Of a stretch of 63,557 nt of DNA, positions 1-63,557 are shown piece by piece. The number at the start of each line of letters is the position of its first letter. The first letter of the stretch is position 1. Location of the stretch: NCBI GenBank assembly GCA_002069885.1, contig MWCD01000016.1:1-63557 (forward strand), read 5' to 3'. The notes beneath the pieces were generated by a model that ran no database searches, had not been told where the DNA came from, and was given only the letters and a program-made list of their open reading frames with translations. A program made the translations under genes and the position numbers. This stretch comes from a bacterium ADurb.Bin236. Its GTDB lineage: Bacteria > UBP15 > UBA6099.

Positions 1-670
1 CGGCGGCCTTAAGGTCGTCGATGATGTAGTTGAGCCTGCGCTCCTGTATGCCCAGATTCGCGCGAACGTCGGATACTATGTCGATTGCGGACTGAACGGC
101 GGTGATAGCAGCTTGGGCGTTTGCCAAAGTCGTCAAATCGTCGCCAAGTCCGAGTCCCGCAGCGGATGAAAGCGACTGAATAGTCACAGTCAACTGGTAA
201 GTCCCGGCGTTGTCCGCGCCGATCTGAAGAACCTGCCCGGCGGCGTAATCGCCGTTGAAAAGATTCTTCGTGTTGAAAGTGACCGCGTCGGCTTTCCTAT
301 CTATCTCTGCGACCAAGCTCTGAAACTCGTCGTCGAGCCTAGTCATGTCCGCAGAAGTCAGAGTCGCTTCATTGGCTGCGCGGACGGCCAAGTCCCGCAT
401 CCTTAGAAGTATCTCGTGCGTCGCGGCGAGTGAACCGTCTGCGGTGCGGATCAAGTTGATCCCGTCTTCCGCGTTCTGCACTGCGGTCCTGATCCCGCCT
501 ATCTGAGCTTCCATCCCCTTGGCGATGGCCAATCCGCTCGGATCGTCCGCCGCCCAGTTGATTCTCAATCCGGATGACAGTCTCGCAAGCGATGTTTGTA
601 ATCCCAGATTCGTAAGTCTGAGATTGTTCATCCCGATTAATGAACTGATATTGGTGTTGATAACTGTCAT
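1..670 (-). CDS. Flagellin, 3' end cut by window edge
   Basis: Main filament protein of the flagellum, secreted and polymerised outside the cell. About 223 codons are visible, from the ATG at 668-670 to the window edge, with no stop. The start has a GGAGG ribosome site just upstream (in the forward text, cctcc near 680). The N-terminus MTVINTNISS, the conserved SSGLRIN stretch and the AEDGINLI region are typical of the flagellin D0/D1 helices. The usual INxAxDD motif reads RINWAADD here, with an unusual Trp. It is very close in sequence to the flagellin at 1245-2072, so the pair is a tandem duplication. The sequence passes directly from N-terminal to C-terminal conserved blocks, so no large variable D2/D3 domain is present. 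The last C-terminal helix lies outside the window. Confidence 0.93.
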   Translation of the reverse strand, partial: MTVINTNISSLIGMNNLRLTNLGLQTSLARLSSGLRINWAADDPSGLAIAKGMEAQIGGIRTAVQNAEDGINLIRTADGSLAATHEILLRMRDLAVRAANEATLTSADMTRLDDEFQSLVAEIDRKADAVTFNTKNLFNGDYAAGQVLQIGADNAGTYQLTVTIQSLSSAAGLGLGDDLTTLANAQAAITAVQSAIDIVSDVRANLGIQERRLNYIIDDLKAA

Positions 671-1244
671 AGAGCCTTACCTCCGTCCCTGTTAGGGTAA
701 GTTTGAGCCGAAAAACCGAACTTCCATATTCGGCTGGAGCGGATGCATTCCTCTCCAATCCCTCCTTAAACTGCTTATTTATCACCCCCCGATTTATTTA
801 TATGCTCTTTCATAAACTCAATATTTGGTTGCGGCCTATCACGGCATGCGAAATATGCATATAACGCCCTGACATCGAAGGATAACCAAGATGTTCCATC
901 TCGCTTTGCCCCTCTGAGCCGAATGTTTCGCAGGCCTCAAATCGACCATTTTTCCAATCTGTTTTGTCCTTAAATCTTCGCTACTGTCTCCTCCGACGCG
1001 TTTTTTTCTCCCGTAAATCTCTTTTCTCTAATATCTCGGCCATAAAAAAACCGAGAAGAATCAAACTCGCGCAACTCCTCCCGGTTAACTAATCTTAGCA
1101 ATCCGCTAGGTCGCCACCGCCACGGATGTTTGTTGATTATCTCAAGGACTCATAGCCACATCCCTTTTTTTCTAAGCTTAGTTCTAGTAATCTATGTCTT
1201 AGGCTGCCGATTTGTCCCTCTGCAGCCGATTTCGCGCTTATGCG
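671..1244. other. Intergenic region between two flagellin genes
   Basis: This 574-base stretch holds the leader of the flagellin at 1-670 (ribosome site near 678-684) and the 3' flank of the flagellin at 1245-2072. I see no convincing gene. A short inverted repeat (CTCGG...CCGAG with an A-rich loop, about 1045-1063) lacks the T-run of a good minus-strand terminator. A weak sigma-28-like -10 (6 of 8) lies at 779-786 but has no matching -35. Confidence 0.5.
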
Positions 1245-2072
1245 CTATTTCAGAAGCTGCAACACACTCTGAGGCTGAGCGTTGGCCTGAGCCAAGATTG
1301 CGGTTCCGCTCTGCTGCAGAATCTGAAGGCGGGTGAACTCGCTGATCTCCACCGCCATGTCTGCGTCATATATCCGGCTTTTTGCGGCGGAAATATTTAT
1401 GTCGGCGGCTTTCAGATCGTCTATTATGTGACCCAGACGTCTTTCCTGTATGCCCAGATTCGCGCGTATGTCGGATACTATGTCGAGCGCGGACTGAACG
1501 GCTGTGATCGCAGCTTGGGCGTTTGCCAAAGTCGTCAAATCGTCGCCAAGCCCGAGCCCCGCAGCGGATGAAAGCGACTGAATCGTCACAGTCAACTGGT
1601 AAGTCGCCGCGTTGTCCGGACCGATCTGAAGAACCTGCCCGCCGGCGAAATCGCCGTTAAAAAGGTTCTTCGTGTTGAAAGTGACCGCGTCAGCTTTCCT
1701 GTCTAACTCTGCCACCAAGCTCTGAAACTCGTTGTCGAGCCTAGTCAGATCCGCCGAAGTCAGCGTTGCTTCATTCGCCGCTCTCACCGACAGGTCTCTC
1801 ATCCTAAGAAGAATATCCTGCGTTTCGCTCAATGAGCCGTCAGCCGTGCGGATCAGGTTGATTCCGTCCTCGGCGTTCTGCACTGCAGTGCGTATTCCGC
1901 CAATCTGCGCTTCCATCCCCTTGGCGATGGCAAGCCCGCTAGGGTCGTCGGAAGCGTGGTTGATTCTAAGGCCCGAAGACAACCTTTCTAGCGACGTCTG
2001 CAACCCGAGGTTAGTCAACCTCAAGTTGTTTAAACCAATAAGTCCGGAGATGTTTGTGTTTACTACTGACAT
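1245..2072 (-). CDS. fliC: Flagellin, short form (275 aa)
   Basis: Complete flagellin. The start is set at the ATG at 2070-2072 (MSVVNTNISG) because a GGAGGA ribosome site lies 6-8 bases upstream; the open frame upstream of it is leader. N-terminal D0/D1 signature residues are present (SSGLRINHASDDPSG), as is the C-terminal heptad helix ending in SVLQLLK. At 275 residues it is essentially D0/D1 only, much shorter than enterobacterial flagellin at about 500. It is highly similar to the flagellin at 1-670. It is probably transcribed alone from the sigma-28-like promoter at 2144-2170. The gene symbol is by family; the two copies cannot be told apart functionally. Confidence 0.95.
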   Translation of the reverse strand: MSVVNTNISGLIGLNNLRLTNLGLQTSLERLSSGLRINHASDDPSGLAIAKGMEAQIGGIRTAVQNAEDGINLIRTADGSLSETQDILLRMRDLSVRAANEATLTSADLTRLDNEFQSLVAELDRKADAVTFNTKNLFNGDFAGGQVLQIGPDNAATYQLTVTIQSLSSAAGLGLGDDLTTLANAQAAITAVQSALDIVSDIRANLGIQERRLGHIIDDLKAADINISAAKSRIYDADMAVEISEFTRLQILQQSGTAILAQANAQPQSVLQLLK

Positions 2073-2143
2073 TGTGGTTTCCTCCATGATCACATTTTCG
2101 GGCATCCATGCCCTTTGAACCGCTTGCGCGATTCTCAATAACT

Positions 2144-2170
2144 TTATCGTCACCAACGAACGAAACTTGA
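2144..2170 (-). promoter_or_regulatory. Sigma-28 (FliA)-type promoter for flagellin
   Basis: On the minus strand, TCAA (2167-2170) is followed by exactly 15 bases and then GACGATAA (2144-2151). The known FliA consensus is TAAA-N15-GCCGATAA, so this matches 3 of 4 and 7 of 8 positions at the right spacing. Transcription would begin near 2137, giving a leader of about 65 bases before the flagellin ATG. Flagellin is the classic sigma-28 target, which supports the call. Confidence 0.65.
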
Positions 2171-2394
2171 GTTGTTTTTCAATTTATATAAAAACATTGT
2201 CATAAATTGCGGCGAGGCATGGTTCCACTCCTCCGCATAACCGGGCTTATACGCTAAAAAAATGGGGGACAGTCCGCCAGTTTAGAAATATCTTCTGTAT
2301 TAAAGGAATATATTTATTTTCTTTCTTGCCTAGAAGATTTTTTATGAATATTTATCGGCGCTAATTACAAATGACTAGAATATATTTATAATCA

Positions 2395-2422
2395 TTGATA
2401 ATAAATGATATCTTTATATGAT
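2395..2422 (+). promoter_or_regulatory. Sigma-70-type promoter for kinase-hsp20-lon
   Basis: TTGATA (2395-2400), a 16-base spacer and TATGAT (2417-2422) form a good housekeeping promoter, with 5 of 6 matches in each box. The start point would fall near 2429, about 76 bases before the histidine kinase ATG. I see no CIRCE-type inverted repeat, so classical HrcA control of the downstream heat-shock genes is not indicated. The rest of 2073-2504 is AT-rich divergent promoter region without a gene. Confidence 0.55.
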
Positions 2423-2504
2423 GATGGTCAGTAAGACAATTTTAGAATATAGATTAAGTTAATTTTGCCAATTTTATGTGAGCACACGTGGCGAGCGCTG
2501 ATAA

Positions 2505-4868
2505 ATGAAAAAATCTATCGCTTTTAAAATCTCTTCAACGCTTCTATTTGTTGTGCTCGTATCATCGGCAATAATGGGTTATATAAGAATAGACACCTTT
2601 AAGAACACGATGTTTGTGATGATTCAGGAACAGGGCATTCAAGACGCCTTAATGACCGCCGCAATGATGAGCGACAAGTATGAAAACGGGAAATTCGATA
2701 TCAATAAATCCAATCCTTGTATTCATTATTCGCTTCAAGCGAACGGATACATCACAAAATGCTCTATAGTTGATAAAAACTCTGAATATTTATATGAATC
2801 AGGACAGAATTCTGGAGACTCTAGGCTCCATTTCCCTCAAGCTGAAAAAGCGTTGAAGATTTGGCAGAAAGGCGGTTCCGAGCCATTCCATTTATGGATG
2901 TCCGGAGCCGACGGAAAAAGTTACAATCTACGAATCCTCGCTCCGATAATAAAAGACGATTCCTACATAGGCTCGGTTGAGCTTCTCCTGTCGACGTCCC
3001 GTTTCTGCCATTCCGTTATGGACCTGTGGAAAAGATACGCCGCGGTGATTTTTATTTTAATGGTTGCCATCATGGGCCTGTTTGTAATTCTAATACGACG
3101 GGCATTAAAGCCTCTAAAGCTTCTTGACAAAGCCATCGAGAGCCTGAACGCGGGAGACAAGACGGAAAAGCTCAGTATTCATTCCGGAGACGAAATCGAG
3201 TCTCTAGCTGCTAATATAGACAACCTGATGGACAACTGGCAGAAGTTGATCGGAGAACGCGAACAACAGAGAAACGAAGCTCTATCACAGAGCCGATTCA
3301 ATGACGCGGTGGTTCAGAACATCGCCAACGGCATAGTCGTTTTAGACAATGCCGGACGAATGGTTAAGATCAATAAGTCTGCTGAAGCAGTCTTAGGTTT
3401 CCGCGTTGATGATATCTTGAACAAACCCTTTGATGAACTTTTTCCCGGATGGGAAGGAGAAGACTGCGCTCGCGTTCTAAAAACCGTTCTCAGCAAAGGC
3501 GAGCCTTATTCCAACGAACGCGTTTATTTCCAATCCCCTTTCAATAATCGCGAAGTAGTCTTCAATATCAACATTAGGCCGTTTTTTGACAACAACAATC
3601 ACCTTCAGGGAGCAATCGCTCTTTTTGAGTTTCTTACGGATAAGGTGATATTAGAAGAACACCTTTTAAGAACAAATGAGGAATTGAAACGAGCGAACCA
3701 GATAAAATCCGATTTCCTTTCCACTGTGTCCCACGAGCTTAGAACCCCCCTTACTCTGATAAAAATGTATACTTCCATGCTTGAAGATAAAAAACTGGGG
3801 GAAATGAATGAGAAGCAGGCAAAAGCGGTAGAGGTAATGAGCAGAAGGTGTAAAAATCTCAACGACCTCATAGACGACCTGCTGGATTTGTCCCGCATTG
3901 AATCAAGAAGGATGGAGTTAAATTTGGAGGCTGTCTCTCTTAAATCGATACTTAATGAGATTCAGTCGATATTCCTGCCGAGGATAAATTCTGAAAGAAT
4001 ACTCTTTTCTGTTGCAGCAGACCCGGACATGCCCGATGTTTTGTGCGACCGCGACAAGATCGTTCGCGCGCTGAACAACCTTGTGGAAAATGCCGTCAAG
4101 TTTACTGAGAGCGGAAGCATAGAGATATGGGCCGCGCCGGACGAAACCACTCCGGCAATGGCTCGGATATGCGTCAAGGACACCGGGAGAGGCATCCCGG
4201 AAGAGCAGCAGGAACAGGTGTTCGAAAAATTTTATCAGGTCGACGGCTCAAATGACCGCCGCTTTGGTGGAATCGGTCTAGGTCTGTCGATAGCGCGGGA
4301 CATAATTATCCTTCACGGCGGTCACCTGTGGCTGCAAAAAAGCAAAGAGGGAGAAGGCAGTTTATTCTGCTTCGCAATCCCTTTCCACACGGGAGTCAAA
4401 GACGCGCTAAATGAGCGTGGCCAAAACGGAGACGAAAAAACCGCGTCTGAGAAGGAACTTGTTTTAACAGAATCGTCTCAGCGAGACCCGCTTCAGAAAG
4501 CCGCCGTCCTCATTATCGACGACGACCCGGACTTTGTTGACGTGATGAAAGACATTCTTGAGGATGACGGCTTCGAGGTTTCCACATCTTCGACCGGCGC
4601 GGACGCCTTCCCTGTTCTTTTCTCCGGTAAAATATTTGATGTTATATTGCTCGACGTGGCGATGCCCGGCATGACAGGATACGAAGTATGCCGCGCGCTC
4701 AAGACATTTGAAACGACTAAGGACATACCTGTCGTCATGTTAACCGCCGCCGGTCAGTCCGAACAAGTTTCGGCTGGGTTTGAGGCAGGCGCGGCAAGCT
4801 ACCTTGTTAAACCTTTCGATCTGAGCAACTTCAGAAAAACTCTCGACAGAGTTTTAGGAGGGAAATAA
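2505..4868 (+). CDS. Membrane hybrid sensor histidine kinase with C-terminal receiver
   Basis: Signal-transducing kinase of 787 residues. Order: TM1 (about 9-26), extracytoplasmic sensor region (27-177), TM2 (178-198), HAMP (199-250), PAS (about 262-375), HisKA with phospho-His410 in VSHELRTP, HATPase (N-box around Asn528, DTGRG at 559-563, GIGLGLS at 589-595), and a receiver domain from about 665. The receiver has acidic Asp672-674, phospho-acceptor Asp717, Thr747 and Lys769, so all key residues are intact. A hybrid kinase normally passes phosphate on to a phosphotransfer protein or regulator; none is adjacent. The stop is one base from the hsp20 ATG, so it is tightly linked to hsp20 and lon. 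Confidence 0.92.
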   Translation: MKKSIAFKISSTLLFVVLVSSAIMGYIRIDTFKNTMFVMIQEQGIQDALMTAAMMSDKYENGKFDINKSNPCIHYSLQANGYITKCSIVDKNSEYLYESGQNSGDSRLHFPQAEKALKIWQKGGSEPFHLWMSGADGKSYNLRILAPIIKDDSYIGSVELLLSTSRFCHSVMDLWKRYAAVIFILMVAIMGLFVILIRRALKPLKLLDKAIESLNAGDKTEKLSIHSGDEIESLAANIDNLMDNWQKLIGEREQQRNEALSQSRFNDAVVQNIANGIVVLDNAGRMVKINKSAEAVLGFRVDDILNKPFDELFPGWEGEDCARVLKTVLSKGEPYSNERVYFQSPFNNREVVFNINIRPFFDNNNHLQGAIALFEFLTDKVILEEHLLRTNEELKRANQIKSDFLSTVSHELRTPLTLIKMYTSMLEDKKLGEMNEKQAKAVEVMSRRCKNLNDLIDDLLDLSRIESRRMELNLEAVSLKSILNEIQSIFLPRINSERILFSVAADPDMPDVLCDRDKIVRALNNLVENAVKFTESGSIEIWAAPDETTPAMARICVKDTGRGIPEEQQEQVFEKFYQVDGSNDRRFGGIGLGLSIARDIIILHGGHLWLQKSKEGEGSLFCFAIPFHTGVKDALNERGQNGDEKTASEKELVLTESSQRDPLQKAAVLIIDDDPDFVDVMKDILEDDGFEVSTSSTGADAFPVLFSGKIFDVILLDVAMPGMTGYEVCRALKTFETTKDIPVVMLTAAGQSEQVSAGFEAGAASYLVKPFDLSNFRKTLDRVLGGK

Positions 4869-4869
4869 G

Positions 4870-5268
4870 ATGTTCGGCGACGACCCTTTCGACCAAAAAA
4901 ACTCAAACGGCTCACCAACTTCTCTTTTCCCTGACTTTTCACAATATGCGCCTCATGGCGTTCATTGGATACCGCCTATTGATTTTTATGAAACCGATTC
5001 CGAAGTTGTGGTAATAGCAGAGGTCCCCGGCGTCAAACCTGAAGATATTTCCATATCTTTCGATAAGGGCAAGCTGACAATAAAGGGGGTTAAGAGCCGG
5101 GTTTCCAGCATGCGCGGCCTGAGTTATTACTGTTTTGAAAGAACTTTCGGGAGTTTCGTGAGAACATTCCCTGTGGTTTCCCCGGTGCATAAGAGTAAAA
5201 TCGCCGCGACTTTCGACAACGGGACTCTCACCATTAAGTTGCCGAAGAAAAAAACTGAGAGAGCTTAA
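4870..5268 (+). CDS. Small heat-shock protein, Hsp20/alpha-crystallin family
   Basis: ATP-independent holdase chaperone of 132 residues. The alpha-crystallin domain runs from about residue 35 to 130, with the family features AEVPGVKPEDISI in the first strands and FDNGTLTIKLPK near the end. The N-terminal arm is short and the C-terminal tail has no clear IxI motif, so large oligomers may be less stable; that last point is inference. The GGAGG of its ribosome site lies within the last codons of the kinase gene. Only 4 bases separate its stop from the lon ATG, so it should be co-translated with lon. Confidence 0.93.
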   Translation: MFGDDPFDQKNSNGSPTSLFPDFSQYAPHGVHWIPPIDFYETDSEVVVIAEVPGVKPEDISISFDKGKLTIKGVKSRVSSMRGLSYYCFERTFGSFVRTFPVVSPVHKSKIAATFDNGTLTIKLPKKKTERA

Positions 5269-5272
5269 AACT

Positions 5273-7675
5273 ATGAGCGACGACTCTTCAAACAGAGAAG
5301 ATTTTAAAGAAATCCCTGAAACAATGCCAGTGATTCCGTTGATCGGAACCATGATTTATCCGTTCATGGTCGTTCCGTATTTCGTTCAGGGCGAGAATAA
5401 CGAAAAAGCGGTGGACGCCGCGATGGAAAACGACCACTACATATTTGCCGCAAGCGTAAGAAATTCAAGCTCCTTAAATAAAACGCCCGCAAAAGAAGAC
5501 CTCTTTGAGGTTGGCGCGGTAGCTTCGATAATAAGGCTGATGCGGGTTCCGTCGGGCGGCATAAAAATCCTTGCGCAGGGACTTTTTAGAGCAAAAGCGT
5601 CTTCGCTGACCGATCACCCTTCGGGCTTCATCACAGCGAACGTTGAGCTTATTGAAGAATCTCCTGTCGAACCTTCCCCGGAACTGGAAGCTTTAATCAG
5701 AATCGTAAGGGAACAGGTCCGCCGCGCGGTGAACTTGGGAAAACCTCTGCCTGAAGAATTCGTCCTGATGATCAATAAAATGGGCGAACCGGGCAAACTC
5801 GCCGACTTAATTTCATCCGCTTTCGACCTAAGCCCTGAAGAGTCTCAGTCGGCGCTAGAAGAATTCGACCCGCAGAAAAGACTCGCTTTCGTCTCTAAAG
5901 CGATAACGCGGGAACTTGAAATCCTTGAGATCCAGAACAAGATTAAAACAAATGTGCAGTCGGAAATGGAAGACAATCAAAAAAAGTACGTTTTGAAAGA
6001 ACAGCTCAAAGCGATACAGAAAGAATTGGGACAGGATGATCCGCGCAAATCCGAAATCGACGAGCTTCGCAGAGCGATTTCTGAAGCAAAGATGTTCGAT
6101 ACCGCTGAAAAGCAATCTCTAAAAGAACTCGAACGTCTTGAAAGAATGCATCCCGACGCGGCGGAGGCCAACGTAATCCGCACATATATCGACTGGATGC
6201 TGGCTTTGCCGTGGAACAAATCCACAAAAGACAGGATAGACCTCGACCGGGCGCGAAAAATCCTTGATACAGACCATTACGGTTTGGAAAAAGTGAAAGA
6301 CAGGATAATAGAGGCTCTCGCGGTCCGGAAATTGAAGCCGGACGCAAGAAGCCCGATAATCTGTTTTGTGGGGCCTCCGGGAGTGGGAAAAACATCTCTA
6401 GGCCAATCAATAGCGCGCGCCATAGGACGCAGCTTCGTCAGGTTTTCAGTCGGCGGCGTGAGAGACGAGGCCGAGATTCGAGGCCATCGGCGCACTTATG
6501 TGGGGGCCCTCCCCGGTCGAATTGTCAACGGTTTGAAGACCGCCGGCTCGAAAAACCCTGTCTTCATGATCGATGAAATAGACAAAATCGGCTCCGACTA
6601 CAGAGGAGACCCATCGTCAGCGCTACTCGAAGTGCTCGATCCCGAACAAAACAACTCCTTCGCCGATCACTACCTTGATGTCCCCTTTGATCTTTCTCAA
6701 GTCATGTTCATAACGACAGCCAACATCTTGGACACCATTCCCGGCCCGCTGCGCGACAGGATGGAAGTGATACACATTCACGGCTACACCGAGGATGAAA
6801 AGCTTAACATAGCCGTCAGATATCTTATTCCGCGACAGTGCGAAGCTTCGGGGCTGGACAATAAAAAAGTCAGGTTCCTCAAGCATGCCGTACAGAGCAT
6901 AATCGGAGGATACACTCGAGAGGCCGGCGTCAGGAATCTAGAGAGAGAAATAGGAAAAATATGCAGAAAAATCGCGACAAGAGTCGCTAAAGGGTCAAGA
7001 ATAAAATCTTTCACAGTCGCCGCAAGCGATGTGGTCAAATACCTCGGCCCCCCGCGAGCCGAAATATCGTCCCGCAGAAAACACGACCAGATAGGAGTCG
7101 TCAACGGATTGGCATGGACGCCTTCCGGCGGCGAGACGCTCACAATCGAAGCGATCGTTATGGACGGCAAAGGAAAACTGACTCTGACAGGCCAGCTTGG
7201 AGATATTATGAAGGAGTCCGCCCAAGCCGCTTTAAGCTACGCTCGCAGCAGAGCGAACGACTTCGGATTCGCCCCCGACACCGTCGATAAAAAAGACATC
7301 CACATCCATGTGCCTGCGGGAGCGATACCGAAAGACGGCCCGTCAGCGGGAGTGGCAATGTTCACCGCGCTGCTTTCGGCTTTCACAAGAAACCCTGTCC
7401 GCCGCGACGTTGCTATGACCGGAGAGATTTCTCTTCGCGGAGCCGTTTTGCCCATCGGCGGACTTAAACAGAAGCTTCTTGCCGCGCGAAGAGAGGGCAT
7501 CAAAACCATTCTGGTTCCTTTGTCGAACAAAAATGATATTTCAGACATGGATTCCCGAGATATCGGATCCTTAGAGATTAAATATCTGGAATTCGTGGAT
7601 GATATTCTTCCTTATGTGTTCAGGGATGGCGGAGCGAAAACAACAAATCAGCGAAAAATAAGGCTACCGTCTTAA
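5273..7675 (+). CDS. lon: ATP-dependent Lon protease
   Basis: Cytoplasmic protease of 800 residues that degrades misfolded and regulatory proteins, close to the usual LonA length (E. coli 784). Order: N-terminal substrate-binding LAN domain (about 15-210), coiled linker, AAA+ module with Walker A GPPGVGKTS near 365-373 and Walker B FMIDEIDK, then a Ser-Lys protease domain. The catalytic pair is Ser691 (PKDGPSAG) and Lys734, 43 residues apart as in E. coli Lon. It ends the kinase-hsp20-lon transcript. The pairing with Hsp20 fits refolding or disposal of damaged protein, and the upstream kinase suggests linked stress sensing. Confidence 0.97.
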   Translation: MSDDSSNREDFKEIPETMPVIPLIGTMIYPFMVVPYFVQGENNEKAVDAAMENDHYIFAASVRNSSSLNKTPAKEDLFEVGAVASIIRLMRVPSGGIKILAQGLFRAKASSLTDHPSGFITANVELIEESPVEPSPELEALIRIVREQVRRAVNLGKPLPEEFVLMINKMGEPGKLADLISSAFDLSPEESQSALEEFDPQKRLAFVSKAITRELEILEIQNKIKTNVQSEMEDNQKKYVLKEQLKAIQKELGQDDPRKSEIDELRRAISEAKMFDTAEKQSLKELERLERMHPDAAEANVIRTYIDWMLALPWNKSTKDRIDLDRARKILDTDHYGLEKVKDRIIEALAVRKLKPDARSPIICFVGPPGVGKTSLGQSIARAIGRSFVRFSVGGVRDEAEIRGHRRTYVGALPGRIVNGLKTAGSKNPVFMIDEIDKIGSDYRGDPSSALLEVLDPEQNNSFADHYLDVPFDLSQVMFITTANILDTIPGPLRDRMEVIHIHGYTEDEKLNIAVRYLIPRQCEASGLDNKKVRFLKHAVQSIIGGYTREAGVRNLEREIGKICRKIATRVAKGSRIKSFTVAASDVVKYLGPPRAEISSRRKHDQIGVVNGLAWTPSGGETLTIEAIVMDGKGKLTLTGQLGDIMKESAQAALSYARSRANDFGFAPDTVDKKDIHIHVPAGAIPKDGPSAGVAMFTALLSAFTRNPVRRDVAMTGEISLRGAVLPIGGLKQKLLAARREGIKTILVPLSNKNDISDMDSRDIGSLEIKYLEFVDDILPYVFRDGGAKTTNQRKIRLPS

Positions 7676-7737
7676 AACCGAAAAAAGCAAAAAACTGAAC
7701 CGGACAAGTTGCGCTTTCCGTATAGGGTTGCCTCTGA

Positions 7738-8232
7738 TTACAATCTTATGATTTCCCCTGTGACTCTTTTTCCATTCAGCGTCAGGATGCCCACAGAAAA
7801 AAACGGAGCGAACCGACGGTCTGTCGGAGAACCCGGGTTGAACATGAGCGCGCCCGCCACGGAACTGTTGAAAGGCTGATGAGAATGCCCGAAAACCACG
7901 CACGAGACTGATTCGTCGAACAGGTTCCGCGCCCGAAGAGGCAAATCTCCCGGGGCGCCCCAGCCGTGGATAAGACCTATCTTAATATTTCCGATTTCAA
8001 TGATTCGCTTGTCTGGAAGATTTGCGGATTCGCCGCTATCCATATTCCCGCGCACGGCCTTTACAGGGGCGACAACCTCCAACTCGTCGAGAACGCTCAT
8101 ATCCACAATGTCCCCTGCGTGCAGAATCATATCCACGCCGGCAAAAGCGGCGACCACTCTCGAAGGGAGCGCTCTGGCCGCCGCCGGCACGTGAGTGTCT
8201 GAAATCACGCCTATATTCTTCATCCTATTCAT
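7738..8232 (-). CDS. YfcE/MJ0936-type metallophosphoesterase
   Basis: Calcineurin-like phosphoesterase of 164 residues, a two-metal enzyme cleaving phosphomono- or diesters. All family motifs are in order: Asp12/His14 (SDTH), Asp41 (HAGD), Asn63 (RGNMD), His89 (IHG) and GHSH at 115-118. In family members these bind Mn or similar metals and act on small phosphodiesters; the true substrate is not predictable. It overlaps the upstream PLD-like gene by 8 bases. A second in-frame ATG at 8223 is an alternative start. It converges with lon, with no strong terminator visible in the 62-base gap. Confidence 0.88.
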   Translation of the reverse strand: MNRMKNIGVISDTHVPAAARALPSRVVAAFAGVDMILHAGDIVDMSVLDELEVVAPVKAVRGNMDSGESANLPDKRIIEIGNIKIGLIHGWGAPGDLPLRARNLFDESVSCVVFGHSHQPFNSSVAGALMFNPGSPTDRRFAPFFSVGILTLNGKRVTGEIIRL

Positions 8233-8770
8233 TCCGCCCGAACGGCGACTCCAGAGGAACCGGACACTGTCGTTTTCTGCCGCATTTTCGGCACATCTCT
8301 CCTGTCCATATCCGATCGAATTTGTCCGCCACAGTATCCATTATGCCGTCTTCATCCGTTAGAATGCCCATCTCGAAATTCCTTCTTGTCTGCCCTTTCA
8401 TGCCCAAACCCGCGCCGGTGAAATTGGCGCTCCCCATATACAACAGCTTGCTGTCCACCAACACGCATTTGAAATGAGTGCGGACGCATCTGCGCATATC
8501 GAAGAAACGGGAAAAATCGGGAGAAGCTCCGGCCTTCAATTCGTGAAGGATAGAGCCTGACGGCACGCCTGAATGCAGCAACCTCACGGCAACGCGCCGC
8601 GAAGCAAGCTCCTTAAAAAAATCCATTGAGGATTCAACTTCATTCTCGTTGACCGACATCATGAGGTTCTTTACGTTGGCTGTGGCGATCCACACCGAAT
8701 GCCGCGCGCGCCTAAGCCCGCGCTCTATCACTTCGCTGTAGACCTCGTCATCCCGAAGAAGCTTCAGCAT
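8225..8770 (-). CDS. Single-HKD phospholipase D-like protein
   Basis: PLD-superfamily protein of 181 residues. One HKD motif is visible: His99, Lys101 and Asp106 (HFKCVLVD), followed by the typical GSANFTGAG. Single-motif members such as Nuc endonucleases work as homodimers, so a nuclease or phosphodiesterase role is likely; this is inference from the family. The C-terminus has a small Cys cluster (Cys160, 163, 169), which could bind a metal. It overlaps tatD by 23 bases and the phosphoesterase by 8, so the three should be made together. No signal peptide is seen, so it is probably cytoplasmic. Confidence 0.82.
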   Translation of the reverse strand: MLKLLRDDEVYSEVIERGLRRARHSVWIATANVKNLMMSVNENEVESSMDFFKELASRRVAVRLLHSGVPSGSILHELKAGASPDFSRFFDMRRCVRTHFKCVLVDSKLLYMGSANFTGAGLGMKGQTRRNFEMGILTDEDGIMDTVADKFDRIWTGEMCRKCGRKRQCPVPLESPFGRNE

Positions 8771-9566
8771 CCGCCGCTCCGATTTTCGATTGAAGGAAAT
8801 CCGCTGCCGCTCCGCCGAACAAATCTATGGTGTTTCGTGTGGAACAAACGGCTATGCTCTTCACGGTTTCGTCTCGAATTTCAGCTATCTTCTCCGCTAT
8901 GAGAGGAATATACGAAGGCTCGTTCCTTTTGCCGCGATGCCTCTGAGGCGCTAAAAACGGACAGTCAGTTTCGAGCAGCAGTCTTTCGGAGGGAACCGCT
9001 TTTAAAACCGACTGAAGGCGCGCGCTGTTGTTGTACGTCGCCGGCCCTCCTACCGAGATGTTCAAACCCAACTCGAGCGTCTGCTTCAGAAATTCGATGT
9101 CGCCGGAGAAGCAGTGCATGACGCCTTTCAAGGGAGCGTGCGCGCGGATCATGGACGCCATGTCGGCCTCGGCCTCGCGGCAATGAAAAATCAACGGCAA
9201 CCCGCGCGCCGCGCAGAGTTCCAGTTGCTTTTCGAAAGAGTCCCGCTGTTTTTTTCTAGGAGCTATGTCCCTGAAATAATCTAGGCCGAACTCCCCGACG
9301 CCTATATATCTTCCTTTGTATTCTTCGAGAAAATCCTCGAATGCGGGATGGTCGTATTTGGCGGCCTCGTGAGGATGAAACCCCACGATTGGGAACACCA
9401 TAGGGTATTTTTCGGAATTTGCGATTACCTGCTTATTCGTCGGTTCGTCGAGTCCGACATCGAAAACGGCCGCGACGCCGGCCTGTTCCGCCCGGCTCAC
9501 AACTTCGTCTCTATCGTTATCGTAATCCTTGAAAAAAATGTGAGAATGAGTGTCTACGAAAATCAT
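8748..9566 (-). CDS. tatD: TatD family metal-dependent deoxyribonuclease
   Basis: TIM-barrel metal hydrolase of 272 residues. The metal-binding HxH is at the N-terminus (DTHSHI), followed by the other conserved stretches FHCREAE, GVMHCFSG and LLETDCPFLAP. TatD enzymes act as 3'-5' exonucleases or DNases in repair and DNA turnover; D-aminoacyl hydrolase activity has also been described for the wider family. It is the first gene of the overlapping TatD/PLD/phosphoesterase trio. Confidence 0.93.
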   Translation of the reverse strand: MIFVDTHSHIFFKDYDNDRDEVVSRAEQAGVAAVFDVGLDEPTNKQVIANSEKYPMVFPIVGFHPHEAAKYDHPAFEDFLEEYKGRYIGVGEFGLDYFRDIAPRKKQRDSFEKQLELCAARGLPLIFHCREAEADMASMIRAHAPLKGVMHCFSGDIEFLKQTLELGLNISVGGPATYNNSARLQSVLKAVPSERLLLETDCPFLAPQRHRGKRNEPSYIPLIAEKIAEIRDETVKSIAVCSTRNTIDLFGGAAADFLQSKIGAADAEASSG

Positions 9567-9590
9567 CTTAGTCTGCCCGGAACAGAGGGA

Positions 9591-9920
9591 CTATATCATG
9601 TCCGCGAACCGCTTCTCCGGTTCGGTTTTTTTCATTTCCCATTCGCCGACTCTAGGTTTATAAACAAGCTGAACCGGCCCGTATTCCTTCAAATCCACAA
9701 GAAAATGATCTTCCACTTCATAGTTGTCCAAGTGAGTAATCTTTCTCCTGTAAACGAGCATCCCCACTTCATAATTCCTTCCGTTCATGATAACTCTGCG
9801 AGGCGTTTCTCCCGCTCTGTAACCCGCGTAAGCTTCGACTTGAACTTTTTCTCGATCCGCGTCAGTCGCCATATATGTCTCCATAGAAAAACGTTTAATT
9901 TCTTTGGTTAAAACTGTCAA
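9591..9920 (-). CDS. Hypothetical protein, 109 aa
   Basis: I do not recognise this protein. It is rich in charged residues and has several short strand-like stretches (EVGMLVYRRK, DHFLVDLKEYGPVQLVYKP), with no membrane segment, signal peptide or Cys motif. It looks like a small beta protein. The long frame begins at a TTG directly after the cupin stop codon (no gap), which favours translational coupling; ATG codons at residues 13 and 17 are alternatives. It lies 24 bases before tatD on the same strand, so cupin, this gene and the tatD trio may form one transcript. Confidence 0.6.
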   Translation of the reverse strand: MTVLTKEIKRFSMETYMATDADREKVQVEAYAGYRAGETPRRVIMNGRNYEVGMLVYRRKITHLDNYEVEDHFLVDLKEYGPVQLVYKPRVGEWEMKKTEPEKRFADMI

Positions 9921-10280
9921 TTATTTTCCGCAAGCTGCGCCACCGGATTGAACAATAGGCACTAGACACATCACCCTGAGAAGCGTCCCGCCGGTATTTC
10001 TGAACTGGTGCAGTTCCCCTCCAGGCACGAACACGGCGTCCCCCGCTTTCGCCCGCTTGGAGTCTTCGGCGCTTGTCACCTCGCACTCCCCTTCCAACAC
10101 ATAAACCTCATGTTCCCAATCGTGCGTGTGCAAGGGAGTGTATCCGCCGGGTTGGATGTCGAATATGCGCATCGCGAAAGTCGGAGCTCCGTCGTTTCCA
10201 TCAATCACCCACCTGACTTCCGTCCCCTCGACTCCTTCAACCTTCTGCGGAACCACCGACATAGCGTTCTTGATTATCAT
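9921..10280 (-). CDS. Single-domain cupin
   Basis: Small beta-barrel metal-binding protein of 119 residues. Cupin motif 1 (GGYTPLHTHDWEHEVYVLEG) supplies two His, Glu and a further His, and motif 2 (GDAVFVPGGELHQF) supplies another His. The start is set at the ATG at 10278-10280 because GGAGAG lies 7 bases upstream; the longer frame would add an unlikely hydrophobic stretch. Such cupins can be dioxygenases, isomerases or sugar sensors, so no reaction is assigned. Confidence 0.85.
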   Translation of the reverse strand: MIIKNAMSVVPQKVEGVEGTEVRWVIDGNDGAPTFAMRIFDIQPGGYTPLHTHDWEHEVYVLEGECEVTSAEDSKRAKAGDAVFVPGGELHQFRNTGGTLLRVMCLVPIVQSGGAACGK

Positions 10281-10364
10281 GCGCTCTCTCCAAAAAAACA
10301 GCAAAGTAATTATAACAGATAAAAGCTCCGCCGACACCGTTGTCGAATACAAGCCCAATCGTTA

Positions 10365-11708
10365 TCAGGATTCAAAAACCTCTTCTATCACATTCGGCGC
10401 GTATTTTTCAGCCAATTCTCTTGTGATTTTTCCGGTTCGGGCGATTTCCCCGTACATGTAAGCGCTGGGCCGGGGTTTTCTATTCAGCGTCCCCGGCTCC
10501 ACTTCCACAAGTCCGAACTTCTTTTCGAATCCCAGCTTCCATTCGAAGTTGTCTATATACGACCATTGGAAATAGCCCCTGACATCCACTCCGTCGTCTA
10601 TCGCGCGCTTGACCTGTTTGAGATGCCTTAAGAGATAGCCGGGCCTCTGCGCGTCCTTCGCGTCAGCGATGCCGTTTTCCAGAATATAGACCGGCTTGCC
10701 ATAGCGGGCGGCATCCTTGATGACATTGTAGAACCCCGGCGGGTAAACCTCGTATCCCATTGCGGTCGTCTCAGCGCCGTCCGGCAGATACAAAAAATCG
10801 TTCAGACTGTCGGGTATCTTCTTCAAGTTGAAATTTATTCGCATGCGCGTGTAATAGTTAACGCCTGAATAACTGAAAGAATCCTTGAGTCCGGAAATCT
10901 TTTCGTTGAAGCCGAAAGGCGGAGGAACCTTGCCGGAGCTTAATGCCTTAGGAAAAGCGTCGTTGTGAAAAAACCTTATGAATTTATGAATGGCGGTGTC
11001 CAGAATATTGTCAGGATTCACCGGCGCGGCGTCCACGACCGCCTGAGCTATTCCGATAAGCGGCTCGTCGCTCTCTCCTGAGCGACGCCACGCGTCAAGT
11101 ATCCTTCTCCTTGCTTCAACATGCGCCTTTAAGAGATTCTTAAAAACCGTTCTTGCTTCATTCCAACTTCGCCTTTCGGGCGGGAATACTCCGAACAGAT
11201 GGCCCGCGATAACTGGAACCATCGGTTCGTTCAACGTGCACCAGATATCAACTTTTCCATATACTCTTTCGACGACTCTTTTCACAAATCTGCTGAATAA
11301 TTCCGGGCTGTCCTCAGCCGTCCACCCTCCGCGCTTAGCCATCCATTTCGGCAACGGCCAGTGATAGAGCGTTAGGCATGCCTTCAGTCCTCTTGCGCGA
11401 AGCTCGTCGAGAACTTTCTCGTAATGTCTCAAAGCGTCCTCGCTGAACACGCCTCTCTCAGGCTCGACTCGCGCCCACTCGACTGAAAAACGAAACGAGT
11501 TATAACCCAAATCGCTCATCAACTTAAAATCTTCCGGATACCGGTTCAGCATGTCAGCCGCGGCCCCTGAAACTGTGCCATCCGCTATCTTGCCCTTTTT
11601 CTCCCATTCCCACCAATCCGAATTAACATTATGGCCTTCCGCCTGATGAGAACACACTGCGGTTCCCCATAAAAAGTCTTCTGGAAACTCAATAAGGTTA
11701 ATAGACAT
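10365..11708 (-). CDS. Glycoside hydrolase family 1 (beta-glycosidase)
   Basis: Cytoplasmic retaining glycosidase of 447 residues, the normal GH1 size. The acid/base Glu is in CTLNEP (about residue 161) and the nucleophile Glu in YILENG (about residue 344). The N-terminal FPEDFLWGTA and HQAEG stretches are the usual GH1 signature and glycone site. Substrate (beta-glucoside, galactoside or phospho-sugar) cannot be fixed from the sequence. The start MSINLIEFPEDF is preferred to an upstream in-frame ATG because a GGGGTGG ribosome site lies just before it. No sugar transporter is adjacent. Confidence 0.93.
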   Translation of the reverse strand: MSINLIEFPEDFLWGTAVCSHQAEGHNVNSDWWEWEKKGKIADGTVSGAAADMLNRYPEDFKLMSDLGYNSFRFSVEWARVEPERGVFSEDALRHYEKVLDELRARGLKACLTLYHWPLPKWMAKRGGWTAEDSPELFSRFVKRVVERVYGKVDIWCTLNEPMVPVIAGHLFGVFPPERRSWNEARTVFKNLLKAHVEARRRILDAWRRSGESDEPLIGIAQAVVDAAPVNPDNILDTAIHKFIRFFHNDAFPKALSSGKVPPPFGFNEKISGLKDSFSYSGVNYYTRMRINFNLKKIPDSLNDFLYLPDGAETTAMGYEVYPPGFYNVIKDAARYGKPVYILENGIADAKDAQRPGYLLRHLKQVKRAIDDGVDVRGYFQWSYIDNFEWKLGFEKKFGLVEVEPGTLNRKPRPSAYMYGEIARTGKITRELAEKYAPNVIEEVFES

Positions 11709-11809
11709 ACCGCCACCCCAATTTTTTTTACGTCGAAATGATAGTAAATGCGAAGTTGCCATGTCAAATCCCGCATCTGTGCTAAATGTGAAACAAACGA
11801 TAGATAATT

Positions 11810-11837
11810 TTGCCTTTTTATGGAAAATACATATAAT
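11810..11837 (+). promoter_or_regulatory. Candidate promoter of the STAS-FecR pair
   Basis: A perfect -10 box TATAAT (11832-11837) is preceded at 16 bases by TTGCCT (11810-11815, 4 of 6). The start point would be near 11844, giving a very short leader that still includes the AAGGAG ribosome site at 11846-11851. Confidence 0.5.
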
Positions 11838-11860
11838 TTACACTCAAGGAGATGTCTGTA

Positions 11861-12196
11861 ATGTCCATTTTTACTCTCGAAAAAGAAACTATAGGCAACA
11901 CTCTAGTAGTGAAACTTTCAGGAAGAATTGGCGGAGAAGCATCCACGGAGTTATACCGGGATGTCAAACAGTTGATAGAAGCGCATAAGAATTATGATTT
12001 TGCCTTGGATTTCAAACAGTTACAGTTTATCGACAGTTCCGGTCTAGGTTCTCTTGTGGCAATCAACTCTTCGCTTATGAAGCAAAGCAGAAAGCTGACC
12101 CTGCTGGCAGTGCCCGGGGCGCTTATGGAGTTGCTGCGGATCACGAATCTTGACAGGGTTTTTACGATTAAGGACTCGTTGGACGAAACAGAATGA
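11861..12196 (+). CDS. STAS-domain anti-sigma factor antagonist
   Basis: Protein of 111 residues consisting of one STAS domain of the SpoIIAA/RsbV type. In partner switching, the unphosphorylated form binds an anti-sigma kinase and frees a sigma factor or other target. The phosphorylation loop is intact: FIDSSGLGSL, with Ser59/Ser60 as the candidate site. The start is the second of two in-frame ATGs, because AAGGAG is 9 bases from it but touches the first (11852). A SpoIIE-type phosphatase that could dephosphorylate such a protein is at 22606-24216; no RsbW-type kinase is in the window. It overlaps the FecR gene by four bases (ATGA). Confidence 0.9.
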   Translation: MSIFTLEKETIGNTLVVKLSGRIGGEASTELYRDVKQLIEAHKNYDFALDFKQLQFIDSSGLGSLVAINSSLMKQSRKLTLLAVPGALMELLRITNLDRVFTIKDSLDETE

Positions 12197-13425
12197 GAAT
12201 CACGCGAGCGACAGCAATAAGCGCCATTGCGGCGATATCAATCATCGCGACAGCCGCGTTGTCCCAGCCACCCCTACCCGCTCCGAAAATCAAAACAGTG
12301 CAGGGCCGGGTTCTGTTAAGCGTGAACAACTCGGACTGGTTTCCTGCGCACGAAGAGGCAACAATACACGCCGGAATGAGCGTGATAGCGCCTGAGAACG
12401 CGATGATTGAAGTGCAATCCGGACGAGCGCTCCAATGGCATTTCGTAGGCCCCGGCAAGGGGTCTATCGGCAAACGCTCAAAAAACTCATCCGATTCTTC
12501 TTCATTCGATATAGAAATATCTCAAGGTCACTTGGCGTTTGCTCTGAATTCCGCCGACGCTCCTGCGACATTTGTGGTAAAAACCCCTTTCGGGATTGTG
12601 GAAACAACAAACGGACTGTTCAGCGTTGTTGCGGACGAAACATCCGCAATCGTGATAGCGGTTTCCGAAGGAAAAGCCTGCATCGCGAGAGCCGAGCAGA
12701 AAAAAATCTGCGTTGAAAAAGACAAAATGCTTTTGATGGTTTCAGAAAAAAACAAACCACCCAGAATAGAAGCGGTAGACCCGGAAATCAGAGCAGCATG
12801 GAAGAAATTTGACTGGATTATTGTCGGAGAAAAACCCGAACTTAAAATAGTCCAGCCGCAAGACGGAATGTATTCAAACAACTCCACGATTTACATCATC
12901 GGAAACGCCTCGCCCGGCGCTACTCTGACAGTGAACAACAAGCAAATCACTGTCGCCGCCGACGGCAGTTTCAACGGCAACTACACCCTTTACGAAGGGG
13001 AAAACAAACTCGCGATTCAGGCAAGATCAAAAACCGGCAAAATTTCGTCGCTTACACGAACTGTTTTTCTCGACACCACCCCGCCGCTCTTATCCATCAG
13101 CCAGCCCGCCGGAAGCTTTGATCCGACAACTATCGGAACTTGCGACAATAGATTTTGTTATATTCAGATTTTCGGGATAACCGAACCCGGAGTGGCGTTA
13201 AGAATTAACGGCGTCGACGTAAGCCGCTTTATCGAAGACGACGGCAGTTTCCTTATTCAAGACTTCCCAGTCAAATACAAAGAACGGGCGCTCACCGTCG
13301 AAGCTGTCGATATGCACCGGCAGCGCTCCTTCGACATCTTGAGCATAATCGAGCCTCTCGATTCCGACGGCGACGACGTCCCCGACGCCATTGATGATTG
13401 TCCCTCGGATCCTTCCTGCAACTGA
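12193..13425 (+). CDS. Exported FecR-domain protein with Ig-like repeats and Ca-binding tail
   Basis: Secreted protein of 410 residues. Signal peptide about 1-24 (ends near ALSQ), FecR-type domain about 33-210 (QGRVLLSVNNSDWFPAHEEA, then a TPFGIVETTNG stretch), two Ig-like/bacterial adhesion-type repeats about 225-390, and a C-terminal acidic segment DSDGDDVPDAIDDCPSD that matches thrombospondin type-3 calcium repeats. FecR domains in such exported proteins are sensory or structural rather than classic sigma regulators. Its start overlaps the STAS stop, so a cytoplasmic partner-switch protein and an envelope protein are made as a pair. The 33 bases to the next gene show no terminator. Confidence 0.85.
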   Translation: MRITRATAISAIAAISIIATAALSQPPLPAPKIKTVQGRVLLSVNNSDWFPAHEEATIHAGMSVIAPENAMIEVQSGRALQWHFVGPGKGSIGKRSKNSSDSSSFDIEISQGHLAFALNSADAPATFVVKTPFGIVETTNGLFSVVADETSAIVIAVSEGKACIARAEQKKICVEKDKMLLMVSEKNKPPRIEAVDPEIRAAWKKFDWIIVGEKPELKIVQPQDGMYSNNSTIYIIGNASPGATLTVNNKQITVAADGSFNGNYTLYEGENKLAIQARSKTGKISSLTRTVFLDTTPPLLSISQPAGSFDPTTIGTCDNRFCYIQIFGITEPGVALRINGVDVSRFIEDDGSFLIQDFPVKYKERALTVEAVDMHRQRSFDILSIIEPLDSDGDDVPDAIDDCPSDPSCN

Positions 13426-13458
13426 TTCTTCTGCGATGATTATCAATCAGGTTAAGTA

Positions 13459-14901
13459 TTATCCATTGTGTTTTTTTCGTTTGACGATATATCCGGCGAA
13501 TTGCAGTCCCGCTTTAAACCAGTAAGCGGCCTCTCGATGGTTTTTCAACCTTCTCAACCTTCGCAATATGTAGCTAGGCCGCATATAGAACTCTCTAAGC
13601 ATGCGTCTTTGCAGTTCCTGAAGGCGCTGCGCGGAAACGGTTTTCGTTCTAGTGATTGAGTCGCCCTGAAACGACCTTCCATAGTCGCTCCATTTCAGAT
13701 TGTCTTCTAGCAACCCGGCCTCTTTCATCATAAGGTTCAATTCCGAACCCGGATACGGCGACGCGATGGCTACCGTTATCAAGTCAGGATCAAGAACGCG
13801 GATGAAAGAGCGGGTCGCCTCAATGTCGGATTCCGTTTCCTCCGGGTGGTTGCCCGCTATGAAGAACGCGCAGGACATCATTCCCGCTTTGCGGGTCCAC
13901 TCGAACGCCTTAGTCGCCTGCTCAAGGGTTATTCCCTTCTTTATGAGTTCGAGGATGCGCGGACTTCCAGTTTCCACTCCGAACGCCACCTTGACGCATC
14001 CCGAATCCGCCATTATTCGCAACAGTTCCTCGTCAACTCGATCCACTCTGGTGTCGCAATCCCATGTGACATTCAATCTTTTTATGCCTTCGCAGAACTC
14101 CAAAGCCTTTTCCCTGTCATGCGTGAAAGTGTCGTTGTCTATCGTGAAGTGGTTGACGCCGTGCCGCTCTACGCAATCCAGCGCCTCTTCCATGACTTTG
14201 TGCGTCGGCCTATGCCGCACCTTGCGACCGAATACATGTTCGGAGCAGCAGAACACGCACCTTCCGGCGCATCCTCTGGCAGTGAAAAGTTGCGTCGCAT
14301 TATAAACCCCGCCGGGCAATCCCGGCGTAGGCGCTCCGCGATACGACCACATGCGCAATAGGTCTCTGGCGGGCAACGGAAGATTTTCAAGGTCGACTGG
14401 TTTCTGGGGAGTTCCTCCATCAAGAATATCGCCGCCTGCCGACAACACAGTCCCGGCGATCTCCGAATCTGCGAACCGCCCCTGTTCGACGGCTCGGCAT
14501 ATCTCGACGAATGAAATCTCGCCCTCGCCTCTGACGGCGGCGTTGAATTGCGGATACTTAATAAGGGTCTCGCGCGCAAGAATCGAAGCGTGCGCCCCAC
14601 CCAGCGCCGTTATCGCTTGCGAGAGCGATTGTTTTGCTATTGCGGCGAGTTCCGCCGCGGCGTCAACCGTCGGAGTCATCGCCGTAAACCCGATAACCTT
14701 TGCGTTTGACGAAGATATCCTAATTGCAAAATCTCTTTGTGAGAGAGGCTCCGACTCTAAATCGATGATTTCAGGAGCAAATCCATCCTGTCTAGCCGCC
14801 GCCGCCAACAGACATAGATTTATCGGATGCTGCAAAGCATGCGAATGCTCCTGCTTCATTATGCTCGGAGGTCTGACCAACAATACTTTCATATTTGCCA
14901 T
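13459..14901 (-). CDS. B12-binding radical SAM protein
   Basis: Radical enzyme of 480 residues. The N-terminal cobalamin-binding Rossmann domain (about 1-150) begins MKVLLVRPP and contains GFTAMTP and ALGGAHAS. The radical SAM core has the 4Fe-4S motif CAGRCVFC (CxxxCxxC), then FTIDNDTF and the VETGS stretch. Members modify diverse lipids, natural products or tetrapyrroles; no substrate is assigned. The C-terminal 100 residues are basic. The start at 14899-14901 (MANMKVL) is chosen because the upstream extension is Arg- and Cys-rich junk without homology features. It lies 38 bases after hypA in the metG-hypA transcript. Confidence 0.87.
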   Translation of the reverse strand: MANMKVLLVRPPSIMKQEHSHALQHPINLCLLAAAARQDGFAPEIIDLESEPLSQRDFAIRISSSNAKVIGFTAMTPTVDAAAELAAIAKQSLSQAITALGGAHASILARETLIKYPQFNAAVRGEGEISFVEICRAVEQGRFADSEIAGTVLSAGGDILDGGTPQKPVDLENLPLPARDLLRMWSYRGAPTPGLPGGVYNATQLFTARGCAGRCVFCCSEHVFGRKVRHRPTHKVMEEALDCVERHGVNHFTIDNDTFTHDREKALEFCEGIKRLNVTWDCDTRVDRVDEELLRIMADSGCVKVAFGVETGSPRILELIKKGITLEQATKAFEWTRKAGMMSCAFFIAGNHPEETESDIEATRSFIRVLDPDLITVAIASPYPGSELNLMMKEAGLLEDNLKWSDYGRSFQGDSITRTKTVSAQRLQELQRRMLREFYMRPSYILRRLRRLKNHREAAYWFKAGLQFAGYIVKRKKHNG

Positions 14902-14939
14902 AGACTCTATAATGCTCCGGGAACAAGAATAACACACTG

Positions 14940-15287
14940 TCAATCGGCAACTTCTATGCTGTCCACAAAAAGTTCGCGCCCGCTGATAATGTCCGTCTCG
15001 CCGCCGCCGCAAGACGGACATGAGAATTCAACGGAAACAACATCGAAAACATTTCCGCATGCGGCGCAGGATGCGGTCACGGGAGCGACTTCGAAGTCAA
15101 GCTCAGCCCCTTCCATCCGGGTTCCTTCAACCAGCATTTTGAAGTAATGCCTGACGCAATCGGGCACGACCGCGGTGAATCCGCCCACGACGATTTTGAC
15201 GCGCAGAACGCGAGGGTTGCCCCCGCCTTCGACCCGCGCTTCGTCAACCACCTTGACAAGCTCCTGAGTAATGGAAAATTCGTGCAA
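14940..15287 (-). CDS. hypA: HypA/HybF nickel incorporation protein
   Basis: Metallochaperone of 115 residues that delivers nickel during [NiFe]-hydrogenase (and in some species urease) maturation. The N-terminal MHEFSIT carries the nickel-binding His2, and the zinc site is two CxxC pairs, Cys74/Cys77 and Cys90/Cys93. Length and motifs are normal, so it should be functional. It sits between metG and a radical SAM gene, with 45 and 38 bases either side. No other hyp gene or hydrogenase subunit is within the window. Confidence 0.93.
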   Translation of the reverse strand: MHEFSITQELVKVVDEARVEGGGNPRVLRVKIVVGGFTAVVPDCVRHYFKMLVEGTRMEGAELDFEVAPVTASCAACGNVFDVVSVEFSCPSCGGGETDIISGRELFVDSIEVAD

Positions 15288-15332
15288 AGTTCCGAGCCTC
15301 TCGGACGATGCCGCAGGATTGTCTCGCGCGGC

Positions 15333-17438
15333 TTAACTGATTCTAGACCCTGCCGCCGCCGGCCCATCCGGACTGAGAACAATTATCCTGTCCGACTCTC
15401 CTCCAGCAAGAACCATCCCCTGCGATTCATGTCCCATAATTTGTTTCGGCTCTAGATTTGCCACTACGACGACATCTTTTCCGACAAGCTGTTCCGGTTC
15501 ATAGAACTTGGCGATGCCCGCCACAATCTGCCTTTTCTCGACGCCGATGTCCACAATTAGCTTAAGCATCTTATTCGAGCCTTGCAGCCGTTCAGCCTCC
15601 ACGACTCTTGCCACTCTCAAGTCCAATTTTGCGAAGTCATCGAACACGATGTTCTTCTTCACGCCCGGAATTGAAGCGGATTTTTTCTTTCGGTCTTTGC
15701 CGCTCTTTGAGGCTATAGCCTCAAGTTTTTTCTTTTCCTCTTCGATCTGCGCTTTCTCAATCCTCGTGAAAAGTATCTCCGGCTCCGGCAGAATTGCCCC
15801 GTCGGCAAGAGTATCTTTCGACGCTTCATCCCACCGAACATCTCTCGCCCGGCCTTCCAGCCCAAGCATCGACCATATTTTCTGCGCGGTGTCAGGCACG
15901 AAAGGAGATGAAATTACAGCCATCGTTTTTATCAGTTTCAGACATAGTCTTATCGTGGCGTCCGCGTCCGCCCGGTTTGACGCCAGAGCCTTCCACGGCT
16001 CCTTGGCATCGAAATACTTGTTACCGGCGCGAGCCAGATCAAGCATTGCGGCTAGAGCGTTGCGGAACTCGAAACGCTCTATGAAACCGCCTACCGCGCC
16101 GGGAGCCGCTTCAATGGCTGCGACAATTTCAGCGTCGACAGAAGCGCTCGAATCGCCAAGCGGCGGAACCCTGCCGTCCATCTTAGAGGCGACGAACTTA
16201 AGCGTTCTATTCACCAGATTGGCGTATATGTTGGTAAGTTCGCTGTTGTGCGCCGCCATGTATCTGTCCCACTGGAACTCCGAATCGGAGTTCTCAGGCA
16301 TATCGGCGCAAAGATAGTATCGAATCGAATCCGTCGGATACTTCTCCATGAATTCAATCACGTCGATATACCAGCCGGCGCTTTTTGAAAACTGCCTGCC
16401 TTCGAGATTCAAGAACGCGTTCGACGCCACAAAATCGGGAATCTTATATCCTTGCCGCATGCGTTCGAGCATTATGGGAAAAATTATCGCGTGAAACGGG
16501 ATGTTGTCTTTTCCTATGAAATGATAGAGTTTGCAATCCGGGTTCTGCCAGTAATCGCGCCAGCGGTCGGGCGATTCCCCGATGCTCTGAAAATATTCAA
16601 CGGTAGACGAGATGTAGCCGATCGGAGCGTCGAACCACACGTACAACACTTTCCCATCCGCCTCGTCGAGCGGAACCGGCACTCCCCAGTCCAGATCCCG
16701 CGTTATCGCCCTGCTTTCAAGTCCGCGTTTGAGATATCCCCGCACCTCGGTGGTGACAAGCTGTTTCCACTTCAACCCGGCCTCTCCGCTCTCTTTCCGG
16801 GAGAGCCACTCCTCCAGCCATTCCGCCCGCGAACCTAGGTTCAGATACCAATGCGTCGTCTTCCGCGATTGTGCGGCTGTTCCGCAATCCTTGATGTTGC
16901 ACCTCGGATTCTTTAACTCGTGGGTCTCCAGCATGACCCCGCATTTACCGCACTCGTTTCCCCAAGCGTCCGGAAATCCGCAATGCGGACATTCTCCCCT
17001 TACATACCTATCAGCCAGATACTTTTCATGTTTCGGGCAGTAAAGCTGCTCTCCTTCTTTCTTGTCTATCATTCCGTTTTCCAGCAGCCTCGTGAAAAAC
17101 TCCTGAGAAATTGGGTAGTGGAGTTTTCGGGACGTGCCGGAAAAATTCGTAAAATCGATATTCATGCGCTCGAATATTGAAACAATCAAATCGTGATTTA
17201 TCTTCACATGCTCCTCAGGGGAGCGACCGGCGGCCTCTGCGGAAATCGTGATAGCCACCCCGTGGTCGTCCGTCCCGCACACGTAAATGATGTCCGCTCC
17301 GTTCATCTTTTTATAACGGACAAAAATATCCGCGGGCAGATACGCGCCAGCGATGTGGCCGAAATGTATCGGCCCGTTTGCGTATGGCAAAGCGCTCGTA
17401 ACTATGATTTTCTCTTTTGCCGATCCCGAAGAACTCAT
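15333..17438 (-). CDS. metG: Methionyl-tRNA synthetase with C-terminal tRNA-binding domain
   Basis: Charges tRNA-Met; 701 residues. Class I catalytic core: the HIGH-like motif is HFGH at 25-28, and the KMSKS-like loop reads QFSKSAG near residue 348. The connective region has paired Cys knuckles (ECPHCG and ECGKCG), the zinc-binding form. The anticodon-binding helical domain follows, and residues from about 590 form an OB-fold (LDLRVARVVEAE, KQIVAGIAKFY) of the EMAPII/Arc1p type found in dimeric MetG. A GGGAG ribosome site precedes the ATG. It is the first gene of metG-hypA-radical SAM. Confidence 0.97.
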   Translation of the reverse strand: MSSSGSAKEKIIVTSALPYANGPIHFGHIAGAYLPADIFVRYKKMNGADIIYVCGTDDHGVAITISAEAAGRSPEEHVKINHDLIVSIFERMNIDFTNFSGTSRKLHYPISQEFFTRLLENGMIDKKEGEQLYCPKHEKYLADRYVRGECPHCGFPDAWGNECGKCGVMLETHELKNPRCNIKDCGTAAQSRKTTHWYLNLGSRAEWLEEWLSRKESGEAGLKWKQLVTTEVRGYLKRGLESRAITRDLDWGVPVPLDEADGKVLYVWFDAPIGYISSTVEYFQSIGESPDRWRDYWQNPDCKLYHFIGKDNIPFHAIIFPIMLERMRQGYKIPDFVASNAFLNLEGRQFSKSAGWYIDVIEFMEKYPTDSIRYYLCADMPENSDSEFQWDRYMAAHNSELTNIYANLVNRTLKFVASKMDGRVPPLGDSSASVDAEIVAAIEAAPGAVGGFIERFEFRNALAAMLDLARAGNKYFDAKEPWKALASNRADADATIRLCLKLIKTMAVISSPFVPDTAQKIWSMLGLEGRARDVRWDEASKDTLADGAILPEPEILFTRIEKAQIEEEKKKLEAIASKSGKDRKKKSASIPGVKKNIVFDDFAKLDLRVARVVEAERLQGSNKMLKLIVDIGVEKRQIVAGIAKFYEPEQLVGKDVVVVANLEPKQIMGHESQGMVLAGGESDRIIVLSPDGPAAAGSRIS

Positions 17439-17473
17439 CTCAATGCTCCCGCGCCGCTATTGCGGTCTGGATA

Positions 17474-17502
17474 ATACTAGCATCCCCTAGGCGAAAATTC
17501 AA
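17474..17502 (-). promoter_or_regulatory. Candidate metG promoter
   Basis: On the minus strand TTGAAT (17497-17502), a 17-base spacer and TAGTAT (17474-17479) match the sigma-70 pattern at 4 of 6 in each box. The start would be near 17467, about 30 bases before the metG ATG. The rest of 17503-17649 shows nothing else. Confidence 0.42.
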
Positions 17503-17649
17503 AACGGGAACACGGAGCCGACAATCCGGTTTGCGCTTGCAAATCGTCTCTATGCTATGAAGATTTTGCCTGAACCGAAGTTTTGTGTCGTTAAATAATC
17601 TATGCCGCTGATAACGAATTCGAAATTCAACTCCTCGACTGCTTGAAGC

Positions 17650-18558
17650 TTATAACTTGACGAAAACCATGTTCGATGTGGAATATCTTCCCACAAGAGC
17701 CTCTGTTCTTACGAACGCGAACGAAAAAAGGCCCACAAGAAGCCTTTCAATCTTATTAAAATCCTTCGACGCCTGCTTATTCTTCGCTCCCTTTTTCACA
17801 GTTTCCTGAAAATACCTGTACAAACTGTTTTTAAGCATCCATTGATCGTATATAGGATCGCTGAACCTTTTCTCAAGCTTGAACCCCTGCTCGAATAGCA
17901 ACTTTTCGAGAGCGCGCGAAGTGTACGCCACCAGATGTTCGGGCGGACCGAATCCCGGCCATTGTTTTTTCAACAACCTGTGCTGAAAAGTCCTGAAGTT
18001 CGGAACCGAAATGACCAGCCTGCCGCCCGGCGCGGTTATTCTCGACACCTCTCGCAATAATGCCATAGGGTCTGACATGTGTTCCAACGTTGACCACATC
18101 ATGGCGACTGTGAAATGATTATCAGGGAAACCCGCCTCGTCTATCCTTTTCGTGTGTATTCTCTCATTCAACCCCGCATTGTCGTACCGGGGAACGAAAT
18201 AGGGGTCAATCCCATCAATGGCATATCCGTCGCGCGACAGACAATAAACCGTTTCTCCTTTGCCGCATCCGATGTCCAGTATCCTGTCGCTCTTCTCAGA
18301 CAGCCGCAAATAGTCTATGATTCTTTTTCTCACGCCATCGATTTTGAATTCCGCCACATCCTGAGTCTCAGCTTCTTCGACATATCGTCCATAGTGAGCG
18401 ATCAAATCTGACTCTTCCGGAAATGGGTTAAGGTAAGCAATGTCGCAATTTGAGCAGTAAACATAGTTGAACGCATAAACATTTTCCGGATCCGATATTT
18501 CGGGATAGATATATTTTAAATTGCTTTTCGCGCAAAATGGGCATCCTGAATATTTCAT
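17650..18558 (-). CDS. SAM-dependent methyltransferase with N-terminal Cys-pair domain
   Basis: Protein of 302 residues. The first 40 residues carry two Cys pairs (CPFC at 6-9, CSNC at 35-38), a zinc-ribbon-like start common in sugar or lipid C-methyltransferases encoded near surface polysaccharide genes. The Rossmann fold follows: motif I LDIGCGKGE near 93-101, the acidic IDGIDP, then MMWSTLEHMSDP and GGRLVISVPNF. The C-terminal 80 residues are helical and slightly hydrophobic and may touch the membrane. No sugar operon is adjacent, so the substrate is open. A GGACGGATAGG-like ribosome site precedes the ATG. Confidence 0.85.
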   Translation of the reverse strand: MKYSGCPFCAKSNLKYIYPEISDPENVYAFNYVYCSNCDIAYLNPFPEESDLIAHYGRYVEEAETQDVAEFKIDGVRKRIIDYLRLSEKSDRILDIGCGKGETVYCLSRDGYAIDGIDPYFVPRYDNAGLNERIHTKRIDEAGFPDNHFTVAMMWSTLEHMSDPMALLREVSRITAPGGRLVISVPNFRTFQHRLLKKQWPGFGPPEHLVAYTSRALEKLLFEQGFKLEKRFSDPIYDQWMLKNSLYRYFQETVKKGAKNKQASKDFNKIERLLVGLFSFAFVRTEALVGRYSTSNMVFVKL

Positions 18559-18700
18559 AGCCTATCCGTCCTGAAAAAAGTATTCGATAGAAATATCTTC
18601 TAACTGCTGAACAAACAACACGCTCAGGATAAAATCCATTGGCGCAAAAGTCAAATGCAACGAGCCTCTAATCACACATGAGAAGACATAGTTGTCTGAC

Positions 18701-18712
18701 CTGAAATTTCAG
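18701..18712. repeat. Perfect 12-bp palindrome before ilvC promoter
   Basis: CTGAAATTTCAG is a perfect inverted repeat ending 5 bases upstream of the -35 box of the ilvC promoter. Its place is that of an operator for a dimeric activator or repressor. It could also be chance in AT-rich DNA. Confidence 0.4.
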
Positions 18713-18717
18713 CTAAA

Positions 18718-18746
18718 TTGATATATTCACATCCATTCGCTAGAAT
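18718..18746 (+). promoter_or_regulatory. Sigma-70-type promoter of the ilvC-leuA-dapB unit
   Basis: TTGATA (18718-18723), an exact 17-base spacer and TAGAAT (18741-18746) give 5 of 6 matches in both boxes. Transcription would start near 18753, after the ATG at 18749, which confirms that ilvC starts at 18791. The leader is about 38 bases, too short for a T-box or leader-peptide attenuator. Confidence 0.7.
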
Positions 18747-18790
18747 ACTTGGTTATGCAATTAGACGTTAAAAAGGACGGAGGAATAATT

Positions 18791-19783
18791 ATGACAACGA
18801 TGTATTACGACGCTGACGCTGATCTGGGACTGCTGAAGGGCAAGAAAATCGCCATAATCGGATACGGCAGCCAAGGGCACGCGCACGCGCAAAACCTTAA
18901 AGAGTCCGGTCTGGATGTCGTGGTTGCGGAGCTTGAGGGCAGTGAACCGTGGAAAGCCGCCGAAGCGGCAGGATTGAAAGTTATGCCGACGGCCGCCGCC
19001 GCCGAAGCTTCCAGTGTTATGATGATTTTGCTTCCCGACCATGTTCAGGCTGTTGTCTATCAGAAGGACATCGCGCCCCATCTGAAAGCAGGCGACACGC
19101 TGATGTTCGCGCATGGATTCAACATCCATTTCGGACAGATAACGCCCCCCGCCGATGTTGATGTTACGATGATCGCTCCGAAAGGCCCCGGACACTTGGT
19201 GCGTCGCATGTATGAAGAGGGAAAAGGGGTTCCGGCTCTGGTGGCGGTGTTTCAAGACGCGTCCGGAAAAGCAAAGGCGCAGGCTCTTGCGTACGCAAAA
19301 GGAATCGGAAGCGCCCGCGCCGGCGTTATCGAGACGACTTTTAAGGAAGAAACCGAGACAGACCTATTCGGGGAGCAGGCGGTGCTTTGCGGCGGATGCA
19401 CAGAACTGGTGAAAGCCGGCTTCGAGACATTGGTGGAAGCGGGCTATCAGCCGGAAATAGCGTACTTCGAGTGCCTGCATGAGCTTAAGCTGATCGTCGA
19501 CCTTATGCAGGAGGGCGGCATACAGTGGATGCGCTATTCGATAAGCGACACCGCCGAGTACGGCGACATGACGCGCGGGCCGATGGTCATAGACGCGCGC
19601 ACCCGCGAGACGATGAAAAAAATTCTCGTGTCCATTCAGGACGGCAGTTTCGCGAAGGAATGGATCGACGAAAATAAGAACGGGAGACCTAATTTCAACA
19701 GGCTCAAGGAGCGCGACGAGAACAGCCGGATCGAGGTTGTCGGCAAAAAGTTGCGCTCGATGATGCCTTGGTTGAAGAAATAG
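18791..19783 (+). CDS. ilvC: Ketol-acid reductoisomerase (NADP+), class I
   Basis: Second common enzyme of valine/isoleucine synthesis: isomerises and reduces acetolactate or acetohydroxybutyrate. It has 330 residues, the short class I form. The Rossmann motif [13 protein letters not shown] is at the N-terminus, and the C-terminal knotted domain carries the metal-binding acidic residues ([26 protein letters not shown]). The start MTTMYYD is chosen because GGAGGA lies just upstream and an earlier ATG precedes the predicted transcription start. The stop is 2 bases from leuA. The usual partners ilvB/ilvN and ilvD are not in the window. Confidence 0.97.
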
Positions 19784-19785
19784 CC

Positions 19786-21399
19786 ATGGCTGAGAAACAA
19801 GACAAAAACAGGGTTGTAATTTTCGACACCACGATGCGCGACGGGGAACAGTCGCCCGGCGCCACGATGACGACTTATGAAAAGCTTCAGGTGGCGCACC
19901 AGCTTGCCCGCTTGAAGGTGGATGTCATCGAAGCGGGATTTCCTTTCGCTTCTCCGGGAGATTTCGAGGCGGTAAAACTCATCTCGCAGCAAGTCGAGGG
20001 GCCATGCGTCGCCGGGCTGTGCAGAACAGCCTTCCCCGACATCGACCGGGCTTGGGAAGCGGTTAAAAACGCTTCGCGAAACAGGCTTCACACATTCATC
20101 GCCACTTCTGAAATTCACATGTCCAAAAAACTGCAGATGACTCCGAAACAGGTCGTCAAAGCTGCGGTCGACGCTGTGAAATACTGCAAGGAAAGAACGG
20201 ACGACGTCGAGTTCTCGTGCGAGGACGCGACAAGGTCGGAATTCGATTTCTTGTGCGAGATCGTCGAGAAAACGATAGCCGCCGGAGCCACTACAATCAA
20301 CATACCCGACACCGTAGGCTACACGATGCCTCACGAGTATGAGCCGCTAATTCGCAATCTGATAAAAAAGATTCCCAACTCCGGCAAAGCTATCTTCAGC
20401 GTCCACTGCCACAACGATCTCGGATTGGCGACGGCGAATTCGATAGCCGCTCTTGTCGGCGGGGCCAGACAGGTGGAATGCACCATCAACGGGATTGGCG
20501 AGCGCGCGGGCAACGCTTCTCTGGAAGAGATCGTCATGGCTTTGCGCACCCGGCGAAACCTGATGAACCTCCACACCGGAGTTGAAACAACCGAGATTTA
20601 CCGCTCAAGCCGACTTGTCAGGCGCGTAACAGGCATCGACGTTCAGCCCAACAAGGCTATTGTCGGCAAAAACGCTTTCGCGCACGAGGCGGGCATTCAT
20701 CAGGACGGCGTTCTCAAAGACAAGCGCACTTACGAGATAATGGACGCCGATTCCATCGGCCTCTCCTCAAGCTCTCTTGTTCTAGGAAAACATTCCGGAA
20801 GACACGCCTTCTCCGACAAGCTTTCAGAGCTTGGATATGAGTTGGACAGGAATGATTTGAATAAGGCGTTTTTCCGCTTCAAGGAACTGTGCGACAAGAA
20901 GAAGGAAGTTTCAGACTGGGACATCAGGTCGATAATCGAAGACGAGGTGATGCAGATACCTGAGAAGTTCCACCTCGAGTCCGTGAATGTCATGTGCGGA
21001 GGCAGGGTGAAGGCCACCGCGATGATAATCATGGGAGTGGGAGAAAAACTCGTCGAGGAATCGGCAATAGGCGTAGGCCCCATAGACGCCGTCTATCAGT
21101 GCATCAGGAAGATAACGGGAGAAGACATCAAGTTGATTGATTTTTCGGTAAAATCAGTCACCGGCGGAATCGACGCGTTGGGCGAAGTGACAGTGCAGAT
21201 CGCAGGCCCCAAAGGAACGGTCGTAAGCGGCAGAGGGGCGAGCGTGGACATCGTCGAAGCGGCGGCAAAGGCTTACATCACAGCCATAAATAAACTGATT
21301 TTCTGGCGTAAAGCTCACAAGGAGAAAAAACCGGATAGCCGCAGCGAACATTCGACATCCAAGTCAAAAAGCGGGAGCGCGAAAATCTCCGTCAAGTGA
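19786..21399 (+). CDS. leuA: 2-isopropylmalate synthase
   Basis: First committed step of leucine synthesis: condenses acetyl-CoA with 2-oxoisovalerate. It has 537 residues from the ATG at 19786; an in-frame ATG at 19768 inside ilvC is less likely. The HMGL-like TIM barrel starts with IFDTTMRDGEQSPG and includes the metal-binding SVHCHNDLG. The linker is followed by a C-terminal allosteric domain (about 395-510, containing GVGPIDAVYQ), normally the leucine feedback site. The final 25 residues are Ser/Lys-rich and probably disordered. Co-transcribed with ilvC. Confidence 0.96.
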   Translation: MAEKQDKNRVVIFDTTMRDGEQSPGATMTTYEKLQVAHQLARLKVDVIEAGFPFASPGDFEAVKLISQQVEGPCVAGLCRTAFPDIDRAWEAVKNASRNRLHTFIATSEIHMSKKLQMTPKQVVKAAVDAVKYCKERTDDVEFSCEDATRSEFDFLCEIVEKTIAAGATTINIPDTVGYTMPHEYEPLIRNLIKKIPNSGKAIFSVHCHNDLGLATANSIAALVGGARQVECTINGIGERAGNASLEEIVMALRTRRNLMNLHTGVETTEIYRSSRLVRRVTGIDVQPNKAIVGKNAFAHEAGIHQDGVLKDKRTYEIMDADSIGLSSSSLVLGKHSGRHAFSDKLSELGYELDRNDLNKAFFRFKELCDKKKEVSDWDIRSIIEDEVMQIPEKFHLESVNVMCGGRVKATAMIIMGVGEKLVEESAIGVGPIDAVYQCIRKITGEDIKLIDFSVKSVTGGIDALGEVTVQIAGPKGTVVSGRGASVDIVEAAAKAYITAINKLIFWRKAHKEKKPDSRSEHSTSKSKSGSAKISVK

Positions 21400-21456
21400 A
21401 ATTTGCAAATCATAGCTCTACGCGCGAACGCCTGACGAGAACAAGGATATGATTTA

Positions 21457-22257
21457 ATGAAAAAAATCAGAGTTATCGTGACAGGGGCCTGCGGAAGAAT
21501 GGGCCTTGAATGCGTCCGCGCAATATCCGCAGAGAGCGATTTGGAGTTGACAGGCGCGTTCGACGTCGCAGGAGCCGGCAAAGACATCGGCGAGCTTGCC
21601 GGCATCGGCCCAAATGGCGTAATAGTTTCCGATTGCCTCGCAAGCGTTCTCAAATCGGCCAAACCCGATGTGGCGGTTGACTTCACAATAGCACAAGGGT
21701 TCGGCGCGCGCGCCGCGTCAATTCTGAAATCCGGGACGCGTCTCGTGTCTGGAACAACAGGGATAGACGCCGCGACAATCAAGAAACTCGAAAAAATCGC
21801 CGCTGAAAAGAAATTGTGCGTTCTGCTCGCTCCCAACTTCGCTGTGGGAGCGGCGCTCATGACTCAGTTCGCTCAAATGGCTGCTGAACGGATGAGCGAG
21901 TGCGAAATAATCGAGATGCACCACAACCGAAAACTTGACGCTCCTTCAGGAACCGCGATGGACACAGCAAACAAAGTCGCCGAGGTGTACGCAAAAAGCG
22001 GCGTTCGCGTCGATCCGACGAAAACAATCAAACTCGATGGCGCAAGAGGAGGCAGTTTGGGCGGCGTGTCGGTTCACAGCGTTCGTCTCCCCGGATTCCT
22101 CGCAAGCCAAGAAGTGATTTTCGGAGCGCCCGGTCAGACCCTGACTATAAGACACGACACCATATCGAGGGAATCTTTCATGCCGGGAGTCATTCTGGCG
22201 ATAAGAAGCGCGTCGCGCATTAAAAAATTGGTGGTCGGTCTGGAAAACATTCTCTGA
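21457..22257 (+). CDS. dapB: 4-hydroxy-tetrahydrodipicolinate reductase
   Basis: NAD(P)H-dependent enzyme of the lysine/diaminopimelate pathway, 266 residues. Nucleotide-binding motif VTGACGRMG is at residues 8-16, and the substrate and catalytic stretch EMHHNRKLDAPSGTA is intact. The product feeds both lysine and peptidoglycan cross-linking. An AAGGA ribosome site lies 9 bases before the ATG. It follows leuA by 57 bases and precedes an unrelated signalling cassette by 22 bases on the same strand. dapA is absent here. Confidence 0.96.
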   Translation: MKKIRVIVTGACGRMGLECVRAISAESDLELTGAFDVAGAGKDIGELAGIGPNGVIVSDCLASVLKSAKPDVAVDFTIAQGFGARAASILKSGTRLVSGTTGIDAATIKKLEKIAAEKKLCVLLAPNFAVGAALMTQFAQMAAERMSECEIIEMHHNRKLDAPSGTAMDTANKVAEVYAKSGVRVDPTKTIKLDGARGGSLGGVSVHSVRLPGFLASQEVIFGAPGQTLTIRHDTISRESFMPGVILAIRSASRIKKLVVGLENIL

Positions 22258-22279
22258 CGAAAAGAGTGGCCATTGCCGC

Positions 22280-22609
22280 ATGAAACCTGAAAACCTGCTG
22301 TTTGCCGCGATTGGGTTTATAGACGAAGCCTTGGACAACACTGCCGCTCTTATAGATGAGTTGATTGAGCGAGGGCGGCTCAAAAGCGTCGATTCGAAAG
22401 GAATGCTTGATAGAATCGTCGAAAGAGCGCAAGGCGAAAAGCGCGATGCCGATGAAATTGTCGGAGAGATCGCCGCAGACGCCAGAGAAACATCCGGTCT
22501 TGCGGGTCGCGGAGATATTGAAAGATTAATGAGCAAGCTGGCGCAACTTGAGGAACAACTTGCTAAAATTAAGGAAACCGGCGACGCTGAAAAGGCAAGA
22601 AAAGCATGA
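22280..22609 (+). CDS. Small helical, phasin-like protein (109 aa)
   Basis: All-helical protein with no signal peptide or membrane segment. The N-terminal half (LLFAAIGFIDEALDNTAALI) is amphipathic. The C-terminal 35 residues form a heptad-like coiled coil (IERLMSKLAQLEEQLAKI). This layout resembles the phasin/polyhydroxyalkanoate granule-associated superfamily, but the resemblance is weak and no PHA synthase is nearby. It overlaps the phosphatase gene by four bases (ATGA), so it may be a regulatory subunit or adaptor for it; that is inference. Confidence 0.7.
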   Translation: MKPENLLFAAIGFIDEALDNTAALIDELIERGRLKSVDSKGMLDRIVERAQGEKRDADEIVGEIAADARETSGLAGRGDIERLMSKLAQLEEQLAKIKETGDAEKARKA

Positions 22610-24216
22610 GACTAGGCATAGCGACAAAAGCGATTATCGTCCTGTTGGCGGTCATTGCCGCCGCGACCGCCGCTTGCGCTCTTTTCACTCAAAACGCCAT
22701 GCTGGATCATTACCTCAGAGTTAGAAACGACCATTTGGCTTCTGTAGCGTCCGCAGTGGATGAGCTTATATCTTCAGACATCAAGGAAGCTTCAACTCCG
22801 GATTTTTCCAGAATGATAGACATCCTCTCGCTGCGAAATCCTGAGAGAATCATCATCTCTGACATGAAAGGTTTGATACTGTTCGATTCGAGAAGAACGA
22901 GAACAGGATCCAACCTCGATCTGGACGAAGAGATGAGAATCAAATCGGACTCTGACGCCGGCATTTTATTATTAAGGACAAGCGAAAATCTGAAAGCCGT
23001 ATACCTGCGCCCGAAACAAGTTTTCCGGCTGCTCGACAGTTCGGAAGATGTTTCACTTGTATATTACGCGCCGATCCGCGCGAACGGCGGAATTGCCGGG
23101 CAGGCTATGGTGTCCGAGTCGGTGGCAAAACTCGGACCAATCATCAGGTTAACCCGCAATAGGCTGATCGTCTTCATGTCGACTCTTTTTATCGTAATGG
23201 GCGCAACCGTTTTTTTCCTTGTGAACAAATCAGTTGCGGCTCCAATATTGAAGCTGGCCGATTTGACTAAAAGAATAGCGCGGAAAGATTTTCAGGAAAG
23301 AGTCGATTTTCGAACCAGCGACGAGATTTCTTATCTCGGAAGAAGTTTCAACACGATGGTGTATAACCTAGAAAAAATGGTGCGAGAGATTGAGGAGCAG
23401 AACGAAGGGCTTATTCATCTTTCCGGCGAGTTGGAATTGCGCAACGAGGAGCTTAATAAAAAACAACGACTCATAGAATACGATTTGAGGCTCGCTCACA
23501 GGGTGCAACAGGAGCTTCTGCCGCAAACCTACCCGCGTATTGAAGGCGTGCTGATTAGCGCAGCGAACTTTCAAGTCGGAGAAATCGGCGGGGACTGCTT
23601 CGATTTTTACAAATTGGACGACTACAGGCTAGGCGCGTTTATCGGAGACGTCTCCGGAAAAGGAATTGCTGCCGCGTTGGTTATGGCGATGTCGACAATT
23701 CTTTTCAGCCAGCTTAAAGACCGTCTTGACGAGCCTTCGGTGATTCTAGGCCGCGTAAACGAAATAATGTACCGTCATTTCGGCAGCCAGCATTCGATTT
23801 ACCTTACCTGCTTCTTCCTTATTCTGGATTCGCGAAACATGAAGCTTTCGTATTCCTGCGCGGGGCACACACCCCCTCTCCTATTCAGGCCCTCGACCGG
23901 CGAAATATTCAACCTCGAAGCGGAAGGCTTCGGCCTCGGAATGTTCAACAATGTGGCTTACGAACAGAAAACTATCGATGTCATGCACGGCGACAAGATT
24001 ATTCTTTACACAGACGGCGTCACCGACTGCAGAGACTCCGAAGGACAGATGTTCGGGCATGAACGACTTGTGGAAATGGTTACGATGAATCCTGATTCTA
24101 ACACATACAGGCTGACTCATTTCATAGTAGAGGAACTGGGCGAGTTCGCCGGAGCCGCGGCGAGACAAGACGACCTGACTTTGCTCATTCTCGAATTGGA
24201 GAACGACAAGAAATGA
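22606..24216 (+). CDS. Membrane HAMP-SpoIIE (PP2C) serine phosphatase
   Basis: RsbU/SpoIIE-type phosphatase of 536 residues. Order: TM1 (about 8-28), extracytoplasmic sensor (29-185), TM2 (about 187-207), HAMP (208-262), short coiled coil (263-305), PP2C-type SpoIIE domain (about 315-532). Metal-binding Asp residues are in GGDCFDF (near 327), FIGDVSGKG, YTDGVTD and RQDDLTLLIL. Such enzymes dephosphorylate STAS antagonists to release a sigma factor or other target; a candidate STAS protein is at 11861-12196. Coupled by four-base overlaps to genes on both sides, so it is one cassette. Confidence 0.92.
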   Translation: MRLGIATKAIIVLLAVIAAATAACALFTQNAMLDHYLRVRNDHLASVASAVDELISSDIKEASTPDFSRMIDILSLRNPERIIISDMKGLILFDSRRTRTGSNLDLDEEMRIKSDSDAGILLLRTSENLKAVYLRPKQVFRLLDSSEDVSLVYYAPIRANGGIAGQAMVSESVAKLGPIIRLTRNRLIVFMSTLFIVMGATVFFLVNKSVAAPILKLADLTKRIARKDFQERVDFRTSDEISYLGRSFNTMVYNLEKMVREIEEQNEGLIHLSGELELRNEELNKKQRLIEYDLRLAHRVQQELLPQTYPRIEGVLISAANFQVGEIGGDCFDFYKLDDYRLGAFIGDVSGKGIAAALVMAMSTILFSQLKDRLDEPSVILGRVNEIMYRHFGSQHSIYLTCFFLILDSRNMKLSYSCAGHTPPLLFRPSTGEIFNLEAEGFGLGMFNNVAYEQKTIDVMHGDKIILYTDGVTDCRDSEGQMFGHERLVEMVTMNPDSNTYRLTHFIVEELGEFAGAAARQDDLTLLILELENDKK

Positions 24217-25358
24217 AATCGCGATTCTGGAGCGTCATGCTCGCGGCGACCATCTCTTTTGCCGCAGCTTCAACGGTCCTCGCGGATATTGCCGACCCAT
24301 CTCAGGACGACACTCCTCCTTTCATGTACGATGAAACTGATCCATTTTCTCTTGACGATGACCGCAACGCGCCTGCAAGAGCGACTGAACAACAAAGAAG
24401 CCGACTATTCGACACGCCCTCCGACCCGGCTGAACACCCGGGATTCGCAAAAGATATCTACTTGAGAGCTGTCGATCTCCATCTCGCAGGAAGCATCCAA
24501 GAATCAATCGAGCATTACAAACGCGCGATAATGCTTGATCCTGACGCCGCCGCTTATCATGCCGACCTCGGCGAAGCCTATCGCGAAATGGGAATGACCA
24601 GAGAGGCAATAATTGAGTTCGAAACGGCAGTTGAATTGAACCCTAACCTTGCGAACGCTCTTACCACGCTCGGCGTGATATACGACCGCGAGAACCTTCC
24701 CCACAAAGCTATCGACTATCACAGAAAAGCTTTGCGCCTTGAGCCTGACAACTATGTGGCTCTTAACAATATCGGACACGCCTATGATTCTTTAGGGCTG
24801 GTCAGAGCCGCTATTATCAATTACCGTAAAGCTATCGAAATCAATGCTGAGTTCACCGCCGCATACGTAAATCTGGCCGACACCTATTTGCGCGTCGGAC
24901 AGGTCGCGGATTCGATTGAGATTTTAAAAAAAGCCATTTCAATCGCAGGCTCGGAAAACATTACGACCGGAATGTATCACAATTTGCTCGCGGAAGCGTA
25001 CGCGCTTCAAGCCAGATATGCCGAGTCGTTCGAAACTCTGAAAATCGCAATTTCCATTGAACCGTCCAATCAGGACGCGCAGAGGAATTTTTTCTACGTC
25101 TTCGACAATCTCGCAAAGGAATCCTTGCGAGCTGGAAAAGCCGAATCCGCAGCCGCATATCTTTCTCAGGCGAAAAGAATCGTCGGCTCAGGGAACCCGC
25201 GCATGGCGTTATTCTATAACAGCATCGGAACGGCATACATGCAAAACAAAATGTGCCAAGAAGCTTCAGAGGCTTTCAAAAATGCGGCGGCTCTGATTCC
25301 GACCGAACAGGAGTTTATCAAAAATCTGGAAGACGCGCGGGGGTGTTCGGGTGGCTAA
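24213..25358 (+). CDS. Exported TPR-repeat protein
   Basis: Protein of 381 residues with a signal peptide (about 1-24, ending near TVLA), an acidic low-complexity stretch (25-75), then at least six tetratricopeptide repeats (about 85-370). The repeats are visible in units such as IEHYKRAIMLDPDAAAYHAD and AIDYHRKALRLEPDNYVALN. TPR arrays bind partner proteins, so this is probably a scaffold outside the inner membrane. The gene overlaps the phosphatase by four bases and the next gene by eight, so it likely works with the phosphatase's extracytoplasmic sensor; that is inference. Confidence 0.87.
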   Translation: MKSRFWSVMLAATISFAAASTVLADIADPSQDDTPPFMYDETDPFSLDDDRNAPARATEQQRSRLFDTPSDPAEHPGFAKDIYLRAVDLHLAGSIQESIEHYKRAIMLDPDAAAYHADLGEAYREMGMTREAIIEFETAVELNPNLANALTTLGVIYDRENLPHKAIDYHRKALRLEPDNYVALNNIGHAYDSLGLVRAAIINYRKAIEINAEFTAAYVNLADTYLRVGQVADSIEILKKAISIAGSENITTGMYHNLLAEAYALQARYAESFETLKIAISIEPSNQDAQRNFFYVFDNLAKESLRAGKAESAAAYLSQAKRIVGSGNPRMALFYNSIGTAYMQNKMCQEASEAFKNAAALIPTEQEFIKNLEDARGCSGG

Positions 25359-26766
25359 AGCGGTCAAAGTGCGAGCTTTCGGCGGCGCGCCCGCAGCGGA
25401 CTTTCTCGACCTGTCCTATCTGATGCCTATGCTGGCGTCGGCGGCCCTTAACGATTCTCCAACACATCCTTTGAAATATGGCGCGCCGATAAAACTCGGC
25501 GGAGCGCTGGCCCAATCCTTCGGAAAACTCCCACGATGGCAGTTCTACGAACGTTTTGCGCGGCACATCATGACCGAACCTCACGAAGCTGAAACAGTTA
25601 AAAGCTGGCTTTTCGCAAGATGGGCCGCAAATTTGTATAGGGGAAGGAAATATCAGTTCGTCGTTATAGGACCTCCGCTGGGTTCTCTGGTTTATTTGTC
25701 GATGATTCTCGACGCGCCTTTCCTCCCTTTGAATTACGGGCTTGCAATCAGGCATAAACCGATCAATCCTGACAACATGTCGGAACATATAGAGATAGCA
25801 AAAAAATGGGCCGCTCACTTCGCAAAAACAGACCCGGATATTCACATTGTTCACGAATACAATCCCGTCCACCAGCGTTTCCGCATCAAACACGGATCCC
25901 TGCTGCGCTGCCGCTTCACTACCATCCCTGAGGCTTATGACGATTTCATTGCGAAAAACCTTGCGCCAAACGGAACTGTGATAATTGTGGAATCCCGAAT
26001 CGGGTGGCGGCAATATAAACTCGCCAACAATCTATCCCATCAGGTCGGACAACCCGGCGGAATTCCATGCGAAGAATATCTGTTCAGCAGCCCGAGGCTT
26101 GATAAATTCCGTTCGCGTTTCATGCAAACCGAAGCTTGCTACAGATTGAATATGCCGGATGAAATCCAGCCTGAATCTCGATTCGGCGTGACCCCGAGAA
26201 TGCGGCTTAGCGTGATCTCCTCCGCCGACGAACATCGAAAAAACATATGTCAGCTTTACTCCGACGAGATTTATCTTGTAAATCAACTGGTTTCTCAGTT
26301 GTTCATGCGAGGCGCTCGCAGGGACGGAGCGCTGCCTTCCCGTTGTTATGTTCACTCCGGCAACTTCATCGCTCCCCAGCCGTGCATTCATTCTAATCTT
26401 CTTCCAGTGTGGTCGCCGACGCCCTGTTATCCGGCGTTTCAATTCGTCGAGACATATCTGAAAAAATATCCGCATAAGCTCGAGGAAATTCTGGTGTCTT
26501 TCGAGCCGTCTATGGAAGAAGCCCCTGACTTCATCATGCTCGAACGCTGGAAAGAAATGCTTGAAGAAAAAGCCCCGGTCAGGTTCGTGGGAATGAATCC
26601 AAGCAAATATCCTCGGGAAATGACTTCTGTTTTCAGGCAATGGAACGAGATCGTCAGATGGTCTAAACGGCACAAATATCCGCTGAAAACTCCAATCACA
26701 ATAGACACAATCGTTCAGGAAGCTGAAAAGTCCGGCATATATTTTCAAGTGACCGAGAACAAATAG
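25351..26766 (+). CDS. Uncharacterised 471-aa protein of phosphatase cassette
   Basis: I do not recognise this protein. It is soluble-looking, has no signal peptide or membrane segment, and starts with GTG overlapping the TPR stop by eight bases. Residues 85-130 hold KYQFVVIGPPLGSLVYLSM, and residues about 190-205 read AKNLAPNGTVIIVES, which recalls a Rossmann or methyltransferase-like alpha/beta core, but a full motif I is not seen. The C-terminal half is rich in Arg, Tyr and Pro (SRCYVHSGNFIAPQP, WSPTPCYPAFQF), with several aromatic pairs. It may be the output protein of the phosphatase cassette. Confidence 0.75.
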   Translation: MAKAVKVRAFGGAPAADFLDLSYLMPMLASAALNDSPTHPLKYGAPIKLGGALAQSFGKLPRWQFYERFARHIMTEPHEAETVKSWLFARWAANLYRGRKYQFVVIGPPLGSLVYLSMILDAPFLPLNYGLAIRHKPINPDNMSEHIEIAKKWAAHFAKTDPDIHIVHEYNPVHQRFRIKHGSLLRCRFTTIPEAYDDFIAKNLAPNGTVIIVESRIGWRQYKLANNLSHQVGQPGGIPCEEYLFSSPRLDKFRSRFMQTEACYRLNMPDEIQPESRFGVTPRMRLSVISSADEHRKNICQLYSDEIYLVNQLVSQLFMRGARRDGALPSRCYVHSGNFIAPQPCIHSNLLPVWSPTPCYPAFQFVETYLKKYPHKLEEILVSFEPSMEEAPDFIMLERWKEMLEEKAPVRFVGMNPSKYPREMTSVFRQWNEIVRWSKRHKYPLKTPITIDTIVQEAEKSGIYFQVTENK

Positions 26767-26975
26767 TTTTTAACTGCGATAAACGCCGCCCCGATAGTAC
26801 CAATCCGCCTACGCGACGTTATTTTGACAGATTCTTTCCTGCGCCATTTCGAAACTCATATTTTCTGTGTTTTCGCAATTTTTCAGGGTCAAAGACGCCT
26901 TCAGCGCTCATATCTTGTCACACCTTCGGATTACTATATGAGTAAAAGGATATGTTCTTAAGGGGATGATGCGGC

Positions 26976-27449
26976 ATGATCAGATCGGAGAATGAAATAA
27001 GGATGTTGGCCGACCTTCTTGAATCAGGGTTTCTTGTTCGAGGCGCGCCTGAGTTGCGCGAACAGGAAGGGCCGTCGAAATGGGGCATTGAGCCGGGGCT
27101 GCCTGCGGGCTATTACCTTTATGAAAAAGTGTCTCTGGCAGAGCCGACTGTGGCCGGAACGAGATACTGGACAAGGCCGTGGAAGCTGAAAAGCATCAAC
27201 GAGGGCGAAAGGCTGAGACTGATACGAGACCGCGCCAATAGATATGACGCGAACGCTGTCGAGGTTCACGCGCCGGGAATAGGAAAAATCGGATACGTGC
27301 CGAGATTCGCGGCTCCGATGGTGGCGGCAAGACTTGATTCTGGAAAAAGAGTGTTCGCGCGCGCGCGACGCTCAAAGGCGACTCCCGGAACGCTGGAAAT
27401 GCGCCTATATTACTACATGCCCACAAAATTAAACGCTAACGCGCGGTGA
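26976..27449 (+). CDS. HIRAN-domain protein
   Basis: Protein of 157 residues. The C-terminal two thirds is a HIRAN domain: RLIRDRANRYDANAVEV followed by GKIGYVPRFAAPMVAARLDSG is the diagnostic pair. In eukaryotic HLTF the HIRAN domain binds 3' single-stranded DNA ends; in bacteria it is found alone or fused to helicases and nucleases. Here it stands alone. AAGGGG lies 10 bases before the ATG. It is separated from the previous gene by 209 bases, in which I see only a weak promoter-like TTGTCA near 26913. Confidence 0.85.
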   Translation: MIRSENEIRMLADLLESGFLVRGAPELREQEGPSKWGIEPGLPAGYYLYEKVSLAEPTVAGTRYWTRPWKLKSINEGERLRLIRDRANRYDANAVEVHAPGIGKIGYVPRFAAPMVAARLDSGKRVFARARRSKATPGTLEMRLYYYMPTKLNANAR

Positions 27450-27495
27450 AGCGGATAGTTGTTTGGAATAAATGATAAAAATCGAAGCTGGAGTA

Positions 27496-28131
27496 CTACT
27501 TGTATCGTCCCAGCATAATCTTCACAACGTCGTAGTACATCTGAGCGCGCGCCACAACTCCACGCCAAAGTCCCATCTTTTCTTCTTTAGTGTGATGCGT
27601 CAAATTCTCAAGCTCGACTTCATAGATATCGATTCCATTGTCTTCGAGATACTGGTTGATTGCCACCTCTACCCCGAATCTGGAATCTGCGATGTCGATT
27701 TTTTCAATTATTTTCCTGAGGATAGCCCGCTGTCCGGACAGTTTCGGCGCAAATAATTGAGCGAGATCGGTCACCGCTCGGCCCTCTGAGAAAACGCCCA
27801 TCGTGGCCTGCGCCTTGCCTTCTAGAATGGGCGACACGAGATCCATGATATGAGACTTTCTAAGCCCGATCAGATCCGCGTCAAGGAGAAGAATGATGTC
27901 GGCTCGAGTCCTGTTAACCCCGGCGTGAACCGCCCCTCCCTTGCCTCGGTTTTCTTCCAGATTTATCAAAACCACGCCAAGCTCTTCGGCTACTATCTCA
28001 GCCGTTCTGTCGCTCGACCCGTCATTGACGACGATAATCTCGTCTATTGCCTCGACCTGCTGGAGAACATGCAAAGTTCCCCTTATCGTTCGTTCCTCGT
28101 TAAATGCCGGAACTATTGCGGCGACTTTCAT
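27496..28131 (-). CDS. Family 2 glycosyltransferase
   Basis: GT-A fold transferase of 211 residues. The N-terminal AAIVPAFNEERTI and VVNDGSSDRT bind the nucleotide sugar, and LLLDADL is the DxD metal motif. The ENRGKGGAV stretch is typical of dolichol/undecaprenyl-phosphate sugar transferases. It has no C-terminal membrane segments, so it is soluble or peripheral. It follows rseP by 60 bases on the same strand with a GGGGGAG ribosome site, so it probably ends the pyrH-rseP transcript. Acceptor and donor are not predictable. Confidence 0.9.
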   Translation of the reverse strand: MKVAAIVPAFNEERTIRGTLHVLQQVEAIDEIIVVNDGSSDRTAEIVAEELGVVLINLEENRGKGGAVHAGVNRTRADIILLLDADLIGLRKSHIMDLVSPILEGKAQATMGVFSEGRAVTDLAQLFAPKLSGQRAILRKIIEKIDIADSRFGVEVAINQYLEDNGIDIYEVELENLTHHTKEEKMGLWRGVVARAQMYYDVVKIMLGRYK

Positions 28132-28191
28132 ATATGAATTGCTCCCCCGCTTGCGCGATATTCGATTTCTTTGAGCGGCCTAATTCCCCGT

Positions 28192-29793
28192 TCAAAGCCC
28201 TATGATAATCCTGATGTCCCGATATGTCACAACAAGAATCAGACTTATTAAAATCGCAAACCCGACAGTGTGAATCAATCCCTCGCGCCTCGAATCCAAC
28301 GGCCTTCTGATTATGGCCTCCCAAGTATGAAACACGATGCGCGAGCCGTCGAGAGCCGGGAACGGAAACAGGTTTATCACCCCAAGACAGACGCTGATAA
28401 CGCCGAAGAAATGCACCAGATCGCTGAAGCCCTGCCGGGCGAAAACGCCGGCGTATTGAATTATTCCGACCGGCCCCGCCACATCGTCCGCGGAAACTTT
28501 CATGCGTATCAACCCCACTATGCCATCCAGAATCATCACGACGGACACAGCGCTCTGTTTCGCTCCGAGCCATACGGCCGAGACAGGATTTACCCTTTGC
28601 GACACCGATTCAAGAACGACCCCGATATCCTTTCCTGCGGTCCCTGACGCCGCGAGAGAAACCACTTCCCCGCCGCGATAAACCAGGAATGCCATTCTGG
28701 ACGCCGCCAACGAATATTTATCGCCCATAAACTGAGCGCCGCCGAAATCCAGAATCACGTCTCCGCTCCTGAATCCTGCTTGCGCCGCTATCGAGCCTTC
28801 CTTCACGTCCGCTACCAACCTCGGAGAAGGATTCATCAGGATTACGCCGGCGTCATTCCACCTGTGTTTTTCGGGAATCATTGTAAACTCGACTCTTTCA
28901 TCGCCTCTGAGCACATCAATCTTAACATCGGAGCCGAGTTTTGATTCGATATACTTAATCATGCCCTGCCGCGACTCGACTGGATCGCCGTCAAGCGCGA
29001 GTATGATATCGCCTTTCTTAATTCCGGCTTTGTCCGCCGGCATTCCCTCGGTCACAAAACCGACCGGCAGGCCTTTCGTGTATTCTCCTTGTGAAACCGC
29101 CACCGGATTATCAAGACCGGCTCCGATTTTCCCTCGTTTTTCAAGCTTAACGTTGAGAGCGATTTTCAGAGTCACTTCTTTGCCGCCCCTGCGCGCTATG
29201 ACTCTAACCGGGTTTTCTGTTGAGTTCATTAACAATGTCTCGGCGTTTCTGGGATCGGTCACGGCGCTGCCGTTCACAGATAGGATGATGTCGTCTTTTT
29301 TCAATCCGGCTTTTCCGGCTGGTTTGCGCGGGTCCACAAAAGCGGCCACCGCGCTGTTCGACAGGTTGCCGCCCGTGTCTGGCATCTCGCGCGGGATGCC
29401 CCAGATCATATACACGGACCCGAAAAGCAAGACGGCCAGAATGAGGTTCATGAAGGGGCCCGCAAAAATTATGGAAATCTTCTGCAATGGCGTTTTGTAT
29501 CTGAAATTGGCGGTTCGAGGAACGCCTGCGGCTTCCGCATCTTCGCCGTCATCGTCCTCGCCCACCATCTTTATATATCCGCCTATGGGAAACAGACAGA
29601 GCTTGTAACGGGTTCCCCTGAAGTCGAATCCGAAAAGTTCCGGCCCCATTCCGAAGGCAAACTCGGGAACTTCAACTCCATGTTTTTTTGCCATTATGAA
29701 GTGGCCTAGTTCGTGAAACAGAATCACAAGCCCGAAAGCGATTATTATCTGAGCCGCAATTTTGATGAATGAAAAGATTTCATAAAAATCCAT
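28192..29793 (-). CDS. rseP: RseP-type site-2 zinc metalloprotease with three PDZ domains
   Basis: Intramembrane protease that cuts anti-sigma factors and signal-peptide remnants. It has 533 residues against about 420-450 for RseP/RasP. The active site is HELGH at 27-31 in the first membrane helix, and the second motif is FPFPALDG in a C-terminal helix. Between them are three PDZ-like units (about 145-210, 235-310 and 325-385), recognisable by AGLKKDDIIL, AGIKKGDIIL and AGFRSGDVIL. E. coli RseP has two. PDZ domains gate substrate access, so the extra one explains the length. It lies at the end of pyrH-frr-cdsA, its usual place. Confidence 0.93.
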   Translation of the reverse strand: MDFYEIFSFIKIAAQIIIAFGLVILFHELGHFIMAKKHGVEVPEFAFGMGPELFGFDFRGTRYKLCLFPIGGYIKMVGEDDDGEDAEAAGVPRTANFRYKTPLQKISIIFAGPFMNLILAVLLFGSVYMIWGIPREMPDTGGNLSNSAVAAFVDPRKPAGKAGLKKDDIILSVNGSAVTDPRNAETLLMNSTENPVRVIARRGGKEVTLKIALNVKLEKRGKIGAGLDNPVAVSQGEYTKGLPVGFVTEGMPADKAGIKKGDIILALDGDPVESRQGMIKYIESKLGSDVKIDVLRGDERVEFTMIPEKHRWNDAGVILMNPSPRLVADVKEGSIAAQAGFRSGDVILDFGGAQFMGDKYSLAASRMAFLVYRGGEVVSLAASGTAGKDIGVVLESVSQRVNPVSAVWLGAKQSAVSVVMILDGIVGLIRMKVSADDVAGPVGIIQYAGVFARQGFSDLVHFFGVISVCLGVINLFPFPALDGSRIVFHTWEAIIRRPLDSRREGLIHTVGFAILISLILVVTYRDIRIIIGL

Positions 29794-29918
29794 TTTAACA
29801 TCTCCCGCCCGATTCCGGCTGCCCGGAATCCGGCGCGCCTCTCCAAGTCGTTTTTCAGAGTATAATCATTTTTTTCGCGTCACACAGGTCGGTTTCTTTC
29901 ATATCAATCAAAGGAGTT

Positions 29919-30755
29919 TCACCCGACCACAAAAAGTTTAAGGTAGAAAAAAGTCAGAGGAATGGAAAAAAGGATGCTGTCGGAGCGATCCATAAATCCG
30001 CCTGCCCCGATCACCATAGTGCCCGTGTCTTTCACATTTACCCTGCGCTTGAACACCGATTCGGCAAGATCCCCAATCTGCCCGAAAGCGCCGATAATCA
30101 GCCCCAAGAAGATGGCATGAATCAAGCTTATGTCCAACACCGAGCAGATAAGCATGGTAAACATAACAGAGCCTGCCAGACCGCCCACCGCTCCTTCTAT
30201 CGTTTTGTTGGGACTCACTGAAGGAGCGAGCTTTGTTCTGCCTACCGCTTTGCCGGCGAACAACGCGCCTGCGTCGCTCGCCCACGCCCCCGCCAGCGGC
30301 AGCACGACTAGGAGCGCGTATTTCGTATGCTCCAAATAATACGTCTCGTGCAATTCCTTAAGATTGAACACAAAGCTCATAAGCGCTCCGATGTAAACCG
30401 CGCCGAATATCGTTACTGACAGGTCCGATATCGAATATCTGTCCCTCCCCCTCATTTCCCTGACAAGCTGCATGCAGAACGCGGCAATTATAGCAAGAGA
30501 AAGAATCATCGCGACGCTTATCTCAGGTTTGATATAGGCCGCCAGAAGAAAAAGCAGCCCAAGACCTATTCCCAATCCTGTCATCGGACGCATTCCGCTT
30601 CTTGTTAAAAGCCCGTAGAACTCAACCAACCCGGCGGTTACGGCCACTGATGCCAGTAGAAGCAGAAGCAAATCGCCGCATGCGGCCATGTACAAAACAA
30701 TCGGGCCTAGCAACAAACCGCCGACTATCTTCACAGATATGTTAGAACTCGTCAT
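29919..30755 (-). CDS. cdsA: Phosphatidate cytidylyltransferase
   Basis: Integral membrane enzyme of 278 residues that makes CDP-diacylglycerol from CTP and phosphatidate, the branch point of phospholipid synthesis. It has about seven to eight membrane helices. The C-terminal signature is present: SPNKTIEGAVGG, then GQIGDLAESVFKR and KDTGTMVIGAGGFMDRSDS. It follows the 81-residue gene by 27 bases; rseP begins 125 bases further on, where many bacteria have dxr. A weak AAAGAG ribosome site precedes the ATG. Confidence 0.95.
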   Translation of the reverse strand: MTSSNISVKIVGGLLLGPIVLYMAACGDLLLLLLASVAVTAGLVEFYGLLTRSGMRPMTGLGIGLGLLFLLAAYIKPEISVAMILSLAIIAAFCMQLVREMRGRDRYSISDLSVTIFGAVYIGALMSFVFNLKELHETYYLEHTKYALLVVLPLAGAWASDAGALFAGKAVGRTKLAPSVSPNKTIEGAVGGLAGSVMFTMLICSVLDISLIHAIFLGLIIGAFGQIGDLAESVFKRRVNVKDTGTMVIGAGGFMDRSDSILFSIPLTFFYLKLFVVG

Positions 30756-30782
30756 TTTATAGCTCTTTCTTTGATGTTGTAT

Positions 30783-31028
30783 TCATGCCCCTGCTTTTGT
30801 AAAACCTAGCGGCTCGCTAGGAGTCAAAACAGTCCTGAGAGAAATCGAACCTTCTTCATCATAGACCGCCGAAGCGACGCGTTCCGTTAACGTCCGCTGA
30901 TTCTCGCCTCTAACCCTGAAATCCGAGGGTTCGGCAACTCTGACTACCATAACCGGCTCGACGTTTTTTGCTTTCAACGCGTCGAGCGCGTCTTCTAGCC
31001 GCATCGCGATCAACGTCTCATCTATCAA
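30783..31028 (-). CDS. Small uncharacterised protein in frr-cdsA operon (81 aa)
   Basis: I do not recognise a function. It is a compact 81-residue alpha/beta protein beginning at a TTG that overlaps the frr stop by four bases (TTGA); the ATG at residue 9 (31004) is an alternative start. The N-terminal helix (MRLEDALDALKAK) is followed by strands (EPVMVVRVAEP and ISLRTVLTPSEP). There is no signal peptide, Cys or membrane segment. It occupies the position where uppS normally lies but is far too short and lacks UppS motifs. The tight coupling argues that it is a real gene. Confidence 0.68.
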   Translation of the reverse strand: MIDETLIAMRLEDALDALKAKNVEPVMVVRVAEPSDFRVRGENQRTLTERVASAVYDEEGSISLRTVLTPSEPLGFTKAGA

Positions 31029-31582
31029 AATTCTCTGAGTTCCTTCTCTTTTTTGTCCACTGCGTCATCTATCTTCGCGATATACTCGTCTGTGATTTCC
31101 TGAATCTTTTTCAAGCCCCTGTCTCTGTCGTCCTCAGTGATTTCCTTCTCGTCTTCCAGCATCTTAATCTCGTCATTGCCGTCGCGTCTCAGGTTGCGGA
31201 TTGCGACCTTCATCTCTTCGCCCTTTTTGCGGACGCCTTTGGCCAGTTCCTCCCGGCGCTCCTCGCTGAGCATCGGTATTTCAACGAAAATATTATGGCC
31301 GTCATTCCTCGGCATTATACCAAGCTCCGACGACGAGATGGCCTTTTCGATAAGAGAGAGATTCGACTTGTCGAAAGGCTGAAGCTTAAGAAGTCTTGGC
31401 TGAGGGGCGGAAATTGTCGCCAACTGATTTATGGGCATTTTCGCGCCGTAAGCGTCGGCTGCTATTCCGTCCAGAAGAGCCGGAGTCGCCCTTCCCGTCC
31501 TCACACGGGCAAAATCCTTTACTGCCGTATCGAGAGTTTTTTCCATCCTTGCCCGCAGGTCTTCGAAAACTTCGTCCAACAT
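31025..31582 (-). CDS. frr: Ribosome recycling factor
   Basis: Releases ribosomes from mRNA after termination, together with EF-G. It has 185 residues, the normal length. The tRNA-like helical bundle is evident: DFARVRTGRATPALLD near the N-terminus and RNLRRDGNDEIKML in the C-terminal half are the conserved segments. GGAGGGG, lying in the last codons of pyrH, is its ribosome site. One base separates the pyrH stop from its ATG. Confidence 0.97.
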   Translation of the reverse strand: MLDEVFEDLRARMEKTLDTAVKDFARVRTGRATPALLDGIAADAYGAKMPINQLATISAPQPRLLKLQPFDKSNLSLIEKAISSSELGIMPRNDGHNIFVEIPMLSEERREELAKGVRKKGEEMKVAIRNLRRDGNDEIKMLEDEKEITEDDRDRGLKKIQEITDEYIAKIDDAVDKKEKELREF

Positions 31583-31583
31583 T

Positions 31584-32324
31584 TCATTCCCCTCCGATAT
31601 AGGTGCCTATCTTTTTTCCGAGCACGAGCTTCTTAAGATTGCCTTTCTTCAGAAAATCGAAAACCACTATTGGTATGTTGTTGTTCTGGCAAAGAGTGGT
31701 CGCCGTCGTGTCCATCACTTTGAGCTGCCTTCTGACGACATCCATATAGCACAACCTGTCGAAACGAACGGCGTCCGGGCACTTGAGAGGGTCCTTGTCG
31801 TAAACGCCGTCCACGCGGGTCGCTTTCAGAATCGCGTCCGCGCCTATCTCAACTGCTCTCAACGCGGCGGCCGTGTCTGTGGTAAAAAACGGGTTCCCCG
31901 TGCCTGCCACGAAAATAACAACCCTTTTTTTCTCCAAGTGCCTGACCGCTCTCCGTCTGATGTACGCCTCAGCCACAGCTCGCATCTCGATGGCGGTCAT
32001 CACCCGTGTGTCCAGCCCGATATTTTCCAGCGCATTCTGAAGAGCCAGCCCGTTTATCACGGTCGCCAGCATCCCCATATAATCGGCGGACGCTCTCTCC
32101 ATGCCTTTTGCGGCCACCGATACGCCTCGGAAAATATTTCCGCCTCCCACGACGACCGCGACTTCCACGCCCAAGTCCCTCACGCTTCTTATCTCTTCGG
32201 CGTAGTCCTGCAGCCTGTCCACGTCTATTCCGTACTGCTGCGCTCCGGCGAGTCCTTCGCCGCTAACTTTCAACAGTATTCTTTTGAAAATTGGTTTTGT
32301 TTTTTCAGCCGTTTTTTTCGCCAC
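31584..32324 (-). CDS. pyrH: UMP kinase
   Basis: Phosphorylates UMP to UDP in pyrimidine synthesis; a bacterial hexameric enzyme of the amino-acid kinase fold. It has 246 residues. Conserved stretches: [21 protein letters not shown], the UMP-binding [14 protein letters not shown] and VDGVYDKDP. It heads the pyrH-frr-(81 aa)-cdsA-rseP cluster. Its first residues ([15 protein letters not shown]) are a basic extension not found in all orthologues. Confidence 0.97.
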
Positions 32325-32349
32325 TATGCCCCTCCAGCCTGATTGCGGC

Positions 32350-32376
32350 TCAGAGTATTATATCGCATATCTCTGA
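32350..32376 (-). promoter_or_regulatory. Candidate pyrH promoter within inverted repeat
   Basis: A perfect -10 TATAAT reads on the minus strand at 32357-32362, about 33 bases before the pyrH ATG; the -35 region is weak. The box is framed by a perfect 6-base inverted repeat, TCAGAG (32350-32355) and CTCTGA (32371-32376), placed where a repressor could block polymerase. The repeat could be chance. Confidence 0.45.
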
Positions 32377-32401
32377 AAAGTACACAGAATCGCGCGCGCG
32401 G

Positions 32402-32434
32402 GCGCGCTTAAAAAACATCTTTTTTTTAGCGCGC
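32402..32434. repeat. GC/A-T inverted repeat hairpin in divergent region
   Basis: The left arm GCGCGCTTAAAAAA (32402-32415) and right arm TTTTTTTTAGCGCGC (32420-32434) are near-perfect complements around a 4-base loop, giving a stem of about 14 pairs with one mismatch. A run of alternating C and G lies directly before it (32391-32400). It lies between divergent pyrH and the transporter gene. It could serve as a transcription barrier or bidirectional terminator, or extrude as a cruciform. Confidence 0.55.
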
Positions 32435-32522
32435 TCAAAGACTACAATATCCGCTGCGGACAACCCACTGCGCGCGGCGCAAAAACCGCGATGTGGCTCT
32501 ATTAAGTTTCGGCGGCAACTCA

Positions 32523-33746
32523 ATGAGCATTGCGGCAATCCTGATTTTTATACTCACATACACTCTCATAGCAGGCAGGAGACTGGTCGCGCTTCCGATC
32601 GGGCGTCCCGCGGGAGCCCTTCTCGGCGCTCTTCTCATGGTTGTTTTCGGAGCGCTTTCTCCTGAAGAAAGCTACCGAGCGGTGGATGCCGACACCATTC
32701 TTCTACTTTTCTCGATGATGCTTCTTTCCGGGTATCTTGGCAAATCAGGCGTGTTTTCATCAATTTTCAGCGCATTATTGCGCGTCTGCCGCTTGCCGGA
32801 AGGTCTCCTGTACGCGATAGCCGCGCTCTCCGCCTCTCTTTCAGCTTTCCTTGTGAACGACACGGTTTGTCTGATGATGACGCCGATTGTCGTGTCGATA
32901 TGCTCTCGGCATAAGCTCCCGATGGGGCCTTATCTCATAGCGCTGGCCACTTCAGCGAATATCGGCAGCGCCGCGACTCTGGTTGGAAATCCTCAAAATA
33001 TGATAATCGGAAGCATGAGCGACTACGGGTTTGCCCGCTTCATGGCGGTTTCAGGCCCGGCGGCGCTTGCCGGCATGATTGTCAACATTGCTCTTCTGAA
33101 GGTTTATTTCGCCCGCCGCCTTCCTCGCGCTTTCACAGAGGACGTCGGATTCGAGTCCACCATCAATCTGAAACGGCCTCCGTTTTCAGTTCTGGTTTTC
33201 GTTGCGGTGGCAGCCTGTTTTCTGTCGGGAACACACATGGGTTACACAGCTCTGGCGGGCGCGGTTCTGATCATGCTCCGGGAGCGCAAAGAACCGACGG
33301 AAGCTCTCGGCGGTGTGGACTGGACCCTGCTTCTTTTTTTCGCCGCGTTGTTCGTAGTGGTTGAAGGTCTCGCTTCCACCGGCGTCGTTGAGAAATCATG
33401 GGACGCGTTTTCGTACGCTCTCCGGACGGACACGCCTTCGGGAATGACCATGTTCGCAGTTTTCATGACCGTCGGCTCGAATCTGGTCTCGAATGTGCCT
33501 ATGGTTCTTCTGACCGGCTCTCATATCGAAGGATTCGGATCGCCGGACCGCGCTTGGGCCTTGCTTGCATACACCACGACTGTCGCCGGAAACCTGACTC
33601 TTCTAGGCTCCGTCGCCAACATAATAGTGGCCGAACAATCTAAAAAATCTTATAACCTCGGTTTCTTTGAGTATCTGAAATTCGGAGCGGTATCCACAGC
33701 GCTCGCCATGACCGCTGGCGTCATAGTCATCGCCCTGCTAACCTGA
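32523..33746 (+). CDS. ArsB/NhaD-superfamily anion or sodium/proton transporter
   Basis: Membrane protein of 407 residues with about 11 helices. The two-fold repeat signatures of the ion-transporter superfamily are visible: FLVNDTVCLMMTPI with SANIGSAATLVGNPQNM in the first half, and NLVSNVPMVLL with AGNLTLLGSVANIIV in the second. These are shared by arsenite, citrate, sulfate and Na+/H+ carriers, so the ion is not predictable; no arsR or arsC is adjacent. The start MSIAAIL is chosen as the usual membrane-helix start; the ribosome site (GGCGG) is weak. Confidence 0.88.
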   Translation: MSIAAILIFILTYTLIAGRRLVALPIGRPAGALLGALLMVVFGALSPEESYRAVDADTILLLFSMMLLSGYLGKSGVFSSIFSALLRVCRLPEGLLYAIAALSASLSAFLVNDTVCLMMTPIVVSICSRHKLPMGPYLIALATSANIGSAATLVGNPQNMIIGSMSDYGFARFMAVSGPAALAGMIVNIALLKVYFARRLPRAFTEDVGFESTINLKRPPFSVLVFVAVAACFLSGTHMGYTALAGAVLIMLRERKEPTEALGGVDWTLLLFFAALFVVVEGLASTGVVEKSWDAFSYALRTDTPSGMTMFAVFMTVGSNLVSNVPMVLLTGSHIEGFGSPDRAWALLAYTTTVAGNLTLLGSVANIIVAEQSKKSYNLGFFEYLKFGAVSTALAMTAGVIVIALLT

Positions 33747-33785
33747 CGCCGGACCTGAGCCGATGCAGAGGAAATCCTGTTTTTA

Positions 33786-33815
33786 TTGTTTTTTTGGATA
33801 AAAGCGTAGTAAAAT
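33786..33815 (+). promoter_or_regulatory. Candidate promoter of the carboxylesterase gene
   Basis: TTGTTT (33786-33791), an 18-base spacer and TAAAAT (33810-33815) fit sigma-70 moderately. The leader would be about 69 bases, ending with a strong GGAGGA ribosome site. No terminator is seen for the upstream transporter gene. Confidence 0.4.
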
Positions 33816-33890
33816 TGCTCCCGACCGCCATTATAGACGTGTCATACCGCAACGCAACACGGCGGTAAAAGCATCATCTGGAGGACGCTA

Positions 33891-35519
33891 ATGAAAACAT
33901 CTTTCAAACGAATTGTCAGCACAGCGGCGTCGGTCGCAACGGCATTGTTGTTCGGAGCTTATTCAGGGGCTTTCGCTCAGGACTGCTCGAACATCAAAAC
34001 CGAGAACGGGCTTGTTAGCGGAAAACTCGACTCAGGCGTTTGCTCGTTCAAAGGCATTCCCTATGCGGCCCCGCCTGTCGGCGACCTCAGGTTCGCGCTT
34101 CCGGTTAAAGCAGAGCCGTGGGAAGGAACTCTTGAAGCTCTCAATTACGGCAACGATTGCGTTCAGCATCCGCTTAGCCTCTTCCCTTCGGACAAGATAT
34201 CCGGCAGCGAGGACTGCTTGTATCTTAATGTGTGGTCTCAAGCAAAGGCTTCGGATTCCAAGCTGAAACCGGTGATGTTCTTCATCCACGGAGGAGGATT
34301 CCTCAACGGCTCCGGCGCGTGGCCCATCTACGACGGCACGACACTGTCATCTAGAGGCGATGTCGTGGTGGTGACCATCAATTATAGGCTCGGCAATTTC
34401 GGATTTTTCGCGCATCCCTCGTTCCGCAGAGATGACGGAGGAGTGGGCAATTACGGATTATACGACATGGTGGCTGCGCTCGAATGGACGCGAGACAATA
34501 TTAAGGCTTTCGGCGGCGACCCCGATAACGTGACAATATTCGGCGAATCCGCAGGCGGCATCAGCGTAGGGCTTATCATGATATCGCCCAAAGCTCACGG
34601 GCTGTTCCACAAAGCCATCATAGAAAGCGGCCCGGTGCATTATTTTTCCAGCCCCGCTAAAAAAATGGAGGAAACCGGACTCGAAGCGGCCGCTAAACTC
34701 GGCTGTCCCGACGCGGCGTCGGCCCCCCAGTGTCTGCGCTCAATCTCTGCTGAAGCTCTGATGCTCGGCGCACCGGGCACTCTTTCCCTCCTGTCGAGCT
34801 ATGAAACTTCCGGAAAGTATGTTTATGCTCCCGTTATTGACGGCGTGTTTATTCCGGACACCCCGGCCGAAATGTTCAAACGCGGCGACTTTGCTTCAAA
34901 CATTCCGGTAATAATCGGCTCGAACACGGATGAAGGCTCATTCTTCACCGCAAGCAAGAAGTTGGACACAGTCGAACAGTATAACGAGACGGTTGTTTCT
35001 GATTCCAAAGCTCTCGCCGACATTTTTGACATCAAGGTCGACTTCGACGGCATTTTGAACATATTCCCCGCGTCCGAGTATCCGACGCCCAAACTGGCGT
35101 ACAGCGGCATGCTGAGAGACGTGGCATTCACCTGCCCAGCTCGCGCGCTGTCAAAACAAATGATTAAAAAACAGCCGAAAGTCTATTTGTATCTTTTCGG
35201 AAAAGCCCCCGACGAGGTCGGGCCGCTCAAAGACTGGGGCGCGTTCCACGGCTCGGAACTCGCTTTCGTCTTTCACAATTTCGAGTTCATGGGCATCAAG
35301 TTCAAATCAAAGGACAACACCGCGACGTCAAAACGGATACTCGCTTACTGGTCGCGTTTCGCGCATACAGGAGATCCCAACCTTCAGGGCCTTCCGCAGT
35401 GGGAGCTTTTCGACCCGGCGCAACTAAACTACATGTATCTGGATGTCGAATCCGAGATGCGCTCCGGCTACAGAAAACCAGTGTGCGACTATCTGGATCA
35501 GGTTCTATTCGAGAAATAA
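33891..35519 (+). CDS. Exported type-B carboxylesterase
   Basis: Alpha/beta hydrolase of 542 residues. Signal peptide about 1-29 (ends near SGAFAQ). The oxyanion stretch is FIHGGGFLNGSG. The catalytic triad is complete: Ser220 in FGESAGG, Glu348 in SNTDEGS and His453 in GAFHGSE. Family members hydrolyse carboxyl esters of many kinds (lipid, acetylated sugar, xenobiotic). Several Cys pairs suggest disulfides, fitting an exported enzyme. It stands as a single gene. Confidence 0.92.
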   Translation: MKTSFKRIVSTAASVATALLFGAYSGAFAQDCSNIKTENGLVSGKLDSGVCSFKGIPYAAPPVGDLRFALPVKAEPWEGTLEALNYGNDCVQHPLSLFPSDKISGSEDCLYLNVWSQAKASDSKLKPVMFFIHGGGFLNGSGAWPIYDGTTLSSRGDVVVVTINYRLGNFGFFAHPSFRRDDGGVGNYGLYDMVAALEWTRDNIKAFGGDPDNVTIFGESAGGISVGLIMISPKAHGLFHKAIIESGPVHYFSSPAKKMEETGLEAAAKLGCPDAASAPQCLRSISAEALMLGAPGTLSLLSSYETSGKYVYAPVIDGVFIPDTPAEMFKRGDFASNIPVIIGSNTDEGSFFTASKKLDTVEQYNETVVSDSKALADIFDIKVDFDGILNIFPASEYPTPKLAYSGMLRDVAFTCPARALSKQMIKKQPKVYLYLFGKAPDEVGPLKDWGAFHGSELAFVFHNFEFMGIKFKSKDNTATSKRILAYWSRFAHTGDPNLQGLPQWELFDPAQLNYMYLDVESEMRSGYRKPVCDYLDQVLFEK

Positions 35520-35544
35520 TTGTTCTATTCAATTCATCTTCAAG

Positions 35545-36393
35545 TCAGTCCTGCGCGTCCTGCTCGACTGACGGAACAAACCTGAATTCGTAAACCCGGG
35601 CGTCTATTCCGTCGTCCGGCAAAAAGTAGACGCGCCCTCCATGTAATGCCACGCCCTCGCGCCCCATCGCGTTCCCGACCTGCGAGTCGCCGATTTCTAT
35701 TCTTTTTACCAACCGCCATTCTTTCAAATCTATGATGTCCAGTTTGTTTCCGCTCACGCACACTAGAAATCCGCTGTCGGCTTTGCAATCCTGATATCCT
35801 ATCCCAGTCGGGCTTTCCCTCTTTTCCAGTAGACTTCCATCCTCGTCCCAGAAATAAAACGATTCAGCGTTCCAGTTTGCGCCGATAACCGCGGCCCCGT
35901 CCCGCGCGATCAGCCCGATGTGATCCTCGACCTCAAACCTGATTCTGGCTTTCAGCGTTTCAGGATCGACTTCGAATATTTTCGACGCTGTTTCTCTCTT
36001 ATAAACCGCCATCGCGATCCAGAATGCGCCGCCTCCGTAATCGAATCCGCTCGGATGAACGTATAGTCCCTTCGCCAAATTCCGGCTTGCCGCCAACTTC
36101 ATATTCCGCCTGTCGTATTTGTGAAGCCACCCTTTTGCCGAATACTTATCCACGCTGGTGAAAAAAACATGCTCGTCAGTCATGAAAAGTCCTTGAACAT
36201 GATGGACATCCGTTCCGAACGGCGGAAACACAGATACTAATTCAATGCCTTGAATATTTTTATAATCGACAGTTTGAGAGCAAAACGCAGGCGAAAAACT
36301 CGCAAGAAACAAGCACACTGCCGATATGCAAACTACAGCCGCCTTTCGCATAAGCGTTTGTGCGAATAAATTCGTGTTTTGAGCGTGTTCCAT
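35545..36393 (-). CDS. Exported YncE-like beta-propeller protein, function unknown
   Basis: Protein of 282 residues from the ATG at 36391-36393, one base after the nitroreductase stop. An N-terminal export signal is present (VVCISAVCLFLASFSPAFCS); a later ATG at 36351 would give a more usual signal length. The rest is a series of strand pairs with Trp/Tyr and Gly turns (DEHVFFTSVDKYSAKGWLHK, GGAFWIAMAVYK, RVYFLPDDGIDARVY), consistent with a propeller such as YncE/SMP-30. The Cys at the signal end raises the possibility of a lipoprotein. No enzymatic motif is seen. Confidence 0.72.
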   Translation of the reverse strand: MEHAQNTNLFAQTLMRKAAVVCISAVCLFLASFSPAFCSQTVDYKNIQGIELVSVFPPFGTDVHHVQGLFMTDEHVFFTSVDKYSAKGWLHKYDRRNMKLAASRNLAKGLYVHPSGFDYGGGAFWIAMAVYKRETASKIFEVDPETLKARIRFEVEDHIGLIARDGAAVIGANWNAESFYFWDEDGSLLEKRESPTGIGYQDCKADSGFLVCVSGNKLDIIDLKEWRLVKRIEIGDSQVGNAMGREGVALHGGRVYFLPDDGIDARVYEFRFVPSVEQDAQD

Positions 36394-36394
36394 C

Positions 36395-37042
36395 TTAAAG
36401 CGGATTGCCATATTTATTCTTGGAAACTACGCTGTCGAAATTCTTGCGAGGTCTTGCAGGAGGCTGTTCATCAGGAATGCCAATAGTTAGAAGCGCTAAA
36501 AGGTACACTCTTTCGGGAAGAGCCAAGTCTGCCCGCACTTCGTCGTACAGTTGCCGGAGAGAGCCAGTCATCTCATTGCCGAAAGCGCCCACAATGCAAC
36601 AGCCAAGCCCATGATTTACCGCCTCGACGCACATGAACCCGTATGCGATTCCAAGTTGCTCCATCGTTCTCGCAAGGATTATCGACGGCCCGTGTTCCGC
36701 CACGCAGAAAACCGGGTCTTTCAACAAAAGATTGTCCACGACTTCCGCTGTTGCTTTCAGAAGAGCTTCCCTGTTTCGAGGCTTGTCCCAAGCTCCGACA
36801 TCTCCGCACACCGCGATGACAACAGGGGCTGAGGCGATGAACTTCTGGCCACGCGAGAGTTTGACGAGTTTCTGCTTCAGGCCTTCGTCATCCACCGCGA
36901 TGAAATGCCATGGTTGCACATTCTCCCACGACGGAGCCTTGCGACCCGCGTCAAGCGTTTTCCTAAGCGCTCCATCGGGAACAGGTTCAGTTTTGTATTT
37001 TCTTATGCTTCTCCATTTTTCAATCGCTTCAGTCGCTTCCAT
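36395..37042 (-). CDS. Nitroreductase family FMN protein
   Basis: Flavin reductase of 215 residues. The N-terminal KWRSIRKYKTEPVPD and GRKAPSWENVQPWHF are the FMN-binding signatures of the family, and the C-terminal GIPDEQPPARPRKNFDSVV holds the usual PxRK ending. Members reduce nitro groups, quinones or other small electrophiles with NAD(P)H. The real substrate is unknown. The gene is followed directly by the propeller protein (1 base). Confidence 0.9.
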   Translation of the reverse strand: MEATEAIEKWRSIRKYKTEPVPDGALRKTLDAGRKAPSWENVQPWHFIAVDDEGLKQKLVKLSRGQKFIASAPVVIAVCGDVGAWDKPRNREALLKATAEVVDNLLLKDPVFCVAEHGPSIILARTMEQLGIAYGFMCVEAVNHGLGCCIVGAFGNEMTGSLRQLYDEVRADLALPERVYLLALLTIGIPDEQPPARPRKNFDSVVSKNKYGNPL

Positions 37043-37089
37043 GTTCTCCGCTCCTTTTTAATGTGATTAAGAGCTTTCCTGCATGTTTT

Positions 37090-37953
37090 TCACTCTTCTT
37101 TTCTCAGCCAAACGGCCCTCTGCGGGAAGGGTATTTCAATTCCCGCTTCGTCAAACCTGTTTTTGAATCTCCTTCGCATCTCCCGCATCACGTCCCATTG
37201 TTTGAGTGGAGCCGTCTTCACCATAACCCTAATAGTGACGGCCGAGTCGTCCAGCGATTCCACGCCCGGTATTTCGAAATCCTCAAGCAGCAGAGGAGCG
37301 AATTTTTCATCGGCCTTAATCTCGTCGCAAACCTGCCTTATCGTCTCCATGACCCTGTCCACATTCTCTTTGTAAGCAACCCCAACATGGACGAGAGCGC
37401 GCGACCACCCCTTAGTCATGTTGCTCACCATATTTATCTGCCCGTTAGGGATGTAGTGCACGACCCCTTGCACATCCCTGAGAGTCGTCACCCGAAGGTT
37501 GATGCCCTCGACCAACCCTCCCGTGTCCCCTATCTTAATCACATCGCCGACAGAATATTGTCCTTCTACTATAAGGAAAAAACCAGTGACGATATCTTTA
37601 ACGAGACTCTGCGCGCCGAAGCCGAAGGCAAGCCCGATGAATCCCACGCTCGCGAGTATCGGAGCTATTTTTATGCCAAGCTCCTGAAGAATCATCATTC
37701 CCGCCGCGGCGGCGACGACTATCTTTATCGTATTGTGCATTATTCCGCCGACAGTCCGCGCGCGCTGCCTGCGTTCGGCCAGAATCAACTCATCGTCTTC
37801 CTTGATGGCTTTTTCCATGCGCGAAGTAAAAAGTTTCGAAAAGTGAACAGCGGCAAAACTTAAAACCGCAATCAGAAATATCTTCGGCGCTTGCGTGATA
37901 AATGATTTTATAAAACCGTTAAGGAGTTCCTTATAATTGAAAAACTGATCCAT
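37090..37953 (-). CDS. mscS: MscS-type mechanosensitive channel
   Basis: Small-conductance mechanosensitive channel of 287 residues that opens during osmotic downshock. Three membrane helices (about 15-38, 60-82 and 83-115). The pore-lining TM3 is LASVGFIGLAFGFGAQSLVKD, with the Gly/Ala packing pattern. The C-terminal beta domain contains VGDVIKIGDTGGLVE and LRTVTTLRD-type residues. The start at 37951-37953 is fixed by GGGAGGTG 4-11 bases upstream; an earlier ATG adds an unlikely extension. Confidence 0.93.
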   Translation of the reverse strand: MDQFFNYKELLNGFIKSFITQAPKIFLIAVLSFAAVHFSKLFTSRMEKAIKEDDELILAERRQRARTVGGIMHNTIKIVVAAAAGMMILQELGIKIAPILASVGFIGLAFGFGAQSLVKDIVTGFFLIVEGQYSVGDVIKIGDTGGLVEGINLRVTTLRDVQGVVHYIPNGQINMVSNMTKGWSRALVHVGVAYKENVDRVMETIRQVCDEIKADEKFAPLLLEDFEIPGVESLDDSAVTIRVMVKTAPLKQWDVMREMRRRFKNRFDEAGIEIPFPQRAVWLRKEE

Positions 37954-38127
37954 AAACACCTCCCGCAGATGAACGCGACAACCGTATGACATTAAGATTA
38001 TATAGATTTTCTCGGCTCCGCGCTAACTCAATTCGCATTGACAAATCCATACGCCGGACGTACTTTACCTTGATGCCGATTCGGCGCTGGCTTTCGCCAG
38101 CGGCCGCCGTTTGTGACGGAGATTTGA

Positions 38128-39318
38128 TTGAACGGAAAAAAGAAAACATCTTCTCTGATTCTGGTCGCGTGCGTTCATGCGGTGAACCACGCGCTGTTCA
38201 ACATGCTCACCCCTCTAGCCATCACGCTGATGAAATCGTTCGGTTATAAAAATGTCGCGCCCATAGCGCTTGGATTTACCCTCTACCTTGCATTCTACGG
38301 TTTTGCGCAGATTCCGCTCGGATTTCTGTCCGACCGTATGTCGCGAAGAACCATGCTCGGAGCCGGACTCATTCTCAATGGATTGGCGATAGCGATGGCG
38401 GGCATTACTACCGAATACACGCATTTTCTAATCGCGATGGCCGCCGCCGGGCTGGGTGGAGCGACATATCATCCTGTCGGAGCCGCATATCTGAGCGAGT
38501 TGTACGCCGACAGAAAAGGTAGCGCTCTTGGCATAAGCGGCATAGGCGCCACAATCGGCCTGACATTCGGGCCGATTATCGGCGGACGCCTCAATATGGC
38601 TTTCGGCTGGAGACCTACGTTCATTTTCTTCGCCGCTCTGGCTGTGGTTCTCGGCGCCGCTTTCATAAAGTTTGCCGCCGAGCCGCCCCGCGAAGAATTC
38701 AAAGACGGCTCCCGCGCGTCAAGTTTGTGGAACCCGGCGCTTGCGGTCGTTCTGATAATTGCCGCCGCCGTCTTCACTTTCAGGGAGTTCGCAGGCTGGG
38801 GAGTGTATTTCCTCGTGCCGGTTTTTACGGAGATGATATACGGATTCAACACAGTGCGGTCCGGCCTCGCGGGCGGCCTAATATCCGCCCTCGGTTTCAT
38901 ATCTCAACCGCTCGGCGGATGGCTTTCAGACAGGTTCGGAAGAAAACATCTCATGGCGGGTTTTCTTTTTCTTACAGCCATATTCCTTGTCGCCATCCCT
39001 TACTCCGGCGAGAAATTCTTGTTCCCGGCGATTCTTCTTTACGGATTCACATACTCGGCCACAGTTCCGATTATCGACGCCCTCATCGCAGACCGCACTC
39101 CAAGCCGCATCAGGGGCGGAGTGCTCGGCATCTTCATGGCATCAGGCATCGGCATAAGCGCCTTTTCTCCGCGCGTCATGGGAAATATCATCGACACCCA
39201 CAACGCGGCTTTCTCCGGATTTTCTCTCTCATTCACAATTCTTGCCGGTTGCGTGCTCGTATCGATGATAATCATGCTGCTGTTCAAAAATGCCGACGCC
39301 CCTCGCTCTAATAAATAA
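38128..39318 (+). CDS. Major facilitator superfamily transporter
   Basis: Secondary transporter of 396 residues with about 12 membrane helices in two bundles. The loop between helices 2 and 3 carries the MFS motif A form GFLSDRMSRRTML, repeated in the second half as GWLSDRFGRKHLM. The substrate is not predictable; the overall look is of a drug- or sugar-type exporter. It starts with TTG, supported by GGAG six bases upstream and no nearer ATG. It is a single gene, convergent with the M48 operon. Confidence 0.9.
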   Translation: MNGKKKTSSLILVACVHAVNHALFNMLTPLAITLMKSFGYKNVAPIALGFTLYLAFYGFAQIPLGFLSDRMSRRTMLGAGLILNGLAIAMAGITTEYTHFLIAMAAAGLGGATYHPVGAAYLSELYADRKGSALGISGIGATIGLTFGPIIGGRLNMAFGWRPTFIFFAALAVVLGAAFIKFAAEPPREEFKDGSRASSLWNPALAVVLIIAAAVFTFREFAGWGVYFLVPVFTEMIYGFNTVRSGLAGGLISALGFISQPLGGWLSDRFGRKHLMAGFLFLTAIFLVAIPYSGEKFLFPAILLYGFTYSATVPIIDALIADRTPSRIRGGVLGIFMASGIGISAFSPRVMGNIIDTHNAAFSGFSLSFTILAGCVLVSMIIMLLFKNADAPRSNK

Positions 39319-39414
39319 TTCCCTCAATGTGGCGACATAGCAAATTATTTATTCGATTTGTATTTGCCAGATGTTTTCGGTTTTCATCTGAATTCTAAAT
39401 TCAAGATATCGCCC

Positions 39415-40251
39415 TTATTTACAATCCGGATTTTTGAGCGCGGCCGGCGCTGGCGTCTTTTCTATCTGAGGTATTTTTTCATCAGTTATCCGTTTTTTTA
39501 TCCTGTCCGCCCTCTTTTTTGAAGCGGGATGAGTTCTAAAAAATAAAACCAGAGGGTTTTTCGAATCTTTCGACGATGCTCTGTCGAAGAAATCCGACGT
39601 CCCGGCAGAGCCTCCATATAGTTTTGAGACAAGCTCGAAACCGTAATCGTCGGCGGCATATTCCTGTTTCTGCGAAAACCGCATCTCCGCGCCTACAGTC
39701 ATTGACCCCAGATACTCGGTGACTGAACTACTCGACCCCGTGACTACCGCAGAGAGAGCAAACAGCGCCAGAATCCTCCCCAGCCCTCTGAGATGATCCC
39801 GGTTGGAAAAATGGCCCAGTTCGTGCGCTAAGACCAAAGCTATTTCGTTCTCAGATTCAGCCTGCTTAAGAAGACCTTCATAAATAATTATGTTGCCGCC
39901 CGGCAATGCCGCCGCGTTCACCTCGTCGCCGCATATCAATATCGCGTTGTATTCCTCATATCTCTTCTGCGGCGTAAGCGCCGTGAGCCTGTCGAGCAGT
40001 TTTTGCAATTCTATTTGAGAAGCGTTAGGCTTTTTTTCGGATATCAAGAATTTTTCATCAAAGAAGCCGAAGAGTCGCTCCTCGGTCGATACGGGCAGCC
40101 TTGCCGCGACAAACCCGGCGACCATGCCGAGCGCCATATATAAGACTATCAACGCGCCTATCACGCCGAATAGAAGCAGAAAAAACTCGCGGAGCGGCGA
40201 TGTCTTCTCCACGTTCACATTCTCTTCAAAATGTTTCGGCGTGTATTTCAA
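39415..40251 (-). CDS. M48-family membrane zinc metalloprotease
   Basis: Protease of 278 residues. One N-terminal membrane helix (about 23-50) is followed by an M48 catalytic domain: zinc ligands His143 and His147 with Glu144 (LAHELGH), and the third ligand Glu in QEYAADDYGFELV. M48 proteins such as BepA and HtpX process misfolded envelope or membrane proteins. It is third in a three-gene unit with two YbjQ-type proteins, 5 bases after the second, so the metal-binding family and protease are probably linked. Confidence 0.88.
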   Translation of the reverse strand: MKYTPKHFEENVNVEKTSPLREFFLLLFGVIGALIVLYMALGMVAGFVAARLPVSTEERLFGFFDEKFLISEKKPNASQIELQKLLDRLTALTPQKRYEEYNAILICGDEVNAAALPGGNIIIYEGLLKQAESENEIALVLAHELGHFSNRDHLRGLGRILALFALSAVVTGSSSSVTEYLGSMTVGAEMRFSQKQEYAADDYGFELVSKLYGGSAGTSDFFDRASSKDSKNPLVLFFRTHPASKKRADRIKKRITDEKIPQIEKTPAPAALKNPDCK

Positions 40252-40256
40252 TCCAG

Positions 40257-40715
40257 TTATTTTTTGTAAACGACGGCAGTGCCGTAGGCAAGAACCTCGA
40301 CCGCGCCTACAGCGTTCTTCCCTCCGGCGTTCTGTCCGATGGAAGACGTCTCATACCTTGTGTTCAGGACAATGTCCGCCCCTGCCGCCTGCTTCTTCAT
40401 TCTCAACGTTGCTTCCCGTCTTGCCCTGTCCACCAACGTTTCATAGGCTCCGACCCGACCGCCGAAAATTTTCCTGAGATTCGCCAGAACCATCTTAAAA
40501 TAGTCCAGTCCGACGCAAACGCTGCCCGACACCAGCCATGCGCTTTCCACCATTTCTTCGTCTTCCACATGCCTTATTGTGACAGCCGGCAGATTAAGCG
40601 TTTCCTTTTCCCTCGCGATTATCGAAGCGTAATGCTTCCTTTCAGCCGCATGTCCAGCCAGATATCCGAGCGCCAGCAGAAAAACGAATACGCCAAGGTT
40701 TATCAGAGATTCCAT
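40257..40715 (-). CDS. Membrane-anchored YbjQ/UPF0145-type protein
   Basis: Protein of 152 residues with an N-terminal membrane helix (about 4-20) and a YbjQ/UPF0145 (heavy-metal-binding domain, PF01906-like) fold: GSVCVGLDYFKMVLANLRKI, GRVGAYETLVDRARREAT and ADIVLNTRYET. It lacks the Cys residues expected of a classical metal-binding site, and function is not known for the family in general. It starts 3 bases after the sister gene's stop. Confidence 0.85.
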   Translation of the reverse strand: MESLINLGVFVFLLALGYLAGHAAERKHYASIIAREKETLNLPAVTIRHVEDEEMVESAWLVSGSVCVGLDYFKMVLANLRKIFGGRVGAYETLVDRARREATLRMKKQAAGADIVLNTRYETSSIGQNAGGKNAVGAVEVLAYGTAVVYKK

Positions 40716-40718
40716 GGC

Positions 40719-41033
40719 TCACTCCACTCTGACGGCGGTTCCGTAGATGAACAACTCGGAAGCGCCCTGCGTGACGGACGATGTGGCAAACCTAATGTTA
40801 ACAACCGCGTTAGCCCCCATCCGCTCAGCCTCTTTCATCATCCTTCCGACCGACTCGTGCCTTGCCTCCTGCAACAACTCCGTGTATCCCCGAAGTTCGC
40901 CTCCTACTATGTTCTTCAATCCGGCGGCAATATCCTTGCCTATGTGTTTCGCCCTCACAGTGCTGCCGCTCACCAGTCCGAAGTGCTCAACCGTTTTTTT
41001 ACCGGGCACGTTTTCAAGGTTTGTCAGTATCAT
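40719..41033 (-). CDS. YbjQ/UPF0145 family protein
   Basis: Soluble YbjQ/UPF0145 protein of 104 residues, the normal size. The domain is complete: LENVPGKKTVEHFGLVSGS, GGELRGYTELLQEAR and GANAVVNIRFAT. It is a paralogue of the membrane-anchored protein downstream. Family members form pentameric or decameric rings in structures, but their role is unsettled. It is the first gene of the YbjQ-YbjQ-M48 unit. Confidence 0.9.
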   Translation of the reverse strand: MILTNLENVPGKKTVEHFGLVSGSTVRAKHIGKDIAAGLKNIVGGELRGYTELLQEARHESVGRMMKEAERMGANAVVNIRFATSSVTQGASELFIYGTAVRVE

Positions 41034-41162
41034 GCCGTCCGCTCCTTTTTTTGAAGAATGCTTTATTCACCGGAATATATCAGCATTAAAGTCCTTGTGT
41101 CAATGAACAATAATCAACCTACAAATATTCAACTTATCAAATCTATATTGCGCGCCTGACAA

Positions 41163-41330
41163 TCAGGCTTGTGCCGACTTGTTCTCCTCAAGATGCTTCT
41201 GGTAAGCTTTCCATCCCGGACACCAACCGGTATGCCATTTCCAGAGCCTCGCCATCAGCGACTTCGGATTCTTCTCCGCCTTCCGCCTGATCGGGCAATT
41301 CTCACATTTAATCTCGCTCTCTCCGCTCAT
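41163..41330 (-). CDS. Small Cys/Trp-rich protein, 55 aa
   Basis: Short gene with an excellent GGAGG ribosome site 5-9 bases before its ATG (41328-41330). The protein reads CENCPIRRKAEKNPKSL in its first half, then ARLWKWHTGWCPGWKAYQKH. Three Cys and one His (Cys9, Cys12, His33, Cys37) could form a single zinc knuckle. It is basic and has five Trp/Tyr residues in a short stretch, so it may bind nucleic acid. I recall similar short unnamed proteins in anaerobic bacteria but cannot verify it. It lies 48 bases downstream of the 612-residue gene. Confidence 0.7.
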   Translation of the reverse strand: MSGESEIKCENCPIRRKAEKNPKSLMARLWKWHTGWCPGWKAYQKHLEENKSAQA

Positions 41331-41378
41331 CTGCGCCTCCTATTTTTTTGATGCGCTCGCTCTCTCTTTGCCCCGAAA

Positions 41379-43217
41379 TTAGAAAATATATTTTTCAGCG
41401 ATTCTTCGTATCCGCTTGTCCCCCAGAACGTGAAAACGCTGGAGCTTGGTCACACTATCAGGGTTCAATGTCGATATCGGAATAAAAACTATGTGTACGC
41501 CTTTCGATTGAGCGATATTTTTCAGAATGGATGATGGCGGATACTTCGCCACATAAGCGACGAACTTTTCTTGGGAGTTCATAATAGCGGCGTACAGAAG
41601 CAGGTCGGCCTCGTTGCGCGCAAAGCCTTTTTCCCGGAGAGCGTCATACACAGCCCAGTAGTTCGCCATTCCTCTCGGAGGATAGACGCTTGTGAAACCG
41701 CCGAAACGGCATTGCGATATCCCCGGCCCGACCAGCGTTTCTCCGGGCGGAGTCGTCATCATCAGCAGATCCGATTCGTAAGAGAATTCGCTGTGCCAAA
41801 CGGCGCGCCACGGATATTTATCCATATTATCCTGATCGAAAATCACAGTGACAGGCCCGACGCCGCCTCGCGCGGACGGCGTTTCTTTTACGTATATCTT
41901 GCCTGTCGCCGCGTTGCGCAGCGTCTCCCTCATATCTATGCCGTCAAGGATGCTTGTCGTAAATTCTACTACCCGCGTTCTGTCTTCGGTCATAGACATA
42001 ATAGCCCTGTCGCGGATAAAGGAGTTGTAATCTTCAAGCCTTATGTCTTCCGGGGTATGCGACACGTGCATCGACGAAAGATCCCAAACATCCCGCCATT
42101 CACCTTCGTAAAGCTCAGGCGGACGTCTTCTCAGAGTCACCCGTTTCATGTTGCGTTTCCATGTCGTATTTCTGCGCCTGTTCAGCTTTACCGTTTTTCT
42201 GCCAATCATTCCCTCGTCGCATTGTTCAAACCTTCTGACAATGTAAATATCGGGCAGCGCCGTGTCAGGCTCGCAATGCGGATATCTCGTCGCGATCTCC
42301 ATCAGCGCATGCGCAAACTCGTCTCCGCACACGCATTTAGCGGCGGTCAGAAGGTCCACCAAATCAGGCGTGAATTGAAGCGACGTCGCGCAAAGCTTTC
42401 TCAAATACCTGTGCAGAGCTGTTTTTGCGGAAGTCGATATCCTTCCCGCTTCGTCTTCAGCCTGCTCGATGAGCTTGGCGACTTCCTCGTTTCTGTCCAT
42501 TTCTCCGATAATTCGCGCTGATTCGAATCTTCCAGCCACCGCCGGTATCTCTTCCAGAACCTCCTTCGCCGATTCAGGATGAAGATTCGCAAGGAAGGAA
42601 AGCGCGTCAGGCTCTTCGAGATCAAAATATTCAAACCCTCCGCCGGACTCGAGCATTTCTCTTATCCGCTCCCAATGAATCATCCCGCAGACGAAGAGAA
42701 CCCGCCGTTCAAAACAGTTGAGACGGCGCAGGCTCGCCGCCATGTGCTGCTCCCGCATGTAGTCGAGCGAGCCTATCTCGCTTAACGGCACGCGCTCCAT
42801 AGTTTTCTCATAATAAGCGGCGGCCCCGATTCTCGGCAGCGCCCAGTCATCCGGCGTGTGCCTCAGTTCAGGCCCCGCAAGGTCGAATCTGTTAAGATCG
42901 ATGAAATGAACCGGGATCCGTCTTTCGAGTCCGATCCTGACTGAATGGACGATGGCGTCGCAAGGATCAATGGGGATGTAGGAATAGTCCTCTCCGTCCT
43001 GCGAAGCGCACGCCACAGTCAAGTTCGGGAGCATCTTCACGCCTTGAATAATCAGACGCTTCAACGCCTGCGGGAACTCCACCGCGATTATTTCGGGTTT
43101 AAATTCCTCGATAAGACGCTGCGCGCGCAACGCGAAGTAATACCTTGAATGAACGACAGGCGCGCAAAGTATATTGCCATGCCGGAAGACGTTGTCGTCG
43201 ATTTCGTCGAACATCAT
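41379..43217 (-). CDS. TraB/DUF5682-like protein paired with a MoxR ATPase (612 aa)
   Basis: Large soluble protein of 612 residues. The N-terminal 200 residues look like the TraB/PrgY or DUF5682/erythromycin-esterase-like class: PEIIAVEFPQALKRLI early on, and VLFVCGMIHWERIREML near 175-190. The middle (about 240-340) is helical. The C-terminal half (about 380-612) is unfamiliar, with RGGVGPVTVIFDQDN and ESDLLMMTTPPGETL stretches. It lies 26 bases after the MoxR ATPase on the same strand. In known MoxR systems such a partner usually comes with a VWA protein; none is here. Identification is by pattern, moderate confidence for the N-terminus only. Confidence 0.65.
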   Translation of the reverse strand: MMFDEIDDNVFRHGNILCAPVVHSRYYFALRAQRLIEEFKPEIIAVEFPQALKRLIIQGVKMLPNLTVACASQDGEDYSYIPIDPCDAIVHSVRIGLERRIPVHFIDLNRFDLAGPELRHTPDDWALPRIGAAAYYEKTMERVPLSEIGSLDYMREQHMAASLRRLNCFERRVLFVCGMIHWERIREMLESGGGFEYFDLEEPDALSFLANLHPESAKEVLEEIPAVAGRFESARIIGEMDRNEEVAKLIEQAEDEAGRISTSAKTALHRYLRKLCATSLQFTPDLVDLLTAAKCVCGDEFAHALMEIATRYPHCEPDTALPDIYIVRRFEQCDEGMIGRKTVKLNRRRNTTWKRNMKRVTLRRRPPELYEGEWRDVWDLSSMHVSHTPEDIRLEDYNSFIRDRAIMSMTEDRTRVVEFTTSILDGIDMRETLRNAATGKIYVKETPSARGGVGPVTVIFDQDNMDKYPWRAVWHSEFSYESDLLMMTTPPGETLVGPGISQCRFGGFTSVYPPRGMANYWAVYDALREKGFARNEADLLLYAAIMNSQEKFVAYVAKYPPSSILKNIAQSKGVHIVFIPISTLNPDSVTKLQRFHVLGDKRIRRIAEKYIF

Positions 43218-43243
43218 TGAGCCTCGGATAAACGGCCCTTCGC

Positions 43244-44149
43244 TCAGTTCTCGTCAAAATCCAAGTTGTCGATGGGAAACTCTCCCTCGATGAATAATTC
43301 CCGGTCGGGAAGCTCGTCTTCAAGAGAAGGATTCAGATAACGCAGCGCGTCCTGTCCGAGAACACTGTTTATCGAGAACGCCAGCCTATCGGACTGAGAG
43401 CTTTGTTCCGCCTCCGCCAGCTTCACAGCGAACCTGAGTATGTTGATTCCGTCCCTAACGGTGTAAGGCTCGCCGAACATGTGCGCCCTTTGCAGAAAAT
43501 CAACCACCGTCTCGAGCACGTTGTCTTCCGCAGGCGCGCAGTTCTTTCTTAATATCTCAAGCTCTTCCTCTCGTTCGGGAAAAAACATCTCAATCGAAGG
43601 TTGCAGCCTTGAATGGATGTATTCAGGTATTTCGTACGCGCTGGAATCGTCGTTCATCGTCACGCACAAGATGAAATCCGGGTGAGCATGAATCTTTATG
43701 CCAGCGACGACGCTTTCAACATACCTGCGATTGTCAAGCAGAGCAGCGAGGGAAGCCCAGCTCTTTTCGCTCATCCTGTTGCCTTCGTCAAGCACGCACG
43801 CCTGCCCTTTTACCATAGCCGTCACAAGGCTCGAAGCGTGATATTTTATCTTTCCCTCCGACGATATCACGGGGGTGATAATCAAGTCTTCCGGCCGGGT
43901 GTCCATCGTGCACTGGAATATGTACACGTCCCTGTTCATTTTCATCTTCGCGGCCGCGTACGCCAGCGAAGTCTTGCCCACTCCGGGTTTGCCTATGAGA
44001 CGAGGGCTCATCGGCAAATCATTCTCGTCGATTTTTAGCCACGCCGCGCTCAACTGCCTCAACAGGTCTTCCCCGCCGACCCAGTCAATCTTTATCTCGT
44101 CAGGGTGCGAAAGCGAAAGCTCGACCCCGTCTATCACGATCGTTTTCAT
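43244..44149 (-). CDS. MoxR-type AAA+ ATPase
   Basis: AAA+ chaperone-like ATPase of 301 residues. Walker A is GKPGVGKTS at 53-61, Walker B CVLDEGNRM with Asp121-Glu122, then a sensor stretch LCVTMNDDSSAYEIPEY and an arginine-containing HSRLQPSIEM. MoxR ATPases remodel or activate partner proteins, often VWA or metal-enzyme partners. Here the partner is the TraB/DUF5682-like 612-residue protein. The C-terminal 60 residues are acidic and variable. The ribosome site is weak. Confidence 0.9.
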   Translation of the reverse strand: MKTIVIDGVELSLSHPDEIKIDWVGGEDLLRQLSAAWLKIDENDLPMSPRLIGKPGVGKTSLAYAAAKMKMNRDVYIFQCTMDTRPEDLIITPVISSEGKIKYHASSLVTAMVKGQACVLDEGNRMSEKSWASLAALLDNRRYVESVVAGIKIHAHPDFILCVTMNDDSSAYEIPEYIHSRLQPSIEMFFPEREEELEILRKNCAPAEDNVLETVVDFLQRAHMFGEPYTVRDGINILRFAVKLAEAEQSSQSDRLAFSINSVLGQDALRYLNPSLEDELPDRELFIEGEFPIDNLDFDEN

Positions 44150-44291
44150 TTCGAGATACCGTCTTTCACAAAGTTATCCAATATATTAACGAGCAATCCT
44201 GATTTGTCGATACCGGGCGCGCTACCGCAACGAAACTCTAGCTAGTCGCAGGACCGCAATCCGACGAGACCGCTGAAATTCCCTCTCCCGC

Positions 44292-45578
44292 TCAGAATGG
44301 CAACTGCTCCCTCTGCAGGCTCACCATCTCGTCGAACATCCGCCTGCAGCTCTTCTCGTCCGGAGGCGACAACGGGTCGGCGACCAGCGCCTCAAACGCA
44401 AGTTCCGGGTCTCCATTAATAGCTGAATCCACGATTTTGTCCTGAAGGCCGACCTGAAGCCTCATTATTTCCGCTAAAGGCTCATGGATCGGAGGAACAG
44501 TCTCAGGGAGCAGATTCCTGCTGTCGCATCTCGACGGAACCTCGACTATGCAGCCTTCGGGCAGGTTGGGAACGTATCCCTTATTTGGCACATTGACAGC
44601 GTTGAAGCGGGCGCTCGTGTCTCCCGTTGCCATTGCCTGAATTATCGGAACCTGTTCTTCAGGAGACATCGGAAGCATCTTTACGGGCAGCCAGAAAAGC
44701 CCGTTCGCGTACTGCTCGCTGAGCCATCCTCGCGCCTTCCAGTCAAAGTGATAAAACTTGTGCGGGTTGTACATCGGCCCGGCTTCCTCGGATACGAACG
44801 GCAGGTATTCCCCTATATGGCTGTCCGAACTGGTCGGATACAATCCAAACTCTCTGAAACATCTGCGCACCAGCGGCTGATGCAGGAACGGCAGCAGCTT
44901 GGCGTGCGTCCTCAATTTCGGATACAGGTCTTCTCCCGTTTCGGCATTCTCAATTTCGTAGAACCACGTGAAATGGTTAATGCCAGAAGCGTTCGCTCGA
45001 ATCTTGGCCGGAGGAAGCAGCAACATGGAAACTAGCCGCGCGAACCCGCCGCCGAACTCGTGGCACATGCCGACCGCGCGCAGTTTCGTCGCTCTGCTTA
45101 TCGCCAGCGTCACCCTGCTCATCGGATTCGTCAGGTTCAGAAGAAAAGCGTCGGGAGCCGTTTTTTCTATTTGGCGGCAGATTTCGAGAATTAGTTTTAT
45201 CGACCTCAGCGAATGGAACACGCCGCCGGGACCGCCATTTTCCCCCATCACTTGAGTCGAGCCGTGCTTCTTTGGAATTTCTAGGTCTTCCTTCCATCGC
45301 TCCCATCGTCCGACCTCGACGGACGTCATGATATACTCCGCTCCCGCGACGCCCCTTTCGGTGTCCTGCTCTCTCTCGATGATTATCGGATTGCCGCACG
45401 CCTCGTTTATCCGGCTGGCTATCGCCCACGCGACATCCAGTTTTTTCTCGTCCGTGTCCACGAGCACAAGCGTCGAGCCTTTGAGTTTCTCCGACCTTAT
45501 CACGTCATATGTCATGATAGGCCCGAACGACATCCCGCCCGCTCCTACCAAAGCAATCCTTACCTGCGCGCTGTCCAT
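44292..45578 (-). CDS. Glycoside hydrolase family 4 (NAD+/metal-dependent)
   Basis: Enzyme of 428 residues that cleaves glycosides through an oxidation-elimination route with NAD+ and Mn2+. N-terminal Rossmann motif is GAGGMSFGP (12-20). Metal and catalytic residues are Cys172-His173 (GMCHEF) and His202 (NASGINHFTW), with NPM at 151-153 in the nucleotide-sugar pocket. Its form is closer to the alpha-galactosidase/alpha-glucuronidase groups than to 6-phospho-glucosidases, but that is not firm. GGGAGG lies 9 bases before the ATG. It is followed (in genome order upstream) by sugar-modifying genes at 45727 and 46644. Confidence 0.92.
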   Translation of the reverse strand: MDSAQVRIALVGAGGMSFGPIMTYDVIRSEKLKGSTLVLVDTDEKKLDVAWAIASRINEACGNPIIIEREQDTERGVAGAEYIMTSVEVGRWERWKEDLEIPKKHGSTQVMGENGGPGGVFHSLRSIKLILEICRQIEKTAPDAFLLNLTNPMSRVTLAISRATKLRAVGMCHEFGGGFARLVSMLLLPPAKIRANASGINHFTWFYEIENAETGEDLYPKLRTHAKLLPFLHQPLVRRCFREFGLYPTSSDSHIGEYLPFVSEEAGPMYNPHKFYHFDWKARGWLSEQYANGLFWLPVKMLPMSPEEQVPIIQAMATGDTSARFNAVNVPNKGYVPNLPEGCIVEVPSRCDSRNLLPETVPPIHEPLAEIMRLQVGLQDKIVDSAINGDPELAFEALVADPLSPPDEKSCRRMFDEMVSLQREQLPF

Positions 45579-45726
45579 GACATTTCCCTCCCAATAAGTT
45601 TATGCCGAAAACGCCAGCGAATAAATTATATCACCATCAGGCAATATATGAATAGGGACGAGGGTTTCACATTCGCACGCCCTGCCCCGCAAAAAATATT
45701 TCAACCGGATTAGAAGCCTTTTTTTG

Positions 45727-46506
45727 TCATCCCTGCGACAACATCAATTTGCGCAGATACTCGACGCCTCTGGTCACGGCGCTCAACTCGTCCTCTTTCC
45801 CCTCGTACTCCACACATACGAACCCGCGATAGTTGACCTGCTTCATCAGCGCCGCAAACCTCGGATAGTCCGTCGTCGTGTCCGTTCCGTCAGGCCCGAT
45901 ATTGAGCATCTTTGCGTGTATATGGACGGCTTTCTCTATCGTCTTTTCAATGGAAGGAAAACCATCTATGAAGTTTCCGGTGTCCAGATTCAGGCTCAAA
46001 CATCGGCTGTCAACATCGGCAAAGAGCCTCTCCACATCCCCGGCCGTTTGAATGAACCCCCCGTGATTGTGGTTTTCAACCGCTAGAACGATTCCGTAAC
46101 GCTCGGCCATCTTGCAGGAAGCTTTCATCCGGCGCGCCATTTCAGCCCACTGCTTTTCCTTGTCTGCGTCCGGCCAGCCCGCGAAAACGCGCAGTACGGG
46201 CGCTCCCAGCCGCAACGTCGCTTCAAGGACAACTCTCATCCTTTCAACTTCCGCGTCCAGCGCCTTAGCGCCCGACTTCCCGTAATCATTCGATATCGTC
46301 ACTCCAGAAATCGTCAGGCACAATTCCGTCGCCACCCGCTTCACCTTCGCCAGATACTCTGCTCCGAATCCGTCAAGATGGCCGTCGGTGATCTCTATTC
46401 CGCCCACCTTCAGAGTATCGGCGCAATGCTCCATCCAGTCGAATATATCCATGTCGCCTGATTCAAAATGGCGGTGATGAGACCATGAACAACAACCTAT
46501 TTTCAT
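45727..46506 (-). CDS. Sugar phosphate isomerase/epimerase (TIM barrel)
   Basis: Xylose-isomerase-like TIM barrel of 259 residues (AP-endonuclease-2 superfamily). The metal-binding pattern is visible: GIEITDGH, VLAVENHNHGG, SLNLDTGNF, VHIHAKM and CVEYEGK, matching Glu-Asp-His-Glu ligands. Such proteins act on ketoses, inosose or 3-keto-sugars. AAGGAG sits 7 bases before the ATG. It lies 148 bases upstream of the GH4 gene on the same strand, and diverges from the Gfo/Idh/MocA gene. Confidence 0.88.
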   Translation of the reverse strand: MKIGCCSWSHHRHFESGDMDIFDWMEHCADTLKVGGIEITDGHLDGFGAEYLAKVKRVATELCLTISGVTISNDYGKSGAKALDAEVERMRVVLEATLRLGAPVLRVFAGWPDADKEKQWAEMARRMKASCKMAERYGIVLAVENHNHGGFIQTAGDVERLFADVDSRCLSLNLDTGNFIDGFPSIEKTIEKAVHIHAKMLNIGPDGTDTTTDYPRFAALMKQVNYRGFVCVEYEGKEDELSAVTRGVEYLRKLMLSQG

Positions 46507-46643
46507 GACGGACTCCTTGCTGTGTTTTCGTCTATTTTATTCCCGGCGGCGCGCGCGCGGCAAGCGGCTTTTCATTTTGACACCGCAGATGCGCCGATGA
46601 TATCATTGTTTCGTAGTAAATAATCTTGTCGCGAGGCGTGAGA

Positions 46644-47723
46644 ATGAAACCCATACGTGTCGGCGTGGTCGGTCTAGGCATGGTTGCTCAGATTATGCAT
46701 CTTCCATACCTTAAAGAGTCCGACGATTTTGAGATTGCCGCCGTGTGCGACATCTCCCCGAAACTCGTAAAAAAAGTCGGCGACCATTTCGGCGTCGAGA
46801 AGCGATGCTCTGATATTCAAGAAATGGTGAAATCCGACATAGACGCCGTTTTCATCCTCACATTTTACCATTCCGACGCAACAGCCGCCGCCGCGCGCGC
46901 AGGCAAACACATCTTCTGCGAAAAGCCTGTCGCCTTCAGCGTTAAAGAGTGCGACGAGATGTTGCGGGCGGTCGACCGCGCGGGCGTGACATTCATGGTC
47001 GGTTATATGAAACGATTCGACCCCGGATACCTTCACGGGCTGAAACTGTTCAATGAAATGAAGAAAAAAGGAGATGTCCGACTTATCCGAGTGCACGACG
47101 CGTGTTTTCAGAACGACCTTGCGATAGGCTCAATGTACAACATCTGGAAATATGATGACATCCCTTCCAGAGTAGTGAAAGAAACCAACGCGCTATTTGA
47201 AAAACGCGTTCGCGAAGCTCTAGGCCCAGCCCCGGCTTATGTGAACTCGGCGTACCGCCTCCTCCTTGAAACCGCATCACATGACATCACCGTTCTTCGC
47301 GGAGCATTCGGAGACCCTGACCGCGTCCTCCACACTGAAATATGGCCGAAAGGCAACTGGTTCGCGTCCACCCTCGATTACGGCGGCGAGGTGCGTTGCC
47401 TGTTCGACATCGCCCGCACCGCCCGCAACTGGGGAGACGAGAATATCACCGCTTATGGAATGACGCGCACAGTCCGCGTTAATTTTCCAAACCCTTTTCA
47501 CAAAAACGCCGTCACCACAGTTGAAGATATAACGATGAACGACGACTCAACGACATTTGCCGAAACCCACGCCTCCAACGCTGAATCGTTCCAAAATGAA
47601 ATCGCTCACTTCGCCGATTGCGTCCGCAAAAAGAAATCGCCTCTCACCTCGCTTGAAGAAGGGCGCAAGGACACCGCTCTTATGACTCAGATTATCAGAA
47701 AATATAAAGCGGCAAAATCATAA
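46644..47723 (+). CDS. Gfo/Idh/MocA-family oxidoreductase
   Basis: NAD(P)-dependent sugar or inositol dehydrogenase of 359 residues. Nucleotide motif VGVVGLGMVAQIMHL is at the N-terminus, and the catalytic EKPVAFSVKECDEML stretch with the Lys of EKP is near residue 93-105. The C-terminal beta-sheet domain begins near 130 (VGYMKRFDPGYLHGL). The ATG at 46644 follows a GAGG ribosome site; a longer TTG-initiated form is possible. It is divergent from the sugar isomerase, whose product it may process. Confidence 0.9.
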   Translation: MKPIRVGVVGLGMVAQIMHLPYLKESDDFEIAAVCDISPKLVKKVGDHFGVEKRCSDIQEMVKSDIDAVFILTFYHSDATAAAARAGKHIFCEKPVAFSVKECDEMLRAVDRAGVTFMVGYMKRFDPGYLHGLKLFNEMKKKGDVRLIRVHDACFQNDLAIGSMYNIWKYDDIPSRVVKETNALFEKRVREALGPAPAYVNSAYRLLLETASHDITVLRGAFGDPDRVLHTEIWPKGNWFASTLDYGGEVRCLFDIARTARNWGDENITAYGMTRTVRVNFPNPFHKNAVTTVEDITMNDDSTTFAETHASNAESFQNEIAHFADCVRKKKSPLTSLEEGRKDTALMTQIIRKYKAAKS

Positions 47724-47899
47724 GAATTTCAGGAGCGCAACAGGTTGCAAGACATATTGAGGCATGGCCGCTTCGATAACCGATTTCAGAAAGACGCCAA
47801 TCGCATCAATTATTTCTTTGCCTCGCGCGGTTGCCAATTTTAAGCAAAGAAGTAAAAATATCTTTGACCTATTGGACGAATCGAAAAGGCATCATATCC

Positions 47900-47972
47900 G
47901 CGCCCGTAGCTCAACGGATAGAGCATCAGACTTCGAATCTGAGGGTTGGGAGTTCGAATCTCTCCGGGCGCA
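47900..47972 (+). tRNA. tRNA-Arg (anticodon UCG)
   Basis: Full cloverleaf of 73 nt. Acceptor stem GCGCCCG/CGGGCGC, D stem GCTC/GAGC, anticodon stem TCAGA/TCTGA with loop CTTCGAA (anticodon TCG, reads CGA and wobble codons), T arm GGGAG/CTCTC with TTCGAAT. Discriminator base is A; CCA is not encoded. The 176 bases between the previous gene and the tRNA hold only a weak promoter-like sequence. Confidence 0.96.
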
Positions 47973-48062
47973 CTAAATACATAGACCGATGATTTCAGCG
48001 TTTTCCCCGTCGAATTAAGCCCGCGTTATTCGCCTATGTCGTAAAATTCCCGCCCGGTTCCC

Positions 48063-49835
48063 TCACTTGCTCCCATAACCTTGCCAGTTTTGAGACGAGA
48101 TGTATTTCCACAAAACCCCGCCCAACACAATAGCTATTCCGATTAGTATTAATCCTCTTGAGGCAGGACCAAGAAGCAGTTTTCCGATTCCGAACAATGC
48201 GCAATAAACAGCCGCAATAGACACCACGTAAGCAAACACGGATTGAGCAGGGCCGGGGTCCTTGTCGGCTCCGGGGATATCCTTGCTTATCAACCGCCAT
48301 CCGGGGCCTCCCGGCCTTACTTTCCTGTAGAACGCGGTCAGCTTCTCTTTTGAAACCGGCTTCGTTAAGAATGTCGCCGCAAAGGCAACAGTCAATGCCA
48401 CCGGCACAATATAAATCAGTGCGAGAGGGTATGGAACTTTAAAAATCCCTCTGACGACATACGTCATGGACAAAGCCGCTGTCATCGCTCCTATTTCGCT
48501 CCATGCGTTTATTCTCCACCAGAACCATCGAAGGATATAAATTATCGCAAGTCCGCCATATATCGCCGACACCACATACCATGCGTCAGCAATCGAGTCC
48601 ATCATCATCGTAACCCCTGCTCCGCACACGGCGATAAGAACAGTCGCCACCCAAGACGCCACAATATAATGACGATCCGACGCTTCCTTCTTTATGAATC
48701 TTTTGTAAATATCATTCACCATATAAGACGCGCCCCAGTTCAAGTGGGTGTCTATCGTGCTCATGTACGCCGCGAAAAATGAAGCCAGCACCAGTCCGAG
48801 CATCCCGACAGGAAGATATTTCAACATCACCTTCACATATCCAAGCTCCGGGTCTGGATACACCCCGGCCGCGTCCGGAATGTAGGGAAACAGAATTGCC
48901 GCGCAAAGCCCCACCATAATCCAAGGCCACGGCCTCAGACAGTAATGCGCGATATTGAACCACAACATGCCGAGGAATGAATGTTTCTCGTCTTTCGCCG
49001 ACAGCATTCTCTGCGCCAGATATCCGCCGCTGTCAGAGTTCGAGGCTGTCCACCATTGGAAGAAAATGAATATCATAACCGGCCAGAACATTCCCACCGA
49101 ATATTGAGAAGAGTACGCCGGGAACAATGAAGATATCTCTGCGGCTTTGTTCGCGCCGTACGTGGTTATCAAACCGTCGTGTATCGCTCCAAGTCCTCCT
49201 ATGTCGATTACTGCCACTACAGCTAGATAGATCGCTCCGAACATGGCTATAGCGAATTGCATAACGTCAGTCGCCATAACTCCCGTAAGGCCCGACATAA
49301 GCGTGTATACCAAAGCGAAAGACATGCAAATCCAAAGAGCCTGATTCTTGTCGAAATCAAGCGTCAGCCCCAGAATCTTCACCATCGCAAGGTTTACCCA
49401 GCCTATGACGATACAGTTGTAAATGATTGCGAAATAAATGCCTCTGAAGGCTCTTAAGAATGCGGCGCTTCCTCCTTCATACCTCAACTCGATAAGCTCA
49501 TTGTCCGTCAGAACTCCGCTCCGCCGCCACAGGCGCGAAAAGAAAAACACGCCCATCAGAGTGGCCATCGCCAATCCCCACCAATACCAGTTCCATGCGA
49601 TTCCGTTCCTGACCACCATGCCGCTGACCGCAAGCGGCGTGTCCGCCGCGAACGTCGTCGCCACCATGGAAGTCCCTAGCAGCCACCACGAAGCTTTGCG
49701 ACCGGACACAAAATAATCATCCATCCCTTTATTGGCGCGCCGGCTATGATATAACGCTAAACCGAACACAAATACAAAGTAGATGGCAATAATCGACCAG
49801 TCCAAAACTGTCAAGTGCTTTGTCAATCCCTGCAT
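48063..49835 (-). CDS. Sodium:solute symporter family (SSS) transporter
   Basis: Membrane protein of 590 residues with about 13 helices, LeuT fold. N-terminal family features: LDWSIIAIYFVFVFGLALY, the FVSGRKASWWLLGTSM loop and AADTPLAVSG, which carry the sodium-site residues. The GLTGVMATDVMQF stretch is the usual SSS signature in helix 6. Substrates in this family include sugars, inositol, nucleosides and carboxylates. A perfect AAGGAGG ribosome site precedes the ATG. It is close to GH4, isomerase and dehydrogenase genes, so sugar uptake is a reasonable guess. Confidence 0.92.
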   Translation of the reverse strand: MQGLTKHLTVLDWSIIAIYFVFVFGLALYHSRRANKGMDDYFVSGRKASWWLLGTSMVATTFAADTPLAVSGMVVRNGIAWNWYWWGLAMATLMGVFFFSRLWRRSGVLTDNELIELRYEGGSAAFLRAFRGIYFAIIYNCIVIGWVNLAMVKILGLTLDFDKNQALWICMSFALVYTLMSGLTGVMATDVMQFAIAMFGAIYLAVVAVIDIGGLGAIHDGLITTYGANKAAEISSLFPAYSSQYSVGMFWPVMIFIFFQWWTASNSDSGGYLAQRMLSAKDEKHSFLGMLWFNIAHYCLRPWPWIMVGLCAAILFPYIPDAAGVYPDPELGYVKVMLKYLPVGMLGLVLASFFAAYMSTIDTHLNWGASYMVNDIYKRFIKKEASDRHYIVASWVATVLIAVCGAGVTMMMDSIADAWYVVSAIYGGLAIIYILRWFWWRINAWSEIGAMTAALSMTYVVRGIFKVPYPLALIYIVPVALTVAFAATFLTKPVSKEKLTAFYRKVRPGGPGWRLISKDIPGADKDPGPAQSVFAYVVSIAAVYCALFGIGKLLLGPASRGLILIGIAIVLGGVLWKYISSQNWQGYGSK

Positions 49836-50034
49836 TCCTTCCTCCTTAGGGCTGTCGGCCCTTGCGGGGTATTATACCCGACACACGCGAGATTCCGCCA
49901 GTTGAATAGTTCCGTTTTGTCCGTCGCATCGCTCCGTCGCGGCCAACATGCCGGATTCAACCCACGTCTAATCCAACAGCACAAAACTTCTCGAAGACAT
50001 GGCAAAACGACAATTGGAAACCAAAGTATAGTGT

Positions 50035-51669
50035 TCATTTTCTTAAAACAATAATGGGAATAAATATCGCTGAAACGACAGCGCAAACCAGAAAACTCCA
50101 TGCCAGAAGCGCGACCCACGCGGAGCTTCGCGGAAAGAAAGACGGCAGATAATGCCACCACGCGTCAGGCCGCGCCGCTCGCGCCGCATTCGCGGGTTGC
50201 ATCGCCGGCGACAAGTTCCTCCACGGAAAATCATCCCTCATCCTATCGCTCAACTCTTCTTCCGCCATTTCACGCCTAGCAACCATGTTTTTCAATATCC
50301 ACCAATGTCCGGCGAGCGGCGAGTATTCGGGGATGTAGTGAACGTTCAGCAAGTCGTCTCTCAACTCAACTCCCGCTTCAATGTAAGGAAGCCCGAACGC
50401 CGGATGCCGCTTGGTCATCAATATAAATTCATTTTCGTTGACGAATACTCCGAGAATGTTCACAAACAAAGAAACGGCGAAAACCGTTGCGGCGGCGGCC
50501 TTCATTAAGGATGAGTGTTTTAGTCTTTCACCAACCAGCGACGCTCCGAACATGGCGGCCAGCAGCGGAGCCACCGGCCCCATAAACCTCGGTCCCCATG
50601 AATAATCGCCGTGCCATGCGTTCCACTTAGCGCACGCTATAGCCGTCGCAATCGAGAGAGCCGCGATAGTCGCCGCTTCCGCCTTGAAGCGTTTCGCCAT
50701 TGCCCTGTATCCTAGTATTGCGAGAGCCGCGACGGGGGCGTAAAAAACCAATCCCTTGCCGGAACTGAGCAGCAAACCGTGAAGCCCGACAAGAAGAGGC
50801 GTGTTGAATCCATGCGCTCCATCCCTGTCCGTGCCTCCGAGATATCCGAAATCGAACACATATCCGAAACGGATGTGGTTGTAATACAAGACCCAAACAA
50901 CCCATACGGATAGAAGCCCGAAGAAAGCATAAATTGACGGAGCAGATTTTAAAAAGTCTTTTTTTACTCTTAACCCGTCCGCGAAATAAAGAGCCACAGG
51001 CGCAGCCGCGACTGCCATAATCGGCTTGGTCGCGATTAACAGTCCGAGCAGAAATCCCGCCGCCGCTGCCCGCGCCGTATCGCCTCGCGCTCGCCATTCC
51101 ACCGCAAAGAAGAATCCGCCGGTTAAACAGAGCGCCTGCAAAGGCTCGCTGAAAAGCGTTTTCGATTGCGGCCACAGCATTGTGCCGAAACCCGCAAGCG
51201 CAACCACATACAAAGACGCTCCGCGCCCGTATCCCAACGCCAAACAAATAAGAAACACGAACACGCAAACGGCGGCGGATATTGCCGCGTTCGTGAATGA
51301 AACGATGAAGTATTTCATTAGGGCCGGCTCGACTGTCTTTACGTTTGAAAAAACCACGTCCGCAAACAAATAAGCCGGAATCTGCGAGAGAGACTGCCCG
51401 ATTCCGTATTTAGAAACCCAGCTTTCTCCCGGCCCTTTTCTTAAAACCACTCTGTCGCTTGGGGACAGAAACACGTCGCCCTCTTCCGCTAAGCTGGCCG
51501 TTACAAGGTACATCCCCCACGCATCCCCGCCTGTCGGGATTCCTCTCAGCGTCAGAGAGTAAACAGAGAAAAATAACGCGAAGATAATGGCCGACACCGC
51601 GATGACGTTTCTTTTTTTTCGGGCTTTGTTTTCAGAATTCTCGATGACAGAGCCTCCGGGCTGTTCCAA
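50035..51669 (-). CDS. Polytopic membrane protein, GT-C glycosyltransferase-like
   Basis: Protein of 544 residues with about 12 hydrophobic helices and a 90-residue C-terminal part with one more helix. The first extracytoplasmic loop has the acidic GGDAWGMYLV and SPSDRVVLRKGPG stretches typical of GT-C enzymes that use lipid-linked sugars. It is probably a mannosyl- or arabinosyl-type transferase, but this is based on topology only. The start is TTG, 13 bases after the deacetylase stop; the ribosome site is weak, and a GGAGG lies just inside the frame. Confidence 0.7.
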   Translation of the reverse strand: MEQPGGSVIENSENKARKKRNVIAVSAIIFALFFSVYSLTLRGIPTGGDAWGMYLVTASLAEEGDVFLSPSDRVVLRKGPGESWVSKYGIGQSLSQIPAYLFADVVFSNVKTVEPALMKYFIVSFTNAAISAAVCVFVFLICLALGYGRGASLYVVALAGFGTMLWPQSKTLFSEPLQALCLTGGFFFAVEWRARGDTARAAAAGFLLGLLIATKPIMAVAAAPVALYFADGLRVKKDFLKSAPSIYAFFGLLSVWVVWVLYYNHIRFGYVFDFGYLGGTDRDGAHGFNTPLLVGLHGLLLSSGKGLVFYAPVAALAILGYRAMAKRFKAEAATIAALSIATAIACAKWNAWHGDYSWGPRFMGPVAPLLAAMFGASLVGERLKHSSLMKAAAATVFAVSLFVNILGVFVNENEFILMTKRHPAFGLPYIEAGVELRDDLLNVHYIPEYSPLAGHWWILKNMVARREMAEEELSDRMRDDFPWRNLSPAMQPANAARAARPDAWWHYLPSFFPRSSAWVALLAWSFLVCAVVSAIFIPIIVLRK

Positions 51670-51682
51670 CCGGCGATTGAGA

Positions 51683-52534
51683 CTAGTTGCTTTCGTCTTT
51701 TTTCAACTCAAACAAGAACGGTTCCACATATTCAAGCCAATCGCTAAAAGTTCTGGGCATTGACGTCGAATACTCATATCCGAGCCTGCCTTCCGTAGGC
51801 GGTTTAAGATAGTCGTATGCAGGAGCCGCGCGGTATGGCTCTTCCTTCAACATCTTTCCGGTCATTATCGTCCTAAGCGGCGACACGATGGAGGCTTGGC
51901 TTTCGTACGCGTCCAGCATCGAAGTTTTCGCCTGCGCCATTTTTTTGTCGAGGCGAACTGTCATGGTTTCGGTGTCGTCCCGAGGAAGAAGCTTTGCGTA
52001 TCTGTAACTGCCTCTGAGCGTGTTATATAGAGGAAACTCATAATGAGGCGGGTTGCCCCCGACTTCTTTAACGATTATAGAAGCAATTAGCGAGGTCAAA
52101 TCATGATCGATGTGGCCTCCCTCATAAGCGATTGATGTTATTTCAACGGGAGACAATGTCCTTGCGACTTTTAAAACGTCTTCAAAAGCTTCCTTCACAT
52201 GTTTGTAGCTCAAAGCGTCCGGATAACCTAAGAAAATGAGATTCTCCTGTTTCACTCCCAGCAGTCTCATAGCTTCCCGCGACTCCTTCTCCCTTGTCTC
52301 GGCGGGAACATGCAAAGCTCCGTCCGTTATCCAGACGACATTCACATTTTTCCCATCCCGGATGTCGGACATGATTTTACCCGCGCATCCAAGTTCGTCA
52401 TCCTGATGAGCGAGAATATACAGAACGTTTGCGTTTTCGGAGGCTGTCGCTAACATGCCCGACGCCGCCAATATTACAGATGCCGTTAACAACACAAGCG
52501 ACGCTTTGCACATAAATCCTATTGTTTTTTCCAT
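51683..52534 (-). CDS. Exported PIG-L (LmbE-like) N-acetylglucosaminyl deacetylase
   Basis: Zinc deacetylase of 283 residues. The signal peptide ends near residue 33 (GMLATASE). The metal motif is AHQDDELGC, where most relatives have AHPDDE, and the second zinc ligand is in GGHIDHDLTS. The start at 52532-52534 is chosen because TTTGGAG lies 9 bases upstream; an upstream ATG at 52561 has no ribosome site. Family members deacetylate GlcNAc-lipids or similar. It is followed by the GT-C-like gene, so both may act on an envelope glycolipid. Confidence 0.9.
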   Translation of the reverse strand: MEKTIGFMCKASLVLLTASVILAASGMLATASENANVLYILAHQDDELGCAGKIMSDIRDGKNVNVVWITDGALHVPAETREKESREAMRLLGVKQENLIFLGYPDALSYKHVKEAFEDVLKVARTLSPVEITSIAYEGGHIDHDLTSLIASIIVKEVGGNPPHYEFPLYNTLRGSYRYAKLLPRDDTETMTVRLDKKMAQAKTSMLDAYESQASIVSPLRTIMTGKMLKEEPYRAAPAYDYLKPPTEGRLGYEYSTSMPRTFSDWLEYVEPFLFELKKDESN

Positions 52535-52662
52535 GTATGCCACTCCAAAGCAGTTTGCCATGATATGTATAATAATTGCTTATCTCTCTTGAGTCTATGT
52601 TTCGGTGATTCAGATCACATGCGGATTGGCTTGTTTTTGTGTTTGAAACGCCGGTAGCGTGG

Positions 52663-52668
52663 TATAAT
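52663..52668 (+). promoter_or_regulatory. Perfect -10 box of a candidate small RNA
   Basis: TATAAT exactly matches the sigma-70 -10 consensus. The best -35 is TTGAAA 14 bases upstream (5 of 6 but short spacing), or TGTTTG at 17 bases (weak). No coding gene follows on this strand, so the box probably serves the short transcript ending at 52737. Confidence 0.55.
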
Positions 52669-52674
52669 ATAAAC

Positions 52675-52737
52675 GAAGGGAATGGACCTTCTCATAACCT
52701 CCTTGGAAAACTCCCTCGTCAGAGGGAGTATTTTTTT
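52675..52737 (+). ncRNA. Candidate small RNA with anti-Shine-Dalgarno segment
   Basis: A short transcription unit of about 63 nt in a 332-base gap between minus-strand genes. It has a perfect -10 box at 52663-52668, a 5' hairpin (GAAGG 52675-52679 with CCTTC 52687-52691), an unpaired CCTCCTT (52698-52704) and a 3' terminator hairpin with seven Ts. The CCTCCTT is exactly the anti-Shine-Dalgarno of 16S rRNA, so the RNA could pair with ribosome sites of many mRNAs; AAGGAGG occurs before the symporter ATG in this window. This is a prediction from sequence only. No protein of useful length is encoded here. Confidence 0.55.
52710..52737 (+). terminator. Strong intrinsic terminator of the small RNA
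   Basis: An 8-base perfect stem, ACTCCCTC (52710-52717) with GAGGGAGT (52722-52729), and a 4-base loop (GTCA) are followed by A and seven Ts (52731-52737). On the minus strand the same stem is followed by only four Ts, so plus-strand termination is favoured, though it could serve both. Confidence 0.8.
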
Positions 52738-52801
52738 GAGTTTTTTCGAAAACAAACAAAAAACTGTGGAAGCGCTAAAAGCCCGATAGAAAAGAATTTT
52801 C

Positions 52802-52830
52802 AACCCGAATTCTAATAATGGATTCGGGTT
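52802..52830 (-). terminator. Hairpin downstream of the CheX-like gene
   Basis: AACCCGAAT (52802-52810) pairs perfectly with ATTCGGGTT (52822-52830) around an 11-base loop. It lies 64 bases beyond the stop of the CheX-like gene (minus strand). The following minus-strand sequence has only a broken T-run, so termination here is plausible rather than certain. Confidence 0.4.
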
Positions 52831-52893
52831 CAATCAAAAAAACAGTAAATATGCCTAAAAAGAAGAATTATTATTGGGAAAAAAGGTGTTCTC

Positions 52894-53442
52894 TCAATTT
52901 ACTTGCGCGATTTTCGAAGGGTCTGTCTTAATAACATTGAAGTAAACTTTAAACTCGCCGTGATCAGTTTCCAGAGGGACGACTAAAAACTGCCTGTCTT
53001 TAGAGAATTCAATCGGTTTCTGAACGCTTATCTGGGAGAAAACATTGGCCAGATAACCCTTTTTGACCAGTTGACCTCGCGCCAACTCGGAAATCCGGAG
53101 TGAAAACTCCCTGAGACAATTTTTTGCCATTTCATCTAATTCAAAAACCGGCAGACCGAACAGAAAAATGGAGATTAGTTTTTTTGCCACAATCTCGGGA
53201 AGCTGCAGAACAACAAGGCCTTTTATTGCTCCATCCACTCTTAAATAGACAAGAGCGTCGCCGTTGATTTTGTCTGATTTTACAAGGCTTAAACAACCCT
53301 TGCGCGCTGAAGTATGCCCCATCGATTGTAAAGTCTGATGAAGGGCGGCAAGGAACGGATTCACAAAGTCAGCCTCGACCTCGCGCAACCTGTCCGCAAT
53401 TTCATCAAAAGAGCAAGCTCCCACATTAAAATTATAACGCAC
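52894..53442 (-). CDS. CheX-like chemotaxis phosphatase-domain protein
   Basis: Protein of 182 residues. The stretch FVNPFLAALHQTLQSMG resembles the N-terminal helix of CheX, and the following GDALVYLRVDG with KGLVVLQLPEIVAKKLISIF fits the CheC/CheX/FliY fold. The phosphatase motif (E-x-x-N) is not clearly conserved (ELDEMAKNCLREF), so it may be a non-catalytic relative. CheX dephosphorylates CheY in chemotaxis; the flagellin genes in this window make that context plausible. It stands alone at the edge of the small-RNA gap. Confidence 0.65.
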   Translation of the reverse strand: MRYNFNVGACSFDEIADRLREVEADFVNPFLAALHQTLQSMGHTSARKGCLSLVKSDKINGDALVYLRVDGAIKGLVVLQLPEIVAKKLISIFLFGLPVFELDEMAKNCLREFSLRISELARGQLVKKGYLANVFSQISVQKPIEFSKDRQFLVVPLETDHGEFKVYFNVIKTDPSKIAQVN

Positions 53443-53494
53443 ATTTCAGAAATCAAACAATAATTATTAATAATGATGAGTGGAAACATTGTTA

Positions 53495-54829
53495 TTATTT
53501 GTCCAATTCGGCCACGATTCTATCGATTGTTTCAGGAATATCCTTGGCCTCGACACTGCAGAAAGCGACTCTTATGCCGTTGAAACCTGTCGATGAGTCC
53601 GAAAGCGGAATAACGCCGAGTTTTCGATTTTTCAGCAGTTTATCAGCGAAATCCTCCGCAGGGGGGTTCAAGTTGATGAAGCAGAAGAAACCGGAGTTGA
53701 AAGGATCTGCGACGGCGGATTCGGGCAGATTGGACGCCATCGCGCTTTTTATTATTGAATACCGCTCTGCAAGGACGGATATGACGCGCGCCCTTTCGGA
53801 ATCGCATTCGACGCCCGACTCAATAGCCGCCGCAACGGCATGTTGGAAGGCCAGATTCGAGTTGGAAATCGTTCCGCGAATAAGCGCGCCGACCTTGTTG
53901 TCGAACTCCGCGGAGAGCTTTGCCGGCTCTCCCCATGAAGGATGATAAGCAAACGTCACGGAGCCGACTCTCGCTCCGTAAAACAGGAATTCCTTTGATG
54001 CTCCGTCGCATTTCACCGGCAAAATATTGGGGTGAGCGCCGATAAAATGACCGAAAAGAGATATCTGCGCCGCATTCTTTTCATACACGAAACCATCATA
54101 CGCATCGTCGAACACGAGAATCAGTTTTTTTCCAGACTCGTCCGCGACTTTCAACAGAGCCTTTTGCAGCGCCAGCCCCTCGTCGACAGTCGGCATATAG
54201 CCGGTCGGGTTATTCGGAAAATTCAGAATCGCGACGACATCCTGAGTCTTTGCGGTTTCCCTGACCGCGTCCACAAAAGAGTCGACATCCAACCCTGAGC
54301 CAGCCTCATTAAAAAGCCGTGCGGCGCGAATTTTCAGGCCTAGCATGTCGGATAGAACAAGATCGTAGTTCTCCCATCTCCTGTCGTGGCAAACGATTGT
54401 GTCTCCGGGCGAAGCAAAGAGGCGCGCGACATATGCAAGGCCGGACGTGACTCCGGGAGACACTATCGGCTGACCTATCAAAGCTGAGTCGAACTTATAG
54501 AACGGCGACAACTTTCTGATTATCCACTCGCGCCATGCCACCCGATATCTGGGCAGCCCGCATATCGGGGCGTACGGCGCTATTTTTTCCGGGTCAAGCG
54601 CCTTCAAATGCTTCACCACGGAAGGAAGATAGAAAGTGCGGACATCGTCTCCGCCGCCTTCGAGGAACTCTGACGATTTTCCCTGCGCGGAGCCGATGGT
54701 CGCGTTGATCTCGGCTTCCTGTTTGGCTCTGCCGCTCCAGTAAAAAATACCTTGAGGGAGAACAAGCTCCCTTCCCTCGGCGGACATTGCGCCAAGAAGC
54801 CCGGCGTCTCTAAGAGTTTCGAACTTCAT
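53495..54829 (-). CDS. PLP-dependent aminotransferase, class I/II
   Basis: Fold-type I aminotransferase of 444 residues. Cofactor residues are in order: the SPGVTSGLAYVARL loop, NFPNNPTGYMP, the FDDAYDGFVYE Asp/Tyr, and the Schiff-base Lys in DGASKEFLFYGARVG (around residue 280). Start is set at the second of two in-frame ATGs because GGAG sits 6-7 bases before it (in the first codons of the longer frame). Substrate amino acid is unknown; the unusual length and the DGASKEF site suggest it is not a standard AspC or HisC. It follows rsfS by about 80 bases on the same strand. Confidence 0.88.
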   Translation of the reverse strand: MKFETLRDAGLLGAMSAEGRELVLPQGIFYWSGRAKQEAEINATIGSAQGKSSEFLEGGGDDVRTFYLPSVVKHLKALDPEKIAPYAPICGLPRYRVAWREWIIRKLSPFYKFDSALIGQPIVSPGVTSGLAYVARLFASPGDTIVCHDRRWENYDLVLSDMLGLKIRAARLFNEAGSGLDVDSFVDAVRETAKTQDVVAILNFPNNPTGYMPTVDEGLALQKALLKVADESGKKLILVFDDAYDGFVYEKNAAQISLFGHFIGAHPNILPVKCDGASKEFLFYGARVGSVTFAYHPSWGEPAKLSAEFDNKVGALIRGTISNSNLAFQHAVAAAIESGVECDSERARVISVLAERYSIIKSAMASNLPESAVADPFNSGFFCFINLNPPAEDFADKLLKNRKLGVIPLSDSSTGFNGIRVAFCSVEAKDIPETIDRIVAELDK

Positions 54830-54912
54830 TTTTTTCTCCATATATAAATATTTTTCGGCGAAAGGGATTTAGTTCCCTGCGCCTTTAACTGCTTGTTTGC
54901 GTATTTGCAGGG

Positions 54913-55305
54913 TCATTTCCTCTTTTTTGAGGAAGGTTTAGGTTTTGCGACAGGCGCGGCGGGGTCCATCTCCACAGGCTTGCCGTCTCCCCAGATGCTC
55001 ATCAAATCGTAATATTTCTTCGCGTCTGGAGTGAAGATATGCACGATGAGATCGCCGAAATCCATGATAATCCAACCGGAAGCAGCCGCGCCGTCCATCC
55101 CGTGCGCTTTCGCGCCTGCTTCTTTCGCGCCTTCCAGCAGGCGTTCTTTCAGAGCGTCAAGGTGAACCCTGTTCTTGCCCGACACGAACAAAAAGTAATT
55201 CGTATAGTCGCACACTCGCCGCACATCGATCAGTTCGATGTCGAATCCCATCCTGTCGAACGCGAGAGCGGCCAGTTTTCTAGCGAGTCTTTTTCCAGCT
55301 ATCAA
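54913..55305 (-). CDS. rsfS: Ribosome silencing factor RsfS
   Basis: Binds ribosomal protein L14 and blocks subunit joining during starvation. It has 130 residues from a TTG start at 55305, chosen because AAGGAG lies exactly 6 bases upstream and this avoids overlapping the LCP gene; an earlier in-frame TTG is at 55326. Key stretches: DYTNYFLFVSGKNRVHLDAL and GWIIMDFGDLIVHIFTPDAKKYYDL, both diagnostic of the family. The last 20 residues are Lys/Pro-rich and variable. It lies in the usual neighbourhood with nadD. Confidence 0.95.
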   Translation of the reverse strand: MIAGKRLARKLAALAFDRMGFDIELIDVRRVCDYTNYFLFVSGKNRVHLDALKERLLEGAKEAGAKAHGMDGAAASGWIIMDFGDLIVHIFTPDAKKYYDLMSIWGDGKPVEMDPAAPVAKPKPSSKKRK

Positions 55306-55315
55306 TGATTTCTCC

Positions 55316-56539
55316 TTATTGGTCAAGTTTATCTCTGCCGAGAATCACTTCGAGATCAGCCAGCGAATCCTGATCGTAATCGTTCACCACTTCGGCGCCC
55401 AGCAGTCTCGCCACTGAGTTTGTGAATGGCGTTTTATGTTTGACCACGACGAGCGTTCTATCGTGGTCGAAATTCCTAGCGTTATCTGTTTTTATAACGT
55501 TAAAACCGTAATATTCAAGCCGGGTTCTGTAAATCTGGGCTATCATCGGCGAGCCGCAGCCGTTTTCCACGCTTATCCTGACAAGCCTGTTGCGGGGATG
55601 AAAACCGCCTTTCAACAGCCCGCCGGCAAGATACGGCAATTCCTTTTCATGCGGTGTCACATAGCTGATTCCGCCGATAGTTTCGGGAGTTCCGGGCATG
55701 GTGAAGAACATGGTATTGCGGCGCATATGATCGTCATATATTCGGGATAAAATGACTCCGTCGTTGAAAGACAAATTCGTCACTATAAGGTCGTTCTTCA
55801 TGAGTTCCATGGCGAGTCTTGGAAGATGTTTGATTATTTCGTACGAGGCCGCTTTCTTAGAAAGAGCGTCGATAAGTTTCTGCTGCCTCTCTATGCGGCC
55901 CAAATCCCCATGCGCGTCGTGCCTGAAGCGCGCGTATTCGGTGGCCGTCTTGCCGTCTAGATGTTGTCTGCCCTTTGGCACATTTATGTATAGATTTTGC
56001 GCGCGGTCAGTGTAACGCAGGCTTTTTTCCACATCTATATCAACACCGCCCATAGCGTCGATCATAGCGGCAGCGGCTTTTATTTGAAAAACGCAATAGA
56101 AGTCTATCTGGGCGCCGAGGAAGTTCTCTAGCGTTCTTACAAGCAGCTCGGCTCCTCCACGCTGATAAGCGCTGTTTATTTTGTCCATCCGCGACACGCC
56201 GGGAATGTTTACCCGCGTGTCCCTCGGTATCGACACCACATTGGCATATTTATCGGTCAGAGATATGTTCATTATCATGATGGTGTCGGTGCGTTTCGCT
56301 CCGCCGTACTCGTCCAGTCCGGCCACCAGAATATTGAATTCGGTTAGCCCGTCGAGCCTTCCTCCGCCCTGCCCCCATATCACAGATGTGACAATGCTGG
56401 GATTCACTTTCCAGATATACAAAACCACCCCTGTTGTGAGGAGGCAGAAAGATATCAGGAACCATAGCGCGATGACATACCAAGGTCTGCGTTTAACGCT
56501 CTTGAAAGACTGTTTTGCTATTCGTGTTCTGTCTGGCAT
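55316..56539 (-). CDS. LytR-CpsA-Psr (LCP) family protein
   Basis: Membrane-anchored transferase of 407 residues that moves lipid-linked glycans to the cell envelope. One N-terminal membrane helix (about 22-45), then the LCP domain (about 75-230): TDTIMIMNISL, SIPRDTRVNIPG with the conserved Arg residues, and AEYARFRHDAHGDLGRIERQQ. The C-terminal 90 residues form a LytR_C-type domain (SVENGCGSPMIAQIYRTRLE). LCP proteins are best known from Gram-positives but occur widely. The genes nadD, LCP and rsfS are in the order common in Gram-positive bacteria. Confidence 0.92.
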   Translation of the reverse strand: MPDRTRIAKQSFKSVKRRPWYVIALWFLISFCLLTTGVVLYIWKVNPSIVTSVIWGQGGGRLDGLTEFNILVAGLDEYGGAKRTDTIMIMNISLTDKYANVVSIPRDTRVNIPGVSRMDKINSAYQRGGAELLVRTLENFLGAQIDFYCVFQIKAAAAMIDAMGGVDIDVEKSLRYTDRAQNLYINVPKGRQHLDGKTATEYARFRHDAHGDLGRIERQQKLIDALSKKAASYEIIKHLPRLAMELMKNDLIVTNLSFNDGVILSRIYDDHMRRNTMFFTMPGTPETIGGISYVTPHEKELPYLAGGLLKGGFHPRNRLVRISVENGCGSPMIAQIYRTRLEYYGFNVIKTDNARNFDHDRTLVVVKHKTPFTNSVARLLGAEVVNDYDQDSLADLEVILGRDKLDQ

Positions 56540-56548
56540 GGATGTTAT

Positions 56549-57235
56549 TTAGCCTCGCTTAGCCGCTTCGCCATAGATGCCGTGATTTAATATGTACTGC
56601 TCCACCGATTCCGGCAGCAGATATTTGATGGGCTGTCCGGCTGCGGTTCTTTCTCTTATGTCCGTCGATGAAATCGCCAGCGCGGACGCTTTCAGTATCT
56701 TGATCTTTCTAAAAACTCTCTCTCCGAGACATTCCCTCGCGCGTTCCGTGTCATATCCGGGTCTTGTCGCGGCGATTACCACGCACTTTTCCAATATCTC
56801 CGGCGCGCGGCTCCACGTCATGATTTCCATGACCGCGTCCAATCCCGATATGAAGTATATTGAGGGATTCAGGGTCGTATATTTCTCAAGAAAATGGTTT
56901 ATAGTGTCTATGGAATACGACGGCCCTTTCCTGTCAATCTCTACTCTAGAAACTCTGAAATACGGATTCGTGGAAGTGGCAAGCACGGTCATAAGATACC
57001 TATGCTCGCTCGGAGCCACGGCGTCGCTGTCTTTGTGGGGAGGGTCTCCGGTGGGAACAAAAATAACGCGGTCCAGCTTGAATTTGCATCTAGCCTGTTC
57101 AGCCGCCAGAAGATGTCCGTAATGAATGGGATTGAAAGTTCCGCCCATCACGCCCACGCGGAACGTTTTTCTTGCTTTTGATTTTCTTGATGGCGCGAGT
57201 TTCGGCGCGCCCGGAGCCGATTTTTTTTTATTCAT
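56549..57235 (-). CDS. nadD: Nicotinate-nucleotide adenylyltransferase
   Basis: Makes deamido-NAD from nicotinate mononucleotide and ATP, an essential NAD synthesis step. It has 228 residues. Motif GGTFNPIHYGHLL (about 31-43) is the nucleotidyltransferase HxGH signature, and the C-terminal ISSTDIRER is the ISSTxIR loop. The first 28 residues are basic and extend beyond usual NadD proteins, so the true start may be nearer to the VGVMGGTF region. The LCP start lies 9 bases after the stop. Confidence 0.96.
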   Translation of the reverse strand: MNKKKSAPGAPKLAPSRKSKARKTFRVGVMGGTFNPIHYGHLLAAEQARCKFKLDRVIFVPTGDPPHKDSDAVAPSEHRYLMTVLATSTNPYFRVSRVEIDRKGPSYSIDTINHFLEKYTTLNPSIYFISGLDAVMEIMTWSRAPEILEKCVVIAATRPGYDTERARECLGERVFRKIKILKASALAISSTDIRERTAAGQPIKYLLPESVEQYILNHGIYGEAAKRG

Positions 57236-57283
57236 CCGCTGCTATTGGAAAACCCGGCGCGAGGGCGCTTAAACCGCCCACGC

Positions 57284-58120
57284 TCAGCCGCGCTTCAGCC
57301 ATGTCCGCCATCCTGTCCCCTGACGCGGAGACTCCGCAGGCTGTTCTGTCCTCTCCGCGCTCATCTGCCTTAATTTCGTCCTCAGCACTTCGATCTCGCG
57401 AAGCGCCACCTGATACTTGGTCTGGAACGCCCCGTTATCCGATTGCGTCTTTTCCATTTTGCTTCTGAACTCTTCAAGCGCTCCGGCAAACGCGTCCATG
57501 CTTTCCAGCCCGTTTTTTTTGATTTCGCCCATTTCGTGTCTGAGCGTGGACACAGTCGCGTTCAACCGTCCGAACTCCGCCCTGAAAGTTTCCGCAAGAT
57601 CGACGACGAACTTCTTATTGCCGGAATCATTTTTCAACATTTCGCCTAGAGCCAGATCGATTTTTCTTTCCGCCCTCGCCACCGATTTCGCCATTACTGC
57701 GGCTTCCGCTTCAGCCTTTTCGCTACGCTTCATAAACATCTCAAGCCGCTCGTTCATCTTTATCATCTGGCCGCCCAGAATGGCGACCATGTGCTCAAGT
57801 CTTTCTATCTTTTCCACGCTCGCCGCAGTTTGGGGAACAAGGGCTTTCTGCGGCTCGGCGGAGGCTTCGGGCTGCTTGGGTTTCGGCGCTCCGAATCTTT
57901 CTATCAGCGTTTGATTTATTTCGGGCCAGTCCAGCTTGCTTTCTTCTCTCAGTTCCCGTATAGCTTTTAATACTTCCAATGCGCCCGAATCAAGCTTTTT
58001 TCTCTTACCGTCGCCTGACAATGTGAAAAAATCCGGGTACAAGTCCTTGTACTTGACGACTGTGCTCTTGGGAATGCCGAGTTCCAGCGAGATTTCTCTT
58101 AGCGAAAATTGTTTTTTCAT
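57284..58120 (-). CDS. HTH (MerR-like) coiled-coil protein
   Basis: Protein of 278 residues. The first 70 residues hold a MerR-like winged HTH: FSLREISLELGIPKSTVVKYKDLYPDFF. A linker follows, and residues about 100-255 form a long coiled coil with heptads (RLEHMVAILGGQMIKMNERLE, EIEVLRTKLRQM). There is no effector domain. It resembles nothing I can name; the layout suggests DNA tethering or chromosome organisation. It lies 37 bases after a second protein with the same plan and 48 bases before nadD. Confidence 0.78.
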   Translation of the reverse strand: MKKQFSLREISLELGIPKSTVVKYKDLYPDFFTLSGDGKRKKLDSGALEVLKAIRELREESKLDWPEINQTLIERFGAPKPKQPEASAEPQKALVPQTAASVEKIERLEHMVAILGGQMIKMNERLEMFMKRSEKAEAEAAVMAKSVARAERKIDLALGEMLKNDSGNKKFVVDLAETFRAEFGRLNATVSTLRHEMGEIKKNGLESMDAFAGALEEFRSKMEKTQSDNGAFQTKYQVALREIEVLRTKLRQMSAERTEQPAESPRQGTGWRTWLKRG

Positions 58121-58157
58121 TCAGGTTGTCCGACGCCGATATCCGGCGCTCCTCAAC

Positions 58158-58949
58158 TTAGTCCGCAACGGGCCAAAGCCCTGTTTTTTTCGCGGTTCTC
58201 GCCGCAAGTTCGCTTTCCATGCTTCTGAGCCGTTCTCTCATCTCCGCTATCTGCGCGTCTCTTTCCTTTACCGCCGCGACGCCCCGCTCCACGTCTTCCC
58301 TCAAAAGCGCCAAGCCTCTTTCGTTAGACGCGATAATCGCGCGCATTGATTCCAGTTCTTCCTGCTTGCTTTTTAACGCCTGTGTGTCTTTAGGTCCGGC
58401 CGATTTTGCGTCGGAGAGTTCCGCCCTGAGGCGGGATGTCTCGTCGTTGAGCTTTCTGACCTCGGACTTGAGTTCTTCTATCTCCTGTTCCTTCTCTAAC
58501 AGATCCGGCCTGACGATTCCCTGTTCCCTCTCCCGCGAAAGAAGGTACAACCGTTTTCCGATTTCCTCGTTCTGGCGCTTGATAGTCGCCAAAGTCTCAC
58601 GGATTTCAGCGAAAACCGCTTCTTTTTGCTCGGTTTGTTTGGATGGAACCGCTGCAGAGTCCACCCCCGGGGTCTTCTCGCGCCGGATAGTCTCCAGCGT
58701 TGTCTTTATCTCTTCAAGAAGCCCTGCTTCAGCGACAGCGGACTTCCCGCTTTCGTTCGCGTCTTCCGCCTCGGACGCCAGTATTTTATCCAACTCCGCG
58801 CGCGGGCAGTACCATACATTCCTGACCTTTCGCGCGCGTATCCTTCCCGCCTTGATATACCTGCGAACCGTCTTGTCGCTTTTCGACAGATACTCCGCAG
58901 CCCGGCTGATATCCAGCAGTTCGTCGCCGGGATATTTGTCATCGCCCAT
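58158..58949 (-). CDS. HTH (excisionase-type) coiled-coil protein
   Basis: Protein of 263 residues. The N-terminal 60 residues form an excisionase/MerR-type winged HTH: LLDISRAAEYLSKSDKTVRRYIKAG, then the wing RARKVRNVWYCPRAELD. Residues 75-250 are largely coiled coil in two blocks with many Glu/Arg heptads (EEIKTTLETIRREK, ERQ-rich C-terminal). No known regulator has this form that I recall. GGAG lies 9 bases before the ATG. It is probably first in the transcript running to nadD, LCP and rsfS. Confidence 0.78.
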   Translation of the reverse strand: MGDDKYPGDELLDISRAAEYLSKSDKTVRRYIKAGRIRARKVRNVWYCPRAELDKILASEAEDANESGKSAVAEAGLLEEIKTTLETIRREKTPGVDSAAVPSKQTEQKEAVFAEIRETLATIKRQNEEIGKRLYLLSREREQGIVRPDLLEKEQEIEELKSEVRKLNDETSRLRAELSDAKSAGPKDTQALKSKQEELESMRAIIASNERGLALLREDVERGVAAVKERDAQIAEMRERLRSMESELAARTAKKTGLWPVAD

Positions 58950-59021
58950 GCTTCAGTCTCCGCGTGCGCGACGCCCTTCCGCGCAATAACATGCCTCTTC
59001 CGATATATAATATAGACCGGA

Positions 59022-59048
59022 ATTATATAGCATCATAACAAAATTCAA
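59022..59048 (-). promoter_or_regulatory. Promoter of the HTH coiled-coil genes
   Basis: On the minus strand TTGAAT (59043-59048), a 15-base spacer and a perfect TATAAT (59022-59027) fit sigma-70, with a slightly short spacer. The start would fall near 59015, leaving a leader of about 65 bases. The remaining DNA up to 59219 has no clear gene, and I see no obvious promoter for the glycosyltransferase. Confidence 0.5.
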
Positions 59049-59219
59049 TTTAGCAATCAACAGGTGAATATTAAAAGTGTTTTTCTGCGCCGCTTGCGCC
59101 GACATGCGAGAAAAATCCGCCTTTGCGCGTCAAACGACAGGGTTCTGATTGCCTTGCGCCGGGTCAGAGTGTATCATTATCATGAATTCTTGCGCTGTAG
59201 CGCGCTGCCTTGCTGGTTG

Positions 59220-60434
59220 ATGATGACATACAAATCTGACTCTAAAATGCCGGACATGGTTGTGGTTGCCCGCGACGTATGGGGAACCATGAAGCGAAGA
59301 CGCCATTTCCTTTCCCTCGAATGGGCGCGCGACAGACGCATATTGTTCGTTGAGCCTCCTGTTTCTCTGCCTCGCTTGATTTCCGGAAGGCCGGATTCTT
59401 TGAGCCGGTTCGGCGCCATCCTTAAGCCCCCCGTTGAAGTGGAGAAAAACATTTTTTCCTTCACTCCTCTCAGACCTTTTCCTGAGTCTGTCCCTTACGC
59501 GCCTCTCGCCAACGCGGCCGCTTTCAACAGGCAGGTGGCCACGGCGATGAGAAAAGCGGGCTTCGTCCGCCCCGTCTTATGGATTACTCCAGAATACGGC
59601 GCTTCCCTGCTTTCATCCGTCAGTCATTCCGTCTCTGTGTATGACATCACTGACGATTGGTCGACCGCTGGCATAACGCCCTCGCACCGCGACCGAATAG
59701 TCAGAGACGACGCTCTCATGCTGCGCCGAGCGGACATCGTTTTCGCTGTTTCTGAATCTTTGCGGGACTCGAAACGACACCTCCGACAGGATGTCCGCCT
59801 GATGCCTAACGGAGCCAGAATCGATCTTTACGAGGACCCTCCGCCCCCGCCTCCGCCTCCGCTGAATTCCATTAAACGGCCTATCGTGGGTTACGCCGGA
59901 ACCGTTCATCCCGATAGGGTCGATGTCCCCCTCATAAAAAAAATCGCTCGGCTGGCTTCAGACGAATTTTCTCTTGTCTTCGTCGGGCCTTGCCTTTTGC
60001 CGAGCAAGGACGTTTCGGCTCTTGAATCCATTCACAATATTCATTTTATACCCGCTCAATCAATGGAAACCCTTCCAGCATTCATTTCCAACTTCGATGT
60101 CTGCGCGATACCGCACCTGCTCACTCCTTTCACACACAGCCTCGATCCGATAAAGGTTTACGAATACCTCGCGGCAGGACGGCCCATCGTCTCAACCCCA
60201 GTCAAAGGAATAATGGGATTGAGCGAATTCATAGACATCGCTGAAGACGCCGAAGGTTTTTATTCTGTTATCAAAAAAGCTCTGACGGGAGAAGAAAAAT
60301 CGAACGCCGCAGCCCGCCGCGCTGAAGCTCAAAAACACACATGGCGCCGCCGCGCGGAGAGCATCGACGCGATCATCCGCTCCCATCTCGAAAATCATCC
60401 GGGACAAAAAAATTGGCTGAATATCGCTAAGTAA
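59220..60434 (+). CDS. GT4-like glycosyltransferase with polyproline linker
   Basis: GT-B glycosyltransferase of about 404 residues. The C-terminal Rossmann domain carries VGYAGTVHPDRVD, LVFVGPCLL and the sugar-nucleotide site VYEYLAAGRPIVSTPVKG. Between the two domains is a run of eight Pro residues (near residue 217-224), unusual for the family. The start is uncertain: the ATG at 59220 is used, while an open frame from a GTG at 59064 adds 52 basic residues with no family resemblance, and ATG at 59247 is also possible. Acceptor unknown; no neighbouring polysaccharide genes. Confidence 0.82.
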   Translation: MMTYKSDSKMPDMVVVARDVWGTMKRRRHFLSLEWARDRRILFVEPPVSLPRLISGRPDSLSRFGAILKPPVEVEKNIFSFTPLRPFPESVPYAPLANAAAFNRQVATAMRKAGFVRPVLWITPEYGASLLSSVSHSVSVYDITDDWSTAGITPSHRDRIVRDDALMLRRADIVFAVSESLRDSKRHLRQDVRLMPNGARIDLYEDPPPPPPPPLNSIKRPIVGYAGTVHPDRVDVPLIKKIARLASDEFSLVFVGPCLLPSKDVSALESIHNIHFIPAQSMETLPAFISNFDVCAIPHLLTPFTHSLDPIKVYEYLAAGRPIVSTPVKGIMGLSEFIDIAEDAEGFYSVIKKALTGEEKSNAAARRAEAQKHTWRRRAESIDAIIRSHLENHPGQKNWLNIAK

Positions 60435-60570
60435 CTGTCGCCGCCACGAAAGCGCGCCGTTTCCTCGCCGCCTCCACCCGGCGCTGATTAACGCCGCGCT
60501 CTTTATTTTCCCCGATTTTTTTTCTATGATGAACAATCGGGCGGAGACGCTCCGACGGGGAGAGACGACT

Positions 60571-61680
60571 ATGTCAAGCAAAGTTTACTTCACTGACGCT
60601 AGAGCGCGTTCCGGAAACAATATGCGGGACAAACTTACGGCTCTTTTCGACGCGGTGGGCGCGGCGGAAGTGGTCGCAAAAAAAGATTTGGTCGCCATCA
60701 AAATACACTGGGGCGAGCGCGGCAATCTCGCTTACCTTCCCCCTCCCATTACCGCCGCAATCGCGGACAAAGTCCGCGACGCGGGCGGCGTCCCTTTCAT
60801 TACGGACACCACCACCCTTTACGCAGGCTCCCGCAGAAACGCTCCCGATAACTTGATGACCGCTTACTCGAACGGGTTTTCGCCGTCCACCATCGGCGCG
60901 CCAGCGATTATCGCAGACGGCCTTTTCGGCGACGACTATGTGAAAGTCGATATCGACGGCTGCCATTTCAAGGAATGCAAAATCGCGTCCGGCATCTATC
61001 GCGCGCAAGCCCTCATCTCGTTGGCGCATTTCAAAGGACACGGCGGGACAGGGTTCGGCGGCACGATTAAAAACATCGGCATGGGTTGCTCGGCGGCGTC
61101 CGGCAAACAAAACCAGCACTCGGACGTCAAACCGAAAATCAGCCTCAAAAAATGCGTCGGCTGCGGCTCTTGCATGAAGAAATGCCCCACCGACGCCATA
61201 TCTTTCAACGAAGACCACAAAGCGGTCATCGACCGCGCTCTTTGCATCGGATGCGCCGAATGCACCGTTACCTGCAGATTTGAAGCAATCGCCGTATCGT
61301 GGAAATCCGACCTCAAACTGATGATGGAAAAAATGGCGGAATACGCGACAGCCGCACTGAAAAACAAAGCCGGGAAATGTGTGTTCTTCAACGCTATCAT
61401 CAAAGTCAGCCCGGACTGCGACTGCTTCGATTTCAACGATATCCCCATTGTGCCGGACATCGGAATCGTGGCATCCAAAGACCCGGTGGCGGTGGATCAA
61501 GCGGCTGTTGATCTTGTGAACTCCGCCCCCGGCATCGCCGCGTCCGCTCTTGGCGACAATTATTCTTCGGACGACAAATTCCGGGCTCTCCACAAAGTTG
61601 ACTGGCGGCATCAACTCGACCACGCCATCAAACTCGGAGCCGGTTCCAGAGATTACGAACTTATCAACATCGACAAATGA
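60571..61680 (+). CDS. DUF362 protein with two 4Fe-4S clusters
   Basis: Protein of 369 residues. The DUF362 domain (about 1-180) has LVAIKIHWGERGNLAYLPP and AHFKGHGGTGFGGTIKNIGMG. Two ferredoxin motifs follow at about 195-240: CVGCGSCMKKCP (CxxCxxCxxxCP) and CIGCAECTVTC. The C-terminal half repeats DUF362-like residues (VVPDIGIVASKDPVAVDQAA). Family members are probable electron carriers or redox enzymes in anaerobes, with no firm reaction. GGGGAGAG lies 7-8 bases before the ATG, and the adjacent gene is an enoyl-CoA hydratase. Confidence 0.88.
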   Translation: MSSKVYFTDARARSGNNMRDKLTALFDAVGAAEVVAKKDLVAIKIHWGERGNLAYLPPPITAAIADKVRDAGGVPFITDTTTLYAGSRRNAPDNLMTAYSNGFSPSTIGAPAIIADGLFGDDYVKVDIDGCHFKECKIASGIYRAQALISLAHFKGHGGTGFGGTIKNIGMGCSAASGKQNQHSDVKPKISLKKCVGCGSCMKKCPTDAISFNEDHKAVIDRALCIGCAECTVTCRFEAIAVSWKSDLKLMMEKMAEYATAALKNKAGKCVFFNAIIKVSPDCDCFDFNDIPIVPDIGIVASKDPVAVDQAAVDLVNSAPGIAASALGDNYSSDDKFRALHKVDWRHQLDHAIKLGAGSRDYELINIDK

Positions 61681-61731
61681 ACGAGGCCGCAAGGCGCGCC
61701 TATGTCAGCGCAAGCCAAAGGAGAAAACACA

Positions 61732-62520
61732 ATGTCTGAAACCCTGATCAAAACAAAACGCGAAGGAGCGGCATTCGTCATCACCCTCAACCGCCCAGAC
61801 AAAAGAAACGCCATGACCAATGATATGATGAACCAGCTCGAGCAAGCCGTCATATCAGCCGCATACGACAGAGAAGCCCGCGCCGTCGTCATCCACGGCG
61901 ACGGAAAATGCTTCTGCTCGGGAATAGATTTCAACGTCCTCGCAGGAATAGGAAACCACACGCCTCCGGAATTCAGATTTTTCCTCGCCGGGTTTCAGGG
62001 CATTTTCAACAGGCTCGAAGCAATGGAAAAACCCGTCATCGCCACAATACACGGGTATTGCTTCGGGATGGGCACAGAGTTGGCTCTCGCTGCGGATTTC
62101 AGGATAGCGTCTGAAGACGCCGCAATCTCGATACAGGAAGTCGAGTTGGGCCTCATACCCGATGTCGGCGGAACAACACGACTGACAAGAACAATCGGGG
62201 CCTCGCGGGCAAAAGAGATGATTATGCTTGCGCGCAAGATCGACGCGCGGCGCGCATATGAAATCGGACTTGTCAACGAAGTGACCGCGGAAGGAGCCGC
62301 GCTCGACGTTGCCCTCAGTTGGGCCGAACAGCTAAAGAACTGCGCCCCCCTCGCCGTCGGCATGGCAAAACGCGTCATCGACAGAGGCTCGCATCTGGAC
62401 AAAATGACATTCATGGAACTAGAAGGCATCGCCCAATCCACCCTGCTCAACACCGCAGACGTAAAAGAAGGTGTAATGGCGCGCATCCAGAAAAGGAACC
62501 CCAATTTCAAAGGAAAATAG
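61732..62520 (+). CDS. Enoyl-CoA hydratase/isomerase family protein
   Basis: Crotonase-fold enzyme of 262 residues. Both catalytic Glu positions of enoyl-CoA hydratase are present: in GMGTELALAADF and in QEVELGLIPDVGG, so hydration or isomerisation of an acyl-CoA is likely. The oxyanion GGxxxSG-type loop is CSGIDFNVLAG. AAGGAG lies 8 bases before the ATG, which decides this start over an in-frame ATG at 61702. It lies 51 bases after the DUF362 gene on the same strand. No other fatty-acid gene is in the window, so the substrate is open. Confidence 0.93.
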   Translation: MSETLIKTKREGAAFVITLNRPDKRNAMTNDMMNQLEQAVISAAYDREARAVVIHGDGKCFCSGIDFNVLAGIGNHTPPEFRFFLAGFQGIFNRLEAMEKPVIATIHGYCFGMGTELALAADFRIASEDAAISIQEVELGLIPDVGGTTRLTRTIGASRAKEMIMLARKIDARRAYEIGLVNEVTAEGAALDVALSWAEQLKNCAPLAVGMAKRVIDRGSHLDKMTFMELEGIAQSTLLNTADVKEGVMARIQKRNPNFKGK

Positions 62521-62584
62521 TAATTCTTACTCAGAGTGGAATATGCTTCTCCTATGTCAGTCCCTCGCGTAGCGGTAATCCTTT

Positions 62585-63557
62585 TCAGCAATCGAAGCGT
62601 TTGTTGCTCCCTACACCGACTTTCGTAGCCAACGCAGTCGATTGACTAAAAAGAAGATACGAATTATCCTTTTTGAAGCCGTTTGGAGAGGTGGCTGAGC
62701 GGTTGATAGCGCCGGTCTTGAAAACCGGAGTGGCGGCAACGTCATCGGGGGTTCGAATCCCTCCCTCTCCGCTTTTTTCACAGCTTGAATGATGTGACGC
62801 TGGTTGCGGTTTAGCTACGCCTGAAAACGGCTTGGTTTCTTGCGGATTTTTGATTTTTGTGTTTTCAGGAGCTGTCGCCGTCGCGCCGGCGTTTTTCCTT
62901 GATTTTCTGTATGCGCTTAACCGGGGCGCGCTGTCGTCATGTCCGAAAAAATCAGATACAGAATTTTGACCGGGGTTTTTATCCGACTCGCCGCTCTCAC
63001 AGGTAAGAATTTTGTAAGATTCTGAAAATGCGTTCAACCGAACGGTTTTTTTGACATTTCCCACGCCGTAGTTGCGACTGACGCTATTGCCGTTTCCGCT
63101 TGCGCCATCCCAGCCTCCATCAGGGCTGCGATCATTTGCATTGCCGCCCGCGCAAATATCGCTTCCGTCAGCCTTTCTGCCTTTTCCGTCATTGCCGCCG
63201 CCTCTATCAAACAGCAGATGTTCTACACCCAAGCCTGACGGCAGGACGTAGTGGATTTCAAACCATTCCGGGTCGATGACAACCTTTTCAATAAATGTTT
63301 TCAGGAATTCTTTCTGTCGCTCGAACGGCAACGCATCGTACATACTCTTGAGCCGCTTAAAATCCACTTTCAGGAGCGTCTCAAGACCGCTTTCTTTCCG
63401 CATCCGGCAGATAGCGATTTCGTTCTGGATGTTCCTAATCTCCAGATCGATTTCCTCGACCCGGCCCTTGTGCCGTTTCAGCCGCGCTTTCAGTTCCTCC
63501 GGCGTCAGCGACCCGCTCTCGAATGCCTCATAGTATTTCTGAAGCGCGATCTCTATG
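62585..63557 (-). CDS. Serine recombinase, C-terminal part (N-terminus outside window)
   Basis: The frame enters from the right edge with a helical segment typical of the large serine recombinase C-terminus: YYEAFESGSLTPEELKARLK and RVEEIDLEIRNIQNEIAI, then LKSMYDALPFERQKEFLKTFIEKVVID and a short beta hairpin. The catalytic domain and recombinase domain lie beyond the window. The frame stays open through antisense tRNA-Ser, giving the residues GEGGIRTPD that often mark translated tRNA rather than protein. The true stop may therefore be near 62780-62900, with the tail up to 62585 being a false extension. The element it belongs to is out of view. Confidence 0.8.
   Translation of the reverse strand, partial: IEIALQKYYEAFESGSLTPEELKARLKRHKGRVEEIDLEIRNIQNEIAICRMRKESGLETLLKVDFKRLKSMYDALPFERQKEFLKTFIEKVVIDPEWFEIHYVLPSGLGVEHLLFDRGGGNDGKGRKADGSDICAGGNANDRSPDGGWDGASGNGNSVSRNYGVGNVKKTVRLNAFSESYKILTCESGESDKNPGQNSVSDFFGHDDSAPRLSAYRKSRKNAGATATAPENTKIKNPQETKPFSGVAKPQPASHHSSCEKSGEGGIRTPDDVAATPVFKTGAINRSATSPNGFKKDNSYLLFSQSTALATKVGVGSNKRFDC
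62642..62670 (+). promoter_or_regulatory. Promoter of tRNA-Ser
   Basis: TTGACT (62642-62647, 5 of 6), an exact 17-base spacer and TATCCT (62665-62670, 4 of 6) place the start near 62677, just before the mature tRNA at 62685. Other than this, 62521-62684 holds no gene on this strand. Confidence 0.6.
62685..62771 (+). tRNA. tRNA-Ser (anticodon UGA)
   Basis: Class II tRNA of 87 nt with a long variable arm. Acceptor stem GGAGAGG/CCTCTCC, anticodon stem CCGGT/ACCGG with loop CTTGAAA (anticodon TGA, reads UCA and wobble codons), T loop GTTCGAATC, discriminator G. CCA is not encoded. Six Ts directly after the gene (62773-62778) would stop transcription. A serine recombinase gene starts its antisense frame across it, so the 3' end may be an integration site. 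Confidence 0.96.

Follow-up and report, generated by a model that had tools for sequence, protein, structure and literature searches.

Layout of the intergenic unit

The window, that is, the whole 63,557-nucleotide stretch of contig MWCD01000016.1 analyzed here, contains, as claimed in an earlier note on this DNA, a compact plus-strand unit between two minus-strand genes; these are a PIG-L-like deacetylase gene and a CheX/CheC-like gene. The promoter, the anti-Shine-Dalgarno (SD) word and the terminator described in that note are all borne out in the sequence at the positions given there (Table 1). The spacing of the -35 element, which had been singled out as the weak point of the unit, is now less of a concern: the TGG that precedes TATAAT makes an extended -10, and a TTT(G/A)AA element separated by a 15-nt spacer is conserved. 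The predicted start is a purine located at an equal distance from the -10 in all three families of the phylum in which the unit was found (see below).

Table 1 Features of the unit and its flanks in contig MWCD01000016.1
Feature	Position	Strand	Remarks
PIG-L-like deacetylase gene	51683-52561	minus	flanks the unit
-35-like element TTTGAA	52642-52647	+	15-nt spacer to the -10; TTT(G/A)AA equally distant in G000, G001, G005 and G006
Extended -10, TGG-TATAAT	52660-52668 (TATAAT 52663-52668)	+	GGTATAATA kept in G005, GGTAAATAA in G006
Predicted sRNA, ~63 nt, start G at 52675	52675-52737	+	R1 matches in 4 genomes of 3 families
5′ hairpin GAAGG-GAATGGA-CCTTC	52675-52691	+	not conserved in G006
Conserved block GGAAYGGACC-TT-YTCATAACCTCCTTGGAAAAC	52679-52711	+	alignment across three families
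CCTCCTT	52698-52704	+	identical to the 16S anti-SD core of the source genome; 16S tail ATCACCTCCTTTCT
Intrinsic terminator, 8-bp stem, GTCA loop, seven Ts	52710-52737	+	ACTCCCTC-GTCA-GAGGGAGT at 52710-52729, followed by an A and a run of seven Ts up to 52737; the stem persists in G005 and, in a shifted register with altered pairs, in G006
CheX/CheC-like gene	52894-53442	minus	flanks the unit

Two further elements were noticed in the flanks. A perfect palindrome, GTGAT-TCAG-ATCAC (52605-52618), resembling sites of the CRP/FNR family, is located in the stretch that separates the sRNA promoter from the divergent PIG-L-like gene, with its center at about -63 from the predicted sRNA start. As a candidate activator site of the sRNA it was rejected: it is kept in the close relative G001, in which the whole locus is 96% identical to that of the source genome (G000), but is absent upstream of the copies in G005 and G006, and therefore may serve the PIG-L-like gene instead. 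Just past the end of the CheX-like gene, an inverted repeat, AACCCGAATTC...GATTCGGGTT (52802-52832), which is not conserved in G001, is a possible terminator of that gene.

Several features of the unit were compared with chance expectation. The predicted fold has a z-score of -2.4, mostly owed to the terminator, and 4 of 200 shuffled sequences folded equally well. Among the 25 strong terminators with perfect stems in 1.26 Mb of the source genome (60 stretches of G000 plus the window), that of the unit is the only one with an exact TATAAT within 75 nt upstream; the window having been picked for the unit, this count indicates rarity and cannot be read as a p-value. The chance of CCTCCTT falling within the 18-nt linker is approximately 6-7e-4. 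The decisive evidence for the reality of the putative unit, in our assessment of the sequences, is its conservation.

Conservation in the candidate phylum

A search of seven genomes of the phylum (four genera, three families) with R1, a sequence-only model of the 77-nt unit (52661-52737, plus strand), yielded one strong copy each in G000, G001, G005 and G006, with scores of 78-88 bits and E values of 1e-24 to 1.6e-21. These four of the seven genomes represent all three families and include each of the three phylum genomes that are at least 90% complete, in addition to G006 (78% complete); R1 did not find the RNA in G002, G003 and G004 (88, 67 and 80% complete). A contig break was considered as the reason for the absence from G002: the CheX ortholog of that genome is located 197 nt from a contig end, but the sequence there is unlike that of G000 and holds no terminator remnant. 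No R1 match with an E value of 5e-4 or better was obtained in any other of the 386 genomes searched, and nothing comparable to the unit was detected among the 379 genomes outside the phylum. The single copy per genome rules out a dispersed repeat. Blastn of positions 52600-52760 against 60 genomes gave matches of 88% (E 3e-20) in a second family and 85% (E 3e-13) in a third, both alignments being confined to the segment from roughly the -10, or slightly past it, through the terminator. When 84,980 species genomes were scanned for the exact pattern, three true copies from the same clade were recovered (JAKQPS010000005, JAJRTR010000055 and JAGUYV010000218); the seven other matches (in Clostridia, Desulfofundulus, Prochlorococcus, Azonexus and Methanocellales) lack the flanking block and the terminator and resemble chance occurrences in coding DNA, and there was no match among viral contigs.

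The conserved stretch, GGAAYGGACC-UU-YUCAUAACCUCCUUGGAAAAC, comprises approximately 33 nt and thus extends far beyond CCUCCUU. In the alignment of the three families, the block GGAAYGGACC-TT-(T)YTCATAACCTCCTTGGAAAAC is invariant except for one Y, one C/T and one indel, and TTT(G/A)AA, the 15-nt spacer and the -10 are kept alongside it. The sequence on either side of CCTCCTT is no less strictly conserved than CCTCCTT itself, which argues for particular targets or for contact with a protein or chaperone.

The gene neighborhoods of the three loci are unrelated between the families: the neighbors are the PIG-L-like and CheX-like genes in G000 and G001, a zinc-finger-like protein and a Xaa-Pro peptidase in G005, and Gfo-Idh-like and TIM-barrel proteins in G006, with the CheX homologs of G005 and G006 encoded on contigs other than that of the sRNA. 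This bears on the extremely improbable and disfavored explanation that the unit is a cis element, either a 5′ leader or attenuator or a mere bidirectional terminator behind the CheX-like gene. In favor of this explanation, the unit is closed by a terminator and sits past the end of a convergent gene; however, its neighbors change from family to family, G000 and G006 have no plus-strand gene behind it, its conservation extends to the promoter, and the block that is conserved is different from the stem. The families keep no common reading frame on either strand. Two candidates for a hidden peptide were discarded: the plus-strand ATG at 52682 becomes ACG in G006 and its frame is shifted in G005, and the frame that opens at the minus-strand ATG beneath the complement of AAGGAGG ends after 7 codons in G005. 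Given its own promoter and terminator, its single copy and the lack of both a fixed neighbor and an ORF, the unit looks like a free-standing gene for a trans-acting sRNA; autonomous signals combined with no conserved ORF and no fixed neighbor are also what characterizes the trans-acting anti-SD sRNAs. We consider it very likely that the unit is a real, expressed sRNA gene.

The two stems fared differently when compensatory changes, named in the earlier note as a sign of support, were examined. The terminator passes loosely, with GAGGGAGT and a longer loop in G005 and with CCCTCCC/GGGAGGG in a shifted register, with changed pairs, in G006. The 5′ hairpin, present in the source genome as described, fails and is not conserved: in G005 five pairs are kept, the outermost G-C being replaced by A-U, and the hairpin is not the minimum-energy fold, its bases favoring a different pairing that occupies part of the anti-SD, and in G006 it is broken. 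Likewise, the CCTCCTT described as free is predicted to be 75% unpaired in G000 but only 44% in G005 and 36% in G006.

The fate of the 5′ hairpin is also relevant to the very improbable alternative that the RNA has a protein as its partner instead of pairing with mRNA, for example, CsrA, which would bind the conserved AYGGA of the 5′ loop. The core of CsrA sites is A-N-GGA, and the AUGGA/ACGGA of the RNA fits this core and varies at the N position only; furthermore, CsrA is encoded in all seven phylum genomes. However, a sponge would be expected to have more than one site, G006 lacks an intact hairpin to present the site, and this alternative leaves the invariant UCAUAACCUCCUUGGAAAAC unexplained.

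Complementarity to ribosome-binding sites and predicted targets

The 3′ end of the 16S rRNA of the source genome reads GGATCACCTCCTTTCT, so the identity of CCTCCTT with the 16S anti-SD holds against the genome's own 16S tail; the tail and the RNA share ACCTCCTT, or ATNACCTCCTT if one mismatch is counted. The mean predicted pairing energy of the 15-nt linker was -8.7 kcal/mol at the starts of 855 genes versus -6.4 in their interiors (p 6e-54), and values below -14 kcal/mol were obtained for 39 of the 855 starts versus 5 of the 855 interiors. The true 16S tail prefers gene starts in like manner, and the 5′ part of the RNA alone displays no such preference (p 0.31). The preference predicted for the linker supports binding to ribosome sites and, together with CCTCCTT and the 16S tail, indicates that the conserved stretch is complementary to the organism's own SD, as in anti-SD sRNAs. 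The pairing of the core with gene starts was no better than that of flank-shuffled controls.

The idea that the RNA masks ribosome sites genome-wide, put forward in the earlier note, is very unlikely because AAGGAGG occurs at only ~2% of the sampled gene starts, namely upstream of 26 of the 1332 genes called in 1.66 Mb of G000 and 10 of the 482 called in 0.6 Mb of G005, percentages that are approximate given the simple longest-ORF gene calls with SD-guided starts. Across G000, CCTCCTT itself is scarce (358 occurrences versus 778 for the reversed sequence), which would fit an avoidance of strong SD words.

The RNA probably acts mainly by base-pairing with the SD regions of a subset of mRNAs. 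A trans-acting sRNA of approximately 63 nt would be transcribed from a sigma-70-type promoter of its own, with transcription stopping at the intrinsic terminator of the unit. Through its conserved linker, YUCAUAACCUCCUUGGAAAAC, a putative mimic of the 3′ end of 16S rRNA, it would pair with the SD region of a limited number of mRNAs and, in the best cases, with their start codon as well; loading of the 30S subunit at the covered ribosome site would be prevented, and translation would fall. Hfq might assist through the U-tail; it is encoded in four of the seven phylum genomes examined, which makes such help possible, and was not found in G000, G003 and G006, possibly owing to assembly gaps. The confidence that we express in the reality of the gene, in this mode of action and in the dismissal of genome-wide masking is a judgment, not a computed quantity.

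In 1.66 Mb of G000, the top-scoring predicted target (-31.3 kcal/mol) is a polyprenyl glycosylphosphotransferase-like (sugar-transferase-like) gene located inside a glycosyltransferase cluster (G000:C5, L129, 2979 onward). Its start, CAAGGAG-N8-ATGAGAAGGTC, fits the RNA over 7 + 11 bp (CAAGGAG plus AUGAGAAGGUC), the pairing spanning the SD and codons 1-4, and a near-identical gene start is present in G001. Such a fit could mean that the RNA mainly controls a single mRNA or a small number of specific mRNAs, with CUCCUUG on the SD and GACCUUYUCAU on the start codon and codons 2-4, and that CCUCCUU simply reflects the good SD of the target. The resemblance of the reverse complement of the RNA to a gene start and the equal energy (-31.3 kcal/mol) obtained for a TonB-receptor-like gene start in G006 point in the same direction. 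We nevertheless consider this explanation unlikely: the G005 ortholog of the sugar transferase reaches only -16.8 kcal/mol, so that the pairing is not kept; two shuffled controls attain -32 to -33, similar to the minima of the best targets; and the 5′ part, as noted, has no preference of its own for gene starts. Nor did a conserved target emerge from the comparison of G000 and G005, in which the predicted pairing energies of 120 ortholog pairs are uncorrelated (rho 0.05). In view of the unconserved G005 pairing, the uncorrelated energies and the similar shuffled controls, no target counts as established.

Quite unlikely, too, is an "anti-start-site" reading, under which the RNA would pair at once with the SD (through CCUCCUUG), the start codon (CAU) and the first codons (GGACCUUYU) and leave the spacer as a loop; if this reading were true, the regulon would be set by gene-start sequence, not 5′-UTR sequence, and the sRNA family would be private to one candidate phylum. 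As a separate observation, the start of a periplasmic-protein-like gene in G004, TTTCCAAGGAGGTTATATG (G004:C305, L023, ~540-590, minus strand), is almost fully complementary to the linker (-26.9 kcal/mol); this excellent complement thus sits in a genome in which the sRNA was not found.

Relationship to known sRNA families

No Rfam family reached its cut-off in a scan of the unit, and Yfr1 was not listed up to E = 10. The best sub-threshold match was RF02270, nse_sRNA (Neisseria sigma-E), with 22.5 bits versus a gathering score of 75 and an E value of 0.057 that holds for only the 201 bases searched. In both RNAs CUCCUUGG precedes a terminator, a likeness that is most likely due to convergence or chance.

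The cyanobacterial Yfr1, the motif of which is ACUCCUCACAC, is likewise short, kept across a phylum and marked by a conserved, pyrimidine-rich motif that is complementary to the SD; in Yfr1 this motif lies between 5′ and 3′ stem-loops. However, its motif differs from the CCUCCUU of the present RNA, in which, moreover, neither the 5′ stem nor the gene neighborhood is conserved; the Yfr1-like single-stranded motif between two stems applies to the source genome, and in the G005 and G006 models the motif is mostly paired. Another cyanobacterial sRNA, Yfr10, has its motif in common with Yfr1 and lacks conserved synteny (PMC6778093), but carries the motif in a loop atop a stem, whereas that of the present RNA is in a linker.

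By its seed, the present RNA is closest to alpha-r14/NfeR1. In that family, anti-SD seeds silence mRNAs by covering the ribosome site, as in the case of NfeR1, which silences ntrB through CCUCCUCCC seeds that cover the ntrB start; the alpha-r14 RNAs have three hairpins in common, with CCUCCUCCC in each, and the founder NfeR1 is 123 nt long (PMC10746234). This hallmark is missing from the present RNA, in which we found a single CCUCCUU in approximately 63 nt, no CCUCCUCCC and two stems. Because its motif differs from that of Yfr1 and the three CCUCCUCCC hairpins are missing, it belongs to neither family. The best reading of the combined analyses is a new sRNA family that would work like Yfr1 or alpha-r14 and repress a subset of mRNAs.

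The unit would thus represent a previously undescribed sRNA family without an Rfam match in an uncultured phylum represented here by seven genomes, and it supplies a covariance seed and a short, testable list of targets for this uncultured lineage. A further origin of Yfr1/alpha-r14-type anti-SD sRNAs, in an unrelated group, is probable.
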